A DNA stretch of 64,000 nt from Arabidopsis thaliana (taxonomy: Eukaryota > Streptophyta > Magnoliopsida > Brassicales > Brassicaceae), in contig NC_003074.8 of assembly GCF_000001735.4 (NCBI RefSeq), forward strand, positions 7,998,101 to 8,062,100. Reading direction: 5' to 3'. Made by a program: the position numbers and the translations under genes. Positions 1 through 64,000 of this stretch are shown piece after piece. The notes beneath the pieces are model-generated. The model did no database searches. It saw only the letters and a program-made list of their open reading frames with translations, and was not told where the DNA came from. Positions within the stretch are counted from its first letter, which is position 1; each line of letters starts with the position of its first letter.

Positions 1-391
1 GATTTGATAGGACAAGAATTGTAAAACATATATCAATTTGATTTTGACGACACTATGCATGACTTCTGTTCAAGATGCATGCGTGCTACTTGATACTTTC
101 TCAAAGACTTTCATTCACACACTTTTTTTTCGCATTACTTCCTGAATAATTAAATATATGGACCGACTTTTATGTTCCAAATATTAATTGTTTTCATGTA
201 TAGTGTATGATTCATCCGACTTATATAGTGCCGAATATTTTCTGTTCTGTAATTGCTGGCGCCATGCCACTATTATTATCTATTCCTAACACATAAGTAT
301 TCTTGTTTTAGTGGTTTACAAGTTCTGATTTTTCAAAAATCTGACCGTTCAATTTCAACTTGTGAAATCTATGCGACAAAGAAGAATTTTT

Positions 392-422
<31 letters not shown>

Positions 423-814
423 AAATAACGGGAGTATCTTAAATCAAAAAATAAACTAATTACCGTAGCTTGTAAAAGAATGGATATATTTGCCATTAAC
501 ATTTCACATTCATATATAAATTTTCGTCAATATCATTATCCAATTCATGACGTTAAGATTACTACTATAGAGATTATTTTCACGAACAAGACAGAATTCA
601 GAGAAAGAAAGATATGTGGTTGAGTCACCGTAGACACACGACACGACTTAAACTTAATTATGACATGACAAGAACATGTAGACAACCATCATTTGTTGCC
701 GTAATCATCTTTATCTCTTCAAACCTAACGTACGTTTGATATTGTAACATTTCAGATTACGGTAAAAACCGGATATTATTTAGTTACTTTCTCCATTATT
801 TTTACCGTTAACTA
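1..814. other. Non-coding stretch at left edge
   Basis: AT-rich DNA with no supported reading frame. It holds a T homopolymer of about 20 bases near 402-421. The part nearest 815 is probably the 3' UTR of the acetyltransferase gene on the minus strand. I see no RNA gene or repeat here. Confidence 0.6.
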
Positions 815-1336
815 TCACACAAAACAATCATCTTTAACGTAACTATAGAGAAACATGTCTCTGATGACTCCTTTGCTAAAACCATACTTCTCAAGTAAAC
901 CCTCTTTTCGAAATCCAGCTTTCTCCAAAACCCTTTGGGACGCTTTGTTCTCCACCTCCACCACCGCTTGTAGCCTCACCACCTCCGGAAAATCCTCCAA
1001 AGCTTGTTCAACCGCCATCCTCACCGCCGCTGTGGCTATCCCCCGCCCCCAAAACTCTTTAGCGACAGCGTATGCGAGGTCGGCTCGGCACCGACCATCA
1101 CCGGAGTCTGGCTTGACGGATACGTAACCAATCGAATGACCGTCTTGGAGGAGAGAGATGGAACGGCGCCATGGGTGTGGTATAGCCTTGTTTAAGATGT
1201 GTTGTTTAGCTTCTTCTAAGGAGTTAACGGAGTCCCAACGGAGGTAACGTGTGACGTCATCGTCACCGGCCCATTTAAAGACGTCTTCTGCATCGGAGAG
1301 ATTGAACGGCCGGAGGAAGATTCTTGGTGATTCCAT
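815..1336 (-). CDS. GNAT-family N-acetyltransferase (RimJ/RimL type)
   Basis: Intronless gene for a 173-residue protein. The start at 1336 (MESPRIFLRPF) is chosen because family members begin just before the 'RxFLRP' strand; the frame stays open upstream but that part does not look like the family. Seen in the sequence: the acetyl-CoA loop WGRGIATAAV at residues 96-105, and the RimJ-type segment NKASQRVLEKAGF at 130-142, followed by a hydrophobic YGF...DMFLYS end. Length and motif order fit the Acetyltransf_3 family, whose members move an acetyl group from acetyl-CoA to an amine. The substrate cannot be told from sequence. No targeting peptide is evident, so cytosol or nucleus is likely. I recall this as At3g22560. 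Confidence 0.9.
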   Translation of the reverse strand: MESPRIFLRPFNLSDAEDVFKWAGDDDVTRYLRWDSVNSLEEAKQHILNKAIPHPWRRSISLLQDGHSIGYVSVKPDSGDGRCRADLAYAVAKEFWGRGIATAAVRMAVEQALEDFPEVVRLQAVVEVENKASQRVLEKAGFRKEGLLEKYGFSKGVIRDMFLYSYVKDDCFV

Positions 1337-1448
1337 GATCATGTAAAATTTTGTTAGTTTTATAAATCTCTTACTATAATCTAATAATATACACAAAAAA
1401 TGCAACAAATGTAAATATTTGGAAGTGATGATTCTATTAGGATTGAAA

Positions 1449-1469
1449 GGCCCATTAATGATTTGGGCC
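1449..1469. promoter_or_regulatory. Paired site II (TCP) elements upstream of the acetyltransferase
   Basis: GGCCCA at 1449-1454 and TGGGCC at 1464-1469 lie about 115 bp upstream of the minus-strand start. Site II motifs are known TCP-factor binding sites in promoters of growth-related plant genes. The surrounding ~48 bp closely resembles 5701-5748 in front of CDC73. Confidence 0.5.
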
Positions 1470-1576
1470 TATTCTTATCGGTTAATGATGGGTCTCAGAT
1501 TTAGAACTTAAATCCAAATTATAACAGAGAGTAACGCTTTTGAATTTTGATTACCTCTTATAGGCTTTTTCAAATG

Positions 1577-2060
1577 TAGAAAGGGATGGAGTGTAACTCC
1601 TATATACCAGGAATGAGAAAGTGAGAAAGCTGGCTCCTTAACACAATGAAGACCACATTATTGACACAACTGAAACAAAGACTCGTTCAACACAATATAT
1701 TGTGACACACGCTCGGTTAGATGTCCTCCTAAACCCGTTATGCATCTCCTGCAACTCCATCACCTTACTGGTACATTTTTCAATCAATTTCCTGTAACAT
1801 AAATTCACGATATATTATGGATGCATCAGATAACATAAAGACTACGTACTACGGTACTAGGATGATCTTTCTTCATACCGTTATTACACTGAATGACAAG
1901 AAAAGTGTCACCGTACCAAAACAAATTACTGGCAGACGAAGAACTTGTGTTTGGTTAACATTGATGATACCGAGATTAGAACCTCCACTCTTGAGGAATT
2001 GACAAAACAGTCAACAAAGGTATGAGCTATATTTAGTCAGGTAGCCGAAACAAGTCTAAA
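1577..2060 (-). pseudogene. Broken 8-Cys lipid transfer protein copy
   Basis: Between about 1925 and 2060 the minus strand encodes the middle of an 8-Cys LTP. It has the V-D-C-F ... Q-F-L-K-S-G-G-S ... N-V-N-Q-T-Q ... L-P-x-I-C order seen in the neighbouring genes (compare 4735-4920). One T is missing in the codon run for DCFC, so the frame shifts inside the CXC motif. The N-terminal part (signal peptide and first cysteines) is gone: sequence homologous to the inter-gene spacer starts at about 2055. The 3' flank at 1577-1830 matches the 3' flanks of the live copies near 2461-2660 and 4370-4640. It is a decayed member of the tandem LTP cluster. Confidence 0.8.
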
Positions 2061-2700
2061 TGGTATGTTAATGCATCAAGTTAAATGAAAACAAGGAGGT
2101 AAATCATTAAAAACACAACACATTACTTTTCATTTTGCATGCATTCGTTGAAATTTTGTGCTTCTTATATCTACTAACGTCAAGAGCTTATCTCACATTA
2201 GGTCTCAATGTTTCATAACGATAGATTATTGCTTTGTCCCATAAAATGATAAAATTCTTTTTATAATATAGGATTTTATAAAGTTGACATAAGTTATTTG
2301 TTTCCTTTTGGATATCTGTTTTGTGCATACTATATCTATGGCTCTTGAGTTTGAACCCGAAACATTTAGTTTACCATCTCCTTCCCATGTCTCAGATTTG
2401 GATTTGTGGCTTTTCTTTAGACAATTAAGATTGCCTTTTTGTGGCTTTTTAATAATCTTAAATAGAATGTACAAAGAGATGGAGTTGTAACTCCTACAAA
2501 CCAGGAATGGGAAAGTGGCAAAGCTGGCTCCTTAATTTAACACAAGGAAAGGAAGACCATGTCTTTCGTTATTGACTCAACTGAAACAAAGACTCTATCA
2601 ATTCAAATACTTTCGGTTACGGACAACGCCATCACCAACTGGTACACAGATTTTTCAATCAATTTCATGGACATAACATAAATTCGCGAAGAGTGAAGAT
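2055..2700. repeat. LTP-cluster spacer repeat, copy A
   Basis: This spacer is repeated with drift at about 3940-4640, and in part at 8150-8500. Anchors are the phrase GGCTCTTGAGTTT (2340, 4139 and 8312 regions) and GCTGGCTCCTTAA (near 2520 and 4423). It marks the ends of the segment duplicated with each LTP gene. No open coding sequence is credible within it. Confidence 0.75.
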
Positions 2701-2710
2701 TGGTGTTTAT

Positions 2711-3061
2711 TCATAAACTAGTGTTTTTGAAATTCTTACCGTTGCCACAGGCACCATAAACGCCACAAAGCTCTGGCAGATCAAGAAGTTTTTGGGAAAC
2801 AACGATACCGAAGCTAGGGCCTCCATTGTTGATGAATTGACAAAAGCAGTCAACATATGTCTTGCCTACTGTATACACCTCAGAACAACACGCGAAACTA
2901 GGAGTATGGATACGATTATCAGTTAGGTAGGGGAAACAATTCAACTGCATCTGCCCTGTCTCTTTCAAGCACTCGTCCTCGTCCGACTGAGCAGAGACGC
3001 TTGTAGAAGACATCACAACCACGAAAACTGTAAGCAACACTAAAACCACTCCTATCTTCAT
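2711..3061 (-). CDS. Secreted 8-Cys lipid transfer protein, short form
   Basis: A 116-residue protein with a clear signal peptide (residues 1-24, ending SVSAQS) and the complete 8-Cys pattern at residues 31, 42, 58, 59, 72, 74, 99 and 105 (C...C...CC...CxC...C...C). LTPs of this type carry lipids in the wall or apoplast. It ends with GKNFKNTSL and has no hydrophobic GPI-attachment tail, unlike LTPG5. The last codons start exactly at the position of the LTPG5 intron-1 donor, so this tail corresponds to intron in the relative. Alternatively the gene may still be spliced to an exon I cannot identify. I recall it as At3g22570. Confidence 0.8.
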   Translation of the reverse strand: MKIGVVLVLLTVFVVVMSSTSVSAQSDEDECLKETGQMQLNCFPYLTDNRIHTPSFACCSEVYTVGKTYVDCFCQFINNGGPSFGIVVSQKLLDLPELCGVYGACGNGKNFKNTSL

Positions 3062-4640
3062 GTTTCCTTGATGAAATACGTGGTTGGAGAAGAATCTTTT
3101 GAGTTTTGTTATGATCTTTTCAGATTCGTTTGGTTTTTCAGAGTCTTGCTAGCTAATTGGTACTATATATAATATAATACTGTGTGTTTTGTGTTCAATT
3201 TTGTTTTATAATATGAACAATTAGCTGTTATTTTTCCTTGACTTAACCAACAGCCAACTTGTAGCCATTATTAAATAATAATTTAAATACAATACAGTTC
3301 GTATTACTATAATTTTTAATGTCAATTTTGTTTGGTTTTGGCTACAAAGTGGACATCATCTTAACCACGTCTTGTAATACATTTTTTATATTCATCAGCA
3401 TCATTCTATATAACAATACAATATGTTTCGCAATGTTATTTTGTATGTTATTTGGTTTGATTAAGGAACATGAGATGATTATTGTATAATATAACGTGTT
3501 TTGTATTATTTATTTTTTTGTTTGACAAAATGAATGCTGCTGATGAATAAAAAAACGTATTATCATCTCCTCATGTTCGTTTATGCCTGATTGTTTTGTC
3601 ATGTCCGAGAGCCTATTTTTAATTTTGGCTATTACTTTTGATCCGCTATTCCGTTTGATCCGAAATCACCACCGTTGGAACAGCCAATTCAATTTCCTAT
3701 GACTTTGATGAAGGGCTCGAAAACAATATCACAAAGGAAAGTCTTCATATGACGTGATCTTTCAAGTACTTCATATTGATTATGGATAATATCATATCAT
3801 CTCTCTTGTTCTTTCCTTCATATTCCGTCATTGTTTGGTCTTTTAAGAACCAAATATCCTCTAAAACCTCTCTTCTTTATGGTTCTCACTCCAACACCTA
3901 AAATGGATGAACTCAATGCAAAGGCTATCTTGAAGAAGTCTAAATGGTGTGTTAATGCATCAAGATAATGAAAACAAGGGGATAAAATCATTAAAAACAT
4001 TCATTGCATACATTCCTTGAAAGTTTTTATTCTTCTTATATCTAACTTCAAGAGCTTATCTCACATTAGGTCTTTATGTTTCATAACGATAGATTGTTTG
4101 CTTTGTTTCCTTTTGGATATCGTTTTGTAGTACTATCTCCGGCTCTTGAGTTTGAACCCAAAACATTTCGATTACTACCTTCTCAAATTGTGTTATGGAA
4201 GTTAATGATTATTGTAAACGGTAAAAAGATCTCCGTTGGTACAAAGAAATATCACTTTAGGGAGTAAGAAATCATACAGCATAAATTACATCGCACAAAA
4301 TAGAGAGTAACTTTTCTTTGGGCAATTAAAATTGCCTCTTTTTGGCTTTTTCACTATCTTGAATAGAATGTACAAAGAGAGGGAGTTGTAACTCCTATAA
4401 ACCAGGAATGAGAAAGTTAAAAAGCTGGCTCCTTAACCCAATGAAGACACACATTATTGACACAACTGAAACAAAGACTCGTTCAACACAATAAACACAA
4501 ACAACGATTACATCAGTTCAAATACTTTCGGTTTGTGACACACGCTAGGTTTGATGTCCTCCTAACCAGTTCTCCATCTCATGCAACTCCATCACCCTAC
4601 TATTATATTTTTCAATCCATCTCCTGTAACATAAATTCAC
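3062..4640. other. LTP promoter and duplicated spacer
   Basis: The first ~250 bp hold the promoter of the minus-strand LTP, with a TATATATAG box near 3160-3175 that is conserved in the next LTP promoter near 5130-5145. About 3940-4640 is the second copy of the cluster spacer. Between 3340 and 3930 I see no gene and no recognisable repeat. Confidence 0.6.
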
Positions 4641-4661
4641 TATATACATAAAGACTACATA

Positions 4662-5045
4662 CTATAGGATTGGTGTTTCTTCATAAATTGATGTTAAGAA
4701 ATTCTTACCTTCGTTACACACACTAGCAAGATAAGGGTCAACGCCACAGATCTCTGGCAGTCGACGAGCTTGTATGAAGTTAGCATTGATATCGAGAATA
4801 GAGCCTCCACTGTTCAAGTATTGACAAAAACAGTCAACAGAAGTCTTGGATATGTCCAGCAACGAAGGACAACAATCCGAATCATCAGGCAAGGAAGGAT
4901 AGGAAGAAGTCAGGTAGCTGAAACACGGCTTCAGTGATTTCTTCAACTCGTTTTTGCAGTTTGACTGAGCAGAGACCCTTGTAGAAGACATCACAGCCAT
5001 GAAAACTGTAAGCAACACAAACACAAACACCATTCCCATCTTCAT
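4662..5045 (-). CDS. Secreted 8-Cys lipid transfer protein, short form
   Basis: A 127-residue paralogue of the gene at 2711-3061. It has a signal peptide (residues 1-27, ending RVSAQS) and eight cysteines at 30, 41, 58, 59, 72, 74, 100 and 110. After the last Cys the sequence NEGKNFLTS crosses the position of the LTPG5 intron-1 donor (the GGTAAGA signal is still present), so the last ~15 residues are read from what is intron in LTPG5. There is no GPI signal; decayed sequence resembling the LTPG5 GPI exon lies downstream near 4580-4640. Its promoter resembles that of the neighbour but carries a foldback insertion. I recall it as At3g22580. Confidence 0.8.
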   Translation of the reverse strand: MKMGMVFVFVLLTVFMAVMSSTRVSAQSNCKNELKKSLKPCFSYLTSSYPSLPDDSDCCPSLLDISKTSVDCFCQYLNSGGSILDINANFIQARRLPEICGVDPYLASVCNEGKNFLTSIYEETPIL

Positions 5046-5260
5046 GTTTCTTTGTTGGAGAAGAATCCTATGTGTTTTGTTTTGATCCTTTCAATTTTGT
5101 TTGTTTTTTCATAGTCTTGCTAATTGGTACTATATATAGTACTGTGTGTTTTGTGTTATATTTTCTTTATAATATGAACAATTAGCTGTTATTTTTGTTT
5201 GACTTAATCGAAAGCCAAGATGTAGCCATTATAAAATACACTATATTTCGTATTACTATA

Positions 5261-5568
5261 AAAAAGTTAAGTTGCAAATTAGTCACTTTTTAAAACTTAA
5301 TTGGAAAAGTAGTCACTTTACTATTCATAATTTGCAAAATAGTTACTTTTCACTGTTTGATTCGTACACTTAGATTGTACACCACTTTTAGTGTACAAAT
5401 GTATATAAAAAATACACAGCGTACACTTTACATTTGTACACTAAAAGTGATGTACAATCCAAGTGTACGAATCAAACAGTGAAAAGTGACTACTTTGCAA
5501 ATTATGAATAGTAAAATGACTACTTTCCTAATTAAGTTTGAAAAAATGACTATTTTGCCAATACACCC
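5261..5568. mobile_element. 308-bp foldback MITE-like element
   Basis: Two ~130-bp arms (about 5270-5405 and 5425-5562) are inverted copies with roughly 90% identity, leaving a loop of about 20 bp. The element is flanked by TA on both sides (5259-5260 and 5569-5570). The homologous flank of the neighbouring LTP gene near 3301-3320 reads straight through ACTATAATTTTTAA with no insert, so it acts as an empty site with a single TA. A TA target and a non-coding palindrome suggest a Tc1/mariner-type MITE, but the family is not proven. Its transcript would fold into a long hairpin. Confidence 0.8.
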
Positions 5569-5721
5569 TAATTTTTAAGGCTACACGTTTTAGTTATACT
5601 AATTACTATGTCAATTATATACTATTTTTTTTTTGTAATTTTATATTGTACCTTATGTAGCCATATTTTCCAAAAACCGTTTACTGATACACGAAAGAGA
5701 TTATTCTATTAGGCTTGAAAA

Positions 5722-5742
5722 AGCCCATTATTGGTTTGGGCC
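5722..5742. promoter_or_regulatory. Paired site II elements upstream of CDC73
   Basis: AGCCCA at 5722-5727 and TGGGCC at 5737-5742 lie about 160 bp upstream of the CDC73 start. The block resembles the one at 1429-1476. Confidence 0.5.
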
Positions 5743-5898
5743 TTTTCGCATCTTTCGGTACTTACGGAAATTACTAACTTACCCATTGTGGTTTTAATCA
5801 CTCTTTCTTCTTCAAGAGTCTGTCTCTCTGTGCAAGCTTCGTCACACGCATAAACCCTAAAAATCGAAATCAAAGACCCAATCTCTATTTGTGAAACC

Positions 5899-7352
5899 AT
5901 GGATCCATTATCAGTCCTGAAAGAATTCACAATCCGAGGAGACATTGATAAAATCGAGAGAGTTGGAGCTAATTACAGATTCGGATCGGAATATTCGTTT
6001 CCATGCGCGACGGAGACTGCGTACCGATCAAAAAGTGGAAGTCTCTACACACTAGAAGCATTAGTACACTACGTGAAGAATCAACAACTGAAACATGGAG
6101 AGTATATGCAATCAACAGTCAAAAACTCAGTCCCGGCGGTTACTTTACCAGATCGGAAACCTCTCCTCGATTACCTCACCGGAAGAGTCGCTTCTTCAGA
6201 TTCTATTGATTTCCTCTTGCTTCAACAGCAAAACGCACAGAGTCAGAAGCAGAACGAAGAGTATCGACCAGATCAAGACAATTCAGCTTTTGTATCGCGC
6301 GAAAACGCGATTGCAGATATGGAGGTTGAAGATTTCGGTAAATCCGGTGAAGATGTTGATTACATTATGCTGATTCGATCCAACGAACGTCCATTGAAGA
6401 GCCGTGACGCGATTCTTCAGTGTAAGAATCGAGATTTCTATAGTGTGCTGGTGAATTCTACCAAGAGAGAAGAAGAGAGACAGAGGATTGAGTCTCATCA
6501 GAGGAAAGATGGATTAGTTGCTAAGAGTAGGTTAATGGGAGCTGAAGAAAGAGGTATTGTAGGGTTTAGTAGTGGTGGTGGTGATGATAATGGTTATGAT
6601 GCTAATCCTAAATCTAAGCTTCATTTTAAAGCTGGGAAGATTGGTGAAGGTGTGCCGATTATTCTTGTCCCGAGTGCGTTTCAGACTTTGATTACTATAT
6701 ATAACGTTAAAGAGTTTCTTGAAGATGGTGTTTATATACCTAATGATGTTAAGGCTAAGGAGATGAAGGGGTTGAAGCCTGATTGTATTACGGTTCAGAA
6801 GAAGTTTAGTAGAGATAGGGAGAGAGTTGTGACTGCTTATGAAGTTAGGGATAAGCCTTCTGCTTTGAAGCCTGATGATTGGGATCGTGTTGTTGCGGTT
6901 TTTGTATTGGGGAAGGATTGGCAGTTTAAAGATTGGCCTTTTAAGGATCATGTTGAGATATTCAATAAGAGTAAGGAAATATGATTGTTGGAGTATTAGA
7001 TGCTGAAAAGTTCAAATCTTTTGGTTTTTGTTTTGAGTGGTTTTAGCTGACAGTTTGTCTATTGTTTGCAGTTATTGGATTCTTCTTGCGGTTTGAAGAT
7101 GATAGTATCGAATCAGCCAAGACGGTGAAGCAGTGGAATGTAAAGATCATCTCGGTGAGAGATTTGACACCTTTTTTGTTTGCTGTTATGTTAGAGTTAT
7201 CATTGAGATATGATTTAACTGAAACAAGGAACTTCTTTTGTGTTTTTTGAACTAATCAGATTAGCAAGAATAAGCGGCATCAAGACCGAGCTGCTGCATT
7301 AGAAGTCTGGGAAAAACTCGAGGAGTTTGTGCGATCTCGGTCGCATTCTTAG
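5899..7352 (+). CDS. CDC73: CDC73 / parafibromin homologue, Paf1 complex subunit
   Basis: Three exons (5899-6970, 7072-7154, 7260-7352) give 415 residues, the length I recall for Arabidopsis CDC73/PHP (At3g22590). The N-terminal half begins MDPLSVLKEFTIRGDIDKI and carries conserved parafibromin segments; a low-complexity linker with a GGG run (about 215-230) precedes the C-terminal Ras-like CDC73 domain (from GEGVPIILVPSAFQTL to the end). The end LEVWEKLEEFVRSRSHS is typical. In the Paf1 complex it works with RNA polymerase II elongation and H3K4/H3K36 methylation, and in plants it promotes FLC expression. Intron 1 starts A|GTAAGG and intron 2 G|GTGAGA; both keep frame. The upstream site II pair suggests constitutive expression in dividing cells. 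Confidence 0.97.
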
Positions 7353-8600
7353 TACCTAAATTGTTGTATCATCTTTCATCATTTTTTCTTCTGTAACATT
7401 ATATATATAACATAGTGACAACAAAGTTGTTGTGCAATGTGGTGGTTTTCAATTAATGATAAATCGAAACTGTTCATTAGCTTTGCTTCACGTCTCTTGG
7501 TCTTTTGGAAGGTGAATTAAGATCAATATATTATATCTTATTGCTAAGATTTGCATCATCTCCATTCGATTACAAACAATCAATGCCTATTCAACGCTTA
7601 GAGAAGGGCAGAGAGCCTGCATTGCATTCACAGGATTTAGAGACTTGATACTTTCTGGTTCTTAAATGTGGCAAACGTTTGCAAAAACTGTGAATGGGGG
7701 TAGTATGCGAAGAACACAAGCCCTCATGGTCATCTTCTTCTCGTTTTCTTGTTGTTGTTACAGGTTGAAGTTCTTTAGATGATGTTTCAGGGAGACTAGC
7801 GGTTCTTAATTCAATTATCTTCAGCTCTAACTATGGTGAGGAAGTTTCTTACTTTCATTTAGCTTGTGCTGTAAAGACTCCGATGATCAAACCATGGCTC
7901 TTGTCAACTAAAGTTTGAGGTATGGAAACAAACGTAATGCATCATTTCACATGTTTCGGCTCTTGTTCATAACGAGAGAGGAAGTATTGATCTCAAATTC
8001 TCTCTTGTACCTTTTATTAAATGCAGTATTTGATTTTAACTTATCAGGATTCTTGCTTTTCGTATGTGAATAGTATGTGCGCGTGGTTCCGGTGTGGATA
8101 TTGCTGTCTTCTGTTGGTTTCTTCCCATTGCATATAGCGGTTGAAGGTTGGTTCTTCTCATATCTAACTTGAAAAGTTTATCCCTCATAAGGTTTCATGT
8201 TTCATAATTAAGGCTAGATTGTTGCGTGCCGCCTAAAGTCTGTCATATTCTATAGGATGTTTTGTTTCATGCAAAGTGAAACAAGTCTTTGGGATATCTT
8301 TTTCTATTTGCCATCTCTGGCTCTTGAGTTTTGAACCCAAAACAGTTAGATTGCTGCCATCTAAACTTGATATTTGTTGAGAGAGCTAAATGGTCTGTTC
8401 TTCAAACTGTGTTCTGGAAAGTAATGTTTATTATAAAAGGTAAAGAGATCCAAAATGCTCTCCGTTGGTACAACAAAGCAATATCACCCGGAGAGTAGGG
8501 ATTTACAGAGCATAAAATACATCACACAAAATCACAACGAAATGTGAATAAATAGGGACAAATAAAGAATGCAATCTGAGTGGCACAAAAGCGTATGGGA
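7353..8600. other. Intergenic, partly LTP-cluster spacer
   Basis: The first ~100 bp should be the CDC73 3' UTR. From about 8150 to 8500 there is a third, diverged copy of the spacer seen at 2055 and 3940. The 7450-8130 part has no credible ORF, tRNA or snoRNA that I can support. Confidence 0.5.
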
Positions 8601-8610
8601 AAATAGTAAC

Positions 8611-9297
8611 TCAGAAGATTGCCATGTAGGAAACCGCGGAGAAGAAGGCAATAAGAGGAAATGAGAACTTGATAGAGCTTCCATCAGACGATGGGGGTCC
8701 GTCTCCTTCTCCTACTGGTACGGTTTTCGATCCATTACCTGGTCCTAAAATAAATTCCCGATATGGATGCATTAGATAACATAAAGACTGTATTGAAATT
8801 GGTGTTTCTTCTTTATATCTGTTTTAAGTCATTTACCTGAAGAGTTTGGTGATTCTGCAGGAGAGTCAGAAGTAGAACCACCACCACCACCACCTGCAAA
8901 AACAGAATTCCGCGTAAGATTCGCAAGAACTAGGATTGGAACAATCTTCACTAACCTATGTTTTGAAAGTCTTACCGGTATTACAGCGACTGACAGGAGG
9001 AGTCTGAACATTACAAGCCCTAGGCAGACCAAGAGCTTGTGTTTGGTTAACATTGATCCCAAGCTGAGAGCCTCCACCGTTAAGGACTTGACACAAACAG
9101 TCAGGAGAAGACTGGACTACTCTACTCAACTGATTACAGCATTGCTGATTAGGAGAGGTAGAGTTTCCAGTTATGTAGTTGAGACACGGCGACATGCTAA
9201 TCAACGCGTTTGTGCAGCTTGACTGAGCAGAGACCATTGTAGAAGACATCACAGCCATAAAAACTGTAAGGAACACTAAACCCATTTCCATTTTCAT
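8611..9297 (-). CDS. LTPG5: GPI-anchored lipid transfer protein LTPG5
   Basis: Three exons (9297-8976, 8893-8837, 8744-8611) give 170 residues. The signal peptide is residues 1-25 ([10 protein letters not shown]...VSAQ). Eight cysteines lie at 28, 38, 53, 54, 67, 69, 95 and 105. Exon 2 encodes a six-Gly run (GGT repeats) then a Ser/Pro-rich wall-type stretch, and exon 3 ends in a hydrophobic GPI-attachment signal ([12 protein letters not shown]...). The product should sit on the outer plasma membrane and carry lipids. The start at 9297 is chosen because the upstream in-frame extension is basic and precedes the signal peptide. It is the parent-like member of the tandem cluster, since it keeps the GPI exons the two short copies have lost. 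I recall it as At3g22600. Confidence 0.95.
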
Positions 9298-10514
9298 GTT
9301 TTCTTGAAGATGTTGTGTTTGAAGAAGAATCCTTTTGAGTTTGTTTTGTTGGTTTTTGTTATGTTTGATTTGGATATTGTGGAGTCTTTTGATGGTATAA
9401 ATAAGGAATTGAGGAAGCAAAGGTGGCTTAATTTGGGTGACCAACTCTTTCCTACTTTTCTAACAGTTTTTGGTTTGTTTTGTTCAGATTCGGACAAAAT
9501 GATGAGTGTTGTGTTGTGAACAGAGAACTGGTCCGTTTGTAATATTTGGGGTCGGTGGTCTTTGTGACGGTCTAGGCTTTGGTTGTTGAACTACTTCCTT
9601 TGATTAAGGTTTATGGAGTTTTGCTATATCTACACAATAATACATAATTGTTTTGTATTATTGACTTGACCAATAACAGGTGTCGAAAATTCTCAGTTAG
9701 TACATCATCTTTTACAAGTCTTTTGACGTTCTAGACCAAATTATGTTGATTTTTGAATCAATGGTGAGTTATTTTAGTCATCTGGTTGCCGTGTTTTGAA
9801 ACTAAGAAAAGTTGAATTATATACCGTAAAGAAGAAGATAATACTAAAAATCCGAATACGACCTACAATGAAACTAAGAAAATCAGTAGCCAAGAATGAT
9901 TTTGAGTCAATGGTACTAAATGGCAAAAAACATTACAAACTAAATAAATGACTTTTGGTGGACGTCTAATAAAGTAATAGCAATGAATAAAAGTAAAGAT
10001 TTTGCAATAGAGTCTTTCATTTAATTGTAAATGGATGTCTTGTTAACCAAACAATATTTTGATTGTTTTCATTGCTATGTGCTTTATTGAGAGGATGAGA
10101 GCACATGCATGTCTTGTTTTGTAAGCTGTACCTTTTTTTGTCATAACTCAACATGATAGTAATGGAATGGAATCTCTTTGATCTCTTGTTAAGTTACCAA
10201 AACAGAACAACCGTGAGAGAGTGGTTCATCTAATACAATAACAAGACATGTATCTACCACAATCCTCACATACACATGTACGCATCCCATTGGCCAATTC
10301 ACTTCCACCAACGACCCCAATTAACAAAAACCAACATGAGTTAGTTATTAGTAGTTGACCTATACTCACTTCTTTTATCTTCCCTCCACTCTCTCCAATC
10401 TATAAAACCAAATCCAACAATTGCTTCCTTCTCATCACACTTCAAACACAAAACCACAAAGCTTTAAACTTCCAAAAGAATACAACAAACAATCAAAGCT
10501 TAATCTATCCAACA
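9298..10514. other. Divergent promoter region between LTPG5 and LTPG20
   Basis: About 1.2 kb without a supported gene. TATAAAA at 10401-10407 is well placed for the plus-strand LTPG20 gene (start 10515). I see no repeat or RNA gene in the middle. Confidence 0.5.
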
Positions 10515-11315
10515 ATGTCGAAGATTATTTCCCTTGTGGTGGCGATGATCGCAGTGCTAGCTTTGCCGATTCGTGGTCAACAACAACCTCTAAGCCAATG
10601 TACTCCATCAATGATGACCACCGTGAGTCCTTGTATGGGCTTCATAACCAACAGTAGCAGCAATGGAACTTCGCCGTCGTCTGATTGTTGTAACTCGCTG
10701 AGGTCTTTGACCACCGGAGGAATGGGATGTCTTTGTCTAATTGTCACTGGAACTGTTCCTTTCAATATTCCTATTAACCGCACAACCGCTGTCTCACTTC
10801 CCCGTGCTTGTAACATGCCTAGAGTCCCTCTTCAATGCCAAGGTAAATAAAACCAAATCATTCCCCTCTAATCATTACATTTAATAAACTTGCTTGAATC
10901 TATTATCTAACAAATGTTTTGATCTTCCATCTTTTTACAGCCAATATTGCTCCAGCTGCTGCTCCTGGTAAACAATCAATGACATTATTATCTCAATTAA
11001 TCACATAATTGGTTTCTTGGAAGATAAACTGATATAAAAAATTCTGTTTTGGTAATAGGACCTGCTGCTACATTTGGACCATCGATGTCTCCAGGACCAG
11101 AGACGGATCCAATTGTTCCAGAGCCAACTCCGGCAGCTCAGACACCACAGTCTGATACAACCCGACCATTTACACCATCCGTCGACGGTGGAGCTCCAAC
11201 ATCAGACGACGGAGGAAGCACCAGTCGACCTTCTGAGACTCCTTCATCCGCCTACGCACTCTCACCATCTCTTCTCTTCTTCAGCATCGCCCTCGTAGCT
11301 CTCAAATTCTACTGA
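10515..11315 (+). CDS. LTPG20: GPI-anchored lipid transfer protein LTPG20
   Basis: Exons 10515-10842, 10941-10967 and 11059-11315 give 203 residues. There is a signal peptide at 1-21, an 8-Cys LTP domain (C29 to C108, with CC and CLC in the middle), a long Pro/Ser/Thr-rich linker of arabinogalactan type (GPSMSPGPETDP...), and a C-terminal hydrophobic GPI signal (SPSLLFFSIALVALKFY). The 27-bp second exon is unusually small; both its junctions are phase 1, like those of LTPG5, so intron positions are shared. It is transcribed away from LTPG5 and is much more diverged from the cluster than those genes are from each other. I recall it as At3g22620; the LTPG number is from memory. Confidence 0.93.
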
Positions 11316-11608
11316 TGATTCCTTTTGTTTCTTTGCATTCCTTATGTGATTTGATTTATGCATCGTTGATTATAGAAAGAAACCATTTATTTGGTCATTG
11401 CTTTGTGGAATAAGCTTTTGTGTATACTGTTCTCTGTTTCGAGTGAGATTTATTTTGTGTTGTTGAAGTAATACATCATCATTTTTATGGAATCGCAAAC
11501 ACTATTGATGCTCAACGATTAAAAAGTGTCAAAACACTAACTCCCGACTTAAAATCAAAAGCAAATGTCACAGACACATAACATCTGAAAACCAAACACA
11601 AAACCAAC

Positions 11609-12674
11609 TCAGACAACAGCAGTTGTGACATCCTTTACGGACTGACGCCAAGCGTAATCACGAGCTCCATCTTTGTCAACAATCTTGATCACAAAGTTTG
11701 GTGGTGCAACAACGAGTCTTGACCGGATCTCAAGTATGCATTTGTCAACTAGTTCAATGGCTTCTTCTACAGACATGTCACTGCGGTAATGCCTGTCCAT
11801 CGTGGAGAGGGAGAAGTAGGAGCCGTAACCAAAAGCTCCCTTGTCGACTTTGTGAAGAGTTGCAATGTAGTCGATGTAGTAAAGTGATGCACCAGACTCA
11901 TCGTCATAGCCAGCCATCAGGATATTCACCGAATACGGATTCTGATTCAATGGAGCATAAAGAAAACACACAGAGATATCTCAAATTTTCCGCCATCAAT
12001 AATAAGTAGCCAATCATAAACAAGGAAATCCAGAGCAAAGGCCATATGAGTTTATCAGCAACCTTAATGTTATCATAACCACAACATCACAGAGGGAAGC
12101 TTCAATTCAAGCTTTACAATATCATTCTTACAAACTTAAAATTGCTTTAACATTCAATTATCACAGGCACATAAGGCTTAAGATAAAAAAACATAAATTC
12201 ATAAATCTCGCATAGTTCTATGACCACAAGACCAAATAACCAAAACCGTTCCCTAATGGCAGAGCTAAAAGAAGAAGAAGAAGAAGAGCTTACCTTCCTC
12301 AAAGCAGTAGCGAGCTCTCCGCGAGTGAAATTGGCAGCAGCGGCGGTAGTCAACGGGATTCCATTTCTGAATTTGTACAAGGACACATTCTTCTGAACGT
12401 ACTCCGTAAACTGAACCCTAATCAATCCCAAAATCCGAAGACAGTCAAAATTACTACCTCCACCGCTAAATTACAGAGCTACAGAGAGAGAGAAGAGTAT
12501 CGGAGGAGGAAATTACCGGTCACCAGGCTCGCCACTAGCAGCAACAAGCTTGTGTGAGTCAAGTACCATGATCTTGTCTTCGTTGTTTTTGTGAAGAAGG
12601 ATACTATGAACCGCCGATGTATCAGCAGCAACGATGGCGAATCCATTCCCAACAAGACCGAATACACACTCCAT
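11609..12674 (-). CDS. PBD1: 20S proteasome beta-4 subunit PBD1
   Basis: Three exons (12674-12517, 12417-12294, 11941-11609) give 204 residues starting [21 protein letters not shown]. This is the beta-type proteasome fold with almost no propeptide and no catalytic N-terminal Thr, as expected for the inactive beta-4 (D) subunit, which is structural in the 20S core. The segment [15 protein letters not shown] and the end DVTTAVV fit the family. A GAA microsatellite lies just inside intron 2. Site II elements (TGGGCT 12845-12850, GGCCCA 12861-12866) lie upstream. I recall it as At3g22630. Confidence 0.96.
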
Positions 12675-12844
12675 CTTCCGTCTACAGATCCGGCGTTGTG
12701 AGAGAGAGCTTATTAAAAAGCGTCTTGGAGAACAAGCCTTGTTCGTTTTTTACTCTTACGGAGAAGAAGGATGATTGGGTAAATTCCACATGATCTCAGG
12801 GGTATTTTAGACATAAGCTAAAAAATACGAGCTATTGCATGAAA

Positions 12845-12866
12845 TGGGCTTTTGTTATAAGGCCCA
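12845..12866. promoter_or_regulatory. Site II pair upstream of PBD1
   Basis: TGGGCT at 12845-12850 and GGCCCA at 12861-12866, about 175-190 bp upstream of the start codon. This arrangement is common in housekeeping promoters. Confidence 0.45.
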
Positions 12867-12879
12867 TTTATTGTCATTG

Positions 12880-13379
12880 TTTTGGTTTTAACTTGGTCGG
12901 TTTGATGAGATTAGATATTGTGATGTATACCGTTGCTACCAGAAACCTACCAGTCAAAGTTGGGGTTGGCTTGACTTTGTGTCATTAGCTAAACTCCGGG
13001 GAGGCTTATTTGGACAAAGAAGGCTCTTTGAAAGTAGAAGTCGAATTTAAAGTTGTTTCTACCACCAAATACTCTCCATGAAGATATCTTCAACACCATT
13101 AGTTTTCATTATCAGCTAGCTATTTACTTTTGGTCCTTTTTATATATTGTTTATTAAGACTTTCGTTTTTAATTTTTTTATGTGAAGATTTTGAGAAAAA
13201 AATGGATTGATTTGAGGTTTATTGCATCGTTAAATAAAAGTTAAGGAAGTAACAAAATCTTCTTTTTTTGTTCACCTGTTTGTCGAAAAGATCCACACCA
13301 TAACCAAACCATCCGGTTATGTTATTTATAAAACAGAGCCGTCACAACAAAAACAATGGCTCAAAAAATTCGATAGACA
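12880..13379. other. Intergenic between PBD1 and PAP85
   Basis: AT-rich, about 500 bp, no coding potential or recognised motif. Confidence 0.5.
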
Positions 13380-13505
13380 CAACTGTATCTAACGTTTTCT
13401 TTCTTAGACTCTAAACGGATTCTCAAAATCCGAAAAATTTGAAGAATATTGATTGGAACCATATATGGCTCGCGTCTCTCTGGAGTTTGTTTATGGCTAG
13501 GACTC
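13380..13505 (-). pseudogene. Relic of a vicilin C-terminal end
   Basis: The minus strand here is a diverged second copy of the last codons and 3' flank of PAP85 (13750-13880). The T-S-x-S-x-x-Q-x-P-E-x-x-x-P order of the PAP85 end can still be read, but its sequence is then lost and the residue identity is low. It lies ~400 bp downstream of the live gene, so it is either a remnant of a tandem vicilin copy or a local duplication of the gene end. Confidence 0.65.
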
Positions 13506-13801
13506 GTAGCCATCAACAAGTGAGACTAAAGTAAATGGATGACTTGTGAGACTATTTATGGGTTCACAAGTTAGTATAAAAATTCGGATATAGACATAGC
13601 TGATATAGATAACATGCATTAAATTATGGGTTATAACTAAACCGTTGGTTTTATTAAAACTGTCACATAAAAATTTACAACTCAAGAAACCAGTACATAG
13701 AAGTTACATGCAGAGCGTTACCATATTTTATTGCATATCTTCACAAAGATTATATTAAACTCTTAAACTCTTTCCTTTCTTAGGACTGTAAAAAAGCATT
13801 T

Positions 13802-15783
13802 TCAAAAACCAGCAAAGTCTAAGATTGATTGAAACGATGGCTTGTGTTTCTCTGGAATTTGTTGTTGGCTACGACTCGTAGGTGCAAAGTAGGAATAGTT
13901 TTGGCTCGTGAACAGTTTCTCCGCGACTTTACTTCCAACACCAAAGGTTACCCTAGTTGCCGCCGGGTTGAGGTTGCTCAGCAAATTCTCTTCCCCTAAA
14001 CCCAACCAAACAATATACCTTTTAGAGTGGGAGAAACTCAAAAATATAATTTTAGAGAACTATCTGTTGAAACCCTTTTCTTTACCTGCAAGGAACGTTC
14101 TTTTGCTGTTGGTCGCATAAATACCAAACCCTACCGCGATAAAGTCTTGATCTTGCGAGAGTATAGTGAATGGATGACCTGCCGGAACGATAAAAACTTC
14201 GCCTTTACACACTCGTGACACAACTTTGTGTACGTTTTCACTCATATCTTCTTCTTCTTCTTGTCCTTGTCCTGGCCATTGTTGTTGCCCTCTTTGGAAT
14301 TTATAAGGAGTAGCCATCTCGAAGCGGGCACAACCATTCTCCACAAACGTTACAAATGTGGTCTTAGAGTTAAAATGAGGAAGGAACAAGGATCCCTGCA
14401 TGTATTACACAACCCGATTTTTCGATTAGCTAGTAATTAAACCAATTGATACATCATACCACAAGATATAAGAATTTTTGAATGTAAACCTGTGTCATGT
14501 TAGCCCAAGCGGCGGCTATGTGAAGGTCTTGCAGTTGATTATAATTCTTAGGATGTGCCTCGTGGAAATGACCAAAGTCGTTGGAGTAGATTGGATCTAT
14601 TGCAAAGAGATTGAAAGGAGTCCACAACGTTCTTAGGTCTTTGTCTTCCTCCTTTTCTTTTTTGGCTTTGTGTTTGTTTGAAGGAGATGTAGCGTGCTCA
14701 GCAAGTTCCTTGATTTGGTCTGGAGAAATTCTTCGGATAATCCCTTGACCAATTTCTTTTGATCTCGTAACCAATCTCCCTAGCAATTCTTCCGGCACCT
14801 ATACCAAAAAAAATAAATTCTTCCAATCCTTAGTATGTGCCTGATTTAATAAGAAATTCATAACATGTTCTAGGGAAGAATAGCATACGTTGAAACTGGT
14901 AGAGAGGACTTCTTTGGTAAACCCATTGAAGTAGGATTGCTGAAATTGGGATGCAGCAGGGAAGTAATCCTGTGAAAATTCAAGATTAAACAATGTTAGT
15001 TATTTTCTGAACATTACGCAATAACTCGGATAACTCCGAATGGTGACACAACGATGTCACTATTTTTGTTTTTTTTGGTCTTAACAACATGCAAAACCGG
15101 AGTAATAACACAACAACATCACTAAAACAAACCTCTATGCTCACGCTATAACTATATACTACTGATCTTGGTATAAAAGATACATAAGAATGACTAATAG
15201 AACAATAAATATGAACCTTGTAGTTGCCGGGATTGTTGACAGGGACGGTGATCTGGGCGAGGCGGAGAGGAACCGTCTGGTTAGTGTTGGTGATAAAGTT
15301 GGTGACACCAGAAGGGATTCTTACCACATCACCTTTAGTTATGTGGAACGATTCTTTTGTTTTATCCGTCACAAACTCGATCACTCCTTTACCTTGTAGG
15401 ACTATAAAAACAGCATCGGCATCCAAATGGTGAGGCACAAAGAAAGTTGTTGGCTCCATCTCCACCAACGAGAATCTGTAGTTCTCGATTCCTCGGAAGA
15501 GAGCCGGTGCATGTTTTGTGAACTTAGGCAGCACTCTCACAAAACCTTCCTTTGACTGGAACCAATCACTGAAACTCCGCTTCCTGAAGTGGTATGGATG
15601 ATTCGTCGACTCTTCCTCCCATCCCTCGCCAGAGCCACCACCAGGACGGCGACGGGGACCTTCTTGTTCTCCTTGCTGTGGTGGCTCGAACTCGTCGATC
15701 TCCACACGGAAGGATAAGCAGTGGACGACAGCTATGGAGATAAGGAGAAGAAGTGTTATGATTAATTTGTTGGTTATTGCCAT
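13802..15783 (-). CDS. PAP85: Vicilin-like seed storage protein PAP85
   Basis: Five exons (15783-15217, 14969-14889, 14798-14490, 14395-14086, 13995-13802) give 486 residues. Residues 1-23 are a signal peptide (LIITLLLLISIAVVHC). Two cupin domains follow an Arg/Gly/Glu-rich segment: cupin 1 around 90-190 (PHHLDADAVFIVLQGKG ... KGDVVRIPSG) and cupin 2 around 325-430 (HFNSKTTFVTFVENG ... GEVFIVPAGHPF). This is the 7S globulin architecture; such proteins are stored in seed vacuoles. All introns keep frame and the total matches the 486 residues I recall for At3g22640. An RY box and a TATA box lie just upstream. The upstream in-frame Met (15825) precedes the signal peptide and was rejected as start. 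Confidence 0.95.
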
Positions 15784-15840
15784 TTTTTCTTGTTGTTTTG
15801 TTGATGTGTTTGTTTTTGAGGACAATAATGGGTGGTTTTA

Positions 15841-15872
15841 GTTTATATAGGAAGGAGAGCTTGACATGCATG
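15841..15872 (-). promoter_or_regulatory. RY (seed) element and TATA box of PAP85
   Basis: CATGCATG at 15865-15872 is a perfect RY repeat, the site bound by B3 seed regulators of the FUS3/ABI3/LEC2 class. CTATATAAAC on the minus strand at about 15841-15850 is a TATA box about 60 bp before the start codon. The pair predicts seed-specific expression. Confidence 0.75.
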
Positions 15873-15879
15873 GTGACGA

Positions 15880-16700
15880 GTGTTCGTACGCATCAAAACC
15901 ACGAGCAGACGATTATCCAAACAAAAAATTAAAAAAAATTGAGTAAACATTCAATGAGATCTAGAAGTTAGTATAGAGACTGATGATCAGTTCAATGATA
16001 TAAAATCTAACAATCTCTAACTACCTTAGAAAAAAAACTTAGCACCTAAAAGTAGGATTTGAAAAACATGTATGCTTTTAACATTTAGGATTTAGTAAGC
16101 GAATTGGATTCAAATCTTGATTCTAATTATTATGCACTATGTTTACAAGTTAATGCAAAAAAAAAATTGAATGAAGATAGACATGTAGTAGATATGGATA
16201 ACACTTAGGTGGACGTGGTACGTACGATAAGTCCGAAGTTAGATCTTGATTCTCACTGATGTTACGTGTCTCATCACTAAGTTTCGTTCTACTTCAAATG
16301 GCATGACTAAGACACTCACAATTTGTTTTGTCATGTTTGAAAAATCTTTTATGTCTAGCATCATGTGATACTTCTTATGATTCACACGCCTTTTTGTCGG
16401 ACTGGCTTGGTCTAAAACAATTTTTTTTTTAGTAGTAAACAATTCCAAACGTATCGTATTTACTAATTTTCCTTCACACTAAAGAATTTACCTCAATTTT
16501 TAGTATCTCATCTTCAATATAGACCTCAAACCAAACTCGAAAAAGGAGGAAACTTGTAATAAGCCATATACGGATAAAAACCATTCTCTCAAAAAAAAAA
16601 AACTAGAGGTAACATTTAATTGTTTATTACCATCCATTCACGACGTAGTATAAGAAGCAAGACCACTTGTCATAAATTTTCTGATTTTTTTTCTCAATTT
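15880..16700. other. Intergenic between PAP85 and CEGENDUO
   Basis: AT-rich promoter DNA for two divergent genes, with several A-runs (for example near 15925, 16157 and 16590). No coding feature supported. Confidence 0.5.
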
Positions 16701-16708
16701 GTTTTTGC

Positions 16709-17860
16709 ATGGCTTCATGTGAACGTTCGTTGCTTCCTATTGATATAATAGAAGAAATATGTTGTAGGATTCCAGTCGAATATTTGACGCAATTCAAATT
16801 GACGTGTAAACAATGGTTTGCTCTCTTGAAGGACAAGAGATTCATCTACAAATACTTGGATCTTTTTCAAGAACAAGAACGTTTCATAAGAATCGATCGT
16901 ATTGTTCAGATCATCGATCCAGTGAAAGGAGCTCGTTCATCTTCACCAATCCCGCAAGAGTTCGACAATGTAGCTCAAATCTCCACTATGGTCCATTGTG
17001 ATGGATTATTGTTATGTAGATGCAAGAACGAACGATCAAGAAGCTACAAACTCGCGGTTTGGAACCCGTTTTTGAGTCGAGTCAAATGGATCGAACCAAT
17101 GGATTTTTATTCGAGTAATGATTTCTATGGTTTTGGATATGACAATGTATGTCGTGATGAGTACAAACTTCTAAGGATTTTCGATGGAGAGATTGAAGAC
17201 GAGAGTGAAATCGCGGGGTCTTATGAACCGAAGATTCAGATATATGATTTCAAATCTGATTCATGGAGAATTGTTGATGATACTCGTTTGGATTGGTCTA
17301 TAGATCCACCTTGTAAAGGTGTGTCGGTGAAAGGAAACATGTATTGGATTGCACATTGGAATAATAGACCCGAAATTTTCATCCAGAGTTTTGATTTCTC
17401 CACAGAGACATTCAAAATCGTTTGCAATCTTCCATTCGAATGTAATGTATTAGACACGGCAGCCTTATCGAGTTTAAGAGGAGATAGGCTTTCTTTGTTA
17501 CATCAAAGTGGAGAAACAATGAAGATCGAAGTTTGGATCACAAACAAATTGAGCGATGAGGTAGTCTCATGGACCAAGTACGTAGACGTGACTAGCCCTG
17601 ATCTCCCGACATTACATACTGATCAACATCTCACTCATCCAAGTTATTTCATTGACAAGAACGATAATATCATGGTATGGTGTGAGCAAGAGACCGAAGA
17701 GGAAACCGATGATGATGTTTGCGTTAGCGTTTGCATGATTAGTAAAGATGGAATAGTGAAGAAACAAATTGATGCAGGACGATGTGATTTGTGTAGTGAT
17801 AATAGGCCTTTTGTTTGCGGTTATGCATATGTTCCAAGTCTGGTTCCAGTTCCAGAATAA
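16709..17860 (+). CDS. CEG: F-box protein CEGENDUO
   Basis: Intronless gene, 383 residues. The F-box is at about 7-50 (LPIDIIEEICCRIPVEYL ... LTCKQWFALLKDKRF), followed by an F-box-associated (FBA) domain with the usual landmarks: [23 protein letters not shown], the YKLLRIFDG region, IYDFKSDSWR and VSVKGNMYWIAH. F-box proteins give SCF ubiquitin ligases their substrate specificity through SKP1 binding. I recall At3g22650 as CEGENDUO, a negative regulator of auxin-linked lateral root formation. It belongs to the same broad FBA family as the 26.7-34.4 kb cluster but is clearly diverged and lies on the other strand. An acidic run (ETEEETDDD) near residue 330 is distinctive. Confidence 0.92.
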   Translation: MASCERSLLPIDIIEEICCRIPVEYLTQFKLTCKQWFALLKDKRFIYKYLDLFQEQERFIRIDRIVQIIDPVKGARSSSPIPQEFDNVAQISTMVHCDGLLLCRCKNERSRSYKLAVWNPFLSRVKWIEPMDFYSSNDFYGFGYDNVCRDEYKLLRIFDGEIEDESEIAGSYEPKIQIYDFKSDSWRIVDDTRLDWSIDPPCKGVSVKGNMYWIAHWNNRPEIFIQSFDFSTETFKIVCNLPFECNVLDTAALSSLRGDRLSLLHQSGETMKIEVWITNKLSDEVVSWTKYVDVTSPDLPTLHTDQHLTHPSYFIDKNDNIMVWCEQETEEETDDDVCVSVCMISKDGIVKKQIDAGRCDLCSDNRPFVCGYAYVPSLVPVPE

Positions 17861-18136
17861 AACTTCCTAGGGTTGCTACTGGTTTCAGGATTTTTTTTTT
17901 GTATGCTCTAAGCTTTGTTTTGTTGTATTTCTATCATATAAAGTTTCAACTTCAAGTGTTAACTATGAGACTTCAAACAAGGGACTTTGTTAATTCAAGT
18001 AATCACTAGTACAAAATTGTATTGGTTCTAAGACCCTTACCACAGGGTTTCCAAAACAAAATACATGTTCTTAAAAAAAACAAAGAAGACAAATAGTTTA
18101 TAGTAGTTTTGAAGTGGGTTTAGATAATCAAACCTT

Positions 18137-19018
18137 TTACCTCTTCTGCCTCTTGTTTCCGCTAGCTTTTCCACCACGGAAACCGCCTTTGAAATCGTTT
18201 GTCGTCTCTGCTGTGTTCTGCTTGCTCAAACCCTTCCTACCACCATGACCAAACTTGGAATCCCGAAACTCCCTCTTCTTGTTGCCCATCCTCGAAGTAG
18301 GCCTTCCTTTACCTCCTGATCGATCTCCGGGAGACACACCTGGTCTTTTCTTACCTCCTCCTCTCTGGAAACTCTTTCCACTTTCGAAATCAAGTTCAGG
18401 CTCACCAGCTTTATCACTAAACCCACTCTGCTGCCTCTGTTTCCTCCACTTCTTCACAGACTCAATGTTATCCTTCTTCTCCTTCGCACGTTCCTTCATC
18501 TTCTGAGACTGTACTTCCTTAGCCATTCTCTTATTATCCCTAGCCTTCCTCCTCTCTTCAGACTCCTCAATCTGTTTCTTCTCATGCAAAAGCCGAGACT
18601 TCACTTTCTCCATATGAACATCCGATTTCACCATCTCCGCATAGTAATTCGCAGGCCTGAGAAAATTCACACCCATTTCATTGAGTTTACCAAACGCTTC
18701 TCTTGTCCCTTCAAGCGCTTGAGTGTAGAACGCCGTCTCTCTCGCAAGGTCATCGTTTACATCCACAGCTCCTCCCTGGTCAATCTCAACAGTAAGCTTA
18801 TGAGTCCAATCAACATCTTCAGGCCAGCTAATATCTTGAAGCTTATCAAGCAACCCATCTCTGTTGTATATCGCAGTCTTCGTAGGCTCAGCCAATTTCT
18901 CGGTGATCTCGTTCTCTGTATCCGAATCCGAAAGAGACTCCGCTTCGGAGTCAGTAGCATCATCCTCATCAATCATGTTCATCTCATCATCTGATACTAT
19001 ATCCTCTTCCAATGACAT
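18137..19018 (-). CDS. EBP2: Nucleolar rRNA-processing protein EBP2
   Basis: 293 residues in one coding exon. The N-terminus is strongly acidic (about 4-40), a middle EBP2 domain spans about 45-190 (ISWPEDVDWTHKL, ETAFYTQALEGTREAF, VNFLRPANYYAEMVKSD), and the C-terminus is Lys/Arg/Gly-rich. EBP2 is a conserved nucleolar factor for 27S pre-rRNA processing and 60S assembly. A 5' UTR intron is likely: a donor (CA|GTAAGT) near 19297 on the minus strand and an acceptor (GAGTAG) directly before the ATG. Three telo-box-like TAGGGTTT motifs (19121-19130, 19240-19247, near 19336) lie in the leader, which is typical for ribosome-biogenesis genes. I recall it as At3g22660. Confidence 0.92.
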   Translation of the reverse strand: MSLEEDIVSDDEMNMIDEDDATDSEAESLSDSDTENEITEKLAEPTKTAIYNRDGLLDKLQDISWPEDVDWTHKLTVEIDQGGAVDVNDDLARETAFYTQALEGTREAFGKLNEMGVNFLRPANYYAEMVKSDVHMEKVKSRLLHEKKQIEESEERRKARDNKRMAKEVQSQKMKERAKEKKDNIESVKKWRKQRQQSGFSDKAGEPELDFESGKSFQRGGGKKRPGVSPGDRSGGKGRPTSRMGNKKREFRDSKFGHGGRKGLSKQNTAETTNDFKGGFRGGKASGNKRQKR

Positions 19019-19120
19019 CTACTCAAAATTCGATAACAACAAACAAAATTAGATTCAGAATCAAAAAAGTTCAGACTTTTATACCTTTGGGTAAAAAAAA
19101 AACTTGGCGAATCACAGAAA

Positions 19121-19345
19121 CTAGGGTTTATAAGTCACCAACGCAAAGAGAGATTCCATAACTGGTTCCGTTACCTTCTATATGACAATAAAGTTCGATA
19201 CTTTATCTAAGGACTTAAGATTATAACCATGAACAAAATTAGGGTTTATCATTCTATTGACACAAACCCTTTGAGAAGGAATAGAAGAAAACTTACTGTT
19301 GATTACGGAGAAGATTGAAGAAGCTTGTGCTTGAGTAGGGTTTTT
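19121..19345. promoter_or_regulatory. Telo-box motifs in the EBP2 leader
   Basis: TAGGGTTT occurs at about 19123, 19240 and 19336, read on the plus strand (AAACCCTA on the gene strand). Telo boxes are known to be enriched near the start of plant translation and ribosome-biogenesis genes. Confidence 0.55.
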
Positions 19346-19670
19346 GAGAGAGAGAAGAGAGATAGTGAACCCGCCGGCGCAAGGAAGAAGAAGAAGAAAC
19401 TTAGTTTTAAAGGCTTCGACTTTGTAAAACCCTTTTCTGCTTTATACTAAACCGGAAATCTCACAAAACCGGATCATACCGGGTTCAAATTATCGCTCAA
19501 TTGGTTCCCGTTACTATTTATAAACCGGATCTAAGACATGAAAACTTGTGACAAATTGATTCATTTCATTTTAGTAAAGGTCACATGATTTGAGATCTAA
19601 CATAGTATAAGAGTATCATTCAACAGAAAGGAAAACAAAACTTTGAGCCAAGGCTCCAAAACTCTAATCT

Positions 19671-21359
19671 CTACGAAACAGATAAAGGACTGTGAGAATC
19701 AATCATTGTTTTCGATTGAACCAAACTCTGAATCTTGAGTTTTGCTTCTGCCATATTTTTCTTCTCAAGCTCATCTACCAACATTTTGCAAGTGCTATCT
19801 CTAGGAACCATTCCTTTTCGTACTGCTTCCTCAAAGAACAAGCAAGCTTCTTCAACTTTCCCGCTCATACATAACCCTCTAATGAGAAGAATATATGTCG
19901 AAACATCGATACTAACATCGTTTTTCACCATGTGATGCAATAATATTCCAAGTAGCTTCATTTTCTTCTTATGGCAACACATCTTCAACAATGGAGCATA
20001 AGTCTCAACGTTTGGACTACATGATTCCCCCTCCTCATCCTCCATCCTTTTAAGCAAACGTAGAGCCATCTCATCTCGTGAGTGATGAAGCGCAGCGGAA
20101 ATCATGGTATTGTAGACTAAAACATCACGACGAACTCCTTGATTCGTCATGTCCTCAAATATCTCAGCTGCATCCTTAAACCTACCAGTCTTCGACAAAA
20201 TATGTATCAATGAGCTATAAAACTTAGCATCAGGAACACAACCATCTTCTTTCATCTTCTCATACACTCCTAAAGCTTCAGCTACTTGTTTAGATTTACC
20301 CAAAGAATGCATCACAATAGTATAAGTCACAACATTAGGATTACACCCATTCTCTCGCATCTCTTCCAACATTTCATTAACCCTCCTAAAATCCCCTTCC
20401 TTGCAATAAGCTTCCACAAAGCTAGTGTAAGTAACAACATCAGGAGTGAACTCAGTAACCTTCATCAAATCCATCATCGCTCTAGCATCATCAAATTTCC
20501 GAGCTTTACAAAAACCGTGAATCAAAATGTTGAATGTCCGCGCATCCGGCTTGATTGTATCGAAAAGCTTCAGAAAAACTTCATGAGCATGCTCTATACT
20601 ATTCTCTTTCACAAGTGCATCCATCAAACTGTTCATAGCAATAGTATCTGTTTTCACACCATAACTCTTCTCCATCTCTAAAAAAGCATCAACAGCTTTA
20701 TTATATTTCCCTGACTTGGCCAATCTCCTCATAACCTTACTCATCGTATCAAGCGTAACAAGCTTAGATTCTTCATTCTTGTTCATCTCATTGACTAATT
20801 CCCACATCAAATCAAAATTCCTACATTTCCCCAACACATCAACCATTGCATTATAAGTATGACCTGAATGCACATAACCTGTTTGTGAATTTGCCCAAAT
20901 GAAAAACCCGTAAGCTTGATTCCAACCATTACTAAACCTTCTTAGAACTTGCAAAACCAAACTCTCTGTAACCACCACATCGCATTTACTCAACTCTTTA
21001 ACAACATCCTCATGAGACGTGTCCTTCTTATTCAAAAAGTCGCAAACTTTATCAATATCTTCCACTGGTTTCTTCACTACATTTCCCTCTGAGACTTGTT
21101 GACGACTAAACTTCTGGCTCTCGACCCAATTCGCCAAAGAAGGGATAACAAAATCTTCATCATCTTTGGAAACCGAACTCGATGAAGAAGAAGGCTTGTT
21201 TGATAGAAAGTCTTTAATCCAAGACGGTAGCTCCGGTGACTCTGCGGCAACAATCGGCGACTCCTCTGCAGTGTTATTCGTTACCAGAAACCTCCGTTGG
21301 AAGATTCTCCGAGGTAAAGTATACGAAACAAGCTTACTAATCCTAAGCTTAGTGAGCAT
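19671..21359 (-). CDS. P-class pentatricopeptide repeat protein, probably mitochondrial
   Basis: 562 residues from the Met at 21359 (MLTKLRISKLVSYTLPRRIF). The frame continues 17 residues upstream, but the basic, hydroxyl-rich targeting-type N-terminus begins at this Met. About nine or ten 35-residue PPR motifs run from roughly 160 to 520 (for example VVTYTSFVEAYCKEGDFRRV, VVTYTIVMHSLGKSKQVAEA, VETYAPLLKMCCHKKKMKLL). There is no E or DYW tail, so it is P-class; such proteins bind organelle RNA for stability, splicing or translation. I recall it as At3g22670 with a mitochondrial location. It is head to head with RDM1. Confidence 0.92.
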   Translation of the reverse strand: MLTKLRISKLVSYTLPRRIFQRRFLVTNNTAEESPIVAAESPELPSWIKDFLSNKPSSSSSSVSKDDEDFVIPSLANWVESQKFSRQQVSEGNVVKKPVEDIDKVCDFLNKKDTSHEDVVKELSKCDVVVTESLVLQVLRRFSNGWNQAYGFFIWANSQTGYVHSGHTYNAMVDVLGKCRNFDLMWELVNEMNKNEESKLVTLDTMSKVMRRLAKSGKYNKAVDAFLEMEKSYGVKTDTIAMNSLMDALVKENSIEHAHEVFLKLFDTIKPDARTFNILIHGFCKARKFDDARAMMDLMKVTEFTPDVVTYTSFVEAYCKEGDFRRVNEMLEEMRENGCNPNVVTYTIVMHSLGKSKQVAEALGVYEKMKEDGCVPDAKFYSSLIHILSKTGRFKDAAEIFEDMTNQGVRRDVLVYNTMISAALHHSRDEMALRLLKRMEDEEGESCSPNVETYAPLLKMCCHKKKMKLLGILLHHMVKNDVSIDVSTYILLIRGLCMSGKVEEACLFFEEAVRKGMVPRDSTCKMLVDELEKKNMAEAKLKIQSLVQSKTMIDSHSPLSVS

Positions 21360-21684
21360 TTTGTTCCGTTTGAATCTAAACGCAGACTTCTCTCCTGTTT
21401 TTCCGATCAAAGTTCGAATCTTTTAGACCTAAAGCTTGCTGCTTTGTGCCGGGTCGGGTCGGTTCGTTAATTGGTACAACCCCGGTTCGATTTAATTTAA
21501 TTTAGCGTTTAGATTTTTGGTTTACCCCACATCTGACAAGTGACGATTTTTACTGACACGTGTACAAGTCATTCTCTTCGTCTTCTTCCTCTAAAAACCC
21601 TAATTTTAAGGAACCTCGTGTGGTCATCGTCTTCGTACCTTTCTGCTTTCTACGCCGTCAAAATCTAACTGCTCGACAGTGACC
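21360..21684. promoter_or_regulatory. Bidirectional promoter between the PPR gene and RDM1
   Basis: Only 325 bp separate the two start codons. It contains ACACGTGT (21556-21563, an ACGT core) and a telo-box AAACCCTAA (21595-21603). Shared or coupled expression is an inference. Confidence 0.5.
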
Positions 21685-22274
21685 ATGCAAAGCTCAATGA
21701 CAATGGAACTACGACCATCAGGTGATTCCGGTTCATCTGACGTCGATGCTGAGATCAGCGATGGCTTTTCACCGCTCGATACTTCTCACAGAGACGTCGC
21801 TGATGAAGGTACACGATTTCAATGGTCCCTTGTTTCTTTCCTTTCTCACCATTTTGATTCAAAAGTTTTGATTTTTACAAAAATGCTCTGAAATTTTTTG
21901 AGTCAGGTTCGTTGCTGAGAAGAGCAGAGATGTATCAAGACTACATGAAGCAAGTACCAATCCCGACGAATCGTGGCTCGTTGATTCCGTTCACAAGCTG
22001 GGTTGGATTAAGCATTTCAATGAAACAGCTTTATGGTCAGCCTCTACATTACCTCACGAATGTTCTCTTACAACGATGGGATCAATCACGATTCGGTACT
22101 GATTCTGAAGAACAGAGGTTGGATTCTATCATTCATCCTACTAAAGCTGAAGCTACTATCTGGCTTGTTGAAGAGATTCATCGACTCACTCCTTCTCATC
22201 TTCACATGGCTCTTCTTTGGAGATCTGATCCTATGTATCACTCTTTCATTGACCCAATCTTTCCTGAGAAATGA
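21685..22274 (+). CDS. RDM1: RDM1, RNA-directed DNA methylation factor
   Basis: Two exons (21685-21808, 21907-22274) give 163 residues ([20 protein letters not shown] ... FIDPIFPEK), the length I recall for RDM1 (At3g22680). The first 40 residues are acidic and probably disordered; the rest is one compact helical domain. From the literature: RDM1 is part of the DDR complex with DRD1 and DMS3, which is needed for Pol V transcription in RNA-directed DNA methylation. It binds methylated single-stranded DNA and links to AGO4. The start is taken at the second in-frame ATG; the first, at 21679, would add only two residues. Confidence 0.96.
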
Positions 22275-22421
22275 ACAAGTTCTTGAATTGTGATGAACCA
22301 TCCTTTTTTGTATCTACTTTTGCTTTTAGAAACCTTGTTCAAGCATTGAAGCTTATATGTATAATTGCAGGGTCTTATTCAATAAAATGTGAATCTTCCT
22401 TTCCATCTTTTACTTGTGTTT

Positions 22422-22868
22422 TCTGTAATCACCAGAAGTCACTGCAAGAACACTTTCCTTGACGAATGAAATGAAACCGGTTGTTGTCTCTTAGAACGAT
22501 TTCTCTGTTGTATACTTCGGATGCAAATTTGTGCCTTTGTTTGAGCTAATGAGCCCAAAGACCATTGCAAGTTTCTCGCTGTGGCTGCTAAGCATAAAGA
22601 TCTTCTCATCTACATCCATCAGAAGTTCAAAACATTACCAAGATCAGGAACATGACCTAAGTTGCTTGCTCTATGGTGAGCATTGCTCCAATTTTTGGCA
22701 TTTCAGGGTGAGACTCATCTCCTGAAGTGAACTCATGGGTCTTACCTCGAATCTGTATTAAACCCTTAGCGTTTGCTCGCTCAGCGTTTCCTGCCATAGC
22801 CATTGCTCCTATAGCCGCTGTCCAAGCTGAGACATCTCTGTTTGTCAAACTATTGAAAATCGACATTG
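22422..22868 (-). pseudogene. Truncated copy of the YS1 C-terminal region
   Basis: This segment is a diverged duplicate of the YS1 3' end (23898-24862). It keeps MSIFNSLTNRDVSAWTAA and GKTHEFTSGDESHPEMP on the minus strand. It has lost ~460 bp corresponding to about 24305-24768, a further ~50 bp near 22528 (the part carrying the CSDCH and DNNRFHY segments), and the rest of the gene. It cannot encode a working PPR protein. Confidence 0.88.
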
Positions 22869-22869
22869 C

Positions 22870-23360
22870 TTAACTCTGCAATAAGCTTTCATCTCTCACA
22901 TGTAATAAGCAAGCTTTACACTGTAGCTTAACACACAATCATTCACAAAATGGTATATGGCACAGAGTATAATCATATTGCATCACACTCAGTTAATAGA
23001 CACAGTTAGATAAGTTACCTCCGCAGAACCATGACCAGTTAAATAAGAGGAATGCTCTCATAAGGAGAAGACTCCAGCTATTAAGATGTCAGATGTTAAG
23101 CTGTAGATGCTGAGACCATCATGTAAATGCGGAAAAAAATTGATGTTTTTATTCACTGATACCTTTTAATTCCGTTCATAAAAATCATTAGACTAGATAC
23201 TACTACTACACATACATGGAAATTAAGTGAGAATCATTGTTGATGTTCAGTTAAATTCAGACCTTCCAATGCCTTTCTGAAATCTCCTCCTCCGCTAACA
23301 ATGCCCGAGAGAGATTGTTCATACACTAGTATTCCTGAGTCAGACGTGACAATGATTCAT
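22870..23360. other. Intergenic between two gene relics
   Basis: About 490 bp with no coding potential or recognised repeat. Confidence 0.4.
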
Positions 23361-23830
23361 TCAGCTGCACAATTGGACAGTACAGGCAACGGCTTGTGCC
23401 CAGCATTTGAGTCTAGCTTTCACATCATCCGGATTATCACCTGTAACAACAACAAACTGATAACATTTAGACTTCATATATCACAGTCCATTCCAATCAC
23501 TGAAATTCTTGTTTAACACTAGCACTCAGCAACAAACCAATTACATAATTGAAATCAGAGTAGATCAAACTTAGATCACCTAATCAATCGACGGAAAATA
23601 TGAGATATTTACACACGACGGGACTAGAGATCTTCCAATTGGCAATTGGAGTGATGGTGTATGCTTATCGTCTAAATTTTTTTGGCTCATTGAATAGCAA
23701 AGCTCTAAAGCAGGTAAAGTCTTGCAGAGCGCAGGGATCTCGTCGTAGTTGAAACCAAAGCCTAGATCTAAACAACCTTTGAGAACTTCGAGATCGTCAT
23801 CCGTCAAACTCTAGGATCTCGTCAGATCGT
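23360..23830 (-). pseudogene. Decayed DUF1685-family gene fragment
   Basis: On the minus strand, 23810-23640 reads LTDDDLEVLKGCLDLGFGF-YDEIPALC then TLPALELCYSMSQK, the signature of the plant DUF1685 family. A second piece at about 23442-23362 reads GDNPDDVKARLK then WAQAVACTV and LCS-stop, the usual C-terminal exon of that family, after an acceptor-like GTTACAG. The first piece has a TAG stop just before LTDDDL, a frame change near the NWKISSP segment, and no clean donor at the expected exon end. The 5' part of the gene is missing. Some gene models may attach this to YS1, but I see no reason to. Confidence 0.75.
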
Positions 23831-23905
23831 CCTTTTGATCATCCACCGAGGAAGCTGCAGTCTCAACATAATCTTCCTATTATTCTTTTAGTTCTGTTTC
23901 TGCTA

Positions 23906-26434
23906 TCACCAGAAGTCACCGCAAGAACACTTCCCTTGACGGATGTAATGAAACCGGTTATTGTCTCTTAGAATGATTTCTCTGTTGTATACTTTGGATG
24001 CAAATTTTGCAAATGAATGACAATCAGAGCATACTCTTAGGTTCTTGACTATTCGGATTGTTGTGCCTTTGTTTGAGCTAATGAGTCCATAGGCCATTGC
24101 AAGTTTCTCGCTGTGTCTGCTAAGCATAAAGATCTTCTCTTTCTCATCAACATCCATAAGAACATTACTAAGATCAGGTACATGGCCTAAGTGACTCGCT
24201 CTTTGACTAACTTCATCTAGCATTGCTTCTATGTTTGGCATTTCAGGGTGTGACTCGTCCCCTGATGTGAACTCATGGGTTTTACCTCGAATCTGTATTG
24301 AACTAGTCCCTGGCGGTTTACGTAACCCTTTCTCCTTCATACTCAGTCTCACTTTCGCCATGTCGTTCCATCTTCCAGCTGATGCATAAACATTTGACAG
24401 AAGAACATAACTCCCAGTTCTCTCTGGAGCCAAGACTTGTATCTTCTCGGCTGCATAAGCTGCCATCTCCACATTTCCCTGAACACGACAAGCAGCTAAA
24501 AGAGAGTTCCAAATCACATCGTTTGGCTCCATAGGCATGTCCTCAATGAGTTGCACAGCTTCCTCTAACAATCCTGCTCGACCAAGCAGATCAACCATAC
24601 ATCCATAGTGCACATCTTCTGGAGAAACTCCATGAAGTTTCAACATCGAATAGAAAATTTCCTTACCCTGTTGGACCAATCCACCATGGCTGCAAGCTGT
24701 CAGTGCTCCAACAAACGCAACCCCATCTGGTTTCAACCCTTGTTCAATCATATCATCGAAAAGCTCAATTGCTCGCTCAGCGTTTCCTGCCATAGCCATT
24801 GCTCCTATAGCCGCTGTCCAAGCTGAGACATCTCTGTTTGTCAAACTATTAAAAATTGACATAGCACTTTCAGGATCCCCACACCTAGAAAACATATCTA
24901 CTAAGGTTGTACCAAGTCTGACATCAAGCTGAATTCCGTTCTTCTCAATGTAGTAATATATCCATTTAGCTAGATCAAGAGCTCCCAAGTGCCCACAAGC
25001 AGATGCAATACTCATCATTGTCACACCATCCGCATTGACACCCTCTTGGCTTTGCATAGAACAGAAAACTTCAATCGCTTCCTCAAACAAACTTCCTTGC
25101 ACCAGACCGCTGATAATCGTATTCCAAGAAACAATGTTTTTCTCAGGCATGGTTTCAAATGTTTCCCAGGCTGCATCCACCTCACCATTCTCTACATAGC
25201 CAGCAACAATCGAGTTCCACGTCACCACTGTCTTGTTCGACATCCGATCAAAGATCCTAAACGCAGTATCTTGCCTATGACATTTCATGTACATATCAAT
25301 CAACGCATTGCATATATTATCCCAACTCTCAAACCCATTCCTCAATACATACCCATGACAGCTCTTTCCCCACAAGATATTTCTCAATTGTGAACAAGAT
25401 GAAATCGCACTCAACATCGAAATCCTATCAGGTCTAACACCAGAGTCCATCATCAGATTAAAAACACCTAAAGCCTCCCTCGTTAACCCTTGCCGTACAT
25501 AATTTGATGCCATTGCATTGCACAAATCCAAATTACTAGCACCATATTCATCAAAAAGCCGTTTTGCTACATCAATGGCATTGCATTTCATGTACATATC
25601 AACCAGTGCACTAACCATAAGATCATTAACTTCAATACCAGAATTACGGATAAAAGCATAAACCTTCTCGCCCGTCTCAAGATCCTCTAGCTTAGCACAA
25701 GCCGATATCACACACACCATTGTAACCGAATTAGGAGTCACCTCTTCATCTCTCACCATCCGAAAAAACAAATCAACAGCGTCTTTAGCAAAATCCCGCC
25801 TCGCGTAACCACAAATCATACTCGTCCAAGAAACAACATTTCTCTCAGACATTTCATCAAACACCTTACGTGCACTATCAAGCTCTCCACACTCGGCGTA
25901 AAAATGAACCAGCGAGTTCTGCACAAACAAATCTTTCGCATAACCCATCTTCACAATCAACCCATGAATCTGAATCCCATTACCTTTCGCTCTGCTTTTC
26001 GCACACGCACTCAATCCAAAAGGAAACGTGTACTTATCTGGAGAAATCCCAGAATTCATCATTCGAAGAAATAACAATATAGCTTCGTTGCATAACCCAG
26101 AAGATGCATATCCTCGAATCAAAGAATTGTACATGAAACAAGTTCCATACGATTCACTGTTCTCAAACACTTCTTTAGCAAAGCTCAAACTTTCACGAGT
26201 ACCCAATTCACAACTCCGTGCTACAAGCTTAGTTATAGTGGAGACATCATTATCAAGTCCTTGCTTCGTGAGCGAACGATGAAACATTTTGAGTTCGTCT
26301 ATGGTTTTGCAATTCTTTAACGACGATGGCGTGGCTTTGGTACACTTGCTCTGGTTTAGAAGAGATGGTTTCGTAGTCGTCGTGGTGGCTAACACCATTG
26401 GAGAGAGATGAAGAACATTACCCAACATCGCCAT
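23906..26434 (-). CDS. YS1: DYW-class PPR RNA-editing factor YS1
   Basis: Intronless, 842 residues. The N-terminus (MAMLGNVLHLSPMVLATTTT) looks like a plastid transit peptide. About 15 PLS-type PPR motifs run from ~95 to ~640, then the E/E+ region, the PG box (PPGTSSIQIRGKTHEF near 720) and a DYW domain with the zinc-binding HSEKLA and CSDCH motifs. The protein ends CSCGDFW, with Phe in place of the usual Tyr. DYW domains are the cytidine deaminases of plant organelle C-to-U editing. I recall At3g22690 as YELLOW SEEDLING 1, needed for rpoB editing in plastids. Relics of its two ends lie at 22422-22868 and 32765-32915. Confidence 0.93.
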   Translation of the reverse strand: MAMLGNVLHLSPMVLATTTTTKPSLLNQSKCTKATPSSLKNCKTIDELKMFHRSLTKQGLDNDVSTITKLVARSCELGTRESLSFAKEVFENSESYGTCFMYNSLIRGYASSGLCNEAILLFLRMMNSGISPDKYTFPFGLSACAKSRAKGNGIQIHGLIVKMGYAKDLFVQNSLVHFYAECGELDSARKVFDEMSERNVVSWTSMICGYARRDFAKDAVDLFFRMVRDEEVTPNSVTMVCVISACAKLEDLETGEKVYAFIRNSGIEVNDLMVSALVDMYMKCNAIDVAKRLFDEYGASNLDLCNAMASNYVRQGLTREALGVFNLMMDSGVRPDRISMLSAISSCSQLRNILWGKSCHGYVLRNGFESWDNICNALIDMYMKCHRQDTAFRIFDRMSNKTVVTWNSIVAGYVENGEVDAAWETFETMPEKNIVSWNTIISGLVQGSLFEEAIEVFCSMQSQEGVNADGVTMMSIASACGHLGALDLAKWIYYYIEKNGIQLDVRLGTTLVDMFSRCGDPESAMSIFNSLTNRDVSAWTAAIGAMAMAGNAERAIELFDDMIEQGLKPDGVAFVGALTACSHGGLVQQGKEIFYSMLKLHGVSPEDVHYGCMVDLLGRAGLLEEAVQLIEDMPMEPNDVIWNSLLAACRVQGNVEMAAYAAEKIQVLAPERTGSYVLLSNVYASAGRWNDMAKVRLSMKEKGLRKPPGTSSIQIRGKTHEFTSGDESHPEMPNIEAMLDEVSQRASHLGHVPDLSNVLMDVDEKEKIFMLSRHSEKLAMAYGLISSNKGTTIRIVKNLRVCSDCHSFAKFASKVYNREIILRDNNRFHYIRQGKCSCGDFW

Positions 26435-26697
26435 TGTTGGCTCTTACTGATTCAGTATCTTAATTATAAAAGTTCGTCACTTTATAATCAAAAAATTCAA
26501 AAAAAAAAAAAAAAAATTTGGTTACAAAAAAAAAAGCTCTACATTGTTCATAAACAGATACTTAAGAAAAAAAATAACAGAGGACCATTACTGGATTTGA
26601 ACCAAACTCGGAACATAACTGATAATAATTGAATGCCATTTTCTATTACTGTTAAGTAGAACTCTTTGTATGTTTAAAGGTTGTACGAAAGGGATTT

Positions 26698-27750
26698 CTA
26701 TATATCCATCGTCCTCTCCGATAATGTATACCATGTTCTTGCTGATCTTATCATCATTAACAATTTAACATTACAACACAAGACGACTTTCTTCTCCTCC
26801 TCGAAATAGAGACTTGAGAAGATTCGAACACAATTAAAGCGAGTGTCTAAGTGCAGTCTCCACAACAATGTAGCATCAGTATCAATGTTATTGGTTATCC
26901 ATATCTCCATCTTTGGTGTAGCACGGCTCCAATATAATACTGAGAGTTGTTCTTCTCTAACAAATGATAAAACCATGTGACCAACATTTTCGAAATGCGG
27001 AAGGCATAGACGTTTAAATCTCTCTGTTTTAAAGTCAAACATAAGTAAAGATCTAGAATTGTCTTCAACATCATCAACAAGCCAGTAAATATTTCCCTTC
27101 AAAGACACGCGACAGCAACGTCCTAAATAGTTGTGATTGACCAAAGAGTCGTGATTGACGTCATCAATAACCCTCCATTTATCAGAGATAAACTCGTATA
27201 TTTCAAACCCTCTTTGACGCGGTGATGATTTGTAATCGTTACTTTTCCACCTCCACAAGATTTTGTAGCTACGGCAAGATTCGTTGTTTTGGATATATCC
27301 TAGAGCAAAGCTGGAGTAGACTCTCCCGTAATCAACTTTGAATTGGATCCAATGGGTTTCCCCCAAACACGGATTCCAAACCACGTGTCTATTGTCCTTG
27401 GTGGTGCATAACAACAAACCATCGCAGTGAAGAACTTGGACTATATCAACTTGTTCTGAATTAGAATGGGAATCCTTTAAGCCAAGTGCATCTTTAAACT
27501 CTATAGATGGAGGAGTAACGTTGAGATTGACGCTTATTTCTTTCAACATGAGAACTAGAGACTCCTTTGGTGCTTTACGAAAGTGCTTCTCTGTGAATCT
27601 TCGGTCTTTCAATAAAGCGTTCCATTGTCTACAAGTCGATCGTAATCGTTTGAGAGATGTGGCTGGAACCCTAGAGAGTATTTCCTCTACCAAATCCAAA
27701 GGAAGATTCGACATCATCAATGGTTCCCTATTTGTGATCTGATCTCCCAA
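26698..27750 (-). CDS. F-box/FBA protein with altered C-terminus
   Basis: 350 residues. The F-box is at about 14-55 ([18 protein letters not shown]), then an FBA domain ([57 protein letters not shown]). Compared with its three neighbours, an extra ~8 bases at about 26760-26768 shift the frame after VVLCCNV. The last ~22 residues are therefore unrelated to the family end, and the old C-terminal coding sequence (FNYVPSL type) survives only as DNA down to about 26600. The gene may still make a working SCF adaptor because the F-box and most of the FBA domain are intact. I recall it as At3g22700. Confidence 0.85.
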
Positions 27751-27865
27751 CGAAGAAGAAAGACTCCGTCGTCCCTGTAAACAGAGAGATTAGGGTTTTG
27801 TTTTGTTTTTCTCACGTTTGCCCTAAACCATTATTTGTTTTTATAAAACAGAGGTTTTAGGCCTT

Positions 27866-27884
27866 AGCCCACAACTCTTGGGCC
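27866..27884. promoter_or_regulatory. Site II pair upstream of the F-box gene
   Basis: AGCCCA (27866-27871) and TGGGCC (27879-27884). The same block recurs upstream of the F-box genes at 30861-32033 (32156-32168) and 33241-34359 (TGGGCC near 34690), so the duplications carried the promoter. Confidence 0.5.
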
Positions 27885-28101
27885 GATTGAACTTCACGTA
27901 TTTCACGCTATGTAGAAAGGAACCATAAATAAGGTACCAAAACCTATCCATAATTAAATTATTCACGTATTAAATAACCATTTTTTAAAAATTTGTGTAT
28001 TAAACAACATTTTTACCACTAAAAACTCATCATCGAATCAAATTAATTTTTATTTTTGGTTAGAAAAAAAAACTCTACATTGTTCAAAAACAGATACTTA
28101 A

Positions 28102-29264
28102 TTAAGAAAAAAATAAGAGATGACCATTATAGATTTGAACCAAACGCGGAACATAATTGAAAATAGATGAATACCATTTTTTATTACGGTCAAGTAGAAC
28201 CCAATGTATGTTTATAGGGAGTAGGAAAAGGATTTCTGTGTAATATCCATTGTCCTCTCCGATAATGTATACTATGTTCTTGCTGGTCGCATCATCATTA
28301 ACATTACAACACAAGACAACTTTCTTCTCCTTGTCGATATATAGACTTGAGAAGACTCGAACACAATTACGTGAGAAGACTTGAGTGTGTAAGTGCAGTC
28401 TCCACAACAATGTAGCATCAGTATCAATGTTATTAGTTATCCAAATCTCCATCTTTGATGTATTACGAGTCCAATGTAATATTGAGAGTTGTTCTTCTCT
28501 AACAACTGATAGATCCATATTACCAACATCTTGGAAATGCGGAAGGCGTAGACGTTTGAATCTCTCTGTTGTAAAATCAAACATTAGTACAACTCTAGAA
28601 TTTTCTTCAACATCATAAGCAAGCAAGTAAGTATTTCCCTTCAAAGACACTACTTCCTATAACGAATTCGTGATTGACGTCATTAAGAACTCTCCATGAC
28701 GAATCAGAGATAAACTCGTATATTTCAAACCCCAAATCTCTTTGGCGCGGTGATGATTTGTCATCGTAACTATACCAACTCCGCAAGATTTTATAGCTAC
28801 GGCGAGATTCGTTGTTTTGGATATACCCTAGACAAAACTTGGAGACGTATCTCCGGTAATCAACTTTGAGTTGGATCCACTTGGTTTCCCCCAAACACGG
28901 ATTCCAAACCACGAGTCTTTTGTCCTTGATGGTGCATAACAACAAACCATCACTACTTGTTGAGATTGACTTTCACCGGGCAAACCCTATGCTCCTTCAA
29001 CATGAGAACCATAGACTCCTTTGGTGCTTTACTAAAGTGCTTCTCAGTGAATCTTTCATCTTTGAATATAGCGTTCCATTGTGTGCAAGTAGATCGTAAC
29101 TTTTTCACAGATGTCGCCGGAACCCTAGAAAGTATTTCCTCGACCAAATCTGGCGGAAGATCGGGCATCGTCATATTTTCTCTTTGTGATCGGATCTCCC
29201 AAGGAAAAAGAAATCGGCTACTCGGTCTCTCAAAATAAAAATTAGGGTTTATTCTTTCTCCCAC
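28102..29264 (-). pseudogene. Broken F-box/FBA gene
   Basis: Clearly a copy of the neighbouring F-box genes but split over three reading frames: F-box part 29264-28953, FBA middle 28945-28613, FBA end 28650-28102. Compared with the copy at 30861-32033, about 90 bp are missing near 28950 (between the MLKE...VNLN segment and HCDGLLL) and about 20 bp near 28665 (just before VSLKGNTY). The two losses change the frame. The C-terminal end ([10 protein letters not shown]) is still clean. Gene catalogues may list it as an intron-containing F-box gene (I recall At3g22710), but the gaps coincide with family-conserved sequence, so I read it as a pseudogene. Confidence 0.75.
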
Positions 29265-29284
29265 ATCTTATAAGGATTCTACTA

Positions 29285-29930
29285 AATTTACTTCCCTTTT
29301 TTTTGTGTGGATAATTTACTTAAAAAGTATTTAAAAATTACATCTATGTATCCAGAGAATTGGAAAGAAATAATCACTCTGATTTACAAAAAAAAACAAA
29401 GATTATTTTAAATATAATCTAAAATATAACCAGTCCTATATGACTGATCTATGTATATGTCTCTCAATAATATAATAGGATATTTATTTTAAATTTTATA
29501 TTAAATTGGAAGATTTATAATTAATATCTTTTAAATCATATCAAAATATATTTTCAATATATTCAATTTTATTAATTAGATATATTTGTTTATATAATAT
29601 TGATTTAGTATTATTGTAATTTTAACTAATAATAATTAAAATAAAATTCATATATAATTTAAACTCATGAATAATAAACTTGTTAGATAGCTAGTTTTAT
29701 TTTATGATTTGTAATAAAATAAAATAAAAATTATAGTATAGAAACTATATAATTAACCTTTTAAACTACTTAAGTTTGGAAGTTTAGATATATATGTTAA
29801 CATAATGTTAAAATCTAATTCGTTGAAATATTTTACACGTGTCAAAATCTTATTAAGATACTCAGATTGAAAATTATACTTTATATAATAAGATATATAA
29901 AACATGTTACGTACGACCAAAAATTATCGC
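29285..29930. other. Extremely AT-rich tract
   Basis: About 640 bp that is very largely A+T, with no reading frame and many short TATATA and TTTAAA runs. The segment TTTTACACGTGTCAAAATC near 29830 recalls text I associate with non-autonomous Arabidopsis Helitrons, but I cannot define ends. It lies exactly between a broken F-box gene and a broken HMT3 fragment. Confidence 0.4.
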
Positions 29931-29934
29931 AAAC

Positions 29935-30285
29935 AACAATTGCTTGAATTTTGATGCTGCGGGAGATTCGCCTGAGAGAACTTTAGCAATGGTTCTGATG
30001 GTGTTTTAGAGTAGTCCGCCAACACAAAATCTTTGAGGTTTCTTTCTTTGCCTTCTGCACTAATGCATAAAAAAAACCACCAAAATTACTCAAAAATCCA
30101 TTCATGTTCAGACCATCATAGAGAGAAAGCTAGTTACTTCCGTTCACAAGGTAGAAAACAGAGGACAAAATAACCCTAATTTGGTTAAAGTTTATATTGT
30201 ATCTTAATTACACAGTCGCAAGGGGACCCTTGGAAGTGAACAAGAACCATGCTGGAATATCATAGTCTTCCTTCCTCAAGACGAT
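29935..30285 (-). pseudogene. HMT3 relic 1
   Basis: The minus strand carries remnants of HMT3 exon 7 (near 29940-30060, compare 35105-35275), a trace of exon 6 (the 'NGLNKKW' region near 30105) and part of exon 5 (near 30220-30285, compare 35650-35715). Large parts are deleted and the exon 7 copy has a stop-creating change in GVF (TTTTAG on the plus strand). No function is expected. Confidence 0.8.
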
Positions 30286-30339
30286 CGGCATATGGTTAAG
30301 AAGCAATGAGTCCTTAGTTTAACTATGCAAGTAAGAAAG

Positions 30340-30660
30340 AGTGTCTTGTTGGTTTAATGTCTAGCTAAGCAAAGTTGCTAGGAGTTGTTGTTGACGTCTA
30401 AAGTGATGTCTAGCTAGTACTAGTAGTTGCTAAGTCTAGAGTGCAAGTAATTGAGTGGAATCAAGTAGTATAAGTATGTGTTGTGTTGTAAGAACCATCT
30501 CTTGATCCAATAAACAAAATGTAGACAATTAAAAGACTTCTCTCTTCTCTCTTAGTTACAAAACGTTGTGTTCAATCTAAGAACTAAAACAAGAACAAGA
30601 GACTAAAGAGAGATTGATGTTCTCTTTGTGTTTCTGTTAAAACAGAGAGACAAGAGATAA
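30340..30660. mobile_element. Candidate solo LTR-like fossil
   Basis: This stretch interrupts the HMT3 relic and the F-box 3' flank. Its composition resembles a Copia-type LTR: a TG-starting end, a polyadenylation-like CCAATAAAC, and a run of direct-repeat A/G-rich text at the right. I could not find a clean target-site duplication and see no internal coding region, so it is at best an old, broken remnant. Confidence 0.3.
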
Positions 30661-30860
30661 TAGCTTAATAAGGCGCTGGCCTCAAAGAAGCATGAAGAGG
30701 TCAGATGTTCAACAATCCAAACAAAAAATCGAATCATAAACATATCCAAAAAAAAAAAAAAAACCATTCATTAAATTATTCAAACGACATTGTCTTCAAA
30801 AACAAAAACTAAGAAAGAAAAAAAAGGACTAGTTTCTTTCGTTTCTTTTACGAATCTACC

Positions 30861-32033
30861 TTACTGGATTTGAAACAAACTCGGAACATAATTGAAAATC
30901 AATGAGTACCATCTTGTAGTATGGATAAGTTGAAGCCTTTCTATTTTTATAGATTTTACGAAAGGGATTTCTATGTAATGTCCATCGTCCTCTCCGATAA
31001 TGTATACCACTTTCTTGCTGGTCTCACCATCTTTAACATTACAATACAAGACGACTTTCTTCTCCTCGTCGAAATATAGACTTGAGAAGATTCGAACACA
31101 ATTACATTGACTGTCTAAGTGCACTCTTTTCCACAACAATGTAGCTTCAGTATCAAAGTTATTGGTTATCCATATCTCCATCTTTGATGTAATACGGCTC
31201 CAATTCAATACTGAGAGTTGTTCTTCTCTAACAGATAGATCCATTTCACCAACATCTTGGAAATGCGGAAGGCATAGACGTTTCAATCGCTCTGTTGTAA
31301 AATCAAACATTAGTAAAAATTTAGAATTTTCTTCAATATCATAAGCAAGCATATAAGTATTTCCCTTCAAAGACACGCCACTTCTTATTATGGAGTTGTG
31401 ATTGACGACGGAGTCGTGATTGACGTCATCAAGAACCCTCCATGATGAATCAGAGCTAAACTCGTATATTTCAAACCCCAAACCTCTTTGTGGCGGTGAT
31501 GAATTGTAATCGTAACTATACCAAGTCCACAAGATTTTATAGCTACGGCAGGATTCGTTGTTTTGGATATACCCTAGAGCAAATATGGAGACGTATCTCC
31601 GGTAATCAACTTTGAGTTGGATCCATTTGGTTTCCCCCAAACACGGATTCCAAACCACGAGTCTATCGTCATTGGTGGTGCATAACAACAAACCATCGCA
31701 GTGAAAAACTTCGGTTATCACGACTTGTTCTGAATTAGAATGGGAATAACCAAGTGCACCTTTAAAGTCTACAGATGGAGGAGTAACTTTGAGATTGACG
31801 CTTATTGGAAAAACCCTATACTCTTTCAACATGAGAACTCTAGACTCCTTTGGTGCTTTATGAAAGTGTTTCTCGGTGAATCTTCGGTCTTTCAATAAAG
31901 CGTTCCATCGTCTACAAGTCGATCGTAGTCGTTTGAGAGATGTGGCGGGAACCCTAGAGAGTATTTTCTCTACCAAATCTAAAGGAAGATCCGACATCAT
32001 GAATGGTTCTCTATTTGTGATCTGATCTCCCAA
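30861..32033 (-). CDS. F-box/FBA protein
   Basis: Intact 390-residue member of the cluster. The F-box is at about 14-57 ([18 protein letters not shown] ... [15 protein letters not shown]). The FBA domain has all landmarks: [77 protein letters not shown], and the end [11 protein letters not shown]. It would act as the substrate receptor of an SCF ubiquitin ligase; the substrate is unknown. It is the most complete copy and the best reference for the two damaged neighbours. Site II motifs lie at 32156-32168. I recall it as At3g22720. Confidence 0.9.
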
Positions 32034-32424
32034 CGAAAAGAAAGACTCGGTCTCGTCCCTGTAAACAGAGAGATTAGGGTTTTGTTTTGTTTTTTTCTTT
32101 TCACGTTAGCCCCTAAATCAATATTTATTTTGATAAACAAGAGGTTTTAGGCCGAAGCCCATTGGGCCGATTACCCTTCCTATATTTCAACTCTTCCTCG
32201 ACTCCATAAACCTTTTTTGTTTTTTAACTTTTTTTAGTTAAAGTGTATTCAGTTGAAAAACATAGTACAAAGGCTATGACTTTTCTAGGTGGTTTAATTA
32301 GAAAAAGTAGTTTGAGAGAAAGAAGCTTAAACAAACATATGCTTAAGAAGATATAGGGAGTAGCTCTCATTAAATGACTAAGACCGACTCGGCCTCTACA
32401 AACCCAACGTGCATGACCACTAAT

Positions 32425-32760
32425 CGAAAACTCATTGGTGATGTGATGGCTCCAATGGTGTTTGGAGTATTCCAACAACACAAGATCTTCCCACTCATTC
32501 TCTCTTTGACTTGTGCCTTAATGCATTAACACTTGAAATCAGATTTTTTTTAATCTGTTATGGTTATCAAGTTTGAAACTCATAAATCCATTCTTGTTCA
32601 GACCACCATAAGACTTCCCCACTGTTTGATCAGACAATGAGTCAATGACAAGTTTGCGAAAGAGAAAAAGCTAGTTGCTTCTGTCGCAAGGTACAAAACA
32701 GAGGGAAAAGGCCCACATTTCCTTGGAAGTAAACATAACCATGCCGGAATGTCAATAACT
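32425..32760 (-). pseudogene. HMT3 relic 2
   Basis: Minus-strand remnants follow the HMT3 exon order. Exon 7 is near 32440-32530 (compare 35150-35285), the exon 6 region is near 32590-32670 (compare 35355-35430), then the intron and exon 5 pieces lie near 32670-32760 (compare 35440-35700). Many deletions and substitutions are visible; it is non-coding. Confidence 0.8.
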
Positions 32761-32764
32761 CCTT

Positions 32765-32915
32765 AAGGCTGCTTCATTGCATTACACAACAGATGTATAT
32801 ATCCCCGAATCAAAGAAAAGTACATGAAATAAGAGCTATATATATGATTCACCTGTTTCTTTCGAGAAATCAAACACCTAGCGTGGCTTTGATAATACTT
32901 GCTCAAGTTGGCTAA
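32765..32915 (-). pseudogene. Relic of the YS1 5' end
   Basis: The plus-strand text from GCTTCATTGCATTA to CTTGCTC parallels the YS1 antisense at about 26077-26352 (GCTTCGTTGCATAA ... CTTGCTCTGG), with the segment CCCGAATCAAAGAA nearly unchanged and an internal loss of ~120 bp. It sits directly next to HMT3 relic 2, which places a PPR copy in the duplicated block. Confidence 0.7.
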
Positions 32916-33240
32916 CTTAAACGGTCCAAATTTTCAGCCCATTCTTGAGGACCAAGTCTCACCTAGGTGTACCAAACATTAAGTGCGTGATATCTCTCCA
33001 TACTAGCCATGAATGAGAAATTGAGAAGTGTCGTTTAGCAGCCTTTGCGGTTGAGTGAGAGAGAAGCGAAATCCACAAAAGAGAAAGTAACAAATAAAAG
33101 GTGATATAAGAAAAGGTAAAATAATAGATCAAATCTTAAAACTAATCAAGCGATAGTGTTTGCAAAAACAAAAACGAAGAGAGAAAAAAAAAACAGAGAA
33201 CTCGGTACAAAAATTACGTCCTTGCTTGCATTGAGTAGTT

Positions 33241-34359
33241 TCATTCTTTTATAATGCATCCACCTTCCTCGATTTGAACCAAACTTGGAACATAATTGAA
33301 AATAATTGGATATCCCCACACTTGGTAACTAGATTCTACTAAAGGGATTTCTGTGTAGTATCCATTGTCCTCTCCAATAATGTATACTTTCTTGTTGCTT
33401 TTCTCAAAATTTTCATTATAACACACAGCCACTTTCTTTTCTTCGTCGACTAGATAACTCGTCAAATACGGACAATAATCACCGCGAATGGGTATATCCA
33501 CGGTAAAAGATTTGCTCCACATCAGTACATCTTCAATAATATTGGTCACCCACATCTCCATTATCTTTGATGTACTATCACTTTGACTTAACAGTGAGAG
33601 TTGTTTTCCTCCAACAACTGATAGAGCCATCTTAGACACATCCTGAGATGGTGGAAGACACAGACGCGTAAATCTTTCTGTTGTAAAATCGAAGCAAAGC
33701 AAGAGTCCATATTTGTCTTTTTTATCAGACGCAAGCCAATAAGTATTTCCCTTGAAAGAAACGCCAATATGTGATGCTATGTGGCAATCAAGAGCGACGA
33801 GATCAAGAACCCTCCATGAATCAGAGCTAAACTCATAGATTTCAAACTCATCAACTCGGCCAGTTGGTGAATTGTGACGATCCCAACACCTCAAGATTTT
33901 GTAGATACGGCCATATTTGTTTTTCTCGTATCCTAGAGCAAACCTAGAGTAAATGTTTTTGGGCCATCGGATCCACCTTGTTTCCCCCAAACACGGGTTC
34001 CAAACCACTATTCTATAGTCCATAGTTGTACATAGCAATAAACCATCACAGTGACAAGCTTCATGTATATCGACTTCTTCTGAATAAGGAGGATAATTCT
34101 TTAGGTTAAGTGCACCTTTAAACTCTATAGACGGAGCAGAAACGCTGAGATTGGCGATCATTGGACAAACGCTATACTCCTTCAACATGAGAACCAGTGA
34201 CTCCTTTGGTGCTTTAAGAAATTGCTTCTTGGTAAATCCCGGGTTTTTAAATAAAGCGTTCCATAGTTTGCAAGTAGATCGTAATCGTTTGAGAGATGTG
34301 GCTGGAACCCTAGAGAGTATTTCCTCTACCAAATCCAAAGAAAGATCGGACATCATCAT
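33241..34359 (-). CDS. F-box/FBA protein
   Basis: Intact, 372 residues. The F-box is at about 4-45 ([20 protein letters not shown]), then an FBA domain ([96 protein letters not shown]). It is the most diverged of the four cluster members, so probably an older branch. It is expected to act as an SCF substrate receptor. Its promoter flank, with TGGGCC near 34690, resembles those of the other copies. I recall it as At3g22730. Confidence 0.9.
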   Translation of the reverse strand: MMMSDLSLDLVEEILSRVPATSLKRLRSTCKLWNALFKNPGFTKKQFLKAPKESLVLMLKEYSVCPMIANLSVSAPSIEFKGALNLKNYPPYSEEVDIHEACHCDGLLLCTTMDYRIVVWNPCLGETRWIRWPKNIYSRFALGYEKNKYGRIYKILRCWDRHNSPTGRVDEFEIYEFSSDSWRVLDLVALDCHIASHIGVSFKGNTYWLASDKKDKYGLLLCFDFTTERFTRLCLPPSQDVSKMALSVVGGKQLSLLSQSDSTSKIMEMWVTNIIEDVLMWSKSFTVDIPIRGDYCPYLTSYLVDEEKKVAVCYNENFEKSNKKVYIIGEDNGYYTEIPLVESSYQVWGYPIIFNYVPSLVQIEEGGCIIKE

Positions 34360-34379
34360 TGCTTCTCTTTGTTTGTGAT

Positions 34380-35095
34380 CTAATCTCCCAAAGAAGAAGA
34401 AAGGTCTTTGACTCTTTGTGAATGCTATTAATTCTTCTTCTTCTTTTGCTTATGGTTACATAAGTATATATAAGAAAATCTTAAAAGAAGATAAACACCA
34501 AAAAATAAATCCTAATCCTAACAAGATTTAGTAATATCATGTCAAGCTAAATTCATAAAACCAAAACCATAAATCATAGCCGATCATGAGCCCATCAGTA
34601 AACAGAAATTAGGGCTTTGGGTGTTTTTTTGCACCTAAACCAATTTTTGACCATAAACCGGAAGTTTTAGACCGAACCCCAAAGTTCTTGGGCCAATTAA
34701 CATATTTCAACTCCTCGGCACCAGACAAGGTATCCCTATTATATAGCCTCTCCTTATCTTGGATTATTATTACGCAGTTTGTTGATGAGCGTCCATGTCA
34801 TAGCAAAGAAGTCGAGTATAAGAAAAGCTTATTTATTCCTCATAGCTTACAAAATTAATACAGCCTATAATCACTTTTATATATTCGTACAGCACAATAA
34901 TAAAAATATGCTTACTATAACATCAAATTATCGTTTAAACTCCATTATTATCATACGCTAATTACACAGTTGTCTCTAACATAGTTTACCATTATTTATA
35001 GTTTCAACATATTAGTAGATTACAGAACTACGCTTGCGTTATTGTACATTTTAAACTCCTTCCTGACATCACAAGCATAGAAATTCACCGTTGAC
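34380..35095. other. Intergenic between F-box gene and HMT3
   Basis: Promoter of the minus-strand F-box gene (to about 34750), then AT-rich DNA and the HMT3 3' UTR. No gene seen. Confidence 0.5.
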
Positions 35096-35099
35096 AAGT

Positions 35100-37610
35100 C
35101 TATTGCCCGAATTTGGGTTTTGATGCTGCAGAAGGTTCGTCGGAGAGAACTTTAGCAATGGCTCTGATGGTGTTTGGAGTAGTCCGACAACATCCTCCAA
35201 ACAGAGAAGCTCCTGCATCTCTCCATTTACTCACGTACGACACAAAATCCTCCTCTGACTCTCCCTCTGACTTCTGCATTAACACATTAAAAAATCTCCA
35301 AAAATCAGAATTGTAATTTGTGTTTTACTAGAATTTGATATAACGAACACTCACAATCCATTTCTTGTTCAGACCGTCGTAGACTTCCCCGCTGTTTGGG
35401 TATACAACGATTGGTTTGCGTGTCATCTGGTAAAAGAAATGACCAGTTGCTTCAGCCGCAAGGCACAAAACAGAGTAAAAGAAAAAACCCTAATTCCATC
35501 ATTGTTTATACATACCTGGCGCAAGGAGATAATTAAAGCATGAATGTATCTTGGTGCAGTACAATTGATTCCAATGGCCACCACGTTCTTGCATGAATCT
35601 GCCACTTTCGCACATTCTACAACTGAATCTCCTCGTGGCACACTGACTCCGTCCTTGGAAGTGAACGAGAACCATGCCGGAATATCGATATCTTCCTCCT
35701 CAAGAAGATCCGCATAAGCCTATGATTCGTGAAAAACGATATATTTATACAGTAACATCATGTAATATTATCACAACTACCAAAATGCAACCACTACTAG
35801 ACTAACAGTACTTAATAGTTAGTTAAGAACTTTATTTGGTTAGACTGTTTTTTTGTCAACCACGTCAATGCTTGAACTAGGGATATAATACAACGATGGA
35901 CTAACGAAAGCTACTAGAATAGAATACATGTTCAGTTAAAAAGAAAATTTTAGATACCTCTGCTTCGAGCTTATTTGGAATAGTCTCGAATGCTATTAGG
36001 TCGGCTCCAGATTTTGCTAAGATTTGAACTCTTCTTCTATGGAAATCCTTTAATGTCTCCTTACTCACAGAATCTCCATATATCCCACTGCAGAACAATT
36101 ATGAGGAATAAAATTAAATTTCTTTAACTGACCAAAACTTTTGTTATGACTATGATTTTTCCAATTTTATACACAAATGTAACAGACAAAAATGACTAGG
36201 ATCGATCAAAGAACCTGTATTCGGAGCCGTCAGCGAGATAAGCTCCATAGCTACCAACGGAAGCTGCGACAAGAATTGGTCTCCGGGAAGCTTTTCCAGC
36301 GTAGGCGAAATCCCATGAACCCTTGGTGCATCTGTTGTAGAAAATCTCACGTGCCTCGTACGTGATTTCAACGCTCCTTCTAAGTAAATTTTCTGCTTCT
36401 CCCACCGATAGACCTTTTGCCACAAAACCTTGTATCGTCGCCTGTATAATAAATTAATTTGTTTAAGTACCTTGATGCATTTTGAAACTAATTTCCTTTT
36501 TTTTACCACATTTACTTCAAGCAAACAAACCAAATCAAACTATTTAGTTAATATAGGCCAAAGTACCTGGTAAGATGCTGTTATGATGATATTTGCTCCA
36601 GATTCAAGGTAATCCAAGTGCACCTATTAGAAGAAAATAATATAATTGTCTGTTACAAACATATTTCTGATATGTTATTATATATTTCTGATTGTAGTTG
36701 TTACTTATTAGCAGAAAAAGGTAATAAAAATCTCTGGGAACAATGGAAAAGAAAAGTGGAAAATAATTACTTTGATTTCTATAGAAATTAACTAGTCAAA
36801 CTAAATTCAAGAAAAATACATATATATATATATAGGTTAAATTTCCTTAAAAGTGTCGTAAATGGTGTAGCCTGTAATTTGTTGTTATTTTTTGTTTCCT
36901 TTGTTTTCTTTGAATTCTTCTTTTGTACTCTACAGTCTACACGTAAGACCCATCGTGAATCAATTAAAAGTGGTACTAGAAAAATGGAGTGATAATGTAG
37001 TAAACGTCGTGGTATGACGTACACGTTAGCGGCTCAGCTTTACTAGTTTACTACGTGGCATATTACTGTTTTTATCTACATTTATGCACTAATATAAACG
37101 GGTCGAGTAGCTCTTTTTCTACTTACTCTTGTATGCATATGAGTTTCATCCAATACATAGAACTTAAGAAAACTAAAAAAATGAAAAATGAACTCGTTGC
37201 AAAGAAATAAAACCATGTTTATAAAGTTAATGGAATCAAGAATCCAACTAAAATATGTTTGGACAAATACGTTATTTTGATGCTATTTAATCGAGTCCAT
37301 CATCCAATAACTAGATCATTCTAAATTTTGCTTAACATGAGAATTAATTTCATAGAAGAAATAAATATTTATCAACGTACGACTAAAACCATCTTAGAAT
37401 AAAAGCTATAAATTTCTACATATGTGTGACCTTTGTAACAAGGTGAGGAGAAGTAATAAGGCACTTAGCACTCCAAAGTGGATCATTGATATCAGCTCCG
37501 TGGCGCTGTAGCTCCGTCGCAAACCCTCCATCCACCACCGCATAACCACCGCACTTCTCCAAAAAATCTGTCATCAACGACGACGTTTCTTCTTTCACGA
37601 AAGATCCCAT
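35100..37610 (-). CDS. HMT3: Homocysteine S-methyltransferase 3
   Basis: Seven exons (37610-37431, 36623-36567, 36441-36215, 36087-35958, 35719-35516, 35426-35355, 35273-35100) give 347 residues, the length I recall for HMT3 (At3g22740). It starts MGSFVKEETSSLMTDFLEKC, has VVDGGFATELQRHGADIND near 25-43, and carries the zinc ligands in GINC (exon 5) and GGCC (exon 7, SLFGGCCRTTP). The enzyme methylates homocysteine to methionine using S-methylmethionine, completing the SMM cycle. All junctions keep frame. An AT-rich intron 1 of ~800 bp separates exons 1 and 2. Two decayed copies lie at 29935-30285 and 32425-32760. Confidence 0.96.
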
Positions 37611-37619
37611 ATTGATTTG

Positions 37620-39263
37620 AGTATAAACAAAGTGTGTACGTCTCTAATATCGAGACAAATACTATATAGATGATGAGATATTATCTTTGATCGTGAGATT
37701 CATATGGTTGGTTTTCCACGACATCACTAAGCTTTATATATAGGAGGAGATACGGGAAATGTGAAAAAGACATATATGTCCCTTATGGTAATGTTGGTAA
37801 ATAACTAAATATAGCTGTGGCTCGACCAATAAATTATGTACCGACCTATAAGCTTTGTAACGAGGAAAACGAGCGAATTATCTTGAAGAGAAATTAAAAT
37901 AGTACTAACCAAAAGTGGATAATTGTGAGATTGTGTTAACAAAAAGTAAGTGGATATTTAATGAGTAAACTTTGGATCAGACAGCAACGTTACATGTGAT
38001 TCCTTTGCCTGCCGTGTGGGAAATCAGCTATCCAACTATGTGCCACGTTATAAGTAGTTTATATACACCTCAATATTACGTCTCTCCCAATTTGCGTAAA
38101 TGTAAATAGACTTATTTCTCTGTTAAAATACTTGGTATCTTATTTATTAGGTTTATTGAATGCGTTATTTTACAATATTTTATCTTTCTAATTAGTCATC
38201 TAATTATGTGGGTTTGTTTTTTGATAGGGAAATGAGTGAACTTCTTTTCAAGCATGTGTGATCCGGGCATATCCGACTAAATTCCAGAGTGATCAAAACG
38301 GCCAAAACATCTTGTCCACCAAATTTTCATTTGGACTTTCGACCTAATTCCAATTGACCACGTGCATCTTCGGATCCAGAAATAAAATATGAATATAAGT
38401 CATGCTTCTTATGTTATAATTCTAGATGTGTGGTATTGAGACTAATTTGTAACATGTTTATTGCATTCAATCTAACATCTTCCATTCTATTCAATGTAAA
38501 TGGTTGGATTTGTAAGTGAAAGATGCATCTTTTCCTGAGTCCTGACACTTGACATGTGCAATTGTGTCTATAAATGAGGATCATGAAATGTAGGGAAGAG
38601 TTCAGGGGAATAAGCAAGTTATGAAAAACACAGAGGAACCGCGAAGAAAGGTCGGTCAAACATTCAAACCAACCAAAAAGATCCAAAAAATGCAATGGAC
38701 TACATTTAAGAGACGTGAAAACCGGGGTTGAGAAAGCGGAGGCGGACGAAGATTCACCCAACTAGTGACATCTAGTGATATATCTCCTCTCTTAATACTC
38801 CCTTTCTCTGACTTATGATTGTCTTTAAAAACAGTATTAAGTGTAACCTTAATCTTCTTTCTCTCATAACTACTCTTTCAATTTATGTGACTAAACAAGT
38901 CATAGCCTTGTCATTTTTCATGCATTCTAATAGTAAACCCTTTACAAATAGAAAGAAAGATGCATCTTACTAAATAGAGAAAATTTGCACACACTATGCT
39001 ATGTATATTAAAACAGAGGCCTTAACTTATCACAGTCGTTTCAAAAAATATGTTATATGATTTTCCAATGTATATTGGACCAAACGACAATATTCATATT
39101 CACAGTGACAGAAATAATAATAATGTGTATATATATTAATAATGAAAATCTTTTTTTATCTTGACAGATTAAAGAAGAAGAAAAAAAACAGAGCATTGCT
39201 CCAAAATTCAATGTGAAGGTAAGTAAGTAAATAAATAAAGGTAAAAAGAGAGAGGGGGTAAAA
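37620..39263. other. Intergenic between HMT3 and the kinase gene
   Basis: About 1.6 kb. The first part is the HMT3 promoter. At 38621-38731 there is a small plus-strand ORF listed separately. The rest is AT-rich with no recognised gene. Confidence 0.5.
38621..38731 (+). other. Candidate 36-residue small ORF
   Basis: It starts MKNTEEPRRKVGQTFKPTKK and is strongly basic (Lys/Arg-rich). A TATAAATG box lies about 50 bp upstream (near 38570). I do not recognise the peptide, and it has no signal sequence. Short ORFs of this size are frequent by chance, so evidence is weak. Confidence 0.2.
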
Positions 39264-40996
39264 TTAGGGACCACGACCAGAGACAAAGCAGAAACAGCCA
39301 GGTCTCTGATCTTCCGGGATCATTCCACCGCCTTTGGTGGTGTCGACAGCTTCAAGCAAACTCACAACTTCCTCCATCTCTGGTCGTTTCTCCGGATTAG
39401 CTTCCCAACATCTCTTCATTATGGTCGCCAATGCTGTTGGACAACATCTTGGAATATCCGGTCTCAGATTCTGTTTAAGACAACAAACCAACAATCTCAG
39501 ATTCTCTCATTGTACAGTAGTGACCAAAATAAACGAAACCGGAAAAACCAAACCGAAATTGAGCCAAAATTTGGATTCTGTTCTGTTTAACCGATCAGAC
39601 TAAAAACTAGCCTAAACCGGATTAACTAACCCTATGAAATTCCAAAAGCCAAGAGAGACAAACTTAAGTTTCACAAATTTTACATATTTCATAACTTTGA
39701 AAGATTCAGAACTTGGGATTATATTATAAGTTCCACTGACCTGACGAACAACAGCAGAAGAAACATCAGCAAAGCTGAGATCAGGATAAGGCATATCACA
39801 ACAATAAATCTCCCACAAGCATATCCCAAAGCTGTAAACATCACATCTTCTGTTGTATGGCTTGCCATCAAGAACCTAATCAGATTACTATAAATTAGAT
39901 TTTGAAACCAAACAAAGAAACCGCATTTTGTCTTAAATGTTATCTCTGTTTTTGTGTACCTCTGGAGCCATGTATCCAAGAGTTCCAGTTTCTCCAGTCA
40001 TGTCTTTTGGATTCTGAGCTTCAACTCTAGCAACCCCAAAATCAGCAATCTTTAGATTCCTCTGATAATCCAAAAGCATATTCTCTGTTTTCACATCGCG
40101 ATGAACAATCCTCTCTGAATGCAAATAACTTAACCTACATAGATGAAATCACCATCATCATGATTGTATCATAAGTTTCTTTCTTGGAGATTAAAGAATG
40201 AGTTTTGTAAATTACCCTCGGGAGAGATCGAGAGCGAGTTGAACCACGACTTTAAAAGCGAGTTTCTTTCGCCTGTTTCGGAACAAATACTGCTTAAGAG
40301 TTCCTCCAGGGATATACTCCACAACGACACAACAAGCTCGTTGAGGCAACGAGTTCTCCGTCTCAGCTGATGAAGGTATCTTCAAATTCGCTGTTCCCAT
40401 TGATGCTCCCACAAACTGGTTTTATCCATAGAGTCTCATTCATTACATACACACACACAAAGATAGACCACTAAAGAGGTTATTATTATTACCCTTGTGA
40501 CATTAGGATGGTCAAGCTTATGCCAAACCGCAACTTCTTGACGAAATGAAGCACGTAGAGCAGATGTCTCAGCCGTTGTCGCGTAACCATCTTCTCCCCA
40601 ATCAAGTACTTTCACTACCATTAACATAAAACCAACACTAAGCATTAAAACATGAGACATTCACAAACAAAAAGTTTCAATATTTGTGTATCTCTTACCA
40701 GCAACATCTTGACCATCATATATGCCTTTGTAGACAATACCATAAGCACCACGAGCAATGACATTCCTCATCTCTAATTTAGCCAATTCAATTTCCCATT
40801 CCTCCTTAGGCTTAGGGTGCTTCTCAATGCTTCTTGACCAAACCCTACTCAGATGTTTCTCTAGCTGGATATCCAAATTCTTCAAATCAATCTTATCAGC
40901 TCGGAAAATCATGTCTTTCTTGCTATTGTTTCCATCAGCTCCTCTGTTTCTGAGGTTGTTTTCCGGTGAAGCTTTTGTCTCGTTTCTTGTTTCCAT
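39264..40996 (-). CDS. Raf-like (group C) protein kinase
   Basis: Six exons (40996-40699, 40614-40493, 40415-40216, 40134-39960, 39875-39741, 39470-39264) give 378 residues. After an acidic/basic N-terminus the kinase domain starts near 75: glycine loop ARGAYGIVYKG (81-91), AVKVLDW with the ATP-binding Lys at 101, HRDVKTEN, ADFGVAR, GTLGYMAPEVLDG, and the C-lobe CWEANPEKRPEMEEV. The closing segment GMIPEDQRPGCFCF is typical of this small plant clade, which includes the CBC1/CBC2 stomatal kinases. All catalytic residues are present, so it should be active, probably cytosolic. The start is set at METRNETKAS because the upstream in-frame part is a Lys run from an A/T-rich leader. I recall it as At3g22750. 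Confidence 0.94.
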
Positions 40997-41039
40997 CTCT
41001 CTTTTTTTCTTTTTTTTCTTGTAAAACAATAATCTCAAA

Positions 41040-41870
41040 GACACACAAAACTCAAATAACCCTAAAATTCAATCAGACTTAATTCAAGCAATCACCAAAC
41101 ACAACACAGAACTAATCAAAATTTTCATCATTATCAAATTTGTTTTTAGAGAATTTAGCAAAATATGTTAAATAATGATTTTAAAAATTTGGTGCAGAGA
41201 ACCTGATTTTTTTTTTATTCTTTGTAAGAATTTATTTAAACTATTACACCAACCCCAAGTTCTTGTTCCTGCACACGTTCTTCTGACATTCCAGATTCTA
41301 ATACAACATGAATATTAAAAATAAAATTTTCAAAATAGCGTTGAAATTCAATAATGTTTTATATAAATAAGAGAAAATCGAATTCACAAAAAGCCAATAA
41401 TTCAACAAGAAAATTTTCTTTACAAAAAGTAAACCCTAAGACACCGACTCGTCGTCCACTATTATCATTGACCCAAGATAAATTATAAACACACAAAAAC
41501 ACCAATAATTTTTTTCTATATTATCGTAAACAAGATATACTTAAATTTCAGAAATCAACTAGACCATGCAAAAAAAACACAAAACCCTCAAGGAAATAAA
41601 ATCTGAGAATTTGGTAGAAGTTTTTTTCATCCAAAAAAATATATTTGGTAGAAGAAGAGATTTGAAAGGGTTTAGGTGATTCCTTCTCCGAAAAACAACC
41701 TCAGAATAAAAAACAGAGGATCAAGGAGAGATATGAGAAAAAAAGAATCTAAAGAGAGCGAAGAAAAATGAGTTTAGGAAACGAAGAAGGAGAGGCTGAG
41801 AGTGAATGGCGGAAGAAGAAAAAAAGAATGGCTTAATTTGAGTAAGGCTGGTTTTAAGGAGACGTATTTG
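41040..41870 (-). promoter_or_regulatory. Probable 5' leader and intron of the kinase gene
   Basis: On the gene strand, about 41850-41640 is CT-rich leader-type sequence (TCTTCTTCC, CTCTCC and similar), followed by AT-rich intron-like DNA down to the start codon region. A 5' UTR intron is likely but the exact junctions cannot be fixed from sequence alone. Confidence 0.4.
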
Positions 41871-44557
41871 CTATTTGTTTCTCTACTCAGAGAAAAAATT
41901 TGACCTATTTAGGCAAAAATATACAGAATCAATGTACCAATAGATTTATTCTTTTGTTATAATGACAATTTGTTTAAGCCGTTGAAATTTGTATTGGTTT
42001 ATTTTTAGTCCAAATAAGTCTGTTAGTGGGATGGTAAAATATATTACCAAAGATCTTGATGTTAAGAAATTTGTTCTTTCCTTGTTCAAAATGATATTTT
42101 ATATAGGGTGCAAGAATGACAAATCTTTGTTTTTAGAAATGTTTGAACCAAAAATTTGCACTACAATAAATAATTTTCTTTTGCATTTAGTCGTTAACGG
42201 GTGTCCTTTCGCATGTTTGGGTGGCTGTGTCCATTATTCCCCACTGATATAATGTTGCATTTGATATATTTGTCCTTACAGTCCTAAGATATGATGTGGT
42301 TTTTAAAGAAACTCAGATTTTTAAGCATTTCTAAATTTTGTAAGATTAATTTTCTTTTTTAATACTATTTAATGTTTTTGAAATAGATCATTTCTGAATT
42401 TTGTTAGATTAAAGACTATTTTATCAAAACAAAGAATAACTTAGGCAGGTTCATATTTGCATCTTGTATGCTAATTTACATAAAGAAGTATAAATAAGTA
42501 AAAAGAAGAAGAAGAAGTGAAAGAGTACGATACGTACAAGGTTAGGTACCTTCTAATAATATTCGCTGGTTGTGTTTTGTCGTGAAACGAAAGAGATAAG
42601 GTTTGACATCTTTGTGTATCTATTTGCAAATTTACAACTTTGTCGCCTCTTCCATACTTATATTATTATTATTATGCTTTAGCTTTACAGATCAGATTTC
42701 AAATTAAAACAACAAAAATACGCAATGGGTGTCCTTTTGAAATTTTTTATTCGTAATCACGATGATGTTTTTACTAATAATAATAATATAGTTATATCGG
42801 ATGTACATGAATTTCCAACTTAATAATCAGTTCCCCTTTTGCAAAAAAAATAATAATCAGTTCCTCCAATTTAAAGTTATGTATTTTAGAATTTTACATA
42901 TCAATAAATGTTAAATTAGTTTTATGAGTTTCTTTAGTGATACTGTTATAAGCTTGATTTTGTTTCTTTCAACTTCTCCTAATTTGTTTACTCTAGTTTA
43001 GACTTTTGCCTTTTGGTAAGATTGTGTAAATGTTTTGGTTTATATTTCAGCAACATATTGTTTGTCCACACGTCTGTAACTAAAATGGTTTTAACGTTGG
43101 AGTTTATACGTTAACAATCTAGAGGTCCATGTAATGTTCACTTCAAAGCCCAACTATGGAATGGGCTTTACTTGTAGTGGAATATCAAAACTGCAAAAAT
43201 AAAATTCTCTGGATTATTGAGATTATCAAAACTATACATTCTTTAAATTTCCACACTTAATCAAGAGGTCCATGTAATGATTATTGAGATTTGAGATGAT
43301 ATGCTTTTTCCAAAAGAGAAAGATAAAACTAAGCTTTGTTTGTTAAGTATACTTCGCAAGTACAGAAGTCAAAAGATGCAAGACTTCCATTCAATTGTTT
43401 AGTGTTTACCACAGAAAGAAAAGCAGAGAGAGAGTTGCAAAACCCAAGGTCAACAAAAATCGTCAATGATAATTTAAGCAATGCATAACAAAGAAATGAA
43501 AATAACTGCCTACAAATTAAATGTGAAGAGAAATAGACAGACAAATAATGTATATACAATAAGATGAAAGAAATGCATTTGTCGTCTCATACTTGTCCCA
43601 AGTCCGATTATTATGGTTCAAAAAAAGCCAAATAACAAGAGTGCAAATTTATTTTGAAAATCCAAACAATCGTCGTTTGTTCTGTCTTTTGTTTTTTAAC
43701 GTTTGTTCTGAGTTGTACACTTTCTCCTTGAAATATTCGGTGTTGACATCCAACAAAATGCTTAGATTCGAATATGAATTATATATGGAGATGGAGAATA
43801 ATTATAAACTAAAACTATCCTACCAAATAAACATTTTGGATCAATTAGTTATCCCAAACATTTTATCCCATGGGATCACACATTTTAGATTTCTACATCA
43901 TTCCCTAAAAAATGTTTAACAAATTCAAAAATTAGAAAGCAACAATCATTTAAAGTGCTTGTATATAATTTAGTTGATTTTACTAAAGTCGTGCAATTGA
44001 TTCTCATTACAAACAAGTTATAAGCTAGTCTTGATTTTGACACAAAGAGAAAGTGATTATTCAGAAAAAATATATATTATGTGGGTAGATGTGACTGAAG
44101 GATCCTACATTGGATGATTAATTTACATAAAATCTAGATATAACTCTATGGACTTAAAAATAATAATGGATTCTATGTATAATGGATGACAAAGAACAAA
44201 AACGAAGGAGATTCTATAGTACAAATACAAAGGCCAAATGATGACTTTGGTAAGATGGCTTTTCTTGTGGCCATTTGTAGTAAGCAAGATGATTTTTAAT
44301 TTACTTAATTAAAAATGTAACAGCAATTATTTTCTTAATATTCCGTTAATAAACAACCTGACATGCACAAACAGTTCATGGAACAGCTTTTGAATATCCC
44401 AATACATTAACACCTGATTTAGTACATTATACACTGAAAATTATATTTAAAGACTGACCAAATATATAATACATAGATATCAATCAAAATGTTATAGAAG
44501 ATGCTTCTTTTTCTTATTTTTTGAAGAAAAAAAAATGCATTGTTGTATGTTTTTTAT

Positions 44558-44586
44558 GTCACGTGATGTGTCATGTGGCACGTGAC
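44558..44586. promoter_or_regulatory. Paired G-boxes in inverted arms
   Basis: GTCACGTG (44558-44565) and CACGTGAC (44579-44586) form a perfect inverted pair 19 bp apart, centre to centre. CACGTG is the binding core of bHLH and bZIP factors. No gene start is near, so the target is unknown. Confidence 0.45.
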
Positions 44587-45338
44587 AGTGAAGTAGCAGC
44601 ATGAATGAAGAATGGTCGACATTATGATTATCGCATGGAGCCACTTTTGCCAGAAGAAATGTTTTCAGCTCTATCCATATCAATACTCGAAGACATATTT
44701 ACTCTATACTTTAATAAGTTTTTATTTGTTACAATCACTTGACTAGTAGTTTTAGTTAAGTTAAGCTCCAAAAACTTCTTGAAAAGCTCCGGTAGAAGGA
44801 TCATGCCTTCGGTTTCTTAAGCCGTGATTTGATGGCTAATTGTATACATATCGTCACACATAATTCGTATTTTCTTTAGCCGAAAATCCCCCGCAACATT
44901 ACTAGAAAATAAAATGTTTAAGTAGATATAATTTCATTTTTCATCATTCAAAAGAGAATTTTCGTTCCATATTTCCCTTTCTATATCTCACGATTCACGT
45001 ACCGATGAAAAGGACCGTTGCTACGAACATTTGGAGCATTCGCTTTATGGCGTCACGGGAAATACATTTTTTGGCTAGGAGAAATAAATAGCTAAATTTA
45101 TTTTATTTCAGAAGGTAGCTAATATATTAAAACAACAACATATGTCACAAAAAAATATTCATGCAATTTTTTTTCACAGTTCACCATGGGTGCGTAATAA
45201 CTGTATTCACAATCCATCATCATGTACAGTTATCTTTAGAGGTGACATTAACTTTTCAACAACTATTTAACAAGTAGACGTACATACGTACGTGAAAACA
45301 ATTTCGTTGCGAGTTGTTAGTTACAACATACTTGGACG

Positions 45339-45427
45339 TTGAGACCATTCACAGTAACTATATTTCACATTTCCACTTTTACATGTGAGTGTGTAACATT
45401 GAGGCCATTCACGGTGACTGTATTTCT
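45339..45427. repeat. Short tandem direct repeat, 60-bp period
   Basis: The phrase GTTGAGACCATTCACAGTAA (45339 on) returns with four to five changes exactly 60 bp later (45399 on). It looks like one old tandem duplication. Confidence 0.6.
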
Positions 45428-46521
45428 TCAAGTTAAATAAAGTTTTGTTTTTGAGCTAAACCGGTTAAAAAATACACATACCATATTCAAATCTTTATAA
45501 ACTTATATAATCCAACTATTTGCAACCATGTACACACTATTGTAACATTCTTTGGTAATGTCGATATACTTTAACGATTCTTATAATATGGGAGATATTT
45601 TATGATAATGCCATAAAATTATCATAAAAGGCTTGAATATCTCTGAACGTTACATTTAAAAAGAAATATTGGAATTATGATTATGACTATAACTTCGAAT
45701 AATTGACCAATTAATTTCAATTTAAGTGTCATGATGATTACACATAAGTGCTTTCTCGTGATTAGCAATATTCAGCCAGCAATATATTTTATTAATTCCA
45801 AATCTCCATGTTAAACAAAAGCCTTGTAAGTTGTAATCTCATAACGTGTGTTTCTTTTTCATTCCGTTCTAGAATCTTCTTTAATCCAACACTTAATACT
45901 AGTACTTAATTATCATGTATTCTCACGAGATAATTACATTTATCGAGCACAAAAATAAGTTTAATTTATCTTAACGAATCACTGTTAATACGGTCAAATA
46001 ATTATAGGTATATCAACAATGACAAGTAGTAGTCAACAGAGTCAGTAAAAACCACAGAGAAAAGATAGGAATTTATTTCTCTTTTTTGTTGTTCATCATC
46101 TTTATATATACAAAACAAAACAGAAGGTGCAGCGAAAAGGAACTGTTGATTATTGCAGTTACTTAAATTTTATTTTGCATAACCAAAGCAAGAAAAAAAA
46201 GGAGCAAAGATTAAGGTGATGTCCGTTACTTTATTAAAAGCAAAATCGATACGATATTTATTTTTGTACAGAGAGACAACAGCGAGTGAATTGATTCTCA
46301 AAGAGACGTGTACGTAGAGGTGTATATATAGACAACATAAAAGAGAAAGAGAGAGACAAAGACAAGTGTTGGGGTCACCTTTTGTGGTCTCTGTTGGATT
46401 TGGTTTGGACTATCTTCACGAGATTATCCTCATCTTCCCGCTTCTTCTCTCCTTTGAATCTTTCTTCGTTGTTCTTTCACTTTCTTAAAGAGGATGTGAG
46501 ATTGTTTTTGGTAGTTAGAAA

Positions 46522-49281
46522 ATGGATACACCGGAAAAGAGTGAAACCCAGATCGGTACTCCAGTTTCTAAACTCAAAGTCGAGGTTTTTTATTCTATAT
46601 CTATCTCAAAGTTTCATGCTTTATTAGTTTTCTCGTTGTTCCTCTGTTTCTGTGATGGGTTTTTTGGTGTCTGTTCGACTTTTCTTCATTGAATCGTACG
46701 GTTTTGTGTAAAGCCCTTGTCTTAATTTGTTGCATTTTAGTCAAAGTTTCAGTTTTTAATCGGTTATTGGAATGAATTGTGTTGAAAGTTATGGTTTTGA
46801 TGATTGGAGAAGAATTTGAGATCAAAGTGTTTTTTTGTGCAATGCAGGATTCACCAGTGTTTAGTTACATATGCAATCTCTCACCAATTAAGACTATCAA
46901 ACCAATTCCAATCACTTGTCCTTTAAGCTCTCTCAATTACGCATCTCCACCTTCTGTTTTCACTTCTCCTCACGCGGTTTCTCATAAAGAGTCTCGTTTC
47001 AGAAGGTATAATCAATCTCTCTTCTCCTCTGAGTCCTTCTTAGTGTACTCTTCAAAGTTGTTAATAGGAATGTGTTTGGTTGCAGTCAAAAAGATGTGTC
47101 TGCTTCTAAAGAAGTTGGAGAAGAAGAAGCTTTAGTCGGTAGCGAACCGGAACAAAGCTACAAGAATGACTGCAATACTCCTAGAGTTACCAATGATGTG
47201 AAAGACAATGGTTGTGGGAAGGATTTGCAGGTGATGATGGACAATGTCAAGAAGAAAAGTGATACTCCGGATTGGGAAACTTTGATTGCTGCTACAACAG
47301 AACTGATTTATGGCTCACCGAGAGAGTCAGAGGCTTTTAGTTGCTTGTTGAAGAAAACTTCAAACTCTGAAGCACGTCTACGTGGTAGTATAACTGCAAC
47401 ATCGGTGGCTGTTACGAATACCGATGTAGTCAACAATGAATCTGAATCTGTTGATGTGAGTATAAGGCTTTGTGAATTACTACTTTAGCTTTTGGTTCTT
47501 GACTGTTCATTGTCTCTGAAATGTTTCTTTTTGTGGGTGTGTGTGTGTGTGGCAGGCTCTTTCGATATTGCACCGTGGTGTGAGAAGACGGTGTTTAGAC
47601 TTTGAGGTTAAGGGGAATAATCAGCAAACATTAGGAGAATCTTCATCTAGTTGTGTAGTACCTAGCATTGGTCTGCATCTTAACACCATTGCAATGTCCT
47701 CTAAGGACAAGAATGTTGCTAATGAGTATTCATTTTCCGGTAACATAAAAGTCGGTGTGCAAAGTTCTCTGACTCCGGTGCTTCATTCGCAGCACGACAT
47801 CGTGAGAGAAAATGAAAGCGGGAAAGATTCAGGACAAATTATAGAAGTGGTTCCAAAGTCTTTAGCTTCAGTAGACTTGACTCCAATAAGCCCCAAGAAG
47901 AAAAGGCAAGTTTGTCCCGAAACTTGCAGAAACAGATTTATGGTAAATCTTTTTTCTAACAATCTGTTGGCATTTGAAACATGCAGGCGTAAGTCCGAAC
48001 AATCAGGAGAAGGCGACTCGTCATGTAAACGGTGCAACTGCAAAAAATCCAAGTGTTTGAAGCTGTAAGTTGAATACACCAATCTTTGGCTTGCTTTGAA
48101 GTAGTTTTTTGTTGAGTCTCTTGTACTGTGTTTCCCTCTGCAGTTACTGTGAATGCTTTGCTGCTGGATTTTATTGCATAGAGCCATGTTCATGTATAAA
48201 TTGCTTCAACAAACCTATCCATAAAGATGTTGTCCTGGCTACTCGCAAACAGATTGAATCCCGCAATCCACTTGCATTTGCTCCTAAAGTCATCAGAAAC
48301 TCAGATTCCATCATTGAAGTTGGTGTAAGTGTTCTCAATATTTCCTTTTACTTATCATCCTCAATACATTTATCTCATTGAAAAGGCTATAAAATTCTGC
48401 ATTGGTTCACAGGAGGATGCAAGTAAAACTCCAGCTTCAGCGCGACACAAACGAGGCTGTAACTGCAAGAAATCAAACTGTCTGAAGAAATACTGTGAAT
48501 GCTATCAGGTATTTCCATTAAACTCCATACACATCAGTGTAAGATTCCCTTCTGTGGATTGGTTCTGATTCATTGATCGTGTAGGGCGGAGTTGGTTGTT
48601 CTATAAACTGTAGATGTGAAGGATGTAAAAATGCATTTGGCAGAAAAGATGGTTAGCTTTTACTTCTCCACTTTATCATAAACACACAAGTCTCTTGATC
48701 TTTTATTTGACAAGAGTACACAATTTCTTGCAGGGTCTTTGTTCGAACAAGATGAGGAGAATGAAACATCTGGCACACCCGGAACAAAGAAAACACAACA
48801 GAATGTCGAGTTGTTCAAACCTGCAGCTCCACCTTCAACACCAATTCCATTTAGGTAAAGAAATAATCTCAAATACAATCAAATATGTGTCCATTTACAC
48901 TTCTCCTGATTAACTTTATTAACCTTTGTTTTCAGACAACCACTGGCGCAACTTCCAATCTCATCCAACAACAGACTGCTACCTCCACAGTCTCATTTTC
49001 ATCATGGAGCTATTGGATCATCTTCCTCAGGGATATACAACATCAGAAAACCAGACATGAGTTTGTTGTCTCATTCAAGAATCGAGACAATCACAGAGGA
49101 TATTGATGATATGTCTGAGAATCTAATCCATTCTCCAATAACTACTCTATCTCCCAACAGCAAAAGGGTTTCGTTGTCTCATCTTGATTCACCAGAGTCG
49201 ACTCCATGGAGAAGAAATGGTGGGGGGAGGAATCTGATACGTTCGTTCCCAACGTTTCCTTCTCTCACTCCACACCATTAA
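46522..49281 (+). CDS. SOL1: CXC (TSO1-like) DNA-binding protein SOL1/TCX3
   Basis: Ten exons (46522-46584, 46848-47005, 47086-47455, 47556-47905, 47987-48064, 48144-48324, 48413-48508, 48585-48651, 48734-48854, 48936-49281) give 609 residues. Two cysteine-rich CXC motifs, [13 protein letters not shown] from ~327 and [19 protein letters not shown] from ~411, flank the conserved [11 protein letters not shown] linker; together they form the CRC (tesmin/LIN54) domain that binds CHR-type DNA. Conserved N-terminal boxes are [14 protein letters not shown] and [11 protein letters not shown]. Family proteins belong to plant MuvB/DREAM-type complexes; SOL1 is known to act with SOL2 in stomatal lineage divisions. 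Intron 4 uses a GC donor (AG|GCAAGT). A GT repeat abuts the exon 4 acceptor. I recall it as At3g22760. Confidence 0.95.
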
Positions 49282-49583
49282 AATTCTTTGAATGTCAACT
49301 TCTAGTTGGTAGTTTTAACTTACACAGACAACATACGCAAACATTTACAAGTTTAGTAGCAGTATTGCGTTAGTTTTTACAATGGTTGTGTAATAAAAAT
49401 GTTAAGTCATTTATCAATATCTTGACAACATTCCTCGTCTAATATCACAAATGTAACCTTATTTATTCAACAATTTTCATGTAAAAACAATCTTCACAAT
49501 TAATAATTTATTGACTAACTAATAATAATCTTGTTCAAAGAGGATGACAAAAGAGAAAGAAAACCAAAAAACAAGCTGGTCGA

Positions 49584-50567
49584 CTAATTAAGTTGCACTA
49601 GACTTGGAACATAAGACCACACAATTGGGTAACACCTTCTGTCTGATTCTCCAAGATCCACTTCTTTCATGGATCCATCCACTCCAATGATGTAAGCTAT
49701 GTAGCGCTGTATTCTGTAGCCTTTATCAAAAACAACAGCGACTTTCTTCTCCTCGTCAATGAAGAAACTCCCCAAACAAAACTGAAACTGAGGGCCAATG
49801 AGTTTTCTTATACTCACTGATAAGAACACCTTGCTGTTCCAAGACACCGCGTTGGGCTCAATCTTAGACGTGACCCAGATCTCCATCATTAATGTATCCC
49901 ACGGCTGATATAAAACAGCAAGCTGCTCGTCTCTAACATTGGATACACTCAAAGCATCTTCAGATTCAACAAACTGAAACGGAAGAGGCAAAAGTGGTCC
50001 AAATGTCTCTCTTGTGAAATCAAAAGAGAGTAAGAAAAACTCTTCGTTTGTTTCACTTGTTTCGTAATACTTCTCTTCAGCAACCCAGAAGGCATTTCCC
50101 TTGAGAGACACGCCACTATTAATAGTCCCTAATTGCCAGTCTGGAGTGACATGAAAAACCCTCCATGAATTAGAGTTAAAATCGTAGATTATGAACTCAT
50201 GAAAATGGGGTCTCAAACAAGTAATACACCTCAAGATTTTGTGGGATTTGCTGCTCTTGTCGTATCCGAGAGCATAAGAATAGCTGTCGAATTTGTTGAA
50301 CTGATGTGTGGGCTCGATTGACCGGGTATGCCCCCAATACGGGTTCCAAACCACGAGCCTAGTCTTGGCTTGGGTGATGCTGATGCATAACAATAAACCG
50401 TCGCAGTGAAAGACTTGAGATATATCATCAACTTCGTCGCCTAAGCTAATAACTTTAGCTTCACGTTTTATACATGATGATGATGATGATGATGATGATT
50501 CAACGACGTTGTTATCAAGATTGACTCTCATCAAATAAACCCTAAAATTCATCATCATGACCACCAT
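49584..50567 (-). CDS. FBA-domain protein lacking the F-box
   Basis: 327 residues, intronless. It has the FBA landmarks ([87 protein letters not shown]) but no F-box. The protein begins at MNFRVYLMRVNLDNN, which aligns to about residue 70 of the neighbouring F-box proteins, and no F-box is found upstream before TSO1. An imperfect Asp/His-type codon repeat gives an SSSSSSSS run at about 24-31. Without the F-box it should not enter an SCF complex. It may be a decaying gene, or could compete for substrates; that is inference. I recall it as At3g22770. Confidence 0.85.
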   Translation of the reverse strand: MVVMMMNFRVYLMRVNLDNNVVESSSSSSSSCIKREAKVISLGDEVDDISQVFHCDGLLLCISITQAKTRLVVWNPYWGHTRSIEPTHQFNKFDSYSYALGYDKSSKSHKILRCITCLRPHFHEFIIYDFNSNSWRVFHVTPDWQLGTINSGVSLKGNAFWVAEEKYYETSETNEEFFLLSFDFTRETFGPLLPLPFQFVESEDALSVSNVRDEQLAVLYQPWDTLMMEIWVTSKIEPNAVSWNSKVFLSVSIRKLIGPQFQFCLGSFFIDEEKKVAVVFDKGYRIQRYIAYIIGVDGSMKEVDLGESDRRCYPIVWSYVPSLVQLN

Positions 50568-50590
50568 AAAGTAAAGAGTAAAGCATTAAT

Positions 50591-50616
50591 TGGGCCAAAA
50601 ATGTAACGAATGGGCC
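50591..50616. promoter_or_regulatory. Site II repeats in the FBA gene / TSO1 bidirectional promoter
   Basis: TGGGCC at 50591-50596 and again at 50611-50616, in the 259 bp between the FBA start codon (50567) and the TSO1 start codon (50827). Confidence 0.5.
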
Positions 50617-50826
50617 TGAGTGTTATAGGTCCAGGTAAGGGAAAGATGACGTCACTTAGTGGATGGACTAAAAGAGTGATATGATTTGGACTTCATAGTT
50701 CACACTGTTTCGCACCGGCGCGGACAAAGTTTTTTTTTTGTTCGAAATCCGACAACAACCCTAGATTATAAACAAAATAAACCAGTGTCTGCATAGAGGC
50801 AATGTAGATGTGATTTTTGCTGGAAA

Positions 50827-53800
50827 ATGGACAAATCCCAGAAGAATCCTACTTCCCAGATCGGAACTTCAACTCCCAAATCCAAATTCGAGGTTTTTTT
50901 CCTTAATTTCCTCAAAGTTCACTCCTTTCGTTCTTTACAAGCTCTGCATTTTTTTTTTGAAGAAGATAGTGTTCTGTTTTCTGGGTTTTGCTTCATGTTT
51001 CTCGCTTCAGGGTTCTGCGATTTTTTTTGTTGTTTTTTTTGTCGACGAGGTCAATTTCATGAATTGACCAAAAAAGGTCTTATTTTGTTTCGAAAAATCA
51101 ATGATTTTGTCTTTTTGGTAAAAACATTTTTAGCTGTGGATTTGCCTTGAGTCTAATTGTAATTGGTCTACAATGTAGGATTCTCCAGTGTTCAACTACA
51201 TAAGCAACCTCTCTCCAATTGAGTCGGTCAAATCTATCTCCACTGCTCAAACGTTTAGCTCTCTTAGTTTCACATCTCCTCCTCCTGTGTTTACTTCTCC
51301 TCACGTCATTTCTCACAGAGAATCCAGATTCTTCAGATGGTAAACAACCAAATTCTCTTCTTGTTGTTTTAGTAGAGGATGATGATGTTTACTGTTGTAA
51401 TTGGTGTTTGTTTTTTGTTGTTGTAGTCATAACTCTGTTGATCGTTCAAAGCACTTAGAATCTTTAGATGGATCTGCTGTTAAAGGAGAAGTTGTAGTAC
51501 CATTAGTTGAAGATCTAAATAAAGAAGCTTCTTTGGAAGATGAAGAAGAAACTTCTGTTGAAACGTCTTCTGAGCTGCCACAGATCATGAAGTTCGATAG
51601 CCAAACTTCTGAGCATAGTGATTCACCTTGCACTGAAGATGTTGTTATTGAAGCTTCATCTGATCCTCCTCGAGGAGACAATGGTTCGTCATCCGAGGAT
51701 GTCACGATGGGACTTCAGAATATGCTTGTTGTTCGGGAAGGGAATGACACTCCTGGTTGTGGACGTTTGATCTCAGATGCAACTGAGCTGTTAGTATTTC
51801 GATCTCCGAATGATTCTGAGGCTTTTAGATGCTTGGTCGATAAAATATCAAGCTCAGAAAGACGGTTCTGTGCTGGTGTCAAGTCTACAAAGCGGCCTGA
51901 TATCAACAAAGATATTCCAGCCAATGGATCTAGTAATGAAAATCAGCCTTTGGCTGTGCTTCCTACAAACGAGGTAAATTCAGGAATACATTTTGAAATG
52001 ACTTACTTTTCCCTCGAATGTGAATAGTAACTATATTTGGGCTTTTGATTAAACTGAGATGTTTATTTTGCGTTGTGTTTGTTTGTGGTAGTCTGTCTTT
52101 AACTTGCATCGTGGTGGCATGCGAAGACGCTGCCTTGACTTTGAGATGCCAGGGAAACGGAAGAAGGATATTGTTGATGATCAGCAATCTGTGTGTGACA
52201 ATAATGTGGCTGGTGAATCTTCCTCGAGCTGTGTTGTACCTGGTATTGGTCTTCATCTAAACGCCGTTGCAATGTCTGCAAAGGACAGTAACATCAGTGT
52301 CATACATGGCTATTCCATATCTGGAGAGATTCAAAAGAGTTTCTCAGGCTCTACCACTCCAATTCAGTCCCAAGACACTGTGCAAGAAACTTCGGACCAG
52401 GCAGAAAACGAACCTGTAGAAGAAGTTCCCAAAGCATTGGTGTTCCCAGAGTTGAATCTAGGCAGCCTTAAGAAAAAGATGCAAGTTATTTCTTGAGTAA
52501 AGTTACATAACAGATTTGTATATCTACTTTATTTGTGTTTTTCTTATCTGTTGGCGTAAATGTGCAGGCGTAAATCTGAACAAGCTGGGGAGGGTGAGTC
52601 ATGTAAACGATGCAACTGCAAAAAGTCTAAGTGTTTGAAGCTGTAAGCTCATACCCCCTAGCATCTCGTTAATTCCTACCTGTTCAAAATAAAAAACTGA
52701 ATTGCCTTGAAGTAGTTAACCATTGTTTGACTCCCTTTTCTTTCTGCAGTTACTGTGAATGCTTTGCTGCTGGGGTTTATTGCATAGAGCCATGTTCATG
52801 TATAGATTGCTTCAACAAACCTATCCATGAAGAAACTGTTTTGGCTACCCGCAAACAGATTGAATCCCGAAATCCACTTGCATTTGCTCCTAAAGTCATC
52901 AGAAATGCAGATTCCATCATGGAAGCTAGTGTAAGAGCTCTCTATTCCATCTTTTTATTCCCCCCCCCCCCCCCCCTCTCTCACTCTCTCTGTCCTCCAT
53001 TAATCTAAGGGATGACATCGTTATCTTGCACAGGATGATGCCAGTAAAACCCCGGCTTCTGCACGACACAAACGTGGCTGCAACTGCAAGAAATCAAACT
53101 GTATGAAGAAATACTGTGAATGCTATCAGGTTTTCCTTTCATCGTCTATTCATATTGTATTCAATATTTTTCTGTGTAAGTTATATTCAATGGTCTGATT
53201 TAGATACTTTGTTCCTAATGATCTTGTAGGGTGGAGTCGGCTGTTCCATGAACTGTAGATGCGAAGGATGCACAAATGTATTCGGCAGAAAAGATGGTTA
53301 GTATTCGTAGCTCCATTTTCCATTACTGTTTATAACCCCAGACCCAAAGTCTTTTGATTTAACGTTACTTTAATCTCAGGGTCTTTACTTGTTATCATGG
53401 AAAGCAAACTAGAGGAGAATCAGGAGACATATGAGAAAAGAATAGCAAAAATCCAACACAACGTCGAGGTGTCGAAAGAAGTGGAGCAGAACCCAAGTTC
53501 TGATCAACCTTCGACACCACTGCCACCGTACAGGTAATTGTATTAATGTTTCAAACAATATACAAACAAGGCAGCTACTGATTTGCTGTTTACCTTTGTT
53601 CTGCAGACATTTGGTGGTTCATCAGCCATTCTTGTCTAAGAACAGACTGCCTCCGACACAGTTTTTTCTTGGCACAGGTTCTTCCTCTTTCAGAAAACCA
53701 AACAGTGATTTGGCGCAATCACAGAATGAGAAGAAGCCTCTTGAAACTGTGACTGAGGACAAAACAGAGATTATGCCTGAGATTCTCCTCAATTCCCCTA

Positions 53801-53958
53801 TAGCTAACATCAAGGCCATCTCTCCCAACAGCAAGAGAGTCTCTCCCCCTCAACCCGGCTCCTCGGAGTCAGGCTCAATCCTAAGGAGAAGAGGTAATGG
53901 CCGGAAGCTGATACTACGGTCTATTCCAGCATTTCCTTCTCTCAACCCAAATCAGTGA
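50827..53958 (+). CDS. TSO1: CXC-domain regulator TSO1
   Basis: Ten exons (50827-50892, 51179-51339, 51427-51973, 52092-52480, 52568-52642, 52750-52930, 53034-53129, 53230-53296, 53380-53533, 53607-53958) give 695 residues, the length I recall for TSO1 (At3g22780). The CRC domain has CXC motifs from ~400 and ~484 around the [11 protein letters not shown] linker. N-terminal boxes [14 protein letters not shown] and [12 protein letters not shown] match SOL1. TSO1 is nuclear and controls cytokinesis and cell expansion in floral and ovule tissue, acting with MYB3R1. Exon number and phases are the same as in SOL1, so the two are a tandem pair. Intron 4 has a GC donor (AT|GCAAGT); intron 6 contains a run of 17 C. 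Confidence 0.96.
52960..52976. repeat. Poly-C tract in TSO1 intron 6
   Basis: Seventeen consecutive C on the gene strand followed by a CT-rich run. SOL1 intron 6 at the same position lacks it. Confidence 0.85.
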
Positions 53959-54345
53959 ATCAAAAACAATTTGGTTAAGCTATGGAAAAATTCTTTGTAT
54001 CTTTGTAATGTTCCAGATCCTATTAGCCTATCATTGTTTCCATAACATAAGGCATAAGCAACGTTATTGTAAGATACTTTATTCTAGTAGTAGTAGGTAA
54101 TGTAATAGTACATTCTAGTTCATAATCTTCCAGAAAGAACGTCCTAAACTGGACTTTGAGAAAAGCTAAGTTCGAAACATAGAGTCAAACCAGATACATA
54201 CAGTTTAGCAGAAACTACAAAGATTACTCATTTCATTTGCTCTAATATTTCAGAAACCATGCAACAAAATACTTCTAGAGTCAGTACCATGATTATATAG
54301 TGAAAAATAAATAGTAAGCTTGATGCTGTTACGTTAGAATCCACC

Positions 54346-57300
54346 CTACTCTTCATTACCGGAAGATCTCATACAGCCGCAGAAACGATTTTTCTTCTTT
54401 CTCGCTGTCCTTTTGCCACCTTTATGGATAATGTCTCTCAAGAGTATAACTGTCCTACTCTCAGAGAACTTTCTCCTTCCTTTACTCTTGGTTGCTCCCT
54501 CTTCAAGCTTCAGCACTGTTCGCTCAATGTTCTGCATTTCTTGCTGCATCTGCTCTATCTTCTCAGACCCAATCCTTGACTTCTCCATAACCACTTTTCT
54601 ATAGATATCTCTGACATCTCCGGTCTCCTCAATTTCGTTCGAAAGAATCTCATTTGTGTTTGCAAGCTGAAAGATGGCTTCTTCCATTTCTTTCATCTGT
54701 TTCCTCACTCTAGCAAAATCAGGGTTAGTGAACTTGCCTGGCTTCTCGTTTATCTCCAGCTTGCTTTTCAGATCTCTTAGGCTGATTCTAAGGCTTGCCA
54801 ATCTTCGAGAATCAGACAAAAGTCTCTCCAGAATCTTTGCATTGTCCTCAGTGCTTCTAGATAACTCTAGTTTGTCAACAACTCCAACCATTTTCTCAGA
54901 CTGTGATTCAACAGAGGGATTCCTGCTTCTGCGATGAAGACGGGGAATCAAAGGCTTCTTTGAGTTTTTATTGTTGATCAGAAACTTTATGCTGGATTCT
55001 GGTTCAGCAGCCTCTTCCCATAATTCAAGCATTTGGTCACTCGAACCACGACTAGTTCTCCGGCTTCTTCCATAGGACGTTGTGTCTGCAACTTGATCAA
55101 GGGGAATGTCTTTCATTAATGAACCATTTTTCGACTCAGTCATCGCAGGTGATCTAGGCTGTCTGATTTCACCCGAGAATTGGTCCTCAAGTTCAATCTC
55201 TTCAAACAGCTTGCGGTCTTTGCTTCTGTGTGAAGAGCTTCGTCTTCTCAGCTTCCCACGCCTCTTTTTTTCCTCAGCAACTGCTTGCTTAATGGTTTTG
55301 ATTCTTGTTTTCATGTCCTGCAAAAGCACAATTCCATTGTCTAGGTTGGTACTGCAATGTCCTACAGGTTCTTGAGAGACTGCTGCTTCTTGATGTTCAT
55401 CATTTTGGACACCCTGGGGAAATTGGAAGTTATTAGTTCATGAGGCATATATGCAAAACGCACAGGTTTCACCAAATGGAAGCCTAGGTACAAGTGCCAG
55501 GAGAATGAGAAAGATGAGGTAAGATGCCAAATAGAGAAAACGGGAATAAGTTTATGATAGATCAGGCCAGAGAGTTCTATCAGTTTACCTCTCTGCGTCT
55601 ACCAGCTGGCACAGGGAGTTTCATCAACGACAAGGCATTTTGCTCAAGGGATCTGACATCTTCTGCTAGAGATGCTACCACAGGATCATAGGCAGACAGT
55701 TGAGTCTTCAGCTCAGACACTTCAAATTCCAAGAATCCAACCGTTTCTTTTATTTGGTTTATCTCTGTGGTCTTTGTAACAGCTTCATCTTTGAGATTTT
55801 CACAAACTCCAGTGAGTTCTTGAACTTTGTTCTCAAGCAAGACTTCACGGACAGCTGAGATCTGTAGATCAAAGTAGAAAGATGTTGCTTCAGCATCCCA
55901 AAGTCCAAACTCATTGCTTTTCTCCTGCAGCTCTGAACTCAAGAACTCCTCTCGAACTCGGTGTTCTTGGATTTCCTTGTGTAACAACTTTACCTCAGAC
56001 TCCAAATTCTCCTTCAAATTGCTAAGGATTTTAATCTCTTCATCCTGTCTCCCAGCAAGGTCACACAGTTCAGAATTCCGCTTCTCTAAATTTCCTTTCA
56101 GTTTCCTAGATTCTTTACAGTCTTTCCTAAGCTCTTCAACTGCTTCACACAGTTCAGCATTTGCATTATGTGTAGCCTTAAGCATCTCTTCAGCTTCCAG
56201 GAGCTCTATCGCCTTCTGTCTCAAGGTTTCCTCCTTAACTAAAATTTGATGTTCTAAGAGATCATTTAGCTCATTGGCTTCTTCGAGGCTTTCCTGTAAC
56301 TTTTCCAGCTTGCTGTTAAGCTCCTGACTATCCACCTCTTTCCCTTTTAATATCTCCTCCAGTGTCTCAACCTTCTGCTTCAGGCCACTATTAATGTTTT
56401 GTAAACTATTCAGGTTTTTAGCAAAAGCTTCAGCCTGCTCGGCCTTTTCAGACCCAAGAGACTGGTAAACCACAGACACGTTGTTCAAGGCGATAGCTTC
56501 TTCAAGAATAGCACCATTTTCTTCCTCGAGTATACAAATTTCACCTTTAAGTTCTGAGAATTTCAGATGCAAACTTTTGTTCTTGCCAAGAGCATCTGAG
56601 TAATCTTGATGCAAAGCCATGTATGACTCATGCAAATTTTCAAACTTCAAATGCTCTGTTTGTAGTTCAGCTTTAAGCTCTAGCTCCCGCTGCTCTCTGT
56701 CAATCAGTTCTGATTTCAACTGCCGGTTCATTTCCAATAGCTCGAGTCTGTCCTTTTTCAGCATTCCATAATGATGTACTATCGTCTCCAGATCTTTCTC
56801 TACATCACGTTTCTCTGATTCCAACTTCATGCCATCTGATTGGAATTGTCCAAGTAGAGATAAGAGCACAGAGTTCTCAATTACAAGTCGCTGCGTCTCG
56901 TATTCAGCGCTAGAGAGTGAACATTTTAGTTCATTAATCTCACCCAAGACACGTGAAACAGGAATTCTCTCTTTTGCAATCTTCTGGTCAGCTGTCTTAC
57001 AATCTGCTTCAACTTGAAGTGCCTTAAACACTTGACAAATTGCACCCCTGAAGTTATCAATCTCATGCACCAAAAATTCTGCTTCCATCTGTTGCTCAAG
57101 ATTCTCGCTTTCGAGCTCAGCAATGAGTTTCTCTGAAAATGATGATGCCTCAGCATATTTCTGGCACTCAATCAGCAGAGAAAAGTTCTTCTGCTCCAAG
57201 TCTTCTATAAACTTTTGCAAGATGAAGATCTCGACTTGAGCATTTACAGCTCTGTCAAGCTCTTCCTCAAACTCCTTTTTTCTGGAGCGACACTCTTCTC

Positions 57301-59788
57301 GAAGAAAGCTCACGTTATTCTGAAGATCTGCCAATCTGGTGTCAGTCGATCTTTCGTAACTAGCACGCTCTTGCTTCTCAGTGGCAAGTGAGACTCTTAA
57401 CTCTTCCACTTGAAGATTTTTGAACTGTTTTTCCCTCTGTAGGTCAGCATATTTTCCTTCCAACTCAGTGAACTTCTTCTCCAAAACTCCTAGCTTCTCC
57501 TTAACTGCATTTAACTGGGAGATAAGAGATTCTCTTTCCTTTATAAGCTCAGCCTTATCGTTTTTGAGCAACTGGAAGAATTCTTCAAAGCATTTTGATT
57601 TCTCCTTTACACATTGAAGCTCAATGTTTGCACCAGAAAGGGATGTCTCCAATAACGAGTTCTTTTCCAAGAGCTTCTGCATATTCTCAGTCATGATTTG
57701 CAATTGAGAAAGCAAGTTAGCTCGCTCAGCAATAAACTCATATTTCTCTCCTCGTAATGACTCACATCTTTCTTGCAGATCCTTTGTCTTCTCCCTAGAA
57801 CCATCTAGTTTAGTGTTTGATTCCAGAAGCAATTTCTCTAGACAAACATTCTTCCTAAGAATGTTATCAAGTTCACGCAGCTTCTCAGTAAGAGCATCTT
57901 TATCATCACTCTGGTGGTTGCACAACTCAGTCAGTTTTGAGTTCTCGTCCTGTAGTTTCCTCACAGAGCAGGCAAGGGATTTGGGATCCAAACCTGCAAG
58001 ATTCACTTGCTCCATTATTGCTTGATACCTCTTATTCAAGCTGTCAATTTCATCCTTCAGACGACGGATCTCTTCTTGAAAGGCACTGCTTTGGTTAATA
58101 TGTCTTGCAACTTCTTCCTCAAGTTTTTCTTTTATCTCCTTCAAGCTAGAAATCTCACATTTCTGAGTCTCCAGGAAGATCATAGAAGAATCATTTAGTT
58201 CACTTAAGTTTTGGTTTTCTTCTTTAACTGAGCTGATGTCACCTTCCAACTTAAGATTACGAGTCTCTAAGTCCCGCAACATGCCAATCCTGCTTTGAAG
58301 TTCTGAAGTGATAACCTTTTGTTCCTCTTGGGACTGAGAATACAAACTTTGCAAAGTCTTAAGGCTGACTTCGATTTCTAAATATCGAGAGTGCTCATCT
58401 TCGATTAAAGATTGAAACTTTTCAAGCTCGTTTTGCTTCTGAAAAATTTCTTGATCCTTAGCTGCTAATTTATGCGTTAGACCATCTGCTTCTAGCTTCA
58501 AAGTTTCATTCGAGCTCTCCAAAAGAGTACACTGGTCCTCTACAGTCTTCAATTTTGCAGCTCCAGCCAGAACTTCACTACTCAGTCTTTTGGCATTGTC
58601 TTGAGCGTGCGAAACTTCTCTCTCTAGCTTAGATATAGTTTCCAAACACTGCTGGTACCGAAGACGCAAACCGTCCTTCACTTCATTAACCTTCACAAGT
58701 TCATGTCTCAATGCTTTAATTTCATCTTCTGCTTTTGCAGACTGATTACTAAAATTTTGAGCATTTTCCTCAGCGTCTCTAACCTTCTTCTCTAGATTAG
58801 ATATCATCTCAAGGCATCGATTGTATTCAGCTAAGCCGGCTTCCTTCTCAGAATGCAATCTACTATGCGCTTGCTTGAGATTCTCCACTTCTGTTTCTGC
58901 TTTCGTTGCTCGGTTGGTGAGCCCCTTCACATCTTCCTGTGCATGAGAAAATGATTCCTCCAGCTCCGTTATTTTCTGCATGGATTCATTATACCGAAGA
59001 AGCGCTGCATCCCTCTCAGCTTCAAGCTTTGCAAGTGCTTCTGCAAGTATCTTAGTCTCAATCTCAGCTTTGCTAGCACGTTCATCGAGACCACTAACAT
59101 CCTTTTGAGCAACCTCAAGGTCTTTTTCCAGTCTAGAAAATTTGTTCAAGCTTAGCTGATACTGAAGATTCAAGGCCTCCTTCTCAGCTCCAAGCTCAAC
59201 CAATGTTCTCTTCAAGCTTTCAACTTCTGTTTCAGAATTTCCTAAGTACTCAGTCAGCTGACTCAAACCTCTTTTACTAGTGGCACTGTCAGAGTCATAA
59301 AATGGCTGGATTCCAGGTGGCATTTTCTCAGGCGTACGTGGCTCAGAACATGAAGATGAAGCAGAATCCTCAATCATGTCGAAAGGCACTTGGTTAGGGA
59401 ACGCCTCAGCCATGGTTTTATGCGCGTGACAAAGCTCCACAGTGGCATGATCATACCTCTCTGCTAATGCACGATAAGCTCTATAGAATTCTTCCACAAG
59501 TTTCATCAGCTCTGGACGTTTCTTGTAATACATCTCTGCCCTTCTTGCAAAAGAATCTGCATCTTCTTCGATGAGTTTAATCATTGCCTTCACTTTGGAA
59601 TCCATATCTACATCAAGAAAATAACCGTAAGCAATAATACAAAGGAACAAAACACTTAACACTTTAGAACATAGAGAGAAAGAGGCACCTGAAAGGTTCT
59701 GCTGAATCCATTTAGAGTTTTTGGGAATGTGACTATCCCACCACCAGGAGTATAACCGCCTGGACTCTGAGTGCAAGACAGTAGCCAT
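54346..59788 (-). CDS. NET1A: NET1A, actin-binding Networked protein
   Basis: Three coding exons (59788-59689, 59607-55589, 55413-54346) give 1728 residues, the length I recall for NET1A (At3g22790). The N-terminal NAB actin-binding domain, residues ~10-90, carries its marks: [20 protein letters not shown], then [55 protein letters not shown]. The rest is almost unbroken coiled coil, with heptad-like Leu/Glu/Lys text, broken only by a short Ser-rich region after the NAB ([20 protein letters not shown]). The C-terminus is basic with CGCMRSS. NET1A marks actin at plasmodesmata and the plasma membrane. A reading frame continues 5' of 59788 only from a TTG, not an ATG, so 59788 is taken as start. 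Intron 1 splits the NAB domain after QNLS. Confidence 0.97.
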
Positions 59789-60680
59789 CACACCGGCTGC
59801 TAGAAGCACAAAGAGTGGTCTAGACTTCACCCAAGGGTGGTCAAGTCCAAGATAAGGATTCCAGGCCAGAATCAATCTCTACTAACTCAAACTGAAGACA
59901 TCTTTGTTCTCTATGTGTCAGGCTTTTCACCTACAAAACTGAAACAATGTCACACAATAAGCAATTAAATTGATTAGGCTTAAAGCAAAATTTTATACTC
60001 AAGTTAAGTGGAATCATTAGAGCAATACAAATATCCGGATTTAGGTCTAACTGGAAAGTAATCTACAGAGAAAGCAAACCAAAATTACTTTCCAACAGAA
60101 CAGAGACAAAGAATCTCTTAACAGAGAAGTATTAGTCCAAATACTTGTAAATCAAGAGATTACACAACATGGAAAAAAATCAAGACTTTTTTGGTTTAGT
60201 GAGGAAACTGCAGGCAGATTTTCTAATCAGCAAACCATTGCGGAACAAATGTACAAACACACTACTTATAGAAAGAGTGAAACTTTAACTCCAACAAGAT
60301 CAAGAGGGACAAAAAAATGCAGAACATGTCGAGTTTTTTATCAGATCAAATTTACCAGAAATGAGCAAATGGGTTAGCTACAGAAACTCAAAAGATTGAG
60401 TCTTTCCTAAAGCAAAATGAGAGACAGACACAAAAACGACTCGTTGAGTAGATTGGATCCAAATGTCTTACAAGTGAAGTGTCAGAACAAATACTAAAAC
60501 CAAAATGGATAGAAGAAGAACGATTAAATCATATCATAAGAAAAATGTGAGAGCCGAGAGAGATCATTAGAGAAGGAAACATACCGATGAAACTGAGAAA
60601 TGGATGCAAAATGATAATGAAAGTCATCTCATTGTCTTCTCTAGTTCACACTCCAACAGCTCTCTCTCTTTCTCTCTCTT
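59789..60680 (-). promoter_or_regulatory. Probable 5' UTR with intron of NET1A
   Basis: On the gene strand, a GA-rich leader near 60600-60670 ends at a donor TCG|GTATGT (intron from 60584), with an acceptor TTTTGTAG at about 59931. The second UTR piece then runs into the start codon at 59788. The junctions fit consensus but are predicted only. Confidence 0.5.
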
Positions 60681-63600
60681 TGTGTCTGCAATTATATTCT
60701 TTTAGATTTGCAACTCTTTTTTGTGCGACAAAACTAAAAGATGAGAATGATTTGACGCACAACAGTAAATTTTTATTTTGCTTTTTTGGTTTTCATATAA
60801 AAAAGTAAAAAACTGTTATTTTGCCTTTTATTTTGGGTTTATTTTTTACCTTAATAATAATGAGATTTGTTTTGGAAATTGAAACGTTGAATAGAGTAGT
60901 AGTACTAAATTAACAAAAGTTAATTAGGGGTAGAAACTTATTTTAACGTGTAATTTTATTTTATTTATTTTAAATTGGTGTAATCAATGCAATTAAGGGA
61001 AAATGATACGGTCGTTGTGTGCAAATCCCTCGTAAAACTCGATTATTTTCTTAAACAGTTTTTAAAAATATTACGTAATCTTAATCGGAAATTTGGGGAT
61101 TGTGTCAAGGTTGTTAACTTGTAGTTATCATTATTCAAATTTCATTAACTTGTAGTTTGAAAATAATAATCTTACATTAGATATCAGAAAACTATTTTCT
61201 TTATAAGAATCGGATTTTTATTTTCTTTTGTGGCTTTTGTAATAGCGGATTAGTTTGTGTGTGTCTAGTGATTTGTGCAAAGATTAGGTGACATTAATGT
61301 AGGTTGAAAAATTAGATCTGAATCATGAACGAAAAATGACAAATCTGTCCTTTGCTCAAAATGTGTTTTTTTCTTTCTTGGGTTTTACAAAAGGTAGGTC
61401 CTTTAACCTGTCTTCTTCTGCTCAATTTGACCGTAGGTCAGAAAAATGAAAAAAAATCTCCATAAATTTAAGAAAAATGTTGTTGCTATAGTTTTAGGAA
61501 GGTTTCTTGTTTAGCATGTCGTGTAAACTTTTAGTAGTTAGATAGATGTTGCTTTAATTGCTCATACTTAAGGAGAATAGAACACATTACACACACACAA
61601 CTAAAAAAAAGATTACATATGTTGTGAAAGACGATTAGTTTAGTGGTTTTTATTTGATACCATAATTTTCTTAAATGTTTATTTATCCTCTTATCGGAGT
61701 TAAAAGTGTAAAATAAAGTCTTCTATAACCTTTACTAGAACATGTCTTGATTGGATCCATGAAAAAGATTTATACTAAAAATATTATTTGTTATTTTATA
61801 AGTTTAGAAAGAGTACAATCATTCTATAGCTTGTGACCCCATGTCATATGTTCTGAAATAGCATAATTAGTATGCATACAATAAATAAATTATTTTTCGT
61901 TAAAGAAATTTTGAGCGATATTTCTTTATAATGTCCACATGTCTGATAATTATGGAAAGCAACCCTTTATAAAAATATTAATTACATTTCTTATTTATTG
62001 AAATATCTTTGTTAACTATGACGTACTATTTAAATTTAAAATTAGTACGTATAGAAAAAAAATTGAGAAGTTAATAAGAAAATAAAAGAAGTGAAGAAAT
62101 TTATCAAAAATATGTGACCGACATCTCTTCACAAACTAACATGCCAACTATAAACTTACAATGCCATTTTTCTACATGTTATAATTATTTCTCATCTCTT
62201 TCATTAATGATTACGTATACTATTTTTTAATAAATAGTTAACATCACGCCACTTTATAAAAAGAGACATGTTGAAGAACTCTATAGTTCGTGTTGTTCAC
62301 GTGTATGAGCTTTTGATCTAATTCTTAATAATTCCATTAGCGAAGGAGTAGCCGATCAAACAAGCAAATGGTTATCTTATTTTCCCAATTACTACAAAGT
62401 GAAGTGAACTTTTATCGCATAATGATATATATACCGGTCCATCATGTTTTGCTGTGTGTGTTGTTCGCCTCCATGCAACGGTGCAACCCGGTTTCTTAAG
62501 AAACTTTCTTATATTATACACATATCGTGCTTCTTAGAAAAGAAAATAAATTACATGTCAATTCGTTACAAAATAGATACAAGAATTCAAACCTATAATA
62601 TTTCAGAACATCAATGATTATTATTAGGTGTTTATGGTTCGTTTTCTGCTTCTTTTGCATGATATTGTTTTATCTTACTTATCATTCTTCTTACTGACAA
62701 ACTCGGAATTTTCTTTTTAACGACATAGCTGAACATTATTAATATCTAAATATAATAACTTGTCATATATGTGCTTAAAACAATGATAGCTCACTGTTTG
62801 AGTGCCACAAAATGTTAAACATGCCATGTTAGTAAAATCATGCCATGTCATTTCATTCTTAGACTCCAATCCACAAACTTGATGTTGATATATATCGTGT
62901 GTTGATTGTATTTTGTTTTTAATTATACGGTGTGTCAAGTAAACTATCTGGTCACTCGCCATAAGTAAAACACCAAGCCAACCCTAAGTGATGCTTAGAC
63001 GAAATCTTTGTTAAACCTTTTGCAAAATAGAATTTGTATGAAGATAGCCGTAAGATAAGGACATTAAATTTAGATTGATTGATTAAATCCACAGATTCAA
63101 TACAGTAGTATGGTTATTGATAGATTATTTTCTGTTGATAAAAGATGTTATATTAAATCTTAACTACACTAGTTTTTTTTTTTTCTTCTATCTTCACTTG
63201 TGGTCCAAACCTACCCCATATATCAAAAGATGTATCCCAGCTCTCAAAACTCGGATTTTCTTATGCACGCACACTACAAGCCCACCAACAAACATCAATA
63301 GCAATATCTTCAAAATCACAAAAGAGATATAACTAAGGGGTCATCAAGATCTCCTAAAACAAAAGGAAAAAGAAAAAGGAGTCACCTGAAAGTGTAAAAA
63401 GGTGAGATGTCTTTAAAGTGTCATATGTTAGAAGCAAATATATTGTTTTTTTCTTTTTGGTTGGTAAAAGAATGCCCCCAACATTTGCAACTCTATTATT
63501 CTGTAAAGTCCTCTTATTACAAAAAAAAAAAGAGAAAGATAAAAGGAGGCAGAAAGATTATGGGGCCTAAGCCTGATATATTAACATCCTATAATGATTA

Positions 63601-64000
63601 TAAACATCCACATATATGATACACATTTGTGCATTTATATATTAATAATATGATGAAGATACAAAGGAATGCAGTGTATATGTGAAAGAGTATATAAGCG
63701 GTGGGTGAATGGTCAATGTTTTAACAATCGATGGTGAAGTGTCATGGTTTAAAGGTCGCATTGTCGGTTTGGTAACGACACATCAACTTTGCAGGTTGCA
63801 CTTGCACCAGTTTTGTCTCCTTGAAGCACTCTTCTTCCATCTCCAGTTTATTCTGAACCGGGCCCTGTTTTGGGTTCAGAACCAATACCAAATTGCTTAG
63901 CTGGTTTATTGGGCTTTCGTTACTTAGCCGAAACCAATACCATAGCCCAAGGCCCAATAATAAAAGTTTCGTTGTTTATTCGTGTACAATTAATTTGGTT
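60681..64000. other. Non-coding right end, NET1A promoter side
   Basis: About 3.3 kb, AT-rich, with no credible gene. Site II motifs (AGCCCA and GGCCCA near 63944-63956, TGGGCT near 63910) occur just before the window ends, suggesting the promoter of a gene lying beyond 64000, but its direction cannot be told. Confidence 0.5.

Follow-up and report, generated by a model that had tools for sequence, protein, structure and literature searches.

The block of repeated gene pieces between HMT3 and YS1 in Arabidopsis thaliana most probably arose (we put the probability at roughly two-thirds) by tandem duplication of a unit of about 3 kb with its ends inside HMT3 and YS1 and an F-box gene as the sole whole gene within. 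In the window, i.e., the whole 64-kb stretch of DNA analyzed here (chr3:7998101-8062100; local positions are used), two HMT fragments and one PPR fragment sit among four minus-strand F-box copies, and all of the pieces named in a previous sequence-only reading were recovered on the minus strand in the order claimed, from HMT3 through the F-boxes and relics to YS1. That reading had proposed duplication of whole three-gene units; tandem duplication of an HMT-to-PPR segment agrees with the parentage, order, and introns of the relics, but whole units do not, since the copies look truncated when made: both HMT relics start at exon 5, and YS1 homology in the PPR relic gives out where HMT relic 2 begins. 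In the best model, the positions of the breakpoints are the reason why F-boxes would have been copied whole and HMT3 and YS1 as stumps, making selection against HMT and PPR copies unnecessary.

The two parent genes flank the block. HMT3 (37610-35100, minus strand) is intact and encodes 347 aa in seven exons (37610-37431, 36623-36567, 36441-36215, 36087-35958, 35719-35516, 35426-35355, and 35273-35100), as read from the sequence and translated, and its protein yields 20 matches in the genome, confined to the HMT3 locus, HMT1, and HMT2. YS1 (26434-23906, minus strand) is an intact PPR-DYW gene with an ORF of 842 aa and Pfam PPR, E, E+, and DYW matches. On the same strand, HMT relic 2 (32760-32446) extends from exon 5 to the middle of exon 7 of HMT3 and HMT relic 1 (30292-29949) from exon 5 to the end of exon 7; all five non-self rows from a blastn comparison of the HMT3 region with the 64-kb window lie within these two relics, the best E values being 1.6e-20 and 2.7e-11. 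Parentage was tested by local-alignment scores against dinucleotide shuffles. Relics 1 and 2 scored 191.5 and 153.5 against HMT3 (maxima of 200 shuffles, 45.5 and 49, respectively) and 33.5-38.5 against HMT1 and HMT2 (shuffle maxima, 42-48). Both are HMT3-derived pseudogenes, nearer HMT3 than HMT1 or HMT2, with disabling lesions. Order, orientation, and HMT introns are preserved in the relics, and the retained introns indicate that the HMT relics were made by copying at the DNA level.

The two HMT relics have a nearly common cut point at the start of exon 5, as relic 1 begins at HMT3 position 35716 by blastn and relic 2 at 35693 by blastn or approximately 35704 by eye. The sequences upstream of relics 2 and 1 are similar to the rest of HMT3 only at the level of shuffles (54/100 and 95/100 as high, respectively), and HMT exons 1-4, searched in the window by tblastn, were matched in HMT3 alone and went undetected at the relics. 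Furthermore, both relics carry a 50-bp deletion in exon 7 (corresponding to HMT3 35242-35193), which is a loss in the relics because HMT1 and HMT2 align there ungapped, together with a 1-bp deletion in exon 6 and a lost intron-6 donor, the latter two identified by eye. Since the same three lesions occur in both relics, the dead stump itself was copied, contrary to the previous view of two HMT copies dying separately. Substitutions were rejected as a link between the relics: relic 1, relic 2, and HMT3 are star-like, with 56, 54, and 60 differences in 244 columns, so that the relics are no closer to each other than to HMT3 and the lesions alone join them. The relic-HMT3 distances are 0.27 and 0.26 (upper bound, 0.355), and that between the relics is 0.298 (0.228-0.382).

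These features bear directly on the explanation that whole HMT-F-box-PPR units were duplicated and that extra HMT and PPR copies, perhaps dispensable, were lost piecemeal while F-boxes were kept and diversified. Relics in order and orientation are expected there as well, the internal deletions of the relics are true decay after copying, and the F-box end of three F-box copies (A, B, and C) is constrained; nevertheless, we regard this explanation as unlikely, given the nearly identical 5′ cut and three common lesions in both HMT relics, the immediate adjacency of PPR and HMT sequences, the lack of any trace of HMT exons 1-4 in the block, and the decay of the F-boxes themselves (A and B damaged; 3′ dN/dS near 1). 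In a variant, one early deletion, starting at YS1 codon 117 and reaching HMT exon 5, may have preceded the second copying, at the cost of one extra event. The common cut point supports the inference that the cuts probably arose in the duplication rather than through such a very early deletion.

The other edge of the unit is marked by the PPR relic (32904-32771, minus strand), which corresponds to the 5′ part of YS1, with a blastn core at 32833-32771 (81%, E 1e-9) and a weak extension to 32904. Its parent positions in YS1 are approximately 26190-26082, plus a marginal 26351-26329, and the relic ends near codon 117; the outer piece (32904-32881) is itself marginal, with a score of 31 against a maximum of 30.5 (0/500 shuffles as high). 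A genome search with 201 relic bases returned only the relic itself and was uninformative because even YS1 was missed; origin was therefore tested by local alignment, in which YS1 scored 81 (maximum of 500 shuffles, 38) and nine other PPR loci, the best matches of YS1 elsewhere, scored 24-33.5. Among the 45 genome matches listed for YS1 DNA, YS1 alone starts before query base 481. The PPR relic derives from YS1, ahead of the nine other PPR loci compared, and the previous attribution of the relics to HMT3 and YS1, not other HMT or PPR genes, is borne out by the scores of 191.5, 153.5, and 81 against lower values elsewhere.

The end of YS1 homology and the start of HMT3 exon-5 homology lie approximately 10 bp apart at 32771/32760, as located from blastn ends and the sequences side by side, and both edge genes are cut at this one common joint, as in RCCX-like modules. 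The stretch 32771-32760 (minus strand) is the proposed tandem-duplication joint. No second PPR relic was found in the block: the gap after F-box copy C shows no PPR piece (score against YS1, 31.5; 22/100 shuffles as high), and the gap between copies B and A is at shuffle level against the 3′ part of YS1 (24; 55/100 as high), its raw score against the 5′ part, given without a shuffle comparison, being 23. Likewise, the stretch before copy A shows no HMT piece (score against HMT3, 39; 14/100 shuffles as high).

Repeat-like sequences adjoin and neighbor relic 1, as might be expected if fragment-capturing transposable elements had brought in the HMT and PPR pieces independently of tandem duplication. 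A low-copy repeat (30641-30295, minus strand) adjoining its 5′ end has partial matches at three other genome sites (72-83% in the main stretches), and an AT-rich, repeat-bearing stretch (29265-29940) extends from relic 1 to copy B, with itself and otherwise partial matches among the 42 genome matches listed; the repeats beside relic 1 were not resolvable into one element. Because its 5′ end adjoins a repeat, the cut of relic 1 may have another cause. However, capture is highly improbable as the source of the pieces, which come from two immediate neighbors, are collinear and on the same strand, and include introns, and a search of 26 other F-box loci and their 1.5-kb flanks gave neither HMT nor PPR hits at E 1e-3. 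One outside F-box locus, L019 (chr3:7901884, approximately 130 kb away), was considered as a block member and rejected; it has no HMT or PPR match, and its upstream sequence scores 44 against that of copy D (null, 48) and 51.5 against that of copy A over a short stretch, the latter a raw score without a null.

The four F-box copies, all on the minus strand, differ in state. They are of the FBA type: an N-terminal F-box (PF00646) and a C-terminal FBA_1 domain (PF07734) are present in full in the intact ORFs of copy C (32033-30861, 390 aa) and copy D (34359-33241, 372 aa). Copy A (27750-26698) is damaged, its FBA_1 match covering profile positions 2-125 of 162 and its frame being lost near 26763 in this genome, and copy B (29264-28102) is broken, its F-box and FBA_1 falling in different open frames. 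The previous reading had set decayed HMT and PPR copies against F-boxes that were kept. This contrast is weakened by the broken B, the truncated A, and dN/dS values of 0.96-1.04 among A, B, and C over the 3′ part, and it retains some force at the 5′ F-box end, where values of 0.27-0.30 indicate constraint and leave room for some selection on the F-boxes.

The F-box copies do not share one age with the HMT and PPR relics. Copy D is roughly equidistant from A-C and from outside F-box genes. The dS of its 5′ part to A (0.26; 0.11-0.48) and to C (0.30; 0.14-0.53) is compatible with the relic-HMT3 distances, whereas that of its 3′ part (0.67-0.76; lower bounds, 0.485 and 0.545) exceeds the relic upper bound of 0.355. 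As its 3′ part is older than the relics, D did not arise in its entirety together with the HMT stump, and either segment exchange or a first unit with two F-box genes is therefore required. The latter, in which a D-type and an A/B/C-type gene were present and one was lost per copy, is a compatible refinement of the best model that we consider possible at somewhat short of even odds. It would explain why the gap between D and A-C is wider than that between the HMT relics (D-C dS is 0.57 overall vs 0.26-0.27 for relic-HMT3), and it suits the tree, where D, L019, L021, and the ABC group all branch from an open multifurcation. However, the 5′ flank of D is homologous to that of C (score, 104.5; maximum, 53.5 in 200 two-base-block shuffles, with shuffled flanks slightly shorter), and the 5′ part of D is as near A and C as relic age allows, such that extra exchange would be needed here too. 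The 3′ flanks were rejected as a block marker, as C-D (71.5) is no higher than C-L019 (71) or C-L022 (72), and A-D similarity in the 3′ flanks is at shuffle level.

Copy B is likewise divided, its 5′ part being of an older lineage and its 3′ part of the A/C type in trees and in dS by part. The B-C 3′ dS of 0.133 (0.08-0.19) is younger than the relic 1-relic 2 distance, and the 5′ estimate of 0.576 is above it, although the range for the 5′ part of B (0.333-1.035) overlaps that of the relics (0.228-0.382); the comparison is rough, since it sets a codon dS against a relic distance. The mosaic signal in B is significant against C (p 0.003) but not against A (p 0.09). Both B and D look like mosaics with parts of differing age. 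Trees in conflict with block duplication were previously named as grounds for refutation, and such conflict is present in part: an ABCD clade was not recovered, and parts of D and B differ in age, yet the clade is not rejected (AU p 0.08).

Under tandem duplication with breakpoints inside the two edge genes, each single-copy, the unit would have ended near the HMT3 intron 4/exon 5 boundary and near YS1 codon 117, so that HMT3 was copied as a 3′ stump and YS1 as a 5′ stump, fused at the joint still seen at 32771-32760, and the F-box was copied whole because it was the sole complete gene inside the unit. The HMT stump would then have gained the 50-bp and 1-bp deletions and lost the splice donor, and the lesioned stump would have been recopied with its neighboring F-box to yield relics 1 and 2. 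A further step may have copied a single F-box without a detectable HMT piece, giving A and B, with a joint at 28055-28010 (minus strand), where flank alignments show the A-like 3′ flank of B meeting the C-like 5′ flank of A. The order of these steps is our inference. Meanwhile, F-box copies would have swapped segments, and such exchange is the proposed cause of the D and B mosaics.

The published variants of the "YS1 promoter" map inside F-box copy A. In the published study, natural variants in the YS1 promoter were credited with altering the YS1 light response, in connection with a photosynthesis QTL. Homology between A and B reaches approximately 26517, i.e., approximately 83 bp upstream of the YS1 start codon, and the reported 8-bp allelic length difference sits where copy A has 8 bp that are absent from B and C and that shift its frame. 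As the variants lie in copy A and the 8 bp alter the frame, the F-box array might supply the YS1 promoter, and the QTL might be due, in whole or in part, to the condition of an F-box gene that this duplication placed next to YS1; we hold this as a doubtful suggestion from the sequence. That most of the stretch holding the published variants is an F-box gene copy nevertheless bears on how the QTL is read.

The block provides a readable example of how the breakpoints of a tandem duplication can settle which of its genes are multiplied and which are left as stumps, and it cautions against inferring selective retention from F-box expansions. The PPR/HMT joint is additionally a datable marker for comparisons in Brassicaceae. 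In the literature, no paper was found that names two of the six block loci together, and no related paper was found that treats HMT3, F-box, and YS1 jointly.

Similar arrangements are described in other systems, according to the parts of the sources used here. In the human RCCX module (STK19-C4-CYP21-TNX), a tandem module is copied with whole inner genes and partial edge genes: STK19B comprises the 3′ end only, owing to the duplication, and TNXA reproduces a section of TNXB in truncated form and has a 120-bp deletion (PMC8362596). As in the present block, the partial edge genes adjoin each other between modules, and later unequal crossing-over and chimeras are described (PMC8362596). By contrast, the number of RCCX segments varies among people (PMC8362596), whereas the present block was read in one genome, is eroded (relic distance, approximately 0.26-0.30), and has an inner gene from a fast-drifting family. 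In Drosophila Sdic (Cdic-AnnX), incomplete duplication spanning two adjacent genes likewise fused the end of one to the start of the other, and tandem repeats with gene conversion and TE insertions followed (PMC3449122, PMC7475035). There the fusion became the repeated gene, whereas here the fused HMT and PPR sequences are disabled relics and the inner gene multiplied. The plant F-box superfamily is reported to evolve by birth-and-death and genomic drift, with tandem duplication as a main route for young copies, frequent frameshift or stop pseudogenes, and relaxed selection (PMC3030570). The present array shares tandem copying, pseudogenes, and relaxed selection with that general pattern, but it differs in that the neighboring genes left stumps at the joints, from which the mechanism of this one array is readable.

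Along the minus strand, the window (Arabidopsis thaliana chromosome 3, 7998101-8062100) carries HMT3 (37610-35100), F-box copy D (34359-33241), a PPR relic (32904-32771), HMT relic 2 (32760-32446), F-box copy C (32033-30861), HMT relic 1 (30292-29949), F-box copies B (29264-28102) and A (27750-26698), and YS1 (26434-23906), and this order of genes and relics, first proposed by a sequence-only reading, was recovered by blastn and the reading of open reading frames. HMT3 comprises 347 amino acids over seven exons read from the sequence. In a blastn comparison of the HMT3 region and YS1 with all 64 kb, relics were confined to the gaps between F-box copies, on the parental strand; the exceptions were short hits of 21-22 bases and a separate, younger YS1 3′ fragment (22392-22869, minus strand), which lies beyond the 3′ end of YS1, near what is presumably RDM1, and comprises segments 89-97% identical with an internal gap of approximately 465 bp. 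A DUF1685 domain (PF07939, E 3e-23; 23583-23807, minus strand) is located between this fragment and YS1, and short stretches resembling copy D occur at 50080-50203 and 50316-50354, distant from the array.

The HMT relics are 3′ pieces of HMT3, and the PPR relic is a 5′ piece of YS1, identified as At3g22690 in PMC5680337. Local scores against HMT3 were 191.5 for HMT relic 1 (maximum of 45.5 in 200 shuffles) and 153.5 for HMT relic 2 (shuffle maximum of 49), and that of the PPR relic against YS1 was 81 (maximum of 38 in 500 shuffles), whereas the HMT relics scored 33.5-38.5 against HMT1 and HMT2, under the shuffle maxima of 42-48 for those two genes, and the PPR relic scored 24-33.5 against nine other PPR loci, under the YS1 shuffle maximum, which served as the yardstick in place of shuffles of those loci. 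The proposed parentage thus fits better than any of these relatives. Furthermore, when the genome was queried with YS1 DNA, YS1 itself was the only one of the 45 listed matches to start before query base 481; at that sensitivity, therefore, no other locus shares the part of YS1 with which the relic aligns.

HMT relic 1 starts at HMT3 35716 and HMT relic 2 at 35693 by blastn or approximately 35704 by eye, both at the beginning of exon 5 (35719). Sequences upstream of the relics match the rest of HMT3 at shuffle level (95 of 100 shuffles as high for relic 1 and 54 of 100 for relic 2), and tblastn within the window detected no HMT exons 1-4 outside HMT3 itself. The sequence-only reading had whole HMT/F-box/PPR units duplicated and the extra HMT and PPR copies later lost; it is unlikely that two independent truncations of a gene 2.5 kb long would fall within approximately 10-25 bp of each other, with the caveat that the 5′ edge of HMT relic 1 also adjoins a repeat. 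HMT relic 2 begins at 32760, next to the end of the PPR relic at 32771, and a PPR-5′/HMT-3′ joint of exactly this kind would result from a tandem duplication with ends in HMT3 and YS1. The duplicated unit would be approximately 3 kb, with the F-box gene entirely within it and HMT3 and YS1 straddling its ends, and the inner F-box gene would have been multiplied by unequal exchange, the stumps being inherited at the joints. Unit spacings are 2.96 kb (32760 to 35716) and 2.47 kb (30292 to 32760). The A/B step probably duplicated a shorter unit, joined at 28010-28055; flank alignments with shuffle-controlled scores detected no HMT or PPR piece there.

Both HMT relics lack 50 bp of exon 7 (HMT3 35242-35193), running from GATTTTG or GATCTTG directly into TGTTG, and, as read by eye, both have an intron 6 without its GT donor and an exon 6 shorter by one A. 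Since HMT1 and HMT2 are gap-free in alignment across the 50-bp stretch, the relics lost it. A three-base direct repeat at this deletion makes independent recurrence possible, but the other two lesions make it unlikely, and the two relics, judged from their common lesions, appear to be copies of one dead stump. Substitutions among 244 three-way ungapped columns (HMT3-relic 1, 56; HMT3-relic 2, 54; relic 1-relic 2, 60) do not unite the relics and count against a single stump; if the lesions are common by descent, the second copying came soon after the first.

A tree of 15 rows, drawn from 107 genome matches, supported a clade of A, B, and C (100/100) and placed D outside it with two F-box loci elsewhere, L019 (chr3:7901884, approximately 130 kb away) and L021 (chr2:1726135); constraining A, B, C, and D as one group cost 4.3 log units and was not rejected (AU p 0.08). 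A clean block-duplication pattern fits the F-box copies badly, given the position of D and the uneven dS along D and B. In the 5′ part, dS is 0.26-0.30 for D-A and D-C and 0.576 for B-C, against 0.67-0.76 and 0.133, respectively, in the 3′ part; A-C is even along the gene (0.154 and 0.136). Differences in the 5′ and 3′ parts number 27/220 and 239/758 for D-A (Fisher p 3e-9) and 34/235 and 233/773 for D-C (p 8e-7); part of this signal is F-box domain conservation, because A-C (13/220 and 105/824; p 0.004), C-L019 (42/217 and 200/774; p 0.05), and D-L019 (40/217 and 201/753; p 0.01) likewise differ less at the 5′ end. B-C is more different at the 5′ end (47/233 and 99/813; p 0.003), and B-A yields 41/218 and 112/801 (p 0.09). 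A poorly resolved 5′-part tree grouped A, C, and D (74/73) and did not reject the ABC clade (AU p 0.16). The 5′ flanks of C and D are homologous (104.5 vs. a null maximum of 53.5); upstream sequences of L019, L021, and L022, a further F-box locus, gave 46.5, 48, and 53.5 against C as raw scores without their own nulls, and the 3′ flanks of the F-box copies showed no block-specific similarity. The most plausible reading of D and B is as mosaics, probably produced by exchange within the array. Elsewhere, C1:8766051-8836466 holds five equal-score F-box matches, three of four spacings being approximately 14.38 kb and each match having a second approximately 3.8 kb before it, which suggests near-identical tandem blocks, and the nearly identical F-box genes L025 (C3:15878645) and L028 (C2:2957564), with tip branches of 0.007 and 0.008, represent a recent dispersed duplication.

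Whole-gene dN/dS was 0.88 (0.6-1.4) for A-C, 0.65 (0.45-0.93) for B-C, 0.66 (0.46-1.0) for A-B, and 0.46 (0.33-0.62) for D-C. For A-C, B-C, and A-B, the 3′ part gave 1.04, 0.99, and 0.96 and the F-box-bearing 5′ part 0.27, 0.30, and 0.28, so that the F-box end is constrained now or was formerly; copy B is broken and copy A truncated. Some selection on the F-box genes is indicated, and it is not needed to account for HMT3 and YS1 leaving mere stumps.

A photosynthesis-acclimation QTL has been ascribed to YS1 "promoter" variants, and "F-box" occurs 0 times in the main text (PMC5680337). Upon subtraction of 7998100, SNP8025056 (window 26956), SNP8025189 (27089), and an 8-bp deletion at 8024863-8024871 (26763-26771) fall in the open frame of copy A, and SNP8024723 (26623) in its older 3′ end. 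The 8 bp are present in copy A of this genome and absent from B and C, the gap in D being longer, which supports the coordinate match and implies that the reported alleles differ in the frame of A. At 27089, a T in copy A stands against C in the other three copies, and at 26623 an A stands against T; all four have A at 26956. Quantitative complementation with a ys1 mutant in that study supports YS1 itself as causal; the copy-A stretch is therefore more likely to act as a promoter, and the F-box product may have a role.

Literature judged mostly by title or abstract yielded no account of the history of the HMT3-YS1 F-box array, although the kind of event is already known from other systems. F-box genes undergo birth-and-death with relaxed selection (PMC3030570), and the Drosophila Sdic cluster originated by incomplete duplication spanning two adjacent genes (PMC3449122, PMC7475035). 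The human RCCX module has the same anatomy as the HMT3-YS1 block: STK19B is a 3′ end only, left by duplication, and TNXA is a truncated copy of one section of TNXB (PMC8362596).
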